Part shown: one piece after another, positions 1 through 35,720 of the stretch
How the letters are laid out: every line of letters begins with the position of its first letter
Numbering within the stretch: the stretch's first letter is position 1
Virus record (IMG/VR): IMGVR_UViG_3300037584_004027
Coordinates: 1-35,720 of that record
Strand: one strand, 5' to 3'
Length of the DNA stretch: 35,720 nucleotides
From: a virus
Notes under the pieces: generated by a model
The model's input: only the letters and a program-made list of their open reading frames with translations
Databases searched by the model: none
What the model was told of the DNA's origin: nothing
Translations under genes and position numbers: made by a program

Positions 1-152
1 ACGTCCACTCCAACACTGTCATGCCAGAAGTCAACGTGCATGTACATGTCTTCTTCTTGACTAGACTTTCGGGCGTTAGGAAATATCCGAAGCCATCGGT
101 TCTCAACCACCCTGCCGAGCCGCAGGTCTACCCTACTCTTCCTTGTGGCCAT
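1..152 (-). CDS. Partial hypothetical protein, cut by window edge
   Basis: Open frame of 50 codons running leftward out of the window from an ATG at 152-150; only the N-terminus is visible. It starts with MATRKSRVDLRLGRVVENRW and continues with an acidic and aromatic stretch ending FWHDSVGVDV. The start overlaps the end of the preceding gene (stop at 133-135) by 20 bp, the tight packing seen across this arm. The visible part has no domain I can name. A nuclease-like D...VDV arrangement is possible but unproven without the missing C-terminus. Confidence 0.5.
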   Translation of the reverse strand, partial: MATRKSRVDLRLGRVVENRWLRIFPNARKSSQEEDMYMHVDFWHDSVGVD

Positions 153-363
153 CTTCATCTATGAACTCTTGGACCGCTGACAGAGCTAAAGAAATCTCTT
201 CTATCGTAGTCCTCTTGAATTCATTCAACAGCTCTTTTACTGCGTCGGGGTCCTCCAGTGGATCGCCATCTAGATCATGAAGTTCTTCGTACATGTTTGA
301 TGTGGCTTGATGAACGCGCATAGTAGCCACCATATACATTAGGCTTAGCTGGTCCCTAGTCAT
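133..363 (-). CDS. Small acidic hypothetical protein (76 aa)
   Basis: I do not recognise this protein. It is short, mostly helical in character and strongly acidic towards the C-terminus, with no Cys cluster, signal peptide or membrane segment. It sits directly downstream of the resolvase gene with an 8-bp overlap and overlaps the next partial gene by 20 bp, so it is probably translated from the same early message. Its place at the end of the recombination block hints at a role in DNA metabolism, but nothing in the sequence shows one. Confidence 0.6.
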   Translation of the reverse strand: MTRDQLSLMYMVATMRVHQATSNMYEELHDLDGDPLEDPDAVKELLNEFKRTTIEEISLALSAVQEFIDEDGHKEE

Positions 364-802
364 GACGCTCTATCTTTAGTATCTGTTGAATAGCCTGATC
401 AACTTGTTGACTATTCTTAGCTAAAAATACAGCATAACCAAGGTCATTGTCAACAATGTGCCTCAGAAAAAGCTTCCATCTCATTGGAAAGTCATGATGT
501 GATGGCAGATACCCTTTGGTTTCTATCACCCATTTGCCTGACTTCCCCATAAAATCTGGAGTGTACCGTATAGGCTGCAGAACAGATCCCGTCCTGTTGG
601 ACATTAGTTTTGCTTTGGAAGTCATCTTCCAATAGCCGTGCGGGAATCTAAACTTGTCTAGCAGTTCGAATGCTGTCTCCTCATAATCAAACTCAATACC
701 ATTCTCTTTGAGCTTGTCGGCACAGTACTTTTCTATCGAACTCTTATACCTTCCTAACTTTTTGCTGCGACTAGACCGACTCCGTCGTTGTTTCTTTCGC
801 AT
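356..802 (-). CDS. T7 endonuclease I-like Holliday junction resolvase
   Basis: Likely a structure-selective nuclease of the phage T7 gp3 type, which cleaves branched DNA during recombination and packaging. Seen: a basic N-terminus (residues 1-20), SSIEKYCADKL with E24, then YTPDF with D83, then WVIETKGY with E94 and K96. This reproduces the PD-(D/E)XK signature and spacing of T7 endonuclease I (E, D, ExK). At 148 aa it has the family's usual length. It lies just downstream of the primase-helicase (13-bp gap), fitting a replication and recombination role. The basic first 20 residues may contact DNA. Confidence 0.85.
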   Translation of the reverse strand: MRKKQRRSRSSRSKKLGRYKSSIEKYCADKLKENGIEFDYEETAFELLDKFRFPHGYWKMTSKAKLMSNRTGSVLQPIRYTPDFMGKSGKWVIETKGYLPSHHDFPMRWKLFLRHIVDNDLGYAVFLAKNSQQVDQAIQQILKIERHD

Positions 803-815
803 ACATGCAATATAA

Positions 816-2615
816 TCATTGCTGTGACAAGAAGTCTATTCTGTAAGGCATTTGTTGTTTCTTGAATTCTATGTTGTCGAACAGAGGCTTTTGGCTCAGC
901 CACCCCGAAAAGCCAGTGTGACCTAAGTTCATGACGATTCTGTACGGCTCATCAAGCGGTGTAGGCCTACCCCCTGTCTCTACTTCGCGAACCTTGCGAA
1001 CGTGAAACTCACTCATCTTTCTGATGTTGGGGTCAGCTGACTGCACCTTCCTGTGGATTGTCACAAAACAGTCACAGCGATTGACAAACTTACCGCCGCC
1101 CTCTGTGTCCTCAGCATATGGTGCGGTTGGCAATCCATCCTCACCCTTGCGACGCTGAGCCTCAGTAAAGGCATGCATGTTCAGCCACACGGCCACATCA
1201 TTTGCCTTGCTGAAAGTCAGGAATGTAGACGCAGCCTCGTAGTGATAGTCATGAGTGCTGATGGCATTGTTCCTTAGGTCAATCTTCAGGCTGTTGTATG
1301 GGTCTACGAAGATAGCGTCAATGGTTTGCTGAGCCATGACTTTCTCCATGAATAGAACGATGTCACCGTAACTGTATACTTGGTCGTTGTTGATGATAAC
1401 AAAGTGATCATTTACCCACTTGTATGCCTTCTTGCGCTCGTAATACGACATGTCACCCACCTTCTTATTCATGGCCATCTGCATCAAGTTCATCTTGACG
1501 GATGCCGTTCTGTTTTCAGAAGAGTACAGCACCCATTTCCACCCATGCCTGATGGCTGCATTGACAATGAAGTACAGGGCAGTAGTTGTTTTGCCCACGT
1601 TACTATGACCGTTGATGATGACAAACTCTTTCTTGTACCTGAAGTGCTCGTCGAGAAGTGCGTCTCCTGTGTCCAAGCCTAGCTCCACCTTGCCTTGAGA
1701 GAAGTCGTCAATCCATTTAAAGTCGTCGTCATCAGACGAGATGAATGACATGTCCCCATCGTGCAGTCGCATCTGACGTTCAGCATCCTTGACGCCTTCT
1801 ATAAGCTCACGAATAGGCATGCCCTTTCCATTCTCCAACCCATCACGGATCGTGCGAACAGCCTGTTCTTCTGAGTCGATGTCTCGCTTGCTAATCTCCC
1901 TTAGCAAGACACGGATAACCTCGTCTTCCTCCATGCGTCCAGCACTGATGTACCCACCACACAGCTTCGCTGCCTTTAGCAACGTAGCGTGCTTATCACC
2001 GTCATCAGCACGGCGAATCATACGTGCGGCCAAGTTCAGGCGCATGTAATCTGTGTACTCCCCCTCGGCTATGATTGGCGCTTGCGCCTCAGCCTTCTCG
2101 GTGTTAAACGCTCCGAACCTCTTACACTCATCCTTGATGATGATGTCTGGGTCGTGAGACTCAAAGCATGCGCGAGATTCATTGATGCCACTCTGGTCTA
2201 CCTCCAACCCATACTGCTTGTCAAAGTATGTGACTAGCGCACGGAAGTGGTCCCTGTGTCTTTCTGGGTTCGTGATTCTGACAAGCGCCTTGATGCCGTT
2301 TCCGCTAGGCGAAGTCCAGCATGAATGAATGAAATCATCCGTGGCAAGGGACGTCTTGGTTGAGTCAACGTTAACGTGGTCAAAGTCCAGAACAACAAAT
2401 CCCGAATGCTCGAAGAGCGCGTCATCGGCTCTCGACGAAAACTCCCCGCTGAAACAAACAACGGGGAGCTCTTTCTTCTTCTCTTTATTTCCATCTCGAA
2501 CCTCAGTCACTATGGTACTCGACCGACCATTCTTGATCCGATCCAGCGCTATTTGTAGTGTTATGTGATGAGGCGTTGTCTTCTCGAAGACGTTTTTGAA
2601 TATCGTTACTTTCAT
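816..2615 (-). CDS. VirE-N/BT4734-type primase fused to replicative helicase
   Basis: A two-part replication enzyme. The N-terminal 175 residues (numbered from an ATG four codons further upstream, at 2627) match the BT4734-like/VirE-N primase family: FSGEF near 59, FVVLDFDHV at 77-85 with metal-binding aspartates D81 and D83, SPSGNGIKALV near 106-116 and SRACFES near 151-157. The C-terminal half is a RecA/DnaB-type ATPase with Walker A GHSNVGKT at 340-347 and Walker B IDAIFVD ending at D442, so it should unwind DNA at the fork. I start at 2615 because homologues typically begin MKxTIFKN. The gene overlaps the DUF1599 gene by 113 bp in another frame. Confidence 0.85.
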   Translation of the reverse strand: MKVTIFKNVFEKTTPHHITLQIALDRIKNGRSSTIVTEVRDGNKEKKKELPVVCFSGEFSSRADDALFEHSGFVVLDFDHVNVDSTKTSLATDDFIHSCWTSPSGNGIKALVRITNPERHRDHFRALVTYFDKQYGLEVDQSGINESRACFESHDPDIIIKDECKRFGAFNTEKAEAQAPIIAEGEYTDYMRLNLAARMIRRADDGDKHATLLKAAKLCGGYISAGRMEEDEVIRVLLREISKRDIDSEEQAVRTIRDGLENGKGMPIRELIEGVKDAERQMRLHDGDMSFISSDDDDFKWIDDFSQGKVELGLDTGDALLDEHFRYKKEFVIINGHSNVGKTTTALYFIVNAAIRHGWKWVLYSSENRTASVKMNLMQMAMNKKVGDMSYYERKKAYKWVNDHFVIINNDQVYSYGDIVLFMEKVMAQQTIDAIFVDPYNSLKIDLRNNAISTHDYHYEAASTFLTFSKANDVAVWLNMHAFTEAQRRKGEDGLPTAPYAEDTEGGGKFVNRCDCFVTIHRKVQSADPNIRKMSEFHVRKVREVETGGRPTPLDEPYRIVMNLGHTGFSGWLSQKPLFDNIEFKKQQMPYRIDFLSQQ

Positions 2616-2871
2616 TATCCTTGGCAATCATTAAGAGAATCATGTACCCAGCAAGGTCTTGCAGGGTGTCTTCGGTGTCGTCAATCGGACCAGCATTCAT
2701 GACTCGCTTAAGCTTGTCATCAATACGAGCTTTGATACTGGACACAGCATTAGCCTTAGAGAAGATGTTGATGGGCTGCAAGGCAGCGTCACCATACTTC
2801 GCATTTTTTTGAAGCAGAAGGTCCTCCAGCTTCTTACACTTCGATTTGATTTTGCTTCTTGTGTTCATCAA
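2503..2871 (-). CDS. DUF1599 / nucleotide modification-associated domain 1 protein
   Basis: The pattern LLLQKNAKYGDAAL, PINIFSK, IKARIDDKLKR, DTLQDLAGYMILL over residues 18-82 is the DUF1599 (Nmad1) family, small phage proteins linked to nucleotide metabolism or DNA modification and resembling all-alpha NTP pyrophosphohydrolases. The acidic and basic residues of the KYGD and RIDDKL motifs are present. The domain ends near residue 85; the remaining 37 residues are low-complexity, polar, and encoded where the helicase gene already runs in another frame. The substrate cannot be read from the sequence. Confidence 0.75.
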   Translation of the reverse strand: MMNTRSKIKSKCKKLEDLLLQKNAKYGDAALQPINIFSKANAVSSIKARIDDKLKRVMNAGPIDDTEDTLQDLAGYMILLMIAKDNESNDIQKRLREDNASSHNTTNSAGSDQEWSVEYHSD

Positions 2872-3121
2872 CAGTCAGGTTAGAGTATGAAATCAGTTTC
2901 TTCTCTATGATTTCCCGAATAATAATGTGCTTCTCTGACTTCGCGTTCTTGCCATACAGCTCTGTTTCCAGTCGATGCATGGTCTTCGTATCATAGTTGC
3001 GTATGTCATTCGGGTTGTCGTAGACAGACACTATCCACATGACGCGCTCATGTACAACCTTCCGTTTCTTGAAGGCGACACGAGCGGTCATGAAATAGAT
3101 TGGAGCCTTAGAACGGGACAT
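2834..3121 (-). CDS. Basic hypothetical protein (95 aa)
   Basis: The frame is open upstream, but I choose the ATG at 3121-3119 (MSRSKAPIYFMTARVAFKK) because it overlaps the preceding stop by 14 bp, as is usual here, and because the longer version is the antisense shadow of the upstream gene. The protein is basic with a mixed hydrophobic N-terminal half (VMWIVSVYDN) and a helical lysine-rich C-terminus. It overlaps the DUF1599 start by 38 bp. I recognise no family. Confidence 0.6.
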   Translation of the reverse strand: MSRSKAPIYFMTARVAFKKRKVVHERVMWIVSVYDNPNDIRNYDTKTMHRLETELYGKNAKSEKHIIIREIIEKKLISYSNLTVDEHKKQNQIEV

Positions 3122-3407
3122 CGTCGGTTGCAGTCTCCGCCTGCTTAGCCGCTCGCTTTTGCTTTGCGGCCTCGCTGTTTGGATCGTACACGCGACAGCA
3201 TGATTTTCCGTTCTTAGACATGAACATTGTAAGGTAGACGTTGCCGCCTTGACCCTGTTCATTACGTGAGGTGGCATACTTGTCCACCATTTCCTTGAGT
3301 TCGTGGTCCTTCATTCGCACAGTCCATGCAATGATTTGACCATCGTCGCCACGTCGTGGCTCTTCAGCGTACCCTACGAGCACGCTATCATACTTCTGTT
3401 CACTCAT
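3108..3407 (-). CDS. Small protein with SSB-like C-terminal tip
   Basis: A 99-aa protein whose last residues, ATDDVPF, copy the acidic DDIPF tip with which bacterial and phage single-stranded DNA-binding proteins recruit partners. The body has several beta-like strands (YDSVLVGYAEE, IIAWTVRMKD, NVYLTMFMSKN) and a lysine- and alanine-rich linker before the tip, which is also SSB-like in layout. It is shorter than a standard SSB and I cannot confirm an OB fold. Its place between the exonuclease and the primase-helicase genes supports an ssDNA role. That assignment is inference from tail and context. Confidence 0.6.
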   Translation of the reverse strand: MSEQKYDSVLVGYAEEPRRGDDGQIIAWTVRMKDHELKEMVDKYATSRNEQGQGGNVYLTMFMSKNGKSCCRVYDPNSEAAKQKRAAKQAETATDDVPF

Positions 3408-3419
3408 GTGATATAGAAT

Positions 3420-3503
3420 TTAATTAAACAATTGATAGATCCATAGGAGCGTGATGTATACGCAGTACAAATAGAACGCATGCATCACCACTTCTGATAG
3501 CAT
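3420..3503 (-). CDS. Possible 27-residue membrane peptide
   Basis: A very short frame starting two bases after the exonuclease stop codon, filling the gap before the SSB-like gene. The translation is MLSEVVMHAFYLYCVYITLL followed by WIYQLFN: an almost uninterrupted hydrophobic, aromatic segment long enough to cross a membrane once. The exact abutment with the upstream stop and the filling of an otherwise empty gap support it; the tiny size and lack of recognisable homology argue for caution. Confidence 0.4.
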   Translation of the reverse strand: MLSEVVMHAFYLYCVYITLLWIYQLFN

Positions 3504-3504
3504 T

Positions 3505-4272
3505 TCACACAACAAACGTTGCAAAATTGGTTTCTCTTTGTTCAGGTGACTCATCCAACCAGCTCTTAATGTTCTCCAAGGCTTGATGGAATTTCATCTC
3601 GCCACGGAATAGTGTTTCTTCGCTGCACTTTACGTCAGCAGGGTAATACGGGAACGTCTTCTCTTGCACAACCCAATAAAAATCCTTGATGCCAAACACC
3701 TTGGTGTAGATATAAGCCTGAATGTCATACGACCAGCTGTTCACATCATACCTAAATTTGTCAATAGCCCTAGAAGACTTGCTGTCAATGATGCGGTCGC
3801 TTTGCAGACAGTCCAAGAATCCTTTGAGGGGAATACCATCAAGGTCTACGTTGAACTCCACTTGAAACTTCCCACCCTCGAACTGCTTGTAATACAACCC
3901 GCAGTCCTTCAGGCGCTTGATCATCTCTTGCGCTTTCTCCCAGTCCTCTTTAGATACCAGCTCTTTGTCCGCATTGGCTTCCGCCTGCTCTGCTTTCCAC
4001 TCTCGGTACTTCTTCGTAACTCTAGGGTTACGGCCACCAATAGCAGCAACAATATCGGTGTCGTCAAGATAAAGGTAAGTATCATTCGCTTTCTCTGGCT
4101 CGAACAGCATCATGTCATACAAGCTACCAAATCGAAGAGCTTCGCTCTCTTTCTTGAGTTCGCCTCGCATGTACATCTCCCAGAGACGCATGTCCCCGAG
4201 CGCGTGCTTTAGGGAAGAGTAGGAGAGGTGGGGCTTGCCCACACTCTCCGTCAACTTGTCCCGCATGCTCAT
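3505..4272 (-). CDS. RecE/exonuclease VIII-like PD-(D/E)XK nuclease
   Basis: Likely a 5'-3' double-strand exonuclease that makes ssDNA tails for annealing. Seen: an N-terminal LRFGSLYDMMLF (46-57), as in RecE-like and DUF3799 nucleases, E139, GFLD with D154, IIDSKSS with D163 and K165, and YDIQAYIY with Q185. This is the PD-(D/E)XK order D...(D/E)xK...Q, with DSK in place of the commoner DYK or DLK. The 255-aa length fits the phage subfamily. Two genes upstream lies the annealing protein, joined through ATGA overlaps, giving a nuclease-annealase recombination pair. Confidence 0.8.
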   Translation of the reverse strand: MSMRDKLTESVGKPHLSYSSLKHALGDMRLWEMYMRGELKKESEALRFGSLYDMMLFEPEKANDTYLYLDDTDIVAAIGGRNPRVTKKYREWKAEQAEANADKELVSKEDWEKAQEMIKRLKDCGLYYKQFEGGKFQVEFNVDLDGIPLKGFLDCLQSDRIIDSKSSRAIDKFRYDVNSWSYDIQAYIYTKVFGIKDFYWVVQEKTFPYYPADVKCSEETLFRGEMKFHQALENIKSWLDESPEQRETNFATFVV

Positions 4273-4424
4273 GATTTGCCTCCGCTAGAAGTGAAGGATT
4301 CAAGACCAAGGATTGTTGGACACCAAATACCAACATACAGTCCAGCCATTTGGTTGCCTGTGAACCAGAGTGTCAAAGACATGGCCATTGACACAAAGGC
4401 CGCGATTAGAAGTGTATTTTTCAT
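4269..4424 (-). CDS. Small membrane protein (51 aa) between annealase and exonuclease
   Basis: Starts at the ATG 4424-4422, overlapping the annealase stop as ATGA, and ends with a TGA that overlaps the exonuclease start as ATGA. Both junctions use the same 4-bp coupling, strong evidence for a real gene. It begins MKNTLLIAAFVSMAMSLTLW and has two hydrophobic stretches (about residues 4-20 and 26-41), so it is probably membrane-inserted. No function is evident; its place inside a recombination operon is odd for a membrane protein. Confidence 0.65.
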   Translation of the reverse strand: MKNTLLIAAFVSMAMSLTLWFTGNQMAGLYVGIWCPTILGLESFTSSGGKS

Positions 4425-4975
4425 CGTACAAATTTCTTGAGTCCAGCAACCTGCTTCTCTGTAAGCTGTTCACCATACTTTTTTGTAACCGCAGTGAACG
4501 CTTTCTTCTTGTCGGTCTGTGACTTGATGTATGACACAGCCTTGTCCATGATGTTCTCTACTGGCGCATCAAGCGCCTTGCTAAGCTTTTGAACGTGAGG
4601 GTTCTCAGCGATAGCTTGCTGCTTGGCAATAGCTTCTTCGACTTCGTTAGCCGACGCAATTGATGTTTCGATTCCGATTCCAAGGATTGCAAGGGCTCGG
4701 CCAACAGCAGAGGTTTCACAGTTTTCGACATAGGAGGTTTTGTTGATGTTCGACGATGACCGCTCTTCGTGGGCGTGGCCCACGGATACGATCCGACCCG
4801 ATGTATCACACACCGTTGCCTTGCATAAACACTGCTCTGAATCGAGGACTGGAAAGTCTGTTGCGATAGTCCAGTTCTTGTACTGCTCTTCCTGTCTGAA
4901 GAACTTGATGCGCTCGTTGACTTCAACGTAGCTCTTGCCACGAATGTTCGTGGTCTTGAATTTATAGGTGCTCAT
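4421..4975 (-). CDS. ERF/Rad52-like single-strand annealing protein
   Basis: Residues 83-101 read VENCETSAVGRALAILGIG, the conserved core of phage single-strand annealing and ERF-like recombination proteins, and the N-terminus has the mixed beta region expected of that fold (IRGKSYVEVNERIKFF, NWTIATDF). The C-terminal 60 residues are lysine-rich and helical. It should bind ssDNA and pair complementary strands, working with the RecE-like nuclease downstream. The start overlaps the upstream gene's stop as ATGA. I cannot tell ERF from related Rad52-superfamily groups by eye. Confidence 0.65.
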   Translation of the reverse strand: MSTYKFKTTNIRGKSYVEVNERIKFFRQEEQYKNWTIATDFPVLDSEQCLCKATVCDTSGRIVSVGHAHEERSSSNINKTSYVENCETSAVGRALAILGIGIETSIASANEVEEAIAKQQAIAENPHVQKLSKALDAPVENIMDKAVSYIKSQTDKKKAFTAVTKKYGEQLTEKQVAGLKKFVR

Positions 4976-5520
4976 TTTGAATGAATTAAATTTCGTTTGT
5001 CTTTACTTAGACCACCTGCTGGATTGGTGTCCCGCGTTGGCAAATGTATAGCCTCCAATCTTCTCTTCCAAATCGCTCTTGCATTTTCTCTGTTGACAAG
5101 CATTCGGTCCAACAGGTTCTCAAGGTCCATGATGATGTCTGCGATAGCCTGCACTTGCCCGTCAACATTGGCGCCATTGCGCCCGAGGATGTTTGGGTGC
5201 AGGTCCATTTCCGTGCTAACCTCATTCACAATATGAAGCGACCTTCTGAACTGCTCTCGGTAGTATGCGCTGTGTTTTAGCAGAGGATGATGCTCTTTTT
5301 GGTAGTGAACAATCGAAGAGTGGTCCTTACTGAGCATGTCTCCAATATTTTGACATGTCAGGAACGGTCGAAGAGAGTTAGACAGGGCCATACGATGCAC
5401 TACCTGCTCATGCTTCCGAGACTTCAGGTCCATCTTTGCACCAAGCAGTTCTTCGTATCTCTTTCGAACCACCTTAAACAAAAACTTTCTAGACTCTTGG
5501 TATTCAGTTGGGGACATCAT
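4972..5520 (-). CDS. DnaA domain IV-like DNA-binding protein
   Basis: Residues about 30-75 resemble the C-terminal DNA-binding domain of the bacterial initiator DnaA: a helix with SRKHEQVVHRMAL, then QNIGDMLSKDHSSIVHY, matching the DnaA signature IGxxFGxRDHxTVxxA. No AAA+ ATPase domain is present, so the protein has only the origin-box-reading part plus about 100 helical residues. It may bind DnaA-box-like sites in the phage origin or act as a repressor. It is coupled by ATGA overlaps to the annealase and to the gene upstream. Confidence 0.6.
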   Translation of the reverse strand: MMSPTEYQESRKFLFKVVRKRYEELLGAKMDLKSRKHEQVVHRMALSNSLRPFLTCQNIGDMLSKDHSSIVHYQKEHHPLLKHSAYYREQFRRSLHIVNEVSTEMDLHPNILGRNGANVDGQVQAIADIIMDLENLLDRMLVNRENARAIWKRRLEAIHLPTRDTNPAGGLSKDKRNLIHSK

Positions 5521-5888
5521 GTCAACTCTTCTTTTGCCCTCTCTTGTATCGCGAGGTATATGTTCAGAGACTTCATCGTTGCCAGCATGCTGTCTCTGAA
5601 TTCATCTATAGCCTCATCAAAAACAATACGGAAGTCTTGGTCGTGAAACCCCAACTCGTCAAGCAGTTTCTCTCCAGCCGCGTGTGATCTTAGGTTGTTG
5701 AGTGCGACACCCGATGCAGCTTCTGCTGTTTCGACGTACTCATTGACAATCTCTGATGCAGGTCGTGTCAACCATTCTGATAATGGCATTGACATCAAAT
5801 CAATTTTTACCATGCGAGACGCTACTCGTGCAGCTGTGCTTTCATCATCAAACTCTTTGATGATTCTGTTCATGTCTTTGCCCCACAT
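5517..5888 (-). CDS. Acidic helical hypothetical protein (123 aa)
   Basis: I do not recognise the family. The sequence is predominantly helical and acidic, with no cysteines, signal or membrane segment. Its TGA overlaps the ATG of the DnaA-like gene as ATGA, so it is probably the first gene of a coupled run of five (this gene, DnaA-like, annealase, membrane protein, exonuclease). About 70 AT-rich bases separate it from the next gene upstream. A second in-frame ATG lies at codon 6 (MNRIIKEF). Confidence 0.6.
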   Translation of the reverse strand: MWGKDMNRIIKEFDDESTAARVASRMVKIDLMSMPLSEWLTRPASEIVNEYVETAEAASGVALNNLRSHAAGEKLLDELGFHDQDFRIVFDEAIDEFRDSMLATMKSLNIYLAIQERAKEELT

Positions 5889-5959
5889 GTTTTTTAACAG
5901 TTTAGATTAGGTTTGTATATAGGTATATTCATAAGCTTATATAGCTGTATAGAAGCAGG

Positions 5960-6139
5960 TCATTCATCTGATGCTTCAGGTGATTCATCATAACCTTCTG
6001 GTCTCCAACCATTTAACAGCATTTGCTTCGTCAATCGCTCTAAGAGACCTGGGTTTTTCTTCAAGAGTCTCTGCATCTTACGACGTCGATGACGAGGCGA
6101 GCCGAACTCATCGCTCATCTGAAGGTTGTTGTTAGCCAT
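5960..6139 (-). CDS. Small basic/acidic hypothetical protein (59 aa)
   Basis: Frame from ATG 6139-6137 to TGA 5962-5960, overlapping the upstream stop by 8 bp. The protein runs MANNNLQMSDEFGSPRHRRR, then a lysine- and leucine-rich helix and an acidic tail ending in SPEASDE. The strong charge split (basic centre, acidic end) is typical of small phage nucleic-acid-associated or inhibitor proteins, but I recognise no family. Support comes from the overlap and from filling what would otherwise be a 240-bp gap. Confidence 0.55.
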   Translation of the reverse strand: MANNNLQMSDEFGSPRHRRRKMQRLLKKNPGLLERLTKQMLLNGWRPEGYDESPEASDE

Positions 6140-6527
6140 AGAGTTTTTTGTTGTGTGTCACTAAGTGTTCGACGATTAGTCCATCTACATTGTCGTTAAT
6201 GTCTGTGTTCCAGTGGATTGACTTTCGTGGATTATACTTGAACTGCATCAACTCCTTTACGTTAGGCTTCTCGTAGTCGGGCGCCTTCGTGTATGATACG
6301 TGCAGGTCCGCACAGTCCACCCATGCGCACACAGTCTTGTGGTTGCCGTCGAATATCTTCTGGGCCGTTGCAGGATTGTTGCCGAACAAGCAGTTCTTCA
6401 TATGGATGGAGCATACCTCTGGATTGTAATAGTCCTTGTGATTCCCGTTGCCTCTGTCTGTGACCTGCCACGTCATGTAGTTGGGGCCCCGACCAAGGTG
6501 GAATCGAACTCTGAATCGTCGGTTCAT
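6132..6527 (-). CDS. Conserved-looking phage hypothetical protein (131 aa)
   Basis: The N-terminus RFRVRFHLGRGPNYMTWQV, followed by YYNPEV and a central NHKTVCAWVDCADLHV, has the feel of a compact beta-rich domain with conserved His, Cys and Trp positions; I have an impression of similar unannotated proteins in environmental phages but cannot name a family. It lies between the double-HTH regulator (3-bp gap) and a 59-aa gene that overlaps its end by 8 bp. His27-type and Cys residues could bind metal, but no standard zinc motif is present. Confidence 0.6.
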   Translation of the reverse strand: MNRRFRVRFHLGRGPNYMTWQVTDRGNGNHKDYYNPEVCSIHMKNCLFGNNPATAQKIFDGNHKTVCAWVDCADLHVSYTKAPDYEKPNVKELMQFKYNPRKSIHWNTDINDNVDGLIVEHLVTHNKKLYG

Positions 6528-6530
6528 GTG

Positions 6531-7055
6531 TCATGAGTTCATGTACTCGATCAAGTCGCGCTCACGGATACGATACTGCTTGCCCACTCGCTTCGCCTTA
6601 ATCTCGCCACGCTCAATGCACTTGATGACAGTCTGACTGCAGACATCAAGGAATTCTGCCACCTGTGCCACCTTGTAGAGCTTGGGGATTTGCTTCGTCA
6701 TGATGTCCGAGTTAACTTTTTTCTTCTCTTGTGGAGTTCTCTTCTTCTCCAAATCGAAGATGGTTTCTTGCCGAGCGTCTCGCTCAATCATATAGTCGGG
6801 AAGCGCAATGTTAAACCGCTTTGCAATCTTCTTGATTGTGGTCTCGGTTGGACGTCGGCCAAACTTGTGAAGCGGCGACTGAATGTTCCAGCATGCATAC
6901 ATGACAGTCATTGATACACCTGTCTCTCTGCCAATTTCCTTGAGCGACAACCCGTGCTGCTCGTTGATGTCATTGACTGCTTTGATGAACCACTCAGAAC
7001 GGATGTCTGCGTTGGATTGCTTGGGAAGTTCCAAGTCTTCGAACTTGATATTCAT
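6531..7055 (-). CDS. Regulator with two helix-turn-helix domains
   Basis: The start at 7055 (MNIKFEDLELPKQS) is preferred to a frame extension further upstream because it follows an AT-rich leader. Residues about 20-80 form an XRE-like HTH (LSLKEIGRETGVSMTVMYAC) followed by TIKKIAKRFNI. The last 55 residues are an excisionase/MerR-type winged HTH: YKVAQVAEFLDVCSQTVIKC, then GEIKAKRVGKQYRIRERDL. The combination suggests a transcription regulator of the early region rather than a recombination directionality factor, since no integrase is visible. The AT-rich leader upstream may hold its own signals. Confidence 0.75.
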   Translation of the reverse strand: MNIKFEDLELPKQSNADIRSEWFIKAVNDINEQHGLSLKEIGRETGVSMTVMYACWNIQSPLHKFGRRPTETTIKKIAKRFNIALPDYMIERDARQETIFDLEKKRTPQEKKKVNSDIMTKQIPKLYKVAQVAEFLDVCSQTVIKCIERGEIKAKRVGKQYRIRERDLIEYMNS

Positions 7056-7129
7056 TTGATTTGAATTAAATATAGAATTGAATGTTGGCAATTTAGGAAT
7101 TATCGTTGATAACTGCAAAAATTTCATGG

Positions 7130-7798
7130 TTATTTTTCTGTTGGGTTGTCGTCCACCCCATGGATGCGGCACTCGAACTTCTTGTCTGCACACAGGTTTT
7201 TGAGGGCTTCAATGACAGAAGCTTCATCGTAGTCACCCACCTTGTCGCGCATCCAGTCAAGGTCGAGGTGTTCAGAGAGGTCGATGTATTGGCTGAACGA
7301 TACCTCGAACCCGCCTGTATATCCACTCTCTTCGATGTGGATGTCGTTGGTGTTGTCAATCTCATCGCAAGCGTTGGACACACCATGTGCCACACCCTCA
7401 CGGAAGATGGCGATGGCTACTGCCTTGGGGATGACGGGCATAGTAGGTTGCTCTGGTTGCTCAAGGGCATTTACCTCAGCCTTGAGTTCTGCAACCTCAC
7501 GTTGGAGCATGACGATGTCGTCGTACTGACCTTGCACCTTAGATTCAAGCTCATGCTTCACCTCTTTGAGATGCTTGATGGTGTTGGCGGCCTTGAACGC
7601 GGCTTCCTTCATCTCATCAATACGCTCCGCATGAATGGCGCCAAGATTCTTGAGCTCACCGACCTTATTTTGGAGGGCTTTCTCACGGCCTGTCTGCTCC
7701 TGATAGGCTGCGTCCATGCTGTCGATTCTGTCGAGCACTTGCTGTGTGTCGTACTTGATGTCCGCAACTTTGTCGCGGAGCTCTTCGATTGTGTTCAT
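7130..7798 (-). CDS. Coiled-coil protein (222 aa)
   Basis: Residues 1-110 are a long heptad-patterned helix rich in Glu, Lys and Leu (for example ELRDKVADIKYDTQQVLDRI), then a Pro-rich hinge EQPEQPTMPVIPK and a separate C-terminal domain of about 90 residues. It probably forms an elongated oligomer. The stop is followed by 75 bases of AT-rich leader of the HTH gene. The upstream DUF8033-like gene ends inside its ATG (ATGA). No enzyme motif is present. Confidence 0.65.
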   Translation of the reverse strand: MNTIEELRDKVADIKYDTQQVLDRIDSMDAAYQEQTGREKALQNKVGELKNLGAIHAERIDEMKEAAFKAANTIKHLKEVKHELESKVQGQYDDIVMLQREVAELKAEVNALEQPEQPTMPVIPKAVAIAIFREGVAHGVSNACDEIDNTNDIHIEESGYTGGFEVSFSQYIDLSEHLDLDWMRDKVGDYDEASVIEALKNLCADKKFECRIHGVDDNPTEK

Positions 7799-7986
7799 GT
7801 GTTCTTGGGTTTACGAAGTTTGAGGCCGAGGTGTTCTGCGACGTAGTTAATGTGTCTTTGTGTTGTTACTGACCAGTAGCCAAGTTGTTGCAGGGTGTCA
7901 CCCTCAATGCGAGCGACAGGTGTCCCGTAGCTGACAACGTAGCCGTTGGTTGTCCATAGATTTTGTTTGAATCGTGGGAATCTCAT
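7795..7986 (-). CDS. DUF8033-like small protein (63 aa)
   Basis: Start at 7986 (MRFPRFKQNLWTTNGYVVSY). The sequence YGTPVARIEGDTL then YWSVTTQRHINYVAEHLGL resembles a small phage and plasmid domain with the pattern VSYxTxVAxI...W..S.TTxRHxxxFL (DUF8033 type). Function is unknown. Both ends are ATGA overlaps (with 7983-8222 upstream and 7130-7798 downstream), so the three are translationally coupled. The longer upstream extension in this frame is rejected as antisense shadow. Confidence 0.65.
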   Translation of the reverse strand: MRFPRFKQNLWTTNGYVVSYGTPVARIEGDTLQQLGYWSVTTQRHINYVAEHLGLKLRKPKNT

Positions 7987-8222
7987 GCTTGGTAGATAAA
8001 TGAGAAGTGTTCTGTGATTGCCCTGCCGTAACGTGTGTGAAACCCATAGCTGTGTGTGCCCAACATTGGTTCGTTGGCAAGTACGAAGCGAAGGACTTTC
8101 CACTCGTCAAGGTCAAAGGTGGATGCGGTTTCCTGTGTTGCTTCGAGAAGCATGCACGGATCGTGACGCATGTCGTGTCCGAGGTCAATCTCGATGTAGT
8201 CTTGTATGTCTTTACTCGTCAT
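7983..8222 (-). CDS. Small hypothetical protein (79 aa)
   Basis: Acidic, with MTSKDIQDYIEIDLGHDMRH at the start and a compact core containing FDLDEWKVLRFVLANEP. No recognisable motif. It is preceded by a leader whose 18 bases (8220-8237, including the start codon) recur exactly at the next gene upstream (8505-8522), and it is coupled by ATGA to the DUF8033-like gene. Confidence 0.6.
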   Translation of the reverse strand: MTSKDIQDYIEIDLGHDMRHDPCMLLEATQETASTFDLDEWKVLRFVLANEPMLGTHSYGFHTRYGRAITEHFSFIYQA

Positions 8223-8237
8223 TGTCTGTAAATTTTA

Positions 8238-8507
8238 TTAGCACCATCCAACATTGGATGAACCGAAGTGAGCAGAGATGGCTTCTTGAATTTTGTAGTC
8301 ACCATCGAAACAGATGCGGATAAAGAAATCGCCGTCCGTTCTGTTGTTAATCACGAACATCCAATCCGAATCACGCACGAATCTTCCGTCATAATCACGG
8401 ATATCAATCATGTCGTATTGGTTGTATCGGTTGTGACTGCGGATGATGTCTTTGATGTCCCGCCTGGCTTCTTTGACCCGTTTGGGGTCGACTTGAATGT
8501 CAATCAT
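8238..8507 (-). CDS. Small hypothetical protein (89 aa)
   Basis: A charged N-terminal helix (DPKRVKEARRDIKDIIRSHN) followed by beta-like segments (DWMFVINNR, DFFIRICFD). No family recognised. Its start overlaps the preceding stop by 8 bp. It shares an 18-base start-region leader with the next gene downstream, suggesting the same mode of translation initiation even though one start lies inside an upstream gene. Confidence 0.6.
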   Translation of the reverse strand: MIDIQVDPKRVKEARRDIKDIIRSHNRYNQYDMIDIRDYDGRFVRDSDWMFVINNRTDGDFFIRICFDGDYKIQEAISAHFGSSNVGWC

Positions 8508-8736
8508 TGTCTGTAAATTTTGGGGAGTTCTCCATGATAAACTTGGACAGCATGTCCTCGATTTCGCTGACCACCTCGTCCACGTCGTTGTTGTCTAGGT
8601 CGTACTCCGTAGTCATAAGGCGGGATAGCTGTTGGTAACCGCTTTCGTCCCAAGTAATGCCGTCGGACTTGTAGCCACGATGGTTGAAGCAGTTGCTGAC
8701 GTAGCACCGCAGGTCGTATAAGGTTTCTTCATTCAT
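8500..8736 (-). CDS. Small acidic hypothetical protein (78 aa)
   Basis: Acidic protein beginning MNEETLYDLRCYVSNCFNHR with two cysteines near the N-terminus and a long acidic helix (DNNDVDEVVSEIEDMLSKFI). It overlaps both neighbours by 8 bp. I recognise no family. The strong negative charge is shared by most proteins in this cluster, which are typical of early phage host-takeover genes, but that role is only inferred from position and composition. Confidence 0.6.
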   Translation of the reverse strand: MNEETLYDLRCYVSNCFNHRGYKSDGITWDESGYQQLSRLMTTEYDLDNNDVDEVVSEIEDMLSKFIMENSPKFTDND

Positions 8737-9310
8737 AGCTGTCAGAGTTTTTAGGTTTGGGGATGCGGAAAGCGTGCATCACATAGTCGTCGATGTCGAT
8801 GAATGCGTGGTTGCCCATGTACACAGAGGATATGAAGTCAGTCAGTTGTTCGAGGGCCTCAACGGATTGGTCGTTGTCCATCACGTCAGAGGACACACGA
8901 GCCACCAAGGACATGCACAAGGGGGTGTAGTCCCATGCAGGGGAGGTATCGAGTTGGTCCCACGTCAGCCAACATGACTCGGTAGAGTCACTGCGGTTGG
9001 ACATGTCAAGCTCGATGATTCGAAACACCTCGACACTAACGTCGTCGCCGTTATCTGCTACCCAATCGTCGTGCTCCATGTCATGTGGTACACGAGCATG
9101 GTAGTCCATGTACTCACGGGTCATGGTGACGATGACGTTCATGGGGTCTGAGTCGTCAATCTCTACGCACATCTTGTCCTTGCGGTAGCCGCTGATGATG
9201 TCAAGGATGTGCTTGTCTGCAAGAGCTCGCTTGGGGAAGAACTCACAGGTGGTGTCGGAGTACCCTTCGAAGAGTCCTGCGACAGCGTGGATTACTGCGT
9301 ACTGCTTCAT
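8729..9310 (-). CDS. Acidic hypothetical protein (193 aa)
   Basis: The largest unknown in this cluster. It is rich in Asp, with mixed alpha/beta character (MKQYAVIHAVAGLFEGYSD at the start, VIVTMTREYMDYHARV near residue 60) and no catalytic or membrane motif I can identify. The start shares one base with the upstream stop (TAATG), indicating coupling. Nothing in the sequence indicates its function; low pI and location suggest an early protein. Confidence 0.6.
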   Translation of the reverse strand: MKQYAVIHAVAGLFEGYSDTTCEFFPKRALADKHILDIISGYRKDKMCVEIDDSDPMNVIVTMTREYMDYHARVPHDMEHDDWVADNGDDVSVEVFRIIELDMSNRSDSTESCWLTWDQLDTSPAWDYTPLCMSLVARVSSDVMDNDQSVEALEQLTDFISSVYMGNHAFIDIDDYVMHAFRIPKPKNSDSYE

Positions 9311-9534
9311 TACTTGTAGGTTTTTTCGATGATGAGGTCAGATGCCTCGTCGATGTTGGAGATGAGTGTGGCAAGAGGGGTCTTGCATGAGTGCTTGCCT
9401 TCCAAGGCGGCACATGACATACTCATCAGTTGTGCCACATCTCGGTGGCGACTGAAGTTGATGATGAGGGTGACCTTGCTCAGGTCCTCCTGAATTGCTT
9501 CGGCAAGTTGCCGTGTGTTCATGTCTTGTAGCAT
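9310..9534 (-). CDS. Small hypothetical protein (74 aa), first gene after the RNA cluster
   Basis: Begins MLQDMNTRQLAEAIQEDLSK, a helical protein with three cysteines and no known motif. It is the first gene downstream of the 450-bp tRNA-like cluster and carries the common leader motif (9546-9556 on this strand, 11 nt before the ATG). An internal ATG at 9522 is an alternative start. It opens the coupled run that continues to the 8-kb genes. Confidence 0.55.
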   Translation of the reverse strand: MLQDMNTRQLAEAIQEDLSKVTLIINFSRHRDVAQLMSMSCAALEGKHSCKTPLATLISNIDEASDLIIEKTYK

Positions 9535-9605
9535 GGTTGATTGAATTGAAGTTTGAAAGTGTTGAGGTCGCCCCTCATAATCTTAGACTTGATTGTCCTG
9601 CGTGT

Positions 9606-9736
9606 GGTGTGGGTGGAATCGAACCACCGACAACCCTCATGTTCATTGCCATTGGGAAACCCTTGGTAAAGGGTGGAAGGAACATCTATTGGGTTGTCAC
9701 ATCCTTACCGCATCCTCATGCGGGATATGTCACACC
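9606..9736 (-). ncRNA. tRNA-like four-way-junction RNA with canonical T-arm
   Basis: On the leftward strand the segment folds into four abutting stems: a closing stem of 6 bp (9731-9736 with 9606-9611), a hairpin at 9700-9730, a long arm at 9629-9698 (8 bp, then 6 bp, then 6 bp), and a 5-bp arm GGTGG/CCACC at 9612-9628 whose loop is TTCGATT, the standard tRNA T-loop. The order closing stem, D-like, long arm, T arm copies a tRNA, but the anticodon arm is replaced by a 70-nt arm and there is no CCA. It may be a decayed or repurposed tRNA. Confidence 0.45.
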
Positions 9737-9767
9737 TGTGGTATCTACATCCTACTGCTAACCACTT

Positions 9768-9855
9768 TGGAAGGGAGGTTGGGATTCGAACACAACTGCC
9801 GTCCGACCTGAGTGGCCATGATTTTAGTGGACGTACGCACCGACTGCGCTCCCTT
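9768..9855 (-). ncRNA. tRNA-like RNA with acceptor-type stem, D-loop and T-loop
   Basis: A 7-bp closing stem pairs 9849-9855 with 9771-9777; next to it lies a D-like arm with loop AGTCGGT, and on the other side a T-like arm with loop TTCGAAT (one mismatch in the stem). If the closing stem is read one base shifted, the 3' end finishes in an encoded CCA (9770-9768). The 88-nt length suits a class II tRNA (Leu, Ser, Tyr), but the anticodon stem is poor and the likeliest reading of the loop (CUAAAAU, anticodon AAA) is unusual, so amino acid identity is left open. Confidence 0.5.
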
Positions 9856-9867
9856 GAAAATCAAAGG

Positions 9868-9932
9868 GGAAGAGGTAGTATCCTATCTACACGCCTACAT
9901 CTGACGTCAGCCCTGTAATATGCTGCTCTTCC
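9868..9932 (-). ncRNA. Linker-less cloverleaf-like RNA (65 nt)
   Basis: Reading leftward from 9932, four stems of 7, 4, 5 and 4 bp follow each other with no unpaired linkers: closing stem GGAAGAG/CTCTTCC, arm CAGC/GCTG with a 10-nt loop, arm ACGTC/GGCGT (one G-U) with a 7-nt loop, and arm GTAG/CTAC with an 8-nt loop. The geometry imitates a reduced tRNA, but U33 and the T-loop consensus are missing, so it is unlikely to be a working tRNA. Confidence 0.4.
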
Positions 9933-9943
9933 TTGAAAAAGGT

Positions 9944-10008
9944 GGGGGGAAGGTGTGACGTTTCACACGCTCATCCAATCGAATTGCATCCCGAAAGGCG
10001 TCCCCCCG
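9944..10008 (-). ncRNA. Fourth structured element of the tRNA-like cluster
   Basis: A G/C-rich closing helix pairs about 10002-10008 with 9944-9950, enclosing a perfect 6-bp hairpin GTGTGA/TCACAC with a 4-nt loop (9951-9968 region) and a short CAAT/ATTG hairpin. Less tRNA-like than its neighbours. It sits directly downstream of the stop codon of the 10020-10232 gene and could equally be a 3'-end stabiliser of that message. Confidence 0.35.
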
Positions 10009-10019
10009 ATGGTCAAACT

Positions 10020-10232
10020 TCAATCAACCAAAAACCTTTCATGCCGTGACACAATTTCGATCGCACGTGACATAGCATATGTGCGTTGTTGTGTCATTGT
10101 ACCCGCTACTTGAGGTGTTGGCAGGTCGAACTTGTAAGTTCCTGCCTCGCTCATGTAACCCATAGTGTCGTTGCCCCGCTGAATAGCATCAGCAAGCTGA
10201 CCTGTCAATTTGATTTTTTCGCTGTGTGTCAT
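10020..10232 (-). CDS. Small hypothetical protein (70 aa)
   Basis: Helical protein starting MTHSEKIKLTGQLADAIQRG; no recognisable domain. Last gene of a coupled run: its ATG overlaps the preceding stop as ATGA. The stop codon lies within the reverse-oriented copy of the leader motif at 10013-10023, just before the tRNA-like cluster. Confidence 0.6.
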   Translation of the reverse strand: MTHSEKIKLTGQLADAIQRGNDTMGYMSEAGTYKFDLPTPQVAGTMTQQRTYAMSRAIEIVSRHERFLVD

Positions 10233-10666
10233 ACTGTTTCTGTTTCGAGAAGTTCATCTTCAATGATGCCCTCCATGATGTGGTCAGTGATTTGATGGAT
10301 GACAACATCCCTGTCGCTCCAATTGCCATACCCCTGAGCATCCAACAAGAACCCTCTGAGTTCTTTGTGCATGTTGTATGGTATATGACTGACAAGGTAG
10401 TCAACAAGGTCTTCATAGAACGAATCCATCTTGTACTCCATCACCTCATCTCCGTGTTCGTCGATGTCTTCCCACCCCTGCCATAGGTTGCAGAACCCGT
10501 TGTTGTAGTAGTCGTAGCCAATTCGAGAGATGGCGCGGAGTGCTTCGGGCCATCCGTCATCTGCCTCACCTGATGCAGGGATAAGTCGCTTCCATGCTTC
10601 GTTGTACTCTGTTTGGTACTTGCCGTCGTTGTCCCAATAGGAACCGACTTCGAGTGTGTTGCTCAT
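10229..10666 (-). CDS. Acidic, aromatic-rich hypothetical protein (145 aa)
   Basis: Rich in Asp, Glu, Trp and Tyr (for example YYNNGFCNLWQGWEDIDEHG), which suggests a compact soluble protein, but no family is recognised. Its ATG overlaps the preceding stop (ATGA), and the leader motif UCAAACUUCAA occupies 10677-10687, inside the 3' end of the upstream coding sequence, 10 nt before this ATG. Conservation of the motif even inside a coding region supports a role in initiating this gene. Confidence 0.65.
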   Translation of the reverse strand: MSNTLEVGSYWDNDGKYQTEYNEAWKRLIPASGEADDGWPEALRAISRIGYDYYNNGFCNLWQGWEDIDEHGDEVMEYKMDSFYEDLVDYLVSHIPYNMHKELRGFLLDAQGYGNWSDRDVVIHQITDHIMEGIIEDELLETETV

Positions 10667-10803
10667 TTTTTTTTGTTTGAAGTTTGACGTGGTTTCTTTG
10701 ACAGGTCAAAGGTGACCCGCTTGATTGCCCAGGCGGTGTGCTTGTTTATTGCTTTGCTCTGCATATCAGCGAGCTGTTTTACGAGGTTGAATTGTTCGCT
10801 CAT
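10663..10803 (-). CDS. Small basic protein (46 aa)
   Basis: Start at ATG 10803-10801 (MSEQFNLVKQLADMQSKAIN), because this ATG overlaps the upstream stop as ATGA. The protein is helical and ends in a lysine-rich tail encoded by the leader motif of the next gene followed by a run of A residues. The last residues (QTSNKKK) are therefore constrained by the regulatory motif. No family recognised. Confidence 0.6.
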   Translation of the reverse strand: MSEQFNLVKQLADMQSKAINKHTAWAIKRVTFDLSKKPRQTSNKKK

Positions 10804-10955
10804 GCCATGTAGTGTGCGTTGTTCATGTTGATGCCGTGGGTGTCCTCCACCCAAAGCTCGATGTCCTCCGTACCATCAGGGTATGTGAATACGTGAGTCA
10901 GTTGCGTGGTGTAGTCTAGGACCACCACTTGATTAGGTCCGAGCGTCATAGTCAT
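10800..10955 (-). CDS. Small hypothetical protein (51 aa)
   Basis: ATG at 10955-10953 overlaps the upstream stop (ATGA), and its TGA at 10802-10800 overlaps the next ATG (ATGA). It starts MTMTLGPNQVVVLDYTTQLT and continues with beta-type segments and an acidic stretch; it looks like a small beta-sheet protein. Short enough to be missed by length-filtered gene finding, but both coupled junctions make it convincing. Confidence 0.65.
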   Translation of the reverse strand: MTMTLGPNQVVVLDYTTQLTHVFTYPDGTEDIELWVEDTHGINMNNAHYMA

Positions 10956-11206
10956 GAGTACTTGTCGTTGATTCGTTGCTTGGTTTCTTCACAGCATGAT
11001 ACCCATGCCTCCATGTTGATGAGGGAGATGCCCTCGCGTCCAGACTTGTGGTACTCAAGGATTTCTTCCTTCTGCGAGATGTAGTGGTCAAGACCACGCT
11101 GAAGGCAGTCGATGACTACCATTTGCACGAGTGCTCCGTGCTTGTTGTACCCCGTCATGAGGTGGCTGATGAACTCGTCGTTCGTCATGTTTTTGATGTT
11201 GTCCAT
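10952..11206 (-). CDS. Small hypothetical protein (84 aa)
   Basis: Helical, with MDNIKNMTNDEFISHLMTGY at the start and a cysteine pair near the C-terminus (WVSCCEETK). First gene of a coupled run of five (10020-11206). It is preceded by the two-tier hairpin (11233-11288) and by the leader motif at 11217-11227, 10 nt before the ATG. No known family. Confidence 0.65.
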   Translation of the reverse strand: MDNIKNMTNDEFISHLMTGYNKHGALVQMVVIDCLQRGLDHYISQKEEILEYHKSGREGISLINMEAWVSCCEETKQRINDKYS

Positions 11207-11232
11207 TGGTGTTGGATTGAAGTTTGAGATTT

Positions 11233-11288
11233 AGAGTGTTCGTGTGTTACACTCTTCACTACGTTCAGAGTTGTAACACACTCACTCT
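11233..11288 (-). ncRNA. Two-tier structured RNA element, copy 1
   Basis: Reading the leftward transcript: outer stem of 6 bp (11283-11288 with 11233-11238), an asymmetric internal loop of A opposite GAA, an inner stem of about 14 bp with one bulge, tandem GA/GA mismatches, then AC/GT closing a 3-nt loop GTA. The same layout with different stem sequences occurs three more times (11965, 13408, 14318). It lies between a stop codon and the leader motif of the next gene. No U-tract follows, so it is not an ordinary terminator. Confidence 0.7.
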
Positions 11289-11291
11289 CTA

Positions 11292-11441
11292 TTAGGGGTT
11301 GAGGTCGAACTGAGTGTTCTTGAATGCCTCTTCGAGGCGCTTCTTGTTACCTGCATCCGCAGCATACCATGTATCAATGAGGCGGTATTCAAAGCTACCG
11401 CAGTTCTGCTGTCGCAGTTCAAGCGTTTCGTGTTGTGTCAT
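11292..11441 (-). CDS. Small hypothetical protein (49 aa)
   Basis: Start at 11441 (MTQHETLELRQQNCGSFEYR), chosen because it overlaps the upstream stop as ATGA; the longer frame upstream is antisense shadow. The protein has a CGSFEYRLIDTWY core and a helical C-terminus, with no recognised family. Its TAA is followed within four bases by the first two-tier hairpin. Confidence 0.55.
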   Translation of the reverse strand: MTQHETLELRQQNCGSFEYRLIDTWYAADAGNKKRLEEAFKNTQFDLNP

Positions 11442-11632
11442 TTGTCTGTTGTTTCTACTCCCCACCACGCAATCTCTTCGTCGTGGATGCGGAACTCGTG
11501 GCATTCTTGCAGTTCGTTTTCCCATACCCCGACCCACACGCCGTGGTCGTCAGGTGCGCCCTGTATATGGGCGGCTTGGAATCCTTTTTTTTGCAGTGCC
11601 TTGACTGCTGATTCGCATTGTTCTTGTGTCAT
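11438..11632 (-). CDS. Small hypothetical protein (64 aa)
   Basis: MTQEQCESAVKALQKKGFQA then GVWVGVWENELQECHEFRI: a small alpha/beta protein with acidic, tryptophan-rich C-terminal half. Coupled at both ends by ATGA overlaps. No recognised family or motif. Like its neighbours it is small, soluble and acidic. Confidence 0.6.
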   Translation of the reverse strand: MTQEQCESAVKALQKKGFQAAHIQGAPDDHGVWVGVWENELQECHEFRIHDEEIAWWGVETTDK

Positions 11633-11943
11633 AGGTCAATGATTACGCCCTTGGATTCAAGAGCATCGGTGATAAATTCAGGGAGTTCGAAGCATCCATC
11701 GTACCCCGTGAGGCGTACATCTCCGTTGTCATCCCAATACACTTCGAGGATTCCGCCTGCATAGAAGCGGTCACCTCCCGTGTCAAGGTCGTAGGTTTCG
11801 TACCACCCACCTGTTCCGTGGTTGGGGTCAATCTCTACGGTGGTGTCCATCTCTACGCCCGTGGCTCGGTCTATGTCAATGTCGTATGCCGTGGTCATAG
11901 CTACGTGTGGTAGCGTGGTCTTGAAGTCTAGTTTGAATTTCAT
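11629..11943 (-). CDS. Acidic hypothetical protein (104 aa)
   Basis: Start at 11943 (MKFKLDFKTTLPHVAMTTAY), just 4 nt after the leader motif (11948-11958). The longer frame runs back through the structured element and is rejected. The protein is beta-rich and acidic (DIDIDRATGVEMDTTVEIDP), ending in a short helix. It opens a coupled run of three genes. Function unknown. Confidence 0.65.
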   Translation of the reverse strand: MKFKLDFKTTLPHVAMTTAYDIDIDRATGVEMDTTVEIDPNHGTGGWYETYDLDTGGDRFYAGGILEVYWDDNGDVRLTGYDGCFELPEFITDALESKGVIIDL

Positions 11944-11964
11944 GGGGTTGAAGTTTGAGTGGTT

Positions 11965-12025
11965 TAGTGTGTTCGTGTGTATCACTTCTACACTTCGTTT
12001 AAGAAGGTGATACACACTCACACTA
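11965..12025 (-). ncRNA. Two-tier structured RNA element, copy 2
   Basis: Outer stem of 7 bp (12019-12025 with 11965-11971), internal loop A opposite GAA, inner stem of 11 plus 4 bp with one bulged base at the same relative place as in copy 1, and a distal AC/GT pair closing loop GAA. Stem sequences differ from the other copies while pairing is kept. It starts three bases after the stop codon of the lipoprotein gene and precedes the leader motif of the 104-aa gene. Confidence 0.7.
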
Positions 12026-12027
12026 CA

Positions 12028-12180
12028 TTAGTTGTAAGCGGCACATTCGGTGTTGCCAACAGGTTTGATGTACTGCGTATGTGCATCATATGTCGTACAG
12101 CCTTGCAAAACGACTACGACCATCAGTGCCGCCATCCATGCGAGGAAGGCAAGGAACGCATAGTTAACTCGATTCTTCAT
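12028..12180 (-). CDS. Small predicted lipoprotein (50 aa)
   Basis: ATG at 12180-12178, TAA at 12030-12028. The N-terminus MKNRVNYAFLAFLAWMAALM is followed by a Val-rich core and the lipobox VLQGC, so cleavage before Cys28 would leave a 23-residue mature lipoprotein starting CTTYDAH. Such small phage lipoproteins act in superinfection exclusion or as outer spanins; an early-operon position favours an exclusion-type or envelope-modifying role, but this is inference. Confidence 0.65.
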   Translation of the reverse strand: MKNRVNYAFLAFLAWMAALMVVVVLQGCTTYDAHTQYIKPVGNTECAAYN

Positions 12181-12205
12181 GTAATATGTATTATGTGTTT
12201 GTGTT

Positions 12206-12358
12206 TCAGTTAGTTACGTTCCACACCTCATCAAAGATGAAGCGGTTTTCTCTACGCATATATGATACGTAGTTGTCGTAGTGGTTTTTGTCTTTGAATG
12301 TTTTAACAACAACAAACTTTCTTCCGTTAGGGATGATGAATTGTATTTTCTTTGTCAT
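12206..12358 (-). CDS. Small basic hypothetical protein (50 aa)
   Basis: ATG 12358-12356 overlaps the upstream stop as ATGA; TGA at 12208-12206. Sequence MTKKIQFIIPNGRKFVVVKT, then a basic aromatic helix and VWNVTN. Probably a small beta-alpha domain. Coupling to the upstream gene and lack of a better frame support it. No family recognised. Confidence 0.6.
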   Translation of the reverse strand: MTKKIQFIIPNGRKFVVVKTFKDKNHYDNYVSYMRRENRFIFDEVWNVTN

Positions 12359-12957
12359 GTCCATAGTTCTCTGATGACCAACCATACCACAGCTTGCAAA
12401 TGTGCAGGGGCATACCCCATGTCATATGAGATGCGTTGGAACTTGCGTTCCAATAGGTCGTATTGCTTCGGTGTAATCTGGTTGTCCAAGTTCTTCCGAG
12501 TCTTCGACTTGGTCTGAAAGCTGTACACCATCCATGTATCAATCGTGACAGCATTCATATCAAATGCACCCACATTCAAAGCGAATCGGTGAGTCTTTCG
12601 GCTTGCTTCGTGGACTTGAATCAGTCCCTTTGCAATGTTGAATGCCTTGACCTTGTTGGAATTGAAGGTGCTGACCTTCACACGATCGTGTGATACGTCA
12701 TCATGTACAGCTTGAAAGACGTTCCAAGCATCAATCTTGTTTCGTTCCCATCTGTTTCTCGGAGAGAGAGCCGAGATGACTCCCCCTGCACGGAGTGGTG
12801 ATATGTCGAATTCATTGGACAGCATCAGAGCAAAGCCCTTGGCTTCGTCGTACCATGCCACACCATCTTGTATGACATCATCCGTTGCCATGTCATGCCA
12901 ATGTGATACGTTGCTACGCATCTTTGACATCATCTTGTCAAATGTTTTTGGATTCAT
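12355..12957 (-). CDS. Conserved phage hypothetical protein, DUF7178-like (200 aa)
   Basis: Start at 12957 (MNPKTFDKMMSKMRSNVSHW), 10 nt after the leader motif. The core GGVISALSPRNRWERNKIDA, then FNSNKVKAFNIAKG, then NAVTIDTWMV follows the pattern of a phage family (DUF7178 type) with a GVIxALSPxxxWExN motif, a KAxxI helix and a late TID motif. Its biochemical role is not established to my knowledge; the helical layout is compatible with a DNA-associated protein. Several short perfect hairpins occur in the gene (for example near 12439-12456 and 12664-12680). Confidence 0.6.
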   Translation of the reverse strand: MNPKTFDKMMSKMRSNVSHWHDMATDDVIQDGVAWYDEAKGFALMLSNEFDISPLRAGGVISALSPRNRWERNKIDAWNVFQAVHDDVSHDRVKVSTFNSNKVKAFNIAKGLIQVHEASRKTHRFALNVGAFDMNAVTIDTWMVYSFQTKSKTRKNLDNQITPKQYDLLERKFQRISYDMGYAPAHLQAVVWLVIRELWT

Positions 12958-12976
12958 CGTAGATGATTTGAAGTTT

Positions 12977-13028
12977 GATACAGACACCCCGAAGGGTGTT
13001 TCGTCCACTCAGGACTCGTCAGTGTACC
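12977..13028 (-). ncRNA. Type I hammerhead ribozyme, copy 1
   Basis: Every core element of a hammerhead is present on the leftward strand: stem I 13028-13023 with 12982-12977 (6 bp), CUGACGA at 13022-13016, stem II GTCC/GGAC with loop TGAGT, GAA at 13002-13000, stem III ACACCC/GGGTGT with loop TTCG beginning with the required A15.1-U16.1 pair, and C17 at 12983. The open helix is stem I, so it is type I. Cleavage would fall between 12983 and 12982, leaving a 25-nt leader with the common motif before the ATG at 12957. The UGA stop of the upstream gene is part of the CUGA core. Confidence 0.9.
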
Positions 13029-13384
13029 TCGATTGAGCTTGCGTTGTTGAAGTCGTAGATGGCTTTTTCGTTTCTTGCCTTAGCAAGTTCCATTGCCACA
13101 TAGTGTGACCTGACTACGTCAGAAAGTTCGAGATAGAAGAACCCTTGGTCATCGACCCATCCACCTATCACTTGGAACGGGTCACCATGTGATGACGCTT
13201 GGATTTTTTTGAACTCTTGTTCAAATGCAATGAATGACAGCGATTCATTGGCACATTTGAACAGCTTGCAGTCAGCGGCTCCGCCGACAGCGTAGCCAAG
13301 TCCGTTATATGTCATTCCGTCTGTCTTGACGCTGAACCCCTCACCGCTTTGGATGAGGTGATACAATGATTGTGTTGAGGCCAT
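13019..13384 (-). CDS. Hypothetical protein (121 aa) ending inside a hammerhead ribozyme
   Basis: Starts MASTQSLYHLIQSGEGFSVK, 4 nt after the leader motif at 13389-13399. Mixed alpha/beta protein with a glycine-rich segment (GLGYAVGGAADCK) and an aromatic region (GGWVDDQGFFYLEL); no family recognised. Its stop codon is the UGA within the CUGACGA core of the first hammerhead, so ribozyme and gene end share sequence. Confidence 0.65.
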   Translation of the reverse strand: MASTQSLYHLIQSGEGFSVKTDGMTYNGLGYAVGGAADCKLFKCANESLSFIAFEQEFKKIQASSHGDPFQVIGGWVDDQGFFYLELSDVVRSHYVAMELAKARNEKAIYDFNNASSIEVH

Positions 13385-13407
13385 GGTGTTGAAGTTTGAA
13401 GGTTTAT

Positions 13408-13463
13408 GGGTGGTTCGTATATCACTCTATTCGTAAGAACTCATAGAGTGTATATACTCACCC
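13408..13463 (-). ncRNA. Two-tier structured RNA element, copy 3
   Basis: Outer stem GGGTG/CACCC (13459-13463 with 13408-13412), internal loop with a single base opposite GAA(C), inner stem of 6 plus 8 bp with one bulge, tandem GA mismatches, and GT/AC closing a UCUU loop. Stem A includes the stop codon of the 34-aa gene (13458-13460). Its distal loop resembles copy 4 closely while the stems differ in sequence, the signature of conserved RNA structure. Confidence 0.7.
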
Positions 13464-13562
13464 CCCAATGTTGTCGTTTTGGTTGTGGTTGGCATCGACC
13501 CATATCATGATGAGTATGATACCTGCGATTGGCATGAGCATGCCGTAGAGAATAATGTCCAT
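13458..13562 (-). CDS. Single-span membrane peptide (34 aa)
   Basis: ATG 13562-13560, sequence MDIILYGMLMPIAGIILIMI followed by WVDANHNQNDNIGG: one hydrophobic transmembrane segment and a polar tail. It has its own hammerhead and doubled leader motif (13568-13585), so it is apparently produced as a separate unit. Function unknown; membrane peptides of this kind in early regions can affect host envelope or lysis timing. Confidence 0.55.
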   Translation of the reverse strand: MDIILYGMLMPIAGIILIMIWVDANHNQNDNIGG

Positions 13563-13583
13563 CGTAGATGAAGTTTGAAGTTT

Positions 13584-13639
13584 GACACAGACACCCCCCG
13601 AAGGGGGTGTTTCGGCTATTGAAGCCTCGTCAGTGTGCC
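13584..13639 (-). ncRNA. Type I hammerhead ribozyme, copy 2
   Basis: Complete hammerhead on the leftward strand: stem I GGCACA/TGTGTC (13639-13634 with 13589-13584), CUGACGA at 13633-13627, stem II GGCT/AGCC with loop TCAAT, GAA at 13613-13611, stem III of 8 bp (13610-13603 with 13598-13591) with loop TTCG, and C17 at 13590. Compared with copy 1, stems I, II and III differ by compensatory changes while the core is identical. Cleavage would release a 27-nt leader with two leader motifs before the ATG at 13562. Confidence 0.9.
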
Positions 13640-13651
13640 TGTCATATGATA

Positions 13652-14281
13652 TCACATCATGTCACGGAGTTCACGGAGTGACAAGTCAGAGAATGAAACC
13701 TCATTGGATGTTCCATCCAAGGGGAACTCTGCATCAAGCTTCGCTTGGAAAGCTTTGAGGACTTCAGCCTTACGAGCTAAAGCTCGTTGACGGATTCTCT
13801 CATCACTGCCGTTGGCTTCGCCAAGCTGTTGAACTGACTGCCGAGCAGCTTCTACCGAAGCTGTCTTAGCCTTGGAACAAGGCTTGACTGGGCTGTCAGC
13901 CTTTCCATGAAAGGCTTTCTCTTGTCTGTCAGCAACTCGTTGCTGTGGAGTAGCTTTCTTGATGGTCGTCTTACGACGACGCTTCGGCTTGGCCTTAGCC
14001 TTCGGCTTGGTCTTGGTCACCTTCGGTGCATCGGGCATCATACCCTGTGACATGAGGAACTGCTTGAACAACTCCATCATCTCATCAGTCCCTTGGGACT
14101 GCTTGTCAGATGTCTTTGACTTGGTTGCCTTCGGCAACTCGATGGCTTCAACGAACTCAGAGAGTTCTTTGATGGCTTGTCTTGCTTGACCCTTTCTCAC
14201 CGTTGACGGTGAGAAGTAGAACTCATTGACTGAAACTGAAACTGCTTTCAGCAGTTCGACTCTGTTGGTTGACTTTTTCAT
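13652..14281 (-). CDS. Basic, low-complexity protein with hairpin-rich gene (209 aa)
   Basis: Start at 14281 (MKKSTNRVELLKAVSVSVNE). The N-terminal 60 residues look folded; residues about 85-130 are a Lys/Arg/Pro-rich linker (TKTKPKAKAKPKRRRKT) likely to bind nucleic acid, followed by a charged helical C-terminus ending in LSLRELRDMM. No catalytic motif. The coding sequence contains at least twelve perfect short inverted repeats with 2-4-nt loops. Together with position just ahead of the second ribozyme, this suggests an RNA- or DNA-binding protein, but that is inference. Confidence 0.6.
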   Translation of the reverse strand: MKKSTNRVELLKAVSVSVNEFYFSPSTVRKGQARQAIKELSEFVEAIELPKATKSKTSDKQSQGTDEMMELFKQFLMSQGMMPDAPKVTKTKPKAKAKPKRRRKTTIKKATPQQRVADRQEKAFHGKADSPVKPCSKAKTASVEAARQSVQQLGEANGSDERIRQRALARKAEVLKAFQAKLDAEFPLDGTSNEVSFSDLSLRELRDMM

Positions 14282-14317
14282 TGGAAATGAAATTTGAAAA
14301 TTGAAGTTTGAATGGTT

Positions 14318-14373
14318 TGGGAGGGTCCTCTCTGACACTCTTCGTAAGACTCAGAGTGTCTGAGAGTCCCCTC
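14318..14373 (-). ncRNA. Two-tier structured RNA element, copy 4
   Basis: Inner stem of 8 plus 5 bp around one T/T mismatch (14328-14341 with 14353-14366), tandem GA mismatches and GT/AC closing a CUU loop, below it an internal loop with GA on one side, then a G/C-rich outer stem (14320-14325 with 14368-14373, one bulge). It follows the stop codon of the 179-aa gene and precedes the leader motif at 14301-14311. Least perfect of the four in its outer stem. Confidence 0.65.
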
Positions 14374-14396
14374 AGTTGGTCGGCAATCTCTCTGCT

Positions 14397-14933
14397 TTAG
14401 CAGAGTTCGAATCGTCGGAGTTTCTCTTCCAAGGGAAGAGCATTGGCTTTCTCATATTCCTCTTCGAGGAATGTGCATTGGAATTTCATTCCAAAGGGCT
14501 CAAGCAAAGCTTGAATCTTACTGATGTAAACATCAGTATTGGAGGCTTCATCACAATCTACGAAGTAGATAGTGCCATCTTCGTCGGTTTCGAAATCTGC
14601 AAGATTTTCGAAGTCAAGTAGAAGTTCAAGCCATTCATCGACTTCGTCGAATACTGCCTTCGGCAGTTCAATCTTGTCCTTCGGACAAGTCAAAGACATC
14701 GTTTCACCTTCGGTGAACATGAAGTCCCATTCAGTCATAAGATGACTGATGTTCAGTACCTCTGGAAGAGGTTCTGATGGATAGTCCCAAGATTCCATTG
14801 GAACCTCTTCGAGGTTCTCAATGACCTTCAGAGCTTCTTTCAGAAGCTTGATGGCATGGTTCTTACGAACCATGGATGGATGGTTGATGGCTTGGTTTGC
14901 AGCTTTAGCTGCAGCTGTTGCTGAGTACTTCAT
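14397..14933 (-). CDS. Acidic hypothetical protein with hairpin-dense gene (178 aa)
   Basis: Start at 14933 (MKYSATAAAKAANQAINHPS), ten bases after the preceding stop. After a basic, Ala-rich N-terminus (to about residue 40) the protein is strongly acidic and helical (for example FDEVDEWLELLLDFENLADF). No known family. Its gene holds about 17 perfect short inverted repeats, the highest density in the window, many with the loop GAA on the coding strand. The open frame is intact through all of them, so the repeats coexist with coding function. Confidence 0.6.
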   Translation of the reverse strand: MKYSATAAAKAANQAINHPSMVRKNHAIKLLKEALKVIENLEEVPMESWDYPSEPLPEVLNISHLMTEWDFMFTEGETMSLTCPKDKIELPKAVFDEVDEWLELLLDFENLADFETDEDGTIYFVDCDEASNTDVYISKIQALLEPFGMKFQCTFLEEEYEKANALPLEEKLRRFELC

Positions 14934-14943
14934 CTTCGATGAA

Positions 14944-15135
14944 TTAGTGGTTTTCGATTTCATCTACGATGACAGCTTGCTCTTCGGTACTGAGTTCACA
15001 GAACTCAAGACAGAGCCAAAGGCTCTCTATGTCAGCAGTCCAAAACAGCTCAAGCAAAGCTTGAATACGGGCTTCAGTCAGTGTAACTGACTGCTTGTAA
15101 GACTCTTTCAGAGTCTGAGTGTTGATTGATTTCAT
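14944..15135 (-). CDS. First gene of the leftward transcript (63 aa)
   Basis: Starts MKSINTQTLKESYKQSVTLT, 10 nt after the leader motif at 15146-15156 and about 40 nt downstream of the promoter at 15176-15183. Helical, acidic C-terminus (STEEQAVIVDEIENH), with three residues LWLCLEFC suggesting an amphipathic core. No family recognised. Five perfect short inverted repeats fall within only 190 bases of coding sequence. Confidence 0.6.
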   Translation of the reverse strand: MKSINTQTLKESYKQSVTLTEARIQALLELFWTADIESLWLCLEFCELSTEEQAVIVDEIENH

Positions 15136-15175
15136 CGGAGATGAATTGAAGTTTGAGTTGGCAAGATTGCCGCTG

Positions 15176-15207
15176 CAAAGGTATGGTCAACTTTCGGCAA
15201 AATCCAA
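15176..15207 (-). promoter_or_regulatory. Major leftward (early) promoter
   Basis: On the leftward strand TACCTTTG (15183-15176) matches the Bacteroidota -7 box TAnnTTTG, with TTG of the -33 element at 15207-15205, 21 bp away, within the usual spacing. Transcription should start near 15170, giving a leader with a short GGCAA/TTGCC hairpin (15160-15171) and the common leader motif before the first ATG at 15135. It is the only strong promoter I see for the 9.5-15.1 kb operon. Confidence 0.65.
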
Positions 15208-15847
15208 GCCCCTTCTTCCTGCGCGATTTCTCCCGCCTGAAGACTACGTAGTAGTCCGCGTGGAAACAGGTAAAGAAGCGGCCTCATGTGCAGGCATGAC
15301 GTGGGCATCATGCGAGGCGAGGTGAGATTTTTGTGTTGGTATTTGAATTGTCAACAGCAAACCCTGTGCGTTACCATGCGTGGTCCTTCGGACTGCGTGC
15401 TGTAACGTGTGGGGTTTTGTCCCCCTGCTTGGAATTGCTATAGAATCCTGACGATTTTTGAAACCGATGGTTACCGAAGGTAAAAAGTCAGAAAGTTTTG
15501 CAGTAACATCGAAGATGTTAAGGGGGGTGGGGTCAAGGGTCGCGTTCGGGCAGACGTGACGGACGTGTACAAATGTATATAATCCCCAAACCACGTGTTT
15601 CTGATCAGATTTTGCCAGTACCGTTCGCGCATAGTTTCCGCACGCAAGCGTTTAACAACAGCCTAATCAATAACTTACAGCCTGTTGCCTCAAGAGTTAC
15701 TTCAATCTTGACTTTTGAAAAAAAAATTTATACCTTCGCATAGCTGATAAGGTGGTAGCAAACGCTCATAAGCATATACAGCTGTTCAGAGTGTTTTTTG
15801 TTGGTACGTGGAATCAGTTATTGATTTAGACGCAAGGCTTGCTGTGC
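15208..15847. other. Divergence region between the two arms, no convincing gene
   Basis: About 640 bases separate the leftward and rightward operons. The frames present lack start signals, coupling or protein-like composition. Visible elements are perfect small hairpins at 15383-15393, 15471-15483 and 15504-15520 (loops TTC or GAA, like those in the adjacent genes), a 10-bp palindrome TCTGATCAGA near 15600-15609, a possible leftward -7 box TACATTTG at 15570-15577, and an A-run with AT-rich DNA near 15716-15732. It is a reasonable place for operators or an origin, but nothing decides this. Confidence 0.5.
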
Positions 15848-15855
15848 TATATTTG
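15848..15855 (+). promoter_or_regulatory. Rightward promoter of the late arm, near-leaderless
   Basis: TATATTTG matches the Bacteroidota -7 consensus exactly. The ATG of the first rightward gene begins at 15861, five bases after the box, so the transcript would start at or very near the start codon. No good -33 TTG is present at the usual spacing, which may mean phage-factor dependence. Confidence 0.65.
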
Positions 15856-15860
15856 TACCT

Positions 15861-16565
15861 ATGCAGGCAGTCCGATCACTACCCCCAGAACTACAGGCTC
15901 TGATTGACCAATACAACCAGCTCTTAGAAGAGTCTGGTTACAATCAACAGTACTATGACATGGATACGCGCAAGCAGTTTATGGCGGACTACCATGAAGC
16001 TGGGTCCGACATTGACAAAATGCAGGGTCCTAAGATCTTTCGACAAAGTGGTCTTACAAGAGAAGAGTTTGATGCTCGGAACAATAAGATTCGAAACCTC
16101 TATGATGAGATCATAGGTGTTTCAGAAGACCTACAGCGTCAAGGGAAGATCAAAATCAACAAAGCGGCAGACCCGCTATATAACAAAGAGGGCGATGCGT
16201 CTGATACGTTTGCATTTCAGCTTGTACAAGTCCCAGGTGTTGCTCAAGGGTCAAGTTATTTTGCACCTGCTGTGGGTCATTCTCCAGCCCTACCGCTATT
16301 CGCTGCTTCAGGCCCCGAACCACTAAAGCCCATGAAGCCATTGAAGGCTGGTCGTCAGGAGTTGCCTGCCAGAGAGCTTCAGGAGTCTGTTCCAATGGAC
16401 ATACCTCAAGTTCAGAAGGAACTCATAATGTCGGCCAACCCACGCATGCGGACTGGACAAGAGCCAAACTATTACCTTATTAAAGATGGGAATAGAAAGA
16501 GAGTGCGACCTGTAGAAGAAGAAGAGCTTCAGTACTACAGAACCCAAAACAGAATTGGAAGATGA
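15861..16565 (+). CDS. Hypothetical late protein (234 aa)
   Basis: Starts MQAVRSLPPELQALIDQYNQ, a charged helical N-terminal half (to about 120) followed by a Pro-rich, extended segment (EPLKPMKPLKAGRQELPARE) and a basic C-terminus. The composition suits an internal or assembly-associated virion protein, but no family is recognised. It leads the rightward operon, and its stop overlaps the next ATG as ATGA, coupling it to the metallopeptidase gene. Confidence 0.55.
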   Translation: MQAVRSLPPELQALIDQYNQLLEESGYNQQYYDMDTRKQFMADYHEAGSDIDKMQGPKIFRQSGLTREEFDARNNKIRNLYDEIIGVSEDLQRQGKIKINKAADPLYNKEGDASDTFAFQLVQVPGVAQGSSYFAPAVGHSPALPLFAASGPEPLKPMKPLKAGRQELPARELQESVPMDIPQVQKELIMSANPRMRTGQEPNYYLIKDGNRKRVRPVEEEELQYYRTQNRIGR

Positions 16566-17494
16566 ACCCCAGACGAAAAAAACCTGCTGGCAGAAGACTC
16601 ATCAAGAGCTACGAGCACGGTGGACCGCATGGTGACCCTAAGAAAAAATCAAACGAAGATTTGATTAAGGACCTTGATCGCAGAATGATTGGAAATAAAA
16701 GCAATTATGCTATGGACTTCTTAGGTGACTTCTATGCTCAACCTGAAGTAAGATCTAAGATTGCTCAGAATCTTGCCTTTACACAGGGTGATGGACCTCC
16801 TGAACCTGCTACAAGAACAGAGGCATATAATATTCTTTCTAGAATGTACCCCAACAGAACTGATGAAATGGTTACGTATGAGGGTCTTGCAAATGTCTTG
16901 TCCGACCACTACGGTGACTTTATGGGTTCTATGGGGAATATGAATTTTGAAGATAAAGATCCATTTACAGGAGGGAGGGTAACAAGAAGTGCTGGCCCTG
17001 TAAGATCTGGCAAGGGGTCTCAGCGAAATCCATTTACTATGGGTATGCGACCACAACAAGAAAGAATGAATGTGGAGGTTCAAATAGACCCCATGAGACC
17101 TATGTCTACGTACGTACATGAAATGACTCATGCTACTGACGTACATAACAATCCTGGAAATGTGGCGATAATGGACAAGTACCGAAAACGGTTGAGTATG
17201 AATCAAGGCTCAGAGGATTTTACCAAAAACTATGAAGCGCTTTCTGAAGCAGGAAATAGACTTGGGATGGATGCTGCAGACTTCTTAGCATATGTGGGGC
17301 AACCAACGGAAACCCTTGCTCGTCTTAATGAGATTCGATATGACATGAACGCTTATTCGGGCAATCCTATGAACTACGAATATGCATATGATGACATTCC
17401 ATCTTTGATAGAGAATGATACCAAAGCCTTTAGAGAACTTGCTGCAGTGTACGGGGCTGAGAATGTTGTAGAAATGCTCAACGAGATTTTCTGA
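16562..17494 (+). CDS. Predicted zinc metallopeptidase (HEMTH), 310 aa
   Basis: YVHEMTHATD at residues 184-193 is a classic HExxH zinc site (H186, E187, H190). A glutamate in PTETLARLNEIR (E250, or E257) could be the third ligand as in gluzincin-type enzymes. The N-terminus RRLIKSYEHGGPHGDP is basic and contains a Gly/His motif also found in the gene at 17970. Residues 1-60 and 80-170 show no other domain. Coupled to the preceding gene by ATGA. In a virion-gene setting it may process structural proteins or enter the host; the substrate is unknown. Confidence 0.65.
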   Translation: MNPRRKKPAGRRLIKSYEHGGPHGDPKKKSNEDLIKDLDRRMIGNKSNYAMDFLGDFYAQPEVRSKIAQNLAFTQGDGPPEPATRTEAYNILSRMYPNRTDEMVTYEGLANVLSDHYGDFMGSMGNMNFEDKDPFTGGRVTRSAGPVRSGKGSQRNPFTMGMRPQQERMNVEVQIDPMRPMSTYVHEMTHATDVHNNPGNVAIMDKYRKRLSMNQGSEDFTKNYEALSEAGNRLGMDAADFLAYVGQPTETLARLNEIRYDMNAYSGNPMNYEYAYDDIPSLIENDTKAFRELAAVYGAENVVEMLNEIF

Positions 17495-17508
17495 TACAGT
17501 AAATTCAT

Positions 17509-17516
17509 TATCTTTG
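17509..17516 (+). promoter_or_regulatory. Late promoter, leaderless
   Basis: TATCTTTG fits TAnnTTTG and ends four bases before the ATG at 17521. With the short distance usual between -7 box and transcription start in Bacteroidota, the mRNA would begin at or next to the start codon. Confidence 0.5.
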
Positions 17517-17520
17517 ACGC

Positions 17521-17970
17521 ATGGCTACAATGACCGTTACCATTCAAGAGGAGTTGACGATCAACGGCAAGGACCGTGGAAACAAAAACCAGCTTAGCAT
17601 TAGTAGTGTAAGCGAAGTGTTCACCAGGGTCCTCACTGTTACAAACACCGAGCAAAACATTCTTGAGTTTCAGGCTACCAACCCATCGGGTGGGGCAATT
17701 GCAGACACCACTCTGCAGTATTTGAGAATTACAAACTTGGCTGCGTCGAATACTGTTGACCTTCGGATTCAGGATACAGCAAATACCAAGGAATACTTTG
17801 TTCAGCTCGGCGGGTCTGAGTCGTACATTATCTTTAATGACAAGATGGATTGCGACTCCGCCGCCGTAAACACAACCATTTCTCTTTCACAGATCGACTT
17901 TATCAGTGCCGACGCGACAGGAACGGGTGGAGAAACTGCTGATGTAGAAATCTTTGCAGTAGCAACATAA
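17521..17970 (+). CDS. Beta-rich probable virion protein (149 aa)
   Basis: Thr-, Ser- and Asn-rich beta-sandwich-like sequence. The core TLQYLRITNLAASNTVDLRI then FVQLGGSESYIIFNDKMDCD resembles, in layout, the proteins at 28438 and 28839 (strand, IxN, small residues, LGxGExxFIP-like strand). It probably decorates the capsid or tail. Its stop shares one base with the next start (TAATG). No membrane segment or enzyme motif. Confidence 0.55.
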   Translation: MATMTVTIQEELTINGKDRGNKNQLSISSVSEVFTRVLTVTNTEQNILEFQATNPSGGAIADTTLQYLRITNLAASNTVDLRIQDTANTKEYFVQLGGSESYIIFNDKMDCDSAAVNTTISLSQIDFISADATGTGGETADVEIFAVAT

Positions 17971-18359
17971 TGGAAGTAAAGAAGTATAAGCACGGCGGAA
18001 AACACGGTGGTCCCGAAGGCAACCCTTTTGCCATGACCAAGGAAGAGCAAGACAAGTCTAAAGCTGCTGTTCTTAGGGGTGACAAAAAGTTCACGAAAGA
18101 ACTTAAAAAAGAAGAGAGAAAGGTTGACAGAACGATTCGAAGAACTGGTGGAGGCGCCGAGGGTATTAAGAAGCTGCAAGAGCAACTGCGAAGAAAGGCA
18201 AAGCGAAAGAGAAGAAGAGAAAATCGCAGAAAGAGGCGAGCAAATCGAACCCTAAATCCCATCAAGGCCATTAAAAGCAGAGGCAGAAAAAAGGATTTTA
18301 GTGGGGGTCAGGGAAAAAGCGCTGGATGTCAGGGCGCTGGCTGCGGGGCTTACGAATAA
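17970..18359 (+). CDS. Very basic Gly/Arg/Lys-rich protein (129 aa)
   Basis: The N-terminus MEVKKYKHGGKHGGPEGNPF carries the same YxHGGxHGxP-like motif as the metallopeptidase. The middle is dominated by Lys and Arg (KKLQEQLRRKAKRKRRRENR) and the C-terminus is Gly-rich with two Cys (SAGCQGAGCGAYE). It probably binds nucleic acid, perhaps packaged with or injected alongside phage DNA. No known family. Confidence 0.6.
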   Translation: MEVKKYKHGGKHGGPEGNPFAMTKEEQDKSKAAVLRGDKKFTKELKKEERKVDRTIRRTGGGAEGIKKLQEQLRRKAKRKRRRENRRKRRANRTLNPIKAIKSRGRKKDFSGGQGKSAGCQGAGCGAYE

Positions 18360-18366
18360 ACAATAA

Positions 18367-18846
18367 ATGAAGCTGTCAAAGAATCTTACTCTTGCTGAAT
18401 GCACCAAGAGCACAACAGCATCCCGCCTTGGGATCAATAATACACCTGATGATGAGTGGGTTATCGAAAATCTTAAGTCGATTGCAGAACACGTATTTCA
18501 ACCTCTTAGGGACGCTTTCGGGTGCCCTATATACGTGTCGTCAGGCTATCGTGGGCCTGAGCTCAACCGTGCAATCGGTGGCTCAAATCGCAGCCAACAT
18601 ATGGAGGGACGAGCACTTGACCTTGATGCAGACGTGTTCGGAGGCTGTACAAACGCTGAAATCTTCGAATGGCTACGAGAGAATGTTACGTTTGATCAGA
18701 TGGTGTGGGAATTTGGTGATGACAACAATCCTGATTGGGTTCACATCAGTTATGTTCATGATGGCGTTAATCGTAAAAGGTGCCTCAAGGCTTGTCGCGA
18801 CGATGAAGGCAAGACGTACTACGAAGTGATGTTTAAGTCGCTCTGA
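18367..18846 (+). CDS. Endolysin, peptidase M15 (D-Ala-D-Ala carboxypeptidase) type
   Basis: Cuts peptidoglycan peptide cross-links. The M15 zinc site is complete: SSGYRGPELNRAIGGSNRSQ then H78 in SQHMEGRALDLD, D85, and H126 in WVHISY. The 159-aa single-domain length is typical of phage M15 endolysins. No signal peptide is present, so it needs a holin or host export. No obvious holin gene is next to it. Confidence 0.85.
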   Translation: MKLSKNLTLAECTKSTTASRLGINNTPDDEWVIENLKSIAEHVFQPLRDAFGCPIYVSSGYRGPELNRAIGGSNRSQHMEGRALDLDADVFGGCTNAEIFEWLRENVTFDQMVWEFGDDNNPDWVHISYVHDGVNRKRCLKACRDDEGKTYYEVMFKSL

Positions 18847-18847
18847 C

Positions 18848-19267
18848 TTAGTCTTCGAACTCTCTGTAAAATCTCTGTACTAGCAGGCGGCCTTTCTGCG
18901 ACAGAGAGTACCTAACCCTGTAGTTGTACTTGAGCTCGTCTCTAAACAAGTGATCTTCTCTTGTATTGGAGGGCGTTAGCTTATCAAAGTACTTGTATAC
19001 GTACCCCTCTTTCATGAGCGGGTATACATATCTACCACCCACATGTTTGGTTGATACCTTAAAGTCTTGTGCTGCATATTTCAGTGTCCAGAACTCTAGA
19101 TCATAGCACCACAGCATAAACATCAGCTCTTTTTCAAAGACCTCATGCTGTTCGCAAAACTCGTCCATGGTAGTTCTCAGGTTCTTGAGGTAGTTTCTTT
19201 TTACGTACCTTTGATTGAGGCGTGAGAACTCACGGAACATCTTATTGTTGGACCTCTTATGTGGCAT
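18848..19267 (-). CDS. Winged-helix-like protein on the opposite strand (139 aa)
   Basis: The only leftward gene of the right arm. Start at the ATG 19267-19265 (MPHKRSNNKMFREFSRLNQR), close to a leftward -7 box. The C-terminal half, with an HTH-like segment (KYAAQDFKVSTKHVGGRYVY), a short loop and a terminal RVRYSLSQKGRLLVQRFYRE, resembles MarR-type winged helices, where the last helix follows the wing. It could regulate late genes or its own divergent promoter. Its stop abuts the endolysin stop, converging tail-to-tail. Confidence 0.55.
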   Translation of the reverse strand: MPHKRSNNKMFREFSRLNQRYVKRNYLKNLRTTMDEFCEQHEVFEKELMFMLWCYDLEFWTLKYAAQDFKVSTKHVGGRYVYPLMKEGYVYKYFDKLTPSNTREDHLFRDELKYNYRVRYSLSQKGRLLVQRFYREFED

Positions 19268-19288
19268 TGAAATAAACTTGGATAAGCA

Positions 19289-19296
19289 CAAAGGTA
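19289..19296 (-). promoter_or_regulatory. Leftward promoter of the winged-helix-like gene
   Basis: TACCTTTG on the leftward strand, identical to the box of the major early promoter, 22 nt before the ATG at 19267. The last base overlaps the ATG of the rightward 19296 gene, so the two divergent genes share this site and could not easily be transcribed at the same moment. Confidence 0.55.
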
Positions 19297-19589
19297 TGGA
19301 GAAGGACGGTTTTCTTTTTGAAATTCAGAGACTTGCAGTAGAGATGGACAGCCTGATTGACGAGTACGGGGTGCGGGATGAGGTGATGTCTTTGTTTGTC
19401 GTCGGGGTGGTTGAACCATCAGAAGGTCCAGACCCAGACACGAGTCAGCTCAGAGCCATCTATGGTTACAATCTCAACAACAGAGAAGAACTCGAAGAGT
19501 TGCTTAACTTTGCAAGCGACACATATAAAGATCCTGAAGGCCCAGACATCAATGACTTGCTAGACGGGCTGGGCATAAGTTTAAATTAA
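19296..19589 (+). CDS. Acidic hypothetical protein (97 aa)
   Basis: Start at 19296 (MEKDGFLFEIQRLAVEMDSL) rather than further upstream, where the frame only antisenses the opposite gene. Acidic, helical, with a Pro-rich turn (EPSEGPDPDTSQ) and a C-terminal NDLLDGLGISLN. A weak -7-like box, TAAACTTG, lies at 19273-19280. The stop is followed directly by the next ATG. No family recognised. Confidence 0.55.
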   Translation: MEKDGFLFEIQRLAVEMDSLIDEYGVRDEVMSLFVVGVVEPSEGPDPDTSQLRAIYGYNLNNREELEELLNFASDTYKDPEGPDINDLLDGLGISLN

Positions 19590-19829
19590 ATGGAAGGAGT
19601 TATTCGTAAGATCATTATTGGTCGAGACCCTAAAGATGCCATGGCGTACTACGTCGGCATGCGGGCTGGTAGCAGCAAGGTTAGTGCGATTGTTAATGAC
19701 GAGGCGTTCTTGTACAGACATGGCAAGAACAGATATCTGGTGTACCTCGAAGAAGAAGATGGGGCAAATGTGCTGTGGAAGTCTGTCGATGATATGCCAT
19801 GCATTATTGAATTTGACTTAAATTTTTAA
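19590..19829 (+). CDS. Small beta-rich hypothetical protein (79 aa)
   Basis: MEGVIRKIIIGRDPKDAMAY and following strands (YLVYLEEEDGANVLWKSV, CIIEFDLNF) suggest a compact beta domain. It starts immediately after the preceding stop codon. I recognise no family; the location between the regulator-like gene and the co-chaperonin gives no firm clue. Confidence 0.6.
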   Translation: MEGVIRKIIIGRDPKDAMAYYVGMRAGSSKVSAIVNDEAFLYRHGKNRYLVYLEEEDGANVLWKSVDDMPCIIEFDLNF

Positions 19830-19831
19830 TT

Positions 19832-19981
19832 ATGAGCCACAAATCAAAAGGCCTTGGCGATACTGTCGAGAAGTTTACCAAGGCAACTGGACTTAAAAGA
19901 CTGGTAGAGCGTGTGTCCAAAGACTGTGGATGCGAGCAGCGGAAAGAGTATCTGAACGATAAGTTTCCGTACAAACAATGA
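19832..19981 (+). CDS. Small CGC-motif protein (49 aa)
   Basis: Starts MSHKSKGLGDTVEKFTKATG and ends with KDCGCEQRKEYLNDKFPYKQ. The GLGDTxEKxTKxTG...DCGCxxRKxxLNxxFPY pattern is one I associate with small unannotated proteins common in marine Bacteroidota phages; the CGC could bind metal. The TGA overlaps the co-chaperonin ATG as ATGA, supporting both starts. Confidence 0.65.
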   Translation: MSHKSKGLGDTVEKFTKATGLKRLVERVSKDCGCEQRKEYLNDKFPYKQ

Positions 19982-20574
19982 GGTCGCTAAATATGTTTAT
20001 CGTTGAGCTGGACAAACCCATCAACGATACAATCACCACGAAAGGTGGTGTTGAACTGTTTATTGACACCCGATTTGAAATGGGTGAGTTTAATAATCGG
20101 GTAACCGACGGTCCCGTCATCGCTACGCCAGCCAAGTATAAGACACCTGTAAAGGTTGGAGATACGCTGTACTTTCATCACCTTGTTGTTATGCAGGGCG
20201 GACAAAAGCTTACGGGCATAGATGACAGTTACTTTGTAAAGTTTGATCCAGAGCACGCAGTAAACAATCAGGCGATTGCCTATAAGAATAAGAAGGGTAA
20301 GATTACCCCACTTGATGGCTGGAGTCTGTTGCTTCCTGTTGAAGAAGAAAAGGAAGAGACAGAAGTCCAAATCGTATCGCTCAAAGAAAAGCTTCCAACA
20401 AAGGGCAAGGTTGCCTTTGACTCGAAACATTTGAAGGCTATTGGCGTAAAGAAAGGCGACGTCGTTTGTTTCAAGGAAAACAGAGACTATCGTATCAAGA
20501 TTGACGGAACGGAATACTACCGCACCCGTGTCGAAGACCTAATGTATGTCGAAGAAGAAGTTCACAACGATTGA
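19978..20574 (+). CDS. GroES-like co-chaperonin, apparently with two GroES-type halves
   Basis: Residues 45-120 contain TPVKVGDTLYFHHLVVMQGG and KITPLDGWSLLLP, and residues 158-192 contain KKGDVVCFKENRDYRIKIDG then EYYRTRVEDLMYVEEE, the classic GroES/Cpn10 C-terminal strand pattern (GDxVxF...KIDGxEYxxxREDDIxxV). A flexible, polar segment at 22-45 may be the mobile loop that contacts the chaperonin. At 198 aa it is about twice bacterial GroES. It likely helps fold capsid protein with host GroEL, as T4 gp31 does. Coupled by ATGA to the preceding gene. Confidence 0.7.
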   Translation: MRSLNMFIVELDKPINDTITTKGGVELFIDTRFEMGEFNNRVTDGPVIATPAKYKTPVKVGDTLYFHHLVVMQGGQKLTGIDDSYFVKFDPEHAVNNQAIAYKNKKGKITPLDGWSLLLPVEEEKEETEVQIVSLKEKLPTKGKVAFDSKHLKAIGVKKGDVVCFKENRDYRIKIDGTEYYRTRVEDLMYVEEEVHND

Positions 20575-20836
20575 GGCTGCTGGAAGGCTAATGTCGTCCA
20601 TGGAGGCTGCTATCAACAACATGATCGACGAAATCAAAAAGCCTGTTGATCCAGACATCAATGGTAGCGCACGAAAGGCTGAACTACAGTCTATCAAGCA
20701 AACGGCCACTGATTGCAAAGAGCTGCTTGTGGAGCGCCAGCGCCTTGAGCAAATGATCAACGATCTAAAGAGCAATGGAGAGTTAGAAGAAGCCAAAGAC
20801 TATTCAGGCGGATTTGCCGAAAGATTCTCGAAGTAA
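20546..20836 (+). CDS. Helical protein ahead of HNH and terminase, possible small terminase
   Basis: Starts MSKKKFTTIEAAGRLMSSME, overlapping the co-chaperonin gene by 29 bp. A basic start, then two long amphipathic helices (ELQSIKQTATDCKELLVERQ). Size, helical makeup and place upstream of the HNH and large terminase genes are compatible with a terminase small subunit, but no HTH or family signature is visible, so this is a positional guess. Confidence 0.5.
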   Translation: MSKKKFTTIEAAGRLMSSMEAAINNMIDEIKKPVDPDINGSARKAELQSIKQTATDCKELLVERQRLEQMINDLKSNGELEEAKDYSGGFAERFSK

Positions 20837-21180
20837 TGCCCTACAAAGACCGCGAAGATCAAAGAAAAGCTTCTGCTGCTCATTACGAAAAGTACAAAGA
20901 GCAGTATAAGGTCAGGGCTAAAAGAAGAAACAGGAACCAAAGAAAGTGGGCCCGAGAGTTTATCCAAAGAATTAAAAGCAAACTTTCTTGTGTCGATTGC
21001 GGAGAATCAGATCCAATTGTCTTGGAGTTTGATCATGTGTGCGGTGAGAAAGTTCACAACATTGCAGATATGGTAAACCAGTCTTATGGTATGGACACAA
21101 TAAAGAAAGAGATTCGAAAGTGCCAAGTGCGTTGCGCCAACTGCCACAGAAAACAAACTCACAATCGTCGCAACTCATAA
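20836..21180 (+). CDS. HNH endonuclease of the packaging cluster
   Basis: A zinc-stabilised HNH nuclease: first CxxC at C52/C55 (SCVDCGES), the catalytic ExDH-type motif LEFDHV with D66-H67, and the second zinc pair C100/C103 with H104 (RCANCHRKQ). The N-terminal 50 residues are very basic and would bind DNA. HNH genes next to terminase commonly assist cohesive-end cutting in siphophages; a homing role is the alternative because tRNA genes lie beside it. It starts one base inside the preceding stop (TAATG). Confidence 0.8.
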   Translation: MPYKDREDQRKASAAHYEKYKEQYKVRAKRRNRNQRKWAREFIQRIKSKLSCVDCGESDPIVLEFDHVCGEKVHNIADMVNQSYGMDTIKKEIRKCQVRCANCHRKQTHNRRNS

Positions 21181-21257
21181 CCGCGAGTATCCCCTCAAGC
21201 TTATACCTTGTAGAAAGGGTAGTTGGTTACACGCGGGTTCAAGCCCCGCCTCGCGGA
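21181..21257 (+). tRNA. Aberrant tRNA-like sequence, anticodon uncertain (possibly Tyr GUA)
   Basis: A perfect 7-bp acceptor stem (21181-21187 with 21250-21256) and a perfect 5-bp T arm GCGGG/CCCGC with loop TTCAAGC are in exactly the right places, and the total length is right for a tRNA. The middle is odd: the best anticodon arm, ACCTT/AGGGT, has a 6-nt loop GTAGAA without U33, no proper D arm is visible before it, and a D-loop-like AGTTGGTTA appears after it. It may be a decayed tRNA or an unusual one. No CCA is encoded. Confidence 0.45.
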
Positions 21258-21263
21258 CTTTGT

Positions 21264-21271
21264 TATCTTTG
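21264..21271 (+). promoter_or_regulatory. Promoter ahead of tRNA-Arg
   Basis: TATCTTTG matches TAnnTTTG and ends 10 bases before the tRNA-Arg 5' end. It would also drive the terminase gene 85 bases further on. Confidence 0.45.
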
Positions 21272-21281
21272 TTTTTAATAC

Positions 21282-21355
21282 GCGCCTGTAGCTCAACAGG
21301 ATAGAGCAGCGCACTTCTAATGCGCAGGTTTCAGGTTCGAGTCCTGACAGGCGCA
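21282..21355 (+). tRNA. tRNA-Arg (anticodon UCU)
   Basis: All cloverleaf arms are canonical: acceptor GCGCCTG/CAGGCGC, D arm GCTC/GAGC with loop AACAGGATA, anticodon arm GCGCA/TGCGC with loop CTTCTAA (U33, anticodon TCT), T arm TCAGG/CCTGA with loop TTCGAGT, discriminator A. CCA is not encoded (CAA follows). It reads AGA, a codon used very often in the right-arm genes, so it probably supports late protein synthesis. Confidence 0.92.
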
Positions 21356-21366
21356 CAATTTAATTC

Positions 21367-23487
21367 ATGGCTGGACTCCTAAACATACAAGAATACGATG
21401 AGGCTGTTATCTCAATTTGCCCCGAGGGTACAACGGGAGACATTATTTCGGTCGGTGATATACTCATTGCACTTCCCGCTCAGCCTCCCAAAGAGGAGAT
21501 TGAAGGATATGGACGTCCAAACGACATGCAGCTGTGGCAGAGGGTTTCTATGCCAGAGGAGCTGTCTAGGGTTAAGAGTATGGACGAATGGTCTGAAACG
21601 CCGAGAGAGTTCAGACAAAAGTTTTCTCCGTATATCGAGAAGGAATTTAGCCGTAGGCGTAACGGCTTTTGGTTTTACAATGACGGTAAGCCTACATATA
21701 TTACGGGCAGGCACTACATGATGCTTCAGTGGACTCGGATGGACATAGGTTATCCGAACTTCTTGAGTTTCCAAAGAGATATTTTCTTACATTTAGCTGC
21801 GTGTGAGGCGGACCCCCGCTGTATCGGACAGCTGTACACTAAGTGTAGGCGGAGTGGGTACACCAATATCTGCTCCGCTGTGCTTCTTGATGAAGCCACG
21901 CAGGTCAAAGATAAGCTCCTAGGTATCCAGTCAAAGACTGGTAAGGACGCACAAGAAAATATATTCATGAAGAAGGTGGTCTACATGTTCCGCCACTACC
22001 CCTTTTTCTTCAAGCCCATTCAGGATGGTACCACTAACCCACGCATGGAGTTGGCTTTTCGCGAGCCAAGTAAGAGAATCACGAAGAAGAATAAGACTGC
22101 GCAAACGGGCGAAGCTCTTAATACGATAGTCAACTGGAAGAACACCACAAACAATGCTTACGATGGAGAGAAGCTCCATATCTTGTACCTCGATGAGGCT
22201 GGAAAATGGGAAAGACCTACAGACATAAGAGATGCCTGGAGGATTCAACGGACGTGTTTGATCGTCGGGCGAAAAATAATCGGAAAGGCCCTGGTCGGAA
22301 GCACGGTAAATCCAATGGACAAGGGCGGAAAAGAGTACAAAGAATTATGGAGGGACTCGAATCCTATAGAGAGGAATGCGAATGGAAGAACGAAGACGGG
22401 TCTGTATAGATTGTTTATTCCTGCGTTTGAGTCTCTAGAAGGTTTTTTTGATAGGCATGGCAATCCGATTGTGAATGATCCAATCAAAACTGCAGAAGGT
22501 CTTGATGGCGAAGACATATACATGGGGGCTAGGACGTACCTCAAGAACGAGCGTCAAGCCCTGACGGACAACGCTACTGAATTAAATGAGGTTATCCGAC
22601 AGTTCCCATTTACAGAAGATGAAGCGTTCAGAGACAGCGTTCAGGGCAGTACCTTTAATATTGCAAAGATCTATGAGCAGATCCAAAGCAACGATGAGCT
22701 GTATCCAAATCCAGTTGTTGTAGGAAACTTTGTATGGCAAAACGGCCAGAAAGATACCAAGGTTGTATTTAAGCCTGACCCTAACGGTAGGTTTAGGGTC
22801 GCTTGGATGCCGCCAGACGAACTAAGGAGCAAAGAAAAGTTGGAGCGGGGAAAGAGGGTCCCACCGCATCCATGGCTAGGCGTCGGCGGTATTGACTCCT
22901 ATGATCTTGATGCCACAGTTGATGGAAGAGGTTCCAAGGGTGCCATGCATTTGTACAATAAATTCAACATGCACCATCCGTGCAACATATTTGTTGTTGA
23001 GTATGCGTCTCGCCCACCACTTGCTAGTATCTTCTATGAGGATTGTTTGATGGCTGCTGTGTTTTACGGATACCCCCTCCTAATTGAGAACAACAAGTAT
23101 GGGATAGCCAGATATTTTGAACAAAGGGGCTACGATGGCTACCTGCTAGGAAGACCGTCCCACCTAAAATCTTCATCAGGCGTTTCTAAGGTAAAAACAA
23201 AGGGTATACCGTCTAATTCACAAGACGTTATCCAAGCTCATGCTCAAGCTATTGAAGCTTTTATTCACGAGCACGTTGGGTTTAACGCAGACACTGGTGA
23301 GTTTGGCGCTATGTACTTCAACAGAACGCTAGAAGACTGGATTGGTTTTAGGATTGACAACAGAACTAAGTTTGACCTTACAATTAGTTCTGGGTTATGC
23401 CTTCTTGCTGCGCAAAAACAAAAACAAAAACCAAAGAAAGACTTTGCAGAGAGCAAGTTTTTCAGGCGATATAAGGTAATCGGTTGA
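21367..23487 (+). CDS. Terminase large subunit
   Basis: The DNA-packaging motor ATPase and nuclease. The ATPase domain has a degenerate Walker A, CRRSGYTN at 160-167, and Walker B HILYLDEAG at 271-279 with D276 and E277. The nuclease domain begins at GVGGIDSYDLDATVDG (505-520) with acidic residues D510, D513 and D515, as in RNase H-fold TerL nucleases. The first 130 residues form an extended N-terminal region with YITGRHYMMLQW. At 706 aa it is long for the family. A tRNA gene lies immediately upstream. Confidence 0.85.
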   Translation: MAGLLNIQEYDEAVISICPEGTTGDIISVGDILIALPAQPPKEEIEGYGRPNDMQLWQRVSMPEELSRVKSMDEWSETPREFRQKFSPYIEKEFSRRRNGFWFYNDGKPTYITGRHYMMLQWTRMDIGYPNFLSFQRDIFLHLAACEADPRCIGQLYTKCRRSGYTNICSAVLLDEATQVKDKLLGIQSKTGKDAQENIFMKKVVYMFRHYPFFFKPIQDGTTNPRMELAFREPSKRITKKNKTAQTGEALNTIVNWKNTTNNAYDGEKLHILYLDEAGKWERPTDIRDAWRIQRTCLIVGRKIIGKALVGSTVNPMDKGGKEYKELWRDSNPIERNANGRTKTGLYRLFIPAFESLEGFFDRHGNPIVNDPIKTAEGLDGEDIYMGARTYLKNERQALTDNATELNEVIRQFPFTEDEAFRDSVQGSTFNIAKIYEQIQSNDELYPNPVVVGNFVWQNGQKDTKVVFKPDPNGRFRVAWMPPDELRSKEKLERGKRVPPHPWLGVGGIDSYDLDATVDGRGSKGAMHLYNKFNMHHPCNIFVVEYASRPPLASIFYEDCLMAAVFYGYPLLIENNKYGIARYFEQRGYDGYLLGRPSHLKSSSGVSKVKTKGIPSNSQDVIQAHAQAIEAFIHEHVGFNADTGEFGAMYFNRTLEDWIGFRIDNRTKFDLTISSGLCLLAAQKQKQKPKKDFAESKFFRRYKVIG

Positions 23488-23492
23488 TTCCC

Positions 23493-23500
23493 TATATTTG
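23493..23500 (+). promoter_or_regulatory. Late promoter before portal gene
   Basis: TATATTTG followed by CAATA, an exact Bacteroidota -7 box shared (with the CAATA) by the promoter at 33375. The ATG of the portal gene is 29 bases further on. No good -33 box is seen. Confidence 0.6.
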
Positions 23501-23529
23501 CAATACTATACGCGAGTAATTTCTGCGAA

Positions 23530-25965
23530 ATGCAAGACAACCAAGGAACAATTAAGGGGTTTCCAGATCCGCTTGCTTCGCCAGAAGAGAAGTCAAGCAA
23601 AAACTATGGCATCCAGTATGCCAAAGCTATTGATTCTCAGTGGGGGAGAATGACGGACACAGGGTCTCTTCTCGGCAAACGAAATAGACTTTTTGAAAGA
23701 AGCCGAAGGTATGCCACTGGAACACAAGATACAAATATCTACAAACAACTTCTGAGCAGCCTTGACCCTAACAATGGGGACGGCAGCCTGATGAACATTG
23801 ACTACACCCCAGTTCCTGTTTTGCCTAAGTTTGTTCGTGTCGTAGTAAACAAAATTCTTGGGACCAACCTGTACCCCAATCTTGAGGCTGTTGATCCGCT
23901 GTCTTCTTCCGAGAAGAATAGACAGAAGAAGTTTGTACAGGCTCAAGTCAAGAACAAGGACTTGCTTGTTGATTTTAAGCAGCGAACTGGTCTCGACCTT
24001 GGACAGGACCCCAACACACTTCCCGACAGTAAAGAAGAAGTTGATATTCTGTTTGGTGATAACGTCAAAACTGGCGCAGAGATTTCTGCGCAAATGGCAA
24101 CTCACCTGACTCTTACTTGGAATGATTTTTCTGAGAAGATATTTAGACGCTGTGTGAGCGATTTGGTAGGCCTTGGAATGAGCGTTGTCAAAAGAACTAA
24201 CGATCCAAACTATGGCATTACGACGGAGTACGTAGACCCCGTAATGTTTATTCACAACTACACGGAAGATCCTGGCTTTAACGACTTGACCTATGCGGGT
24301 CACATCAAAAAAGTCACTATTGCAGAACTCAGGCGTTTGGCTGGCGATGAGCTTGACGAAAATGATCTTCAAAAGATTGCAGACAAGGTTAAAGGTAGAG
24401 ATGGAAACAACCACTCAAAGTACAATAAGAAGCACTATGACACAGATACAAACTCTATGTACTATGGCTATGACGAGTACACTGTGTCTGTTCTTGACTT
24501 TGAGTTTCTGACTGTAGAGACAATGCATTTTGAAGAAAAAGAGAATCGCCATGGCGGGTCTAACTTCTTCTACAAGGGCTTTAATTACAAAAAGCCCAAA
24601 GGCAGCGTCTTTAAGAGAGAGTCTACCTGCATGGATATTGAAGTTGTCTATGAAGGCAGCTATGTTCTTGAGTGCCCCTATATGTTTGGATACGGCAAGA
24701 AAAAGAACATTCCAAAGAATATGCATGACTTGACTAGAGCCAGGTTGTCTTATTCGGTAACATCAACCAACATTCAGGATATGATCCCGAAGTCAATGGT
24801 TGATAGCTGCACTGGATTTGCGGACATGTTGCAACTCACCCACTTGAAGATTCAGCAAGCTATTGCTAAGGCTAAGCCTGACGGATTGATTATTGATATT
24901 GAGGGGCTGGAAAACGTTCAGCTTGGAAAGGGTGGTGAGCTTCAGCCATTGGATCTTCATGATATCTACGAACAAACAGGTGTCTTCTACTACAGAAGCA
25001 AGAATCCAGAGGGTGGATTCCAAAATCCTCCAGTAAGAGAGATTGGAAACAGCATTCGAAACATCAATGAGCTGATTGGTTTGTACAACCACTACCTTAG
25101 AATGATTCGAGACACTACGGGAATCAATGAAGCTGTGGATGCGTCTACTCCAAAGGGTGATGCTCTTGTTGGTGTTCAGCAACAAGCAATTGCTGCAAGC
25201 AATAATGCCACATACGACATCACAAATGCTGCACTCAACCTTTACAAAAAGGTTTGTGAAGACATTGTCAAGTGCGTTCAGATTATTCCAAAGGAGTCTG
25301 TTCTTCATCAGGCCTACGTAAGAGCTCTTGGTGATGAAAACATGGATGCTCTAACATCGTTTGATGATCTGCCCATGTACAATTTTGGAGTGGTAATCTC
25401 CAAAGACATGGAGGAAAAAGACAAAGCATATTTAGAGCAAAACATTCAGATGGCGATTCAGCAAAAAGAAATTGATCTTGAAGACGCCATTGCAATTCGG
25501 CAGCTCAAAGATGTAAACCAAGCTGAACGACTGCTTATCGTCAGAAGAAAAAAACGCATGCAGCGCATGCAAGCTCAGGCAAAACAAAACTCTGACGTGC
25601 AAAAGCAAGAGGCTATGCAAGCGGCTCAGGCCAGCTCACAGCTCAAAATGAAAGAGGCTGAGATGGAAGCCAAGCTTGACATTGAAAAGATGAAGGTCAA
25701 AAACGAAATGGAGACTAAGCTCGAAACAATGCGTCACGAGTTTAGAAAAGAAATCGAGATGATTAAGGCCAAGGCTACGCTTGGATTCAGAGAAGAAGAC
25801 CAGGAGTTTAGAGAAAAGCTTGAGGTTCTGAAAGAAGACAGAAAAGATGACAGACTCTCCACTCAAACGTCAGATCAGAGCAAGCTCATTTCTCAACGCC
25901 AGGGCAAAAGAGAAGAGGTTCAGAAAGGGCCTACAAAACTAATAGACAAACTATTCGCTGAATAA
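23530..25965 (+). CDS. Portal protein with long coiled-coil C-terminus
   Basis: Forms the ring through which DNA enters and leaves the head. Evidence is position right after terminase, large size (811 aa), and portal-like content: an N-terminal core with VLPKFVRVVVNKILGTNLYP, a middle with EYVDPVMFIHNYTEDPGFND, and a segment with IGNSIRNINELIGLYNHYLR then DTTGINEAVDASTPKGDALV, typical of portals in podovirus- and crAss-like phages. Residues about 670-811 are a charged Gln/Lys/Glu coiled coil, longer than usual, which may reach into the head. The stop shares a base with the next start. Confidence 0.75.
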   Translation: MQDNQGTIKGFPDPLASPEEKSSKNYGIQYAKAIDSQWGRMTDTGSLLGKRNRLFERSRRYATGTQDTNIYKQLLSSLDPNNGDGSLMNIDYTPVPVLPKFVRVVVNKILGTNLYPNLEAVDPLSSSEKNRQKKFVQAQVKNKDLLVDFKQRTGLDLGQDPNTLPDSKEEVDILFGDNVKTGAEISAQMATHLTLTWNDFSEKIFRRCVSDLVGLGMSVVKRTNDPNYGITTEYVDPVMFIHNYTEDPGFNDLTYAGHIKKVTIAELRRLAGDELDENDLQKIADKVKGRDGNNHSKYNKKHYDTDTNSMYYGYDEYTVSVLDFEFLTVETMHFEEKENRHGGSNFFYKGFNYKKPKGSVFKRESTCMDIEVVYEGSYVLECPYMFGYGKKKNIPKNMHDLTRARLSYSVTSTNIQDMIPKSMVDSCTGFADMLQLTHLKIQQAIAKAKPDGLIIDIEGLENVQLGKGGELQPLDLHDIYEQTGVFYYRSKNPEGGFQNPPVREIGNSIRNINELIGLYNHYLRMIRDTTGINEAVDASTPKGDALVGVQQQAIAASNNATYDITNAALNLYKKVCEDIVKCVQIIPKESVLHQAYVRALGDENMDALTSFDDLPMYNFGVVISKDMEEKDKAYLEQNIQMAIQQKEIDLEDAIAIRQLKDVNQAERLLIVRRKKRMQRMQAQAKQNSDVQKQEAMQAAQASSQLKMKEAEMEAKLDIEKMKVKNEMETKLETMRHEFRKEIEMIKAKATLGFREEDQEFREKLEVLKEDRKDDRLSTQTSDQSKLISQRQGKREEVQKGPTKLIDKLFAE

Positions 25966-26423
25966 TGGCACAGTCGGTAAATTTTGACGTCACGGAGGTA
26001 TTGAATATCACCTGCAAAAAAGGTGACACGTTTTCTATGACGCTAACTCTAAAAGACTCCGCTGGAACAGCTCTAACTCTGGCAACGGACAATTACGTCT
26101 TTGTTATGCAGGTAAAGAACAGAGTGCCATTTGGCGACAAGAGATCTGGCAAGACAAGAGATGAAATCATTTTGGCCACCCCAGCAGCAGCTAAAGCAAA
26201 GTCAGGACAAAAGACAACCAACTTTTTGTTTGAAGAGCCTGTAGCCAATGACAGCGGTCAGGTAACTATTGAAGCTTCTGCAGAAGTTATGAGCAAGATC
26301 AAAGCAGGCTCTTACACGTATGACTTTCAACACATAAAGCCTAGCTCCAGCGGGTTGGACGCCCACACAACAGTTCTTAAAGGATCGTTTGTTGTAAACC
26401 CCGATGTATCTGAGTTCTTCTGA
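25965..26423 (+). CDS. Beta-rich tail or head accessory protein (152 aa)
   Basis: Begins [20 protein letters not shown] and continues with Thr/Ser-rich strands and [20 protein letters not shown], a pattern like the N-terminal attachment domains of baseplate or fibre proteins. Tight coupling (one-base overlap at both ends) to the portal and the collagen-like gene suggests it anchors the fibre to the virion. No catalytic motif. Confidence 0.55.
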
Positions 26424-27745
26424 TGTCTGTAAGCGTTACTACAACAGCTGGTAATTCAGTTTCTGTATCTGTAAACGGAGGGACTTCTGTTTCTTTTACA
26501 TCGACATCAACCTCTGTATCTGTATCTGAAAAAGAAGCGAGTCAGATTATAGTTACTAACAAGGGTCCAAAAGGAGATACTGGTGCTACGGGTGCTACAG
26601 GAGCTACGGGCGCAACAGGAGCCACAGGACCGCAAGGTCCAACAGGTTCTACGGGGCCTCAAGGCTCCACGGGTCCTCAGGGCGCTACAGGGCCTCAAGG
26701 TCCAGCTGGATCTGATGGTACCTCACCCAATGCCTTTACCACACTGGCTGTATCTGGTCAGGACAATGTGGTTGCTGATGGAGTGGATGACACCCTCACT
26801 CTTGCCGCTGGGTCTAACGTAACTATTACAACAAACGCATCAAGCGACACAGTTACGATAGCTTCTGCTGATACAAACACTCAGCTAAGCACCGAGCAGG
26901 TTCAGGATATTGTAGGCGGTATGTTTTCTGGCAACACGGAGACACGAATCTCTGCCACGTATCAAGATGATGACGGAACGATTGACCTTGAAGTTGATGC
27001 CATACCCGTAGACCTTACATCTGATGGTGCTGGCACAATACATGCAAACAATGTTCCCACCCTTAACCAAAGCACTACTGGCAATGCTGCAACAGCTACA
27101 GCACTTGCAACAGCAAGAGCAATCAACGGAGTAGACTTTGACGGCACGGCACCTATTACAATTACTGCTGCTGGGAATACGCTTTCTAATACTGTCCCCG
27201 TATCTAAAGGTGGCACAGGGGCAACTAGTTTATCGGCTAACTCTTTGCTTACGGGAGATGGCACAAACGCCATATCTGCTGAAAGCAACTTGACCTTTGA
27301 CGGTAATAATCTTGTTGTTACTGGAGTTGAAGTATTTTCTTTCCCAGATACTGCGGACCAATATCACGGAGAGGCTGTTACCTTTGGAAGCGGTCCCAGT
27401 GGGGTTGATGGTAACATTGAGCAGGGTAAGCTGTATTACTTGGACTCTAGTCAGCAGTGGGAAGAGACAGACGCTAATGCAGCTTCAACGTCTAGCGGAA
27501 TGATAGGAATAGCTGTAGCTGATGATACTACTAGATTCCTTGTCCGTGGATTTGCTAGGCACACTAGCTTTTCTGGGTTAACAACGGGTCAGATTGTTTA
27601 TGTGAGCACTACGACTGGAGAGATAACAAATACTGCCCCTTCAGGAAATGGCGACATTGTTAGGGTGATTGGGTATTGTGTAAATGCTACTACTAGAGTG
27701 ATATACTTTGATCCAGACAAAACCTTTGTAGAGGTCACTGCATAA
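26423..27745 (+). CDS. Collagen-like fibre protein (440 aa)
   Basis: After a Ser/Val/Thr-rich N-terminal 45 residues, residues 48-98 are Gly-X-Y triplets ([20 protein letters not shown] onward), which form a collagen-type triple helix. The rest has fibre-shaft repeats such as [20 protein letters not shown] followed by GDGTNAI, and a C-terminal domain with [18 protein letters not shown], common in phage fibres. Probably trimeric, used in host or surface recognition. Its place between portal and scaffold is unusual for a tail fibre and may indicate a head fibre. Confidence 0.8.
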
Positions 27746-28407
27746 TGCCTACGATAAACGCAAACAGAGTAGGCCGTATTGTGGGTGTTACAAACTCAAA
27801 CTTTAGTACAGCCAGAACTTCTGATTCAGGCACTGCTACTGATGGGCCAACTGGAGATCTCTCTGTGCAGTTTTTTGTTGGTAGGGGCGCTCATAGATTC
27901 ACTAGAGCTTTCATTCATTTTGATACAAGCAGCATCACAGGGACTGTAACAGCAGCCCATATTGACATACAGGGGGGAAGTTCTAATCAGCCAGATCCAA
28001 ACGACACGATTCTCGTGAAAAGCACAGCCTTTGGTGGGGATGGAGGTACAGCCATTTCTACTTCAGACATGTTTAGCTCTTTGGACTACAGCACCGCCTA
28101 CTCTACAGAGCTCACTACGTGGTCCACATCAAACAACGAGTATACCCTAACATCAGCGGCTCTGTCTGATATTCAGAATAACAATGACTTTACAGTAGCT
28201 GTGATTATGCATGATTCTGATTTTCAGAATACAGACACAAATGCTACTGAGGACATTTCGATAGATTTCAGCACTACGATAACTCTAGACTACACTTTGG
28301 CCGCTACTGGATACGGTCACAAGGTTAACGGTGTAGCCTCTGGAAGCATTGCAAAAGTCAATACGGTTGCTACAGCAAGCATCGGCAAAATAAATACTGT
28401 TGATTGA
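27745..28407 (+). CDS. Beta-sandwich virion protein with C-terminal KVN repeats (220 aa)
   Basis: The centre RAFIHFDTSSITGTVTAAHI resembles DNRLRE/CBM-like beta-sandwich domains, which hold surface adhesins and may bind sugars. The last 30 residues are three imperfect repeats (KVNGVA, KVNTVA, KINTVD with GSIA/ASIG spacers), a pattern I associate with Bacteroidota phage structural proteins. Coupled by a one-base overlap to the collagen-like gene. It may be a fibre tip or adhesin. Confidence 0.6.
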   Translation: MPTINANRVGRIVGVTNSNFSTARTSDSGTATDGPTGDLSVQFFVGRGAHRFTRAFIHFDTSSITGTVTAAHIDIQGGSSNQPDPNDTILVKSTAFGGDGGTAISTSDMFSSLDYSTAYSTELTTWSTSNNEYTLTSAALSDIQNNNDFTVAVIMHDSDFQNTDTNATEDISIDFSTTITLDYTLAATGYGHKVNGVASGSIAKVNTVATASIGKINTVD

Positions 28408-28408
28408 T

Positions 28409-28416
28409 TATATTTG
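28409..28416 (+). promoter_or_regulatory. Late promoter before paired beta-proteins
   Basis: TATATTTG followed by CAAAA, an exact -7 box, 22 bases before the ATG at 28438. It immediately follows the TGA of the preceding gene. Confidence 0.6.
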
Positions 28417-28437
28417 CAAAAACAACACTAACTCAAA

Positions 28438-28839
28438 ATGGCTACTACTACTGCAACAATTACCATTTCCAGCTCTGATTTGACTGGAGATGCTTTGTCA
28501 CTTAGCACGACGGCAACGTTGACTAAGGCTAATTCTGCTTCTGGTTTGGATCAAACCACAGGCGTCGCTCGTAAGTTCTTCGCTAGCGCTCAGGCTAATA
28601 CAACTCTGATCGCTGCTGCAGATTACACTGCAGGAAAGGCTCACAAGGTTTACATCAAAAACACCTCAACCAGCAACTCTGAGTTTGTTAAGGTTGAACT
28701 TGGAGCGTCTAACCTTTCTCTTGGCTTCCTTTATGGCGGTGACTTTATGTTCATTCCTTACGACGGTGAAAATGACATTGATATTGACACGTCTGATGTC
28801 AATATGACTGTTGAGTTCCTCGTTATTTACGAAGCATAA
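28438..28839 (+). CDS. Beta-rich virion protein, paralogue A (133 aa)
   Basis: Thr/Ser-rich MATTTATITISSSDLTGDAL, then KVYIKNTSTSNSEFVKVELG, GFLYGGDFMFIPYDGENDI and a closing strand VEFLVIYEA. The same order of strands occurs in the next gene (YLYIQN..., IGGGEFAFIP..., IEYGVFG), suggesting tandem duplication. Probably capsid decoration or a small tail protein. Its start is set by the promoter box upstream and the stop overlaps the next start by one base. Confidence 0.6.
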   Translation: MATTTATITISSSDLTGDALSLSTTATLTKANSASGLDQTTGVARKFFASAQANTTLIAAADYTAGKAHKVYIKNTSTSNSEFVKVELGASNLSLGFLYGGDFMFIPYDGENDIDIDTSDVNMTVEFLVIYEA

Positions 28840-29246
28840 TGGCAACGGTAAGAGTCACATTGGGGCTCTCAAGTGCTGATGTCATGTCAACTGCAGTCAG
28901 CCTTAATGTGGCTGCTAATTTGTTGGCTGACTCTGGCAGTATTGTACGCGCCAAAGTAAAGGGTACGGCTGCTGATACAGACGACCTTGTTATTTACAAG
29001 GCTAACGACAAGCTTGAAAGCGCCTATCTCTACATCCAGAATCTGGACCCAGAGAAAGAGAATTACATCACGGTGAGAAACGAAACCGAATCCAATACAG
29101 CGCTTGTTGCTAAGATTGGCGGTGGCGAGTTTGCATTTATTCCTGTTGCAGTAGACAAGACATATCAATGCATTGCCACCAAGGTCAACACCATGATTGA
29201 ATACGGAGTGTTCGGTTTGGACAACTCAGCAGTCACACTTGCATAA
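28839..29246 (+). CDS. Beta-rich virion protein, paralogue B (135 aa)
   Basis: Layout matches the previous gene: MATVRVTLGLSSADVMSTAV, YLYIQNLDPEKENYITVRNE, KIGGGEFAFIPVAVDKTY and a final IEYGVFG strand. Sequence identity is low but the landmark strands align in order and spacing. Like its paralogue it lacks membrane or enzyme motifs and probably lies on the virion surface. Confidence 0.6.
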   Translation: MATVRVTLGLSSADVMSTAVSLNVAANLLADSGSIVRAKVKGTAADTDDLVIYKANDKLESAYLYIQNLDPEKENYITVRNETESNTALVAKIGGGEFAFIPVAVDKTYQCIATKVNTMIEYGVFGLDNSAVTLA

Positions 29247-29257
29247 TACTTAGAGCA

Positions 29258-29629
29258 ATGCTAGAAAGAAATCTAAAGCCAGTTCTTATTACAGGGGCTA
29301 CTACGGTATCGGCTCCAGAAAATCAATTTTTCAGGGCGATTACCGTTTTGTCGCTCGACACTGCCACCGATACAATTAGTGTAAAGGGTGGTATTTCACA
29401 GGGACTTGATCAAAACGACGCATCTGATGGGTCTACGTACTTGGCGAATCAAGAGACTCCTGCCGACGAAAAAACAGGTGTCAACCTTAATGGCACTCAC
29501 AGTGCTGGTATATACGAGTTTATCCCAACCGTCGCAGTCGCAATCAATGTTCCTGCTGGAACTACCATCTATGGCAGATTTACAGAGGTTGCTACGGGCG
29601 CGAACGATACAGTAATCGCCTATATGTAA
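29258..29629 (+). CDS. Beta-rich hypothetical virion protein (123 aa)
   Basis: Starts MLERNLKPVLITGATTVSAP and has a Thr/Asp-rich beta body with GIYEFIPTVAVAINVPAGTT, resembling the EFxFIP strand of the preceding two proteins, so a third divergent member of that set is possible. Weak start context; 11 bases separate it from the previous stop. Function unknown. Confidence 0.55.
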   Translation: MLERNLKPVLITGATTVSAPENQFFRAITVLSLDTATDTISVKGGISQGLDQNDASDGSTYLANQETPADEKTGVNLNGTHSAGIYEFIPTVAVAINVPAGTTIYGRFTEVATGANDTVIAYM

Positions 29630-29649
29630 TAAAACAATAATTCAATACA

Positions 29650-30783
29650 ATGGAAAACACAATTCACCTCCAAGAAGAATCGTTCGAGAAAGCAGAGATC
29701 TTTGACACGCCAGAGCAGCTTGCTGCCAGCATGCAACAAGACTCTGCACCACAAGTAGAAGCTCAGCCAGAACAGCCTGCGGAAACCCCATACGTGGACC
29801 CAGAGCCAGCCCCTGCAGAGGAGCCATCTACGCTCGAACAAATTACAGAAGCACAGCCCCAAGCAGAACAGCCAGTTCAAGAGGCGGTGCAACAACAAGA
29901 AGAAGATTATAGCGACGAGGAAATCGAAGCTGCGGTTCTAACGTTCATGAGCGAAAGGCTCGGAAAAGACATTGAATCGTTTGACTATTTCACTCAAGCA
30001 CAACAACCTGCAATCGACGATCGCGTGCAGGCTATTGCTGACTTTGTTGCCGAAACAGGCCGCAAGCCAGAGGATTGGTTTACGTATCAGTCTATGAACA
30101 CGACCGAAATGGACGATGTGACAGCGATGCGAGTTCAATACTCACAGCAGTATCCAAACTTGTCATACGACGAGGTTAACACGCTTTTTGAAAGCAGATA
30201 CAAGCTCGACTCTAACGTCCATGATGACGCAACAGTTCGAGCATCCATGATTCAGCTGAAGGTTGATGCAACCGACGCTCGGAGAGAAATCGAAACTATC
30301 CGAGACAAGTTCAAAACACCAGAGGCTGTTCAAACCCCCTCTACCCAACAAGCATCGCGCTTTGATGATGGCTTCTACCAATCTATGGCAACCGAAACGG
30401 ACGCCCTGCAAGGTTTGGAGTTTGATTTAGGGAACGATAAGACCTTTATGTTCGGCATCAATGACGAATACAGAGGTCAGCTCAAGGGTAGAACCAACAA
30501 CATTGAGAACTTCTTTGACTCGTATGTCGATGGCCAGGGCAACTGGGACTACGATAAGCTGAACTCTCACCTCGCTGTCATTGATAACATTGACACAATC
30601 GTTTCCTCGGCATACCGCCAAGGCTTGGGTGATGGGCAGAAGACTATCGTTAGCAATGCTGCTAATGTGTCAACGAACACGACTCCATCAAGTGCTCAAA
30701 ACATGAATGAGGAAAACCCTCTCGCACAGCAAGTAAGATCGCTGTTGCGTGGAGGTAAATCCAAAACAGTTTTTAACATCTAA
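29650..30783 (+). CDS. Scaffold-like capsid assembly protein (377 aa)
   Basis: The first 90 residues are acidic and rich in Gln, Glu, Pro and Ala (AQPEQPAETPYVDPEPAPAE), and the rest is helical and polar, ending in a basic tail (QQVRSLLRGGKSKTVFNI). An acidic, helical protein encoded immediately before the major capsid gene, with a basic C-terminus, fits a scaffolding protein whose tail binds the capsid protein. No protease motif is visible, so prohead maturation protease activity is not indicated here. Confidence 0.7.
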   Translation: MENTIHLQEESFEKAEIFDTPEQLAASMQQDSAPQVEAQPEQPAETPYVDPEPAPAEEPSTLEQITEAQPQAEQPVQEAVQQQEEDYSDEEIEAAVLTFMSERLGKDIESFDYFTQAQQPAIDDRVQAIADFVAETGRKPEDWFTYQSMNTTEMDDVTAMRVQYSQQYPNLSYDEVNTLFESRYKLDSNVHDDATVRASMIQLKVDATDARREIETIRDKFKTPEAVQTPSTQQASRFDDGFYQSMATETDALQGLEFDLGNDKTFMFGINDEYRGQLKGRTNNIENFFDSYVDGQGNWDYDKLNSHLAVIDNIDTIVSSAYRQGLGDGQKTIVSNAANVSTNTTPSSAQNMNEENPLAQQVRSLLRGGKSKTVFNI

Positions 30784-30795
30784 GAATAAAAAATT

Positions 30796-32247
30796 ATGGC
30801 TAATATTCTTTCAGGTCAGCCAGCAGTGGATGCTACTAGCGTAGCAGCAAACGCAGCTGGACTCAGACCATCGTTTCGGATTACACCCGAGACATACACA
30901 ACTATTGATTCTTTGATCAAGACCACGAAGGACCACGTCCTTCCTGACTTGGTTGAGACTTACGGCGACCAGGGTATCACTGGTTTCTTGAAGCTCACTG
31001 GAGCTATCAACGCAGGCGGCACCTCTGACCAGTTCGACTGGTGGGAATTGGGTCGTCGTCACGCTAAGTTGACCTACGCAGCTGCTGACACCACTATTGC
31101 TGGTTCTGGCGTAAGCGTAAGCATCGACGCTACTGCCAACTCTGACGTTGCCTCTAATGTTCAGGCTAACGACGTTTTGATGGACGCAGCAACTGGTGCT
31201 CGCTTCATCGTTAAGTCTGGCGGTTCAGGCAGCGGCGATGCAACGCAAGTTGTTATGGTTAAGCTCGACGACTCAGCTGCTGTTGAAGATACTGATATCG
31301 ACGCTTCTGCTGGCGGTACTTTGATCAAGCTCGGTAACATGTACGCACAAGGCACCAACCAGCCAACTGCATACGATGACATCGGGGTTCGCAAGTACAG
31401 CAACTCTTACATGATCGTTAAGGGTCGTTACGAAGTCAACGGATCGCAGGCGACTAACATCGGCTGGGTGAACATTGGTGGTGGCGAATACCGCTGGTTC
31501 ATGAAGGGTGAGCAAGAAGCTCGCGCTAAGTTTGAAGATCAGAGAGAGCTGATGTTGCTCTTCGGACAGAAGAGAAACGAGCCTTCTGATTCATCAACAG
31601 CTGGAACCAACCTCGACGACGAGATGGCTGGTTCTGAAGGTTACTTCTCAGCTATCGAAGACAGAGGTATCGTTGTTCAAAACGCCAATGCTAACCCAAT
31701 GGATAGCTTTGCTGAGTTTGACGACTTGATCTTGGAGCTCGACAAGCAGGGCGCACCTTCTGAGTACGCTATGTACTTGAACAGAAAGCAGTCTTTGGCT
31801 ATTGACGACATGCTCGCAGCTGGTATCGCAACTGGAGTGACTGCTGGTTTGCCAGCTCAGTTCGGTGCATTCCAGAACGACGCTGACATGGCAGTGAAGC
31901 TCGGCTTTAAGTCATTCACTCGTGGAGGTTACTCTTTCCACAAGCATGACTGGAAGCTGTTGAACGATCCAACCTTGTTGGGTGCTGGTAACTTCTTGCA
32001 GGGCGCTATGGTGCCTTTGATGAACGTTACTGACGCTCGTTCAGGTATCAACGTTCCTGCTCTCTCCATGTTCTACAAGGAAGCAAATGGATACTCTCGT
32101 GAAATGGAGCACTGGGTGACTGGTGGCGGCGTGTTGGGTCACACCAACAACGGCGATGCTGGTACTGACCAGGCTGCGTTCCACTACCGTTCTGAAATTG
32201 GCCTCTGCGTTCGCGCTGCAAACCAGCACGTAATGATCAAGGGTTAA
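30796..32247 (+). CDS. Major capsid protein (HK97-like fold inferred)
   Basis: A 483-aa Gly/Ala/Asp-rich protein directly after the scaffold gene. Landmarks: RPSFRITPETYTTIDSLIKT and YGDQGITGFLKLTGAINAGG near the N-terminus, an Ala/Asp-rich insertion with strands (IAGSGVSVSIDATANSDVAS), and a C-terminal region with a Gly-rich loop (HWVTGGGVLGHTNNGD). The size, context and lack of other motifs point to the major capsid protein. The gene shows marked codon bias (heavy use of GCT, GAC, AAG), consistent with very high expression. Confidence 0.8.
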   Translation: MANILSGQPAVDATSVAANAAGLRPSFRITPETYTTIDSLIKTTKDHVLPDLVETYGDQGITGFLKLTGAINAGGTSDQFDWWELGRRHAKLTYAAADTTIAGSGVSVSIDATANSDVASNVQANDVLMDAATGARFIVKSGGSGSGDATQVVMVKLDDSAAVEDTDIDASAGGTLIKLGNMYAQGTNQPTAYDDIGVRKYSNSYMIVKGRYEVNGSQATNIGWVNIGGGEYRWFMKGEQEARAKFEDQRELMLLFGQKRNEPSDSSTAGTNLDDEMAGSEGYFSAIEDRGIVVQNANANPMDSFAEFDDLILELDKQGAPSEYAMYLNRKQSLAIDDMLAAGIATGVTAGLPAQFGAFQNDADMAVKLGFKSFTRGGYSFHKHDWKLLNDPTLLGAGNFLQGAMVPLMNVTDARSGINVPALSMFYKEANGYSREMEHWVTGGGVLGHTNNGDAGTDQAAFHYRSEIGLCVRAANQHVMIKG

Positions 32248-32283
32248 TAGTCTTATTGTTTAACTATTAAAACCTAAATCATT

Positions 32284-32751
32284 ATGGCTAGAGTAAGACA
32301 CCAAGTACCTGGATCTATTACTGTTTCAAGACAGGTGCGTATTGCAGATGCTTTTTCTAATGGCGCAACTACGAAGTTCGCCCTGGAACAGCCTGCTAAC
32401 AGCATCATCGAGTCTGTGTTGATTAGAACTGTGGGCGACGTTACCGTAGGTAGTGCCGTCAACATTGCTTTCAACCTTGGAACAGGTAATGATCACACGG
32501 GTCAACAAGTTGTTGCAAACGTCAACTACCTTAGCGGAGGCGATAACACTACAGTGAATGCTGGAGTTGTTAAAGTCTGCGACATTGTTGATGGCGTAAA
32601 CTCTGATGCTGTTGCTTCTTATGGCAACGCAGCTGCAGTTACAACTGATGACAGAACATTGTTTGGAAGATTCGTTACTGGCGCTGCAGAAGTTACGACT
32701 GGAGCTGGCAAAAACGAAGTGGAAGTTCACGTTACTTTCAGACAATTTTGA
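32284..32751 (+). CDS. Capsid-associated or head-tail protein (155 aa)
   Basis: MARVRHQVPGSITVSRQVRI, then Ala/Gly/Val-rich strands and a C-terminal VEVHVTFRQF. A beta-rich protein encoded directly after the major capsid gene and before a strong terminator, which fits a decoration or head-closure protein. No specific family recognised. Confidence 0.6.
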   Translation: MARVRHQVPGSITVSRQVRIADAFSNGATTKFALEQPANSIIESVLIRTVGDVTVGSAVNIAFNLGTGNDHTGQQVVANVNYLSGGDNTTVNAGVVKVCDIVDGVNSDAVASYGNAAAVTTDDRTLFGRFVTGAAEVTTGAGKNEVEVHVTFRQF

Positions 32752-32765
32752 TGACTAATGCGAAT

Positions 32766-32796
32766 GGGGCTTCGGCCCCCTTTGCTTTTCTCTTTT
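32766..32796 (+). terminator. Factor-independent terminator after capsid genes
   Basis: Perfect 5-bp stem GGGGC/GCCCC with a TTCG loop at 32766-32779, followed by a T-rich run (32781-32796). Confidence 0.85.
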
Positions 32797-32822
32797 AACA
32801 AACACGAAAAAAACCTATAATT

Positions 32823-33323
32823 ATGGGACACTTTGATAAGCTGCAAGCGAAAAACGTTGTAGCTAACAACATTAAGGGGGCATACCAGGGTGCTGTCGTT
32901 TTGAACGGCGGAACTGATGTAACGCTCACTGCCAATCAATCTGGTGCTGTATGCGTCTTTGATGCAGCTGGCGCTTCTTCATTTACTCTTCCAACTCCTC
33001 AAAAGGGCCTTCACTTCACGTTTATTACGGCTGTGACTGCTACTGCAGATCACGTCGTTAAAACGGCAACGGATGCTGCTGGTTTCTTGGGTGGTGGTAT
33101 TGTTGTAAATACTACTGCTGATCAGCTGGATGATGTTTCTGCAGCTACTGATGGAGAGAATGACCACATCACCATGAATGGAACTACTACTGGTGGACAC
33201 GTTGGTTCTACTATCAATGTTTGGGGCATTTCTGACTCAAATGCCGCTAAGTGCTGGGTTGCACAAGTGGCACTGGTTGGATCAGGAAACACCGTTACAC
33301 CATTTGGTGACGATCAGCTCTAA
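32823..33323 (+). CDS. Beta-rich virion protein (166 aa)
   Basis: MGHFDKLQAKNVVANNIKGA, a Gly/Ala/Thr-rich body with FTLPTPQKGLHFTFITAVTA, and a C-terminus WVAQVALVGSGNTVTPFGDD. Sequences of this kind are found in small surface or decoration proteins of environmental phages. Flanked by terminators on both sides, it appears to be expressed as its own unit, although I find no clear promoter box between 32797 and 32822. Confidence 0.55.
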   Translation: MGHFDKLQAKNVVANNIKGAYQGAVVLNGGTDVTLTANQSGAVCVFDAAGASSFTLPTPQKGLHFTFITAVTATADHVVKTATDAAGFLGGGIVVNTTADQLDDVSAATDGENDHITMNGTTTGGHVGSTINVWGISDSNAAKCWVAQVALVGSGNTVTPFGDDQL

Positions 33324-33343
33324 TCTGAGATACACGCTACGAG

Positions 33344-33371
33344 AAAGGCCCTACGGGGCCTTTTTCTTTTT
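33344..33371 (+). terminator. Factor-independent terminator
   Basis: 8-bp stem (33344-33351 with 33356-33363) around a TACG loop, continuing into a T-rich tail to 33371; the A run ahead of the stem makes it potentially bidirectional. Confidence 0.85.
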
Positions 33372-33374
33372 CAC

Positions 33375-33382
33375 TATATTTG
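33375..33382 (+). promoter_or_regulatory. Late promoter before lectin-like gene
   Basis: TATATTTG with CAATA downstream, the same as the portal promoter, four bases after the terminator T-run and 16 bases before the ATG at 33399. Terminator and promoter are back to back. Confidence 0.65.
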
Positions 33383-33398
33383 CAATACCTTTAATGCA

Positions 33399-34634
33399 AT
33401 GAAAAAGTTTTTCCTGTTCAAGCGCCGAGAGCTCAATGCTTCCAGCACCCTGACGTCTGATAGTGGCGAGGGTCTTGACTTATTTGCTGTACCCGCTGAC
33501 AGAATAGGCTTTATCTCTGCATCAGTTGGAAAGGTGGGCATCGTATTCAACGACGCCACGATCTACGAAGAGAGCAACCTCCTAGACGGAGAATCGTTTA
33601 GAAAAACATCTGTAACAGTATCGTGCGAAGAGGGCAAGGAAGAAGCTTTGATTGGCGACATCATGTCTTTTGTTTACTCTTCAGGCTCCAAGCAGAGCGT
33701 CATGAAGTTTGATGCTGTTGGTAGCAGCAATGTCAAGAATGTCAAGCTTGAGTCTTTTTCTGATGTGACCTCAGAGGTTAGAGAGCTTCCTGTTGTAAGA
33801 TCTACGGGGGACGCAAGCAGAAACACATTCATTGGCGGAACCGCAGGAACAGCCTTCGGAACTGGCAACGTCATTGCAGGAATCGACTTTGGAGCTGACA
33901 ACAAGCCAGTAATTGACCTTAACGAAACAGGTCTGGGTGAGTCAGGCGGCAACGTAAACGCATGGACAAATAGTGGCTCTGGAGGCAGCACATACAACGT
34001 GTCCGCTATTAGCGGCACGCTGAACTTTGATGATTCAACAGGCAGAGCTAACAACGGATTGGCCACTGCTGCAGCTGATTTTGCTGGAGTAAATAACGTT
34101 CAACTTGCAAACAACTACGTGAGGTCTGGTGACTTTACAATGTTTGCTGTTATCGGAAAAAGCACCTCAGACATCGACGACTTACCTAAGCTTGGCCCCT
34201 TGGTTCAGGGAAGCGCCACTTCTGGTCAGGGTTTGACTCTTGCATTTGCGGATGCGTTCAACAATGGTGCTTACGTTCTGAAATTTGCTAACGAGAGAGG
34301 TGAATCAGTGGTTGCAGGGACACCAAATCCAATTATAGACTCTCATCTTCCGTCAGAAATTAGAAGAACAGCATATGTGTTTGTTATCAGAAGAGATACT
34401 TCGAACAATTTGTTTTTCCATACAAACGATGGGGATCTTGATGCCTTCGTAAACGCAAACACTGAAGGGGCCAACGCAAGAACTGACGGGAACTTATTGA
34501 TCAAATACCTAGGCAACGGCCTCGGCGATAAGTTCGTTGGTAACGTTGCTCGATTTGGGGTTATTGAAAGAGACATTGGGGCTTCGTCAGCCGCCTCTCT
34601 TGCCAGAGCCCTCGCAAATAAATATACACCATAA
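33399..34634 (+). CDS. Virion protein with LamG/concanavalin A-like domain (411 aa)
   Basis: The N-terminal 130 residues (MKKFFLFKRRELNASSTLTS start) look like a separate attachment domain. The rest follows a LamG-type beta-sandwich: NNGLATAAADFAGVNNVQLA, FTMFAVIGK, and a closing RFGVIERDIGASSAASLARA then LANKYTP, the usual last strand and helix of lectin-like laminin-G domains. Likely binds carbohydrate on the host surface as part of tail or head decoration. Starts a new transcription unit. Confidence 0.65.
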   Translation: MKKFFLFKRRELNASSTLTSDSGEGLDLFAVPADRIGFISASVGKVGIVFNDATIYEESNLLDGESFRKTSVTVSCEEGKEEALIGDIMSFVYSSGSKQSVMKFDAVGSSNVKNVKLESFSDVTSEVRELPVVRSTGDASRNTFIGGTAGTAFGTGNVIAGIDFGADNKPVIDLNETGLGESGGNVNAWTNSGSGGSTYNVSAISGTLNFDDSTGRANNGLATAAADFAGVNNVQLANNYVRSGDFTMFAVIGKSTSDIDDLPKLGPLVQGSATSGQGLTLAFADAFNNGAYVLKFANERGESVVAGTPNPIIDSHLPSEIRRTAYVFVIRRDTSNNLFFHTNDGDLDAFVNANTEGANARTDGNLLIKYLGNGLGDKFVGNVARFGVIERDIGASSAASLARALANKYTP

Positions 34635-34648
34635 CTCAATTCAATATC

Positions 34649-35482
34649 ATGGAACAAACCAAAAAGCGCCCTGGGCGGCCTAAAGCCCAACAAAAGCCAA
34701 AGGAAGAGCATGTTGCACAAGCTCCAGTGGCTAAGAAGTCTTTGCCTATTAAGCGCAAGGAATTTGTAAACCCTAACGCAGAGTACGAGTTGATTCGTAA
34801 TTCTGGGGTGGTCTTTATGTTGCCACAAAAAGGCGTCACTGTATTTGATGCAGAAAAAGACACTGTACGCGAGCTTCGCTACTGCCCGAACGAGCCTTCT
34901 GTGTGGCGCGATGAGCAATCAGAAAACGCTACTCGACAGTCTGTTATCTTCCGCGATGGTAGGCTGTTTGTCCCCAAGGCGGCTCCGAACTTGCGTGTAT
35001 TTATGGAGAAGCACCCGTTCAATCAAGCGAATGGCGGCAGCATCTTTAGACTTGTTGACAAGAAAAGAGATGCAGAGCAAGAGCTCCAAAAGGAGTTTGC
35101 TCTTACAGATGCAATCTCCATGGTAAGAGACAAAGACATTCAAGAGTTGTTGCCTGTTGCCATGTACTTTGGCATCAATATCAACTCTTCTGTATCTGAC
35201 ATTAGATTCAATTTGCTGCGCGTTGCCAAAACCAAAACGCAAGAGTTTATGGAGTCATTTGACTCTCCTCAGGTAAAGTGTCGTTCTGTTATTCAGCAGG
35301 CCGCTGACTACCAGATTATCAAGCTTGGCTCTAAGTCTGTCAACTGGTTTGACAGCAATTCAATGATTGTCTCTGTCCCTGTGGGTCAGGACCCATTGGA
35401 CGTAATGTCCCGATTCTGCCTGACAGAAAAAGGGGCCTCGGTGCTAAGCACACTAGAGGAAAGACTTGAACGTCTAGCATAA
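34649..35482 (+). CDS. Conserved phage protein with AT-hook N-terminus (277 aa)
   Basis: Residues 5-12 are KKRPGRPK, an AT-hook-like motif for the minor groove of AT-rich DNA, in a basic 35-residue N-terminus. The rest includes GVTVFDAEKDTVRELRYCPN, SVIFRDGRLFVPKAAPNLRV and PVGQDPLDVMSRFCLTEKGA, segments I associate with unannotated proteins next to the head genes of aquatic Bacteroidota phages. It may contact packaged DNA at the vertex or act in head completion. Terminator follows directly. Confidence 0.6.
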   Translation: MEQTKKRPGRPKAQQKPKEEHVAQAPVAKKSLPIKRKEFVNPNAEYELIRNSGVVFMLPQKGVTVFDAEKDTVRELRYCPNEPSVWRDEQSENATRQSVIFRDGRLFVPKAAPNLRVFMEKHPFNQANGGSIFRLVDKKRDAEQELQKEFALTDAISMVRDKDIQELLPVAMYFGININSSVSDIRFNLLRVAKTKTQEFMESFDSPQVKCRSVIQQAADYQIIKLGSKSVNWFDSNSMIVSVPVGQDPLDVMSRFCLTEKGASVLSTLEERLERLA

Positions 35483-35485
35483 AAG

Positions 35486-35512
35486 GAGGCCCTTCGGGGC
35501 CTCTTTTGTTTT
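35486..35512 (+). terminator. Factor-independent terminator
   Basis: 7-bp stem GAGGCCC/GGGCCTC with TTCG loop (35486-35503), then TTTTGTTTTT. It begins four bases after the stop codon of the AT-hook gene and runs into the next promoter. Confidence 0.85.
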
Positions 35513-35514
35513 TG

Positions 35515-35522
35515 TATATTTG
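35515..35522 (+). promoter_or_regulatory. Late promoter, leaderless
   Basis: TATATTTG ends four bases before the ATG at 35527, so the mRNA should start at or beside the start codon. It lies immediately behind a terminator, the same arrangement as at 33375. Confidence 0.6.
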
Positions 35523-35526
35523 TGGT

Positions 35527-35720
35527 ATGGCTAGTGTACAGACGGTATACAGGACTCTGAAGGACCTGACAAACAAAGAACAGAAGGGGTTCATCACTCC
35601 AGCCGTGTTCAATCGGTTCGCATACATTGCTCAGCTGAGCATCTACAACGAATTGTTTTCAGAGCTTCTTGAGGCCAAGAAAGCACAGGTTCAAAGGCTG
35701 GACCCAGGACGTGACAAGTC
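35527..35720 (+). CDS. Partial late protein, cut by window edge
   Basis: 64 codons from the ATG to the window end: MASVQTVYRTLKDLTNKEQK, then GFITPAVFNRFAYIAQLSIY. The pattern of a short helix, NKEQxGFxTPxxFNxxAxxAQLxIY, is one I associate with unannotated structural-region proteins of Bacteroidota phages, probably head-tail connection. Only the N-terminus is visible. Confidence 0.6.
   Translation, partial: MASVQTVYRTLKDLTNKEQKGFITPAVFNRFAYIAQLSIYNELFSELLEAKKAQVQRLDPGRDK

Follow-up and report, generated by a model that had tools for sequence, protein, structure and literature searches.

The C4 antisense RNA of phages P1 and P7 acts on a single antirepressor transcript, and the bacterial Y RNA YrlA is a tRNA-like module joined to another stem. 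C4 is also recorded as an RNase P substrate (Hartmann et al. 1995, as cited in PMC11143913). In mammals, mascRNA and menRNA, tRNA-like modules from the 3′ side of the MALAT1 and MEN-beta/NEAT1 RNAs, are substrates for both RNase P and RNase Z, and have no junction linkers, a reduced D-arm, an elbow between GG and the T-loop, and no anticodon loop (PMC11693755). We describe RNAs with features of both kinds in a 35.7-kb phage record in IMG/VR, IMGVR_UViG_3300037584_004027 (the window, 35,720 nt in all), whose terminase is 39-47% identical to those of Flavobacterium elemo phages and of a Manatee Spring podovirus. The carriers of these anticodon-free tRNA-like RNAs are viruses of marine Bacteroidota-type bacteria. 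In this bacterial phylum, translation depends little on the usual ribosome-binding sequence.

A preliminary description of the window had reported a row of four tRNA-like folds between two protein genes. All four (A to D; Table 1) are present, on the minus strand and co-directional with both flanking ORFs, but they differ in type, since C and D are tRNA-like and A is not; minimum-energy structures were cloverleaf-like and multi-branched for B, C and D. The stems listed there, the T-loops TTCGATT (D) and TTCGAAT (C), the D-loop AGTCGGT and the CCA of C were all recovered, and the remark that no anticodon loop is convincing holds for C and D, in which the arm is absent or variable and without tRNA pattern. 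ARAGORN, one of the checks proposed, called none of A to D as a tRNA, and the Rfam tRNA model was likewise negative. What the preliminary description did not contain is the minus-strand orientation, the place of A in an antisense RNA and the occurrence of the elements in many phages. Relative to shuffled sequences, folding-energy z-scores were -2.2 for A, -1.7 for B, -0.6 for C (not significant), -3.4 for D and -1.5 for the whole four-element stretch; folding energy by itself is weak evidence for these RNAs, and comparison is the decisive test. For this we used 39 related loci, gathered by scans with two neighbouring proteins.

Table 1. Positions in the window of the island elements, leader copies and other RNA features.
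Feature	Position (nt)	Strand	Remarks
Upstream ORF, 70 aa	10020-10232	-	Stop codon inside H0
H0 hairpin	10010-10030	-	Single copy per genome; overlaps stop codon of gene 10020-10232
Element A	9944-10007	-	About 28 distinct island contexts contain its motif and outer stem
Element B	9868-9932	-	Identical in window and L009 only
Element C (TLS-1)	9771-9855	-	CM score 88.7 bits
Element D (TLS-4)	9604-9738	-	16 compensatorily changed pairs among 13 variants
Leader TCAAACTTCAA of gene 9310-9534, downstream of island	9546-9556	-	Predicted H0 target, by complementarity
Downstream ORF, 74 aa	9310-9534	-	Its leader comes after the island
Leader TCAAACTTCAA of gene 10229-10666	10677-10687	-	
Further TCAAACTTCAA copies	about 11217, 11948, 12968, 13389, 13575, 14301, 15146	-	
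Two hammerhead ribozymes	12978-13027 and about 13585-13640	-	Complete core
TLS-6	21181-21256	+	Odd tRNA-Ile(UAU)-like gene adjoining tRNA-Arg
tRNA-Arg	21282		Next to TLS-6

Element C of the window, TLS-1, combines an acceptor stem (AAGGGAG/CTCCCTT), a D-arm (CGC-AGTCGGT-GCG) and a T-arm with a variable arm where the anticodon arm would be, and CCA follows it here and in L017. Its relatives were located by the 5′ core in 33 IMG/VR contigs, which yielded 27 distinct forms, almost all of them sharing the 5′ half AAGGGAG-CGC-AGTCGGT-GCG and carrying a TTCRANY T-arm; a CM search found a strong copy, one per genome, in 18 of 20 records and a diverged copy in one further record, with E values of 1e-17 to 1e-22 in most relatives. 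Covariation was seen in pairs of the anticodon-position stem and of the T stem. Because the acceptor is invariant in nearly all copies, its pairing is backed by a single diverged form, which has a different but still complementary acceptor (AAAGACG/CGTCTTT, in L032 and L249). The arm at the anticodon position ranges from absent (0 nt in L066 and L068) to about 80 nt (L035/L048); the substitute arms pair well, and some end in a UACG or GATC loop, as in L011/L018, where a 4-bp stem carries a UACG loop. In L004, L016 and L022 the D-loop is expanded, yet GG is kept beside the 3′ D-stem strand; the L016 copy (4680-4781) has no anticodon arm and contains two copies of GTAGCAAATGACCAA in its expanded D-loop.

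As candidates for functional tRNAs, the 27 distinct variants of C have the 7-bp acceptor and the TTCRANY T-arm, the 13 variants of D have such a T-arm with 6-8 acceptor pairs, and neither C nor D has a 7-nt anticodon loop with U33, the arm being missing or its loops variable, 4-nt or longer. Compared with mascRNA, TLS-1 keeps the elbow sequence (D-loop GG and T-loop TTCRA), has a reduced D-arm, lacks an anticodon and has few or no junction linkers, and from these elements a D-loop/T-loop contact is predicted. It has 13 stacked acceptor and T positions instead of the usual 12, typically with a U.C mismatch, and this could shift or weaken cleavage by RNase P.

Element D, TLS-4, is closed in the window by (CA)GGTGTG..CACACC(AC). 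Its acceptor has up to 8 bp (6 pairs in the window, 6-8 among the 13 variants) and its T-stem 5 bp, the loop of the D-like hairpin is always GAGG, and a long arm at the anticodon-arm position ends in a conserved tip, TTCCTTCCACCCTTTACCAAGGG..ATGGCAATGA. It also occurs in other phages that lack the H0 antisense hairpin described below. With a tRNA-like end and a long helix replacing the anticodon arm, TLS-4 is like tmRNA, and its T-arm gave one weak 17-nt Rfam match to a cyanobacterial tmRNA; however, an ARAGORN tmRNA search was negative, and the 130-nt element has a closed, base-paired arm and no mRNA-like tag region. Altogether, the comparison of variants indicates that both TLS-1 and TLS-4 are conserved structured tRNA-like RNAs.

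The two remaining elements differ from these. A in the window (GGGGGGA..TTCCCCCC) is a G/C-rich hairpin with an invariant apical TGAAACGTCA; across relatives it has an outer G/C stem and a constant TGAARCGTCA tip, and in many phages it is a single long hairpin. It is conserved but not tRNA-like, and belongs with H0 to the antisense RNA unit. Two other assignments of A were dropped: a hammerhead (GAAAC..GUC), given that CUGANGA is absent and stem III has no room, and a terminator, given that the U-run is not constant. B (GGAAGAG..CTCTTCC, 65 nt) has a cloverleaf-like minimum-energy fold and no T-loop consensus, and no copies other than those of the window and L009 were found in the comparison loci. 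A cloverleaf is plausible for B from this modelling, in the two phages that have it.

Other tRNA-like families occur in these phages. L004 (1225-1280) and L019 (2963-3018) carry a 56-nt, anticodon-free perfect cloverleaf (AGGTGTT..AACATCT) with no linkers and a 4-nt loop at the 'anticodon' position, of which L016 has a longer-arm version; a TLS-3 family with covarying acceptors was found in L011, L020 and L053, and a TLS-5 family in L023, L029 and L204. A conserved hairpin plus GAGGGGCRTAGCCCGCA lies immediately 5′ of TLS-2 and TLS-5 in L004, L019, L016, L023 and L029, and is itself preceded by a hammerhead in L029 and L023. An apparently structured, conserved stretch of about 240 nt, TTAGTCGGCGGACGTTAAACGCAT...CACCTGCACTC, fills the same intergenic slot in L005 (about 4575-4820) and L031 and has no Rfam match. 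The real tRNAs of these phages are intact and at another locus than the island. Beside the tRNA-Arg of the window, TLS-6 has a proper CUUAUAC anticodon loop, but its D-arm is missing from its place and a D-like hairpin (GTAAYTGGTTAC) follows the anticodon arm, around which there is CYC:GRG pairing. All TLS-6 helices are 90-100% paired, with 14 pairs changed on both sides; the pattern is present in at least 120 viral contigs, and a relative (73.6%, loop CTGATAA) is present in Streptomyces phage LilMartin. Against the Rfam tRNA model TLS-6 scores 28.2 bits, just under the cut-off, in an alignment that skips the D-arm and includes an 18-nt insert.

The phages sharing invariant TLS core sequences also share a lineage marker, the protein of a 193-aa gene, at 50-85% identity; in known phage isolates neither TLS-1 nor a relative of this gene was found. 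The TLS-1 core pattern gave four matches in 84,980 bacterial and archaeal genomes, all in other organism groups, and in the one inspected the 3′ half of TLS-1 was absent downstream. TLS RNAs look lineage-specific, since only two clear copies turned up in a sample of 120 loci from other contigs, which was selected by the TLS-6 pattern and contained 339 tRNAs in 1.1 Mb. At gathering level, Rfam reported for the window and 15 relatives ordinary tRNAs and two TLS-5 members, and nothing else; permissive searches of the islands gave weak, chance-level matches, the closest for TLS-3 being to tRNA-Sec (21.8 bits, E 0.07).

The hairpin just 5′ of A, H0 (UGGUUGA-UUGAAGU-UUGACCA), links the island to other genes of the phage. 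Its loop/stem sequence UUGAAGUUUGA is the exact complement of a leader motif, UCAAACUUCAA, that stands shortly upstream of the start codon in about eight window genes, and its loop starts with a YUNR motif (UUGA). A duplex-energy comparison of H0 with all ORF upstream regions failed to tell cognate genomes from non-cognate ones, since well-scoring duplexes were numerous everywhere, and exact-motif matching was used in its place. By this test the antisense agreed with the leader of its own genome in all 21 antisense-bearing genomes, with no mismatched case: 18 genomes have the T form, with the antisense plus 3-8 gene leaders each, G009 and G017 have an A form of both antisense and leader (CAAACATCAA / TTGATGTTTG), and G021 a third form of both (TCACTCAA / TTGAGTGA). 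The six antisense-free genomes have 0-1 gene-leader copies of these motifs. The leader switches are two kinds of change among related phages, perhaps two evolutionary events. Unbiased 9-mer counting upstream of ORFs recovered the same leader in many genomes, and in L029 both sides of the H0 stem are changed (UGGUU/GACCA to AGGUU/GGCCU). As in a C4-type regulator, complementarity to the leader of the phage's own mRNAs and compensatory co-change are thus both present.

Two other features were noted. The whole genomes G001-G016 have a second ORF-upstream motif, TATATTTGC, similar to the -7 element of Bacteroidota promoters. The two hammerheads of the window have their predicted cut site just upstream of the leader TCAAACTTCAA and score below Rfam cut-offs (Hammerhead_1, 21.2 bits; RAGATH-1, 28.2 bits); most relatives have one to four hammerheads per genome.

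In 30 of the 34 distinct TLS-1 variants, H0 is found 2-198 nt 5′ of TLS-1; the four copies lacking the antisense upstream are those of L032, L035, L053 and L054. The gap is a bare 2 nt in L068, holds A in most cases and A plus B in the window and L009, while in L020 and L024 another structured RNA stands between H0 and TLS-1; where B is absent, the tip of A is 19-22 nt from TLS-1 in most relatives. Since the content of the gap varies, what stays constant in the unit is the antisense together with the tRNA-like boundary. A further structured RNA, GTCAGGTGTGGTGGGG...AATGACTGACGGCTCGGAAAGACGAGC, with no Rfam match, was seen in L034, L035, L020, L024, L053 and L068, and can take the place of hairpin A before TLS-1.

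TLS-1 is probably the cutting mark that finishes an antisense regulator, as the commonest TLS stands directly behind a leader-matching antisense. Our preferred but still tentative reading of the sequences is that the phage makes an antisense regulator of its own genes, and that host RNase P defines the 3′ end of this RNA by cutting at a mascRNA-like mimic. The island would form a non-coding RNA unit, lying within an early phage gene's 3′ UTR, in which the 5′ portion, H0 and in most cases A, is an antisense RNA to the leader common to many of the phage's own genes. TLS-1 appears to retain cues for RNase P and RNase Z, namely the stack of acceptor and T stems and the elbow from the D-loop GG and the TTCRA T-loop, and to lack what these enzymes can do without; host tRNA-processing enzymes would most likely cut it, and also TLS-4 behind it. 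Cutting would yield an antisense RNA with a defined 3′ end, near which hairpin A would lie, separated from the next gene. The freed stable antisense RNA, or an uncut form capped at its 3′ end by TLS-1, would then pair with the leaders, most likely repressing translation of early genes. Comparison supports the proposed RNA structures, the antisense/leader matching and the linkage of H0 to TLS-1, and we infer that the unit is transcribed, that RNase P/Z cleaves it and which way the regulation goes. Points against this reading are the four TLS-1 copies without an antisense upstream, the occurrence of TLS-4 without it, an acceptor pairing backed by one diverged form, the small number of leader switches, the 13 stacked positions, and B separating A from TLS-1 in the window and L009. 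Of the options raised by the preliminary description, a processing signal for RNase P/RNase Z appears to fit best, for C, given its mascRNA/menRNA traits and its nearly fixed distance behind the antisense unit. More broadly, and a little less securely, this dsDNA phage lineage may have a modular family of anticodon-free TLSs with an open insertion site at the anticodon, one of which, cut by RNase P, would mark the 3′ limit of a global antisense RNA co-evolving with a multi-gene leader.

The main rival, which takes up the decoy option of the preliminary description and which we consider unlikely, is that the processed TLS RNAs are themselves the product, acting in trans as mimics that occupy a host enzyme or defence protein recognising the tRNA elbow or acceptor (RNase P/Z, the CCA enzyme, EF-Tu or a tRNA-cutting toxin), with the antisense linkage incidental. 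It draws its standing from the single copy of TLS-1 and from the TLS-4 tip, which is strongly conserved, as a binding site would be, and is found also without H0. One TLS-1 per genome at a varying position (e.g. L029, L053, L054) is gene-like rather than what a repeated processing signal would give, and the same phages carry several unrelated TLS families. This reading nonetheless leaves the strong H0 linkage unexplained and lacks a candidate target, and mimicry of anticodon-nuclease targets by TLS-1 is ruled out by the free variation of its anticodon arm.

Slightly less probable is a purely local role in which the TLSs are operon punctuation and H0 pairs just with the leader of the next gene, looping the island out. 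The inverted repeat around the island does consist of H0 and the downstream leader, the best H0 duplex in the window is with gene 9310-9534, and the hammerheads of this region point to cutting of early transcripts by these phages; but the same leader precedes about eight window genes and all its copies switch together with the antisense, and the TLS-1 copies of L054 and L053 are at other junctions, with no H0. That the folds are transcription terminators or chance hairpins is very unlikely: in the window U-rich sequence comes after the G/C-rich hairpin A, and the energy of C alone is unremarkable, but the linker after A is frequently not U-rich (ACCTCAATCA, ACCCCTTCCA), and a scan for acceptor plus T-arm pairs yielded 49 distinct phage candidates, which include canonical tRNAs and some chance matches, compared with five matches in 1.5 Mb of simulated sequence. 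Decayed tRNA genes, another option of the preliminary description, would account for canonical T-arms and acceptor stems minus an anticodon in phages that, like many, have tRNAs, but are contradicted by compensatory stem changes, invariant cores across many phages, well-paired replacement arms and the intact true tRNAs elsewhere, and are thus highly improbable.

In the literature searched, whose coverage was incomplete, we found no description of anticodon-free tRNA-like RNAs like these in DNA phages. If the preferred reading of an antisense regulator finished at TLS-1 is true, the phage RNAs are a natural counterpart to the mammalian tRNA-mimic processing signals, the tRNA elbow alone is enough as a genetic cutting mark, and one antisense RNA fitted to a multi-gene leader is available as a self-contained example. 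The natural series of TLS-1 forms, with an anticodon arm of 0 to about 80 nt and a normal or expanded D-loop, probes what RNase P and RNase Z require. As for YrlA, the phage RNAs gave no Rfam match and a TROVE/Ro protein was not found in 14 phage records.

Compared with canonical phage tRNA genes, C and D are alike in acceptor, D and T arms and differ in having no anticodon loop. TLS-1 resembles mascRNA and menRNA in its acceptor and T arms, D-loop GG, lack of linkers and position as a boundary 3′ of another non-coding RNA, a likeness that is an analogy and not sequence homology: the mammalian RNAs have one fixed sequence each, whereas the phage TLSs fall into several families whose anticodon arm is hypervariable or missing and whose cleavage we infer. 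The H0 unit resembles C4 as a putative phage antisense regulator, C4 itself being a recorded RNase P substrate, but in other phages and with other targets, directed at a multi-gene leader and with a separate tRNA-like module 3′ of the antisense. By this comparison, the phage RNAs appear to work like mascRNA as a processing mark and like C4 as an antisense, and to be a member of neither by descent.
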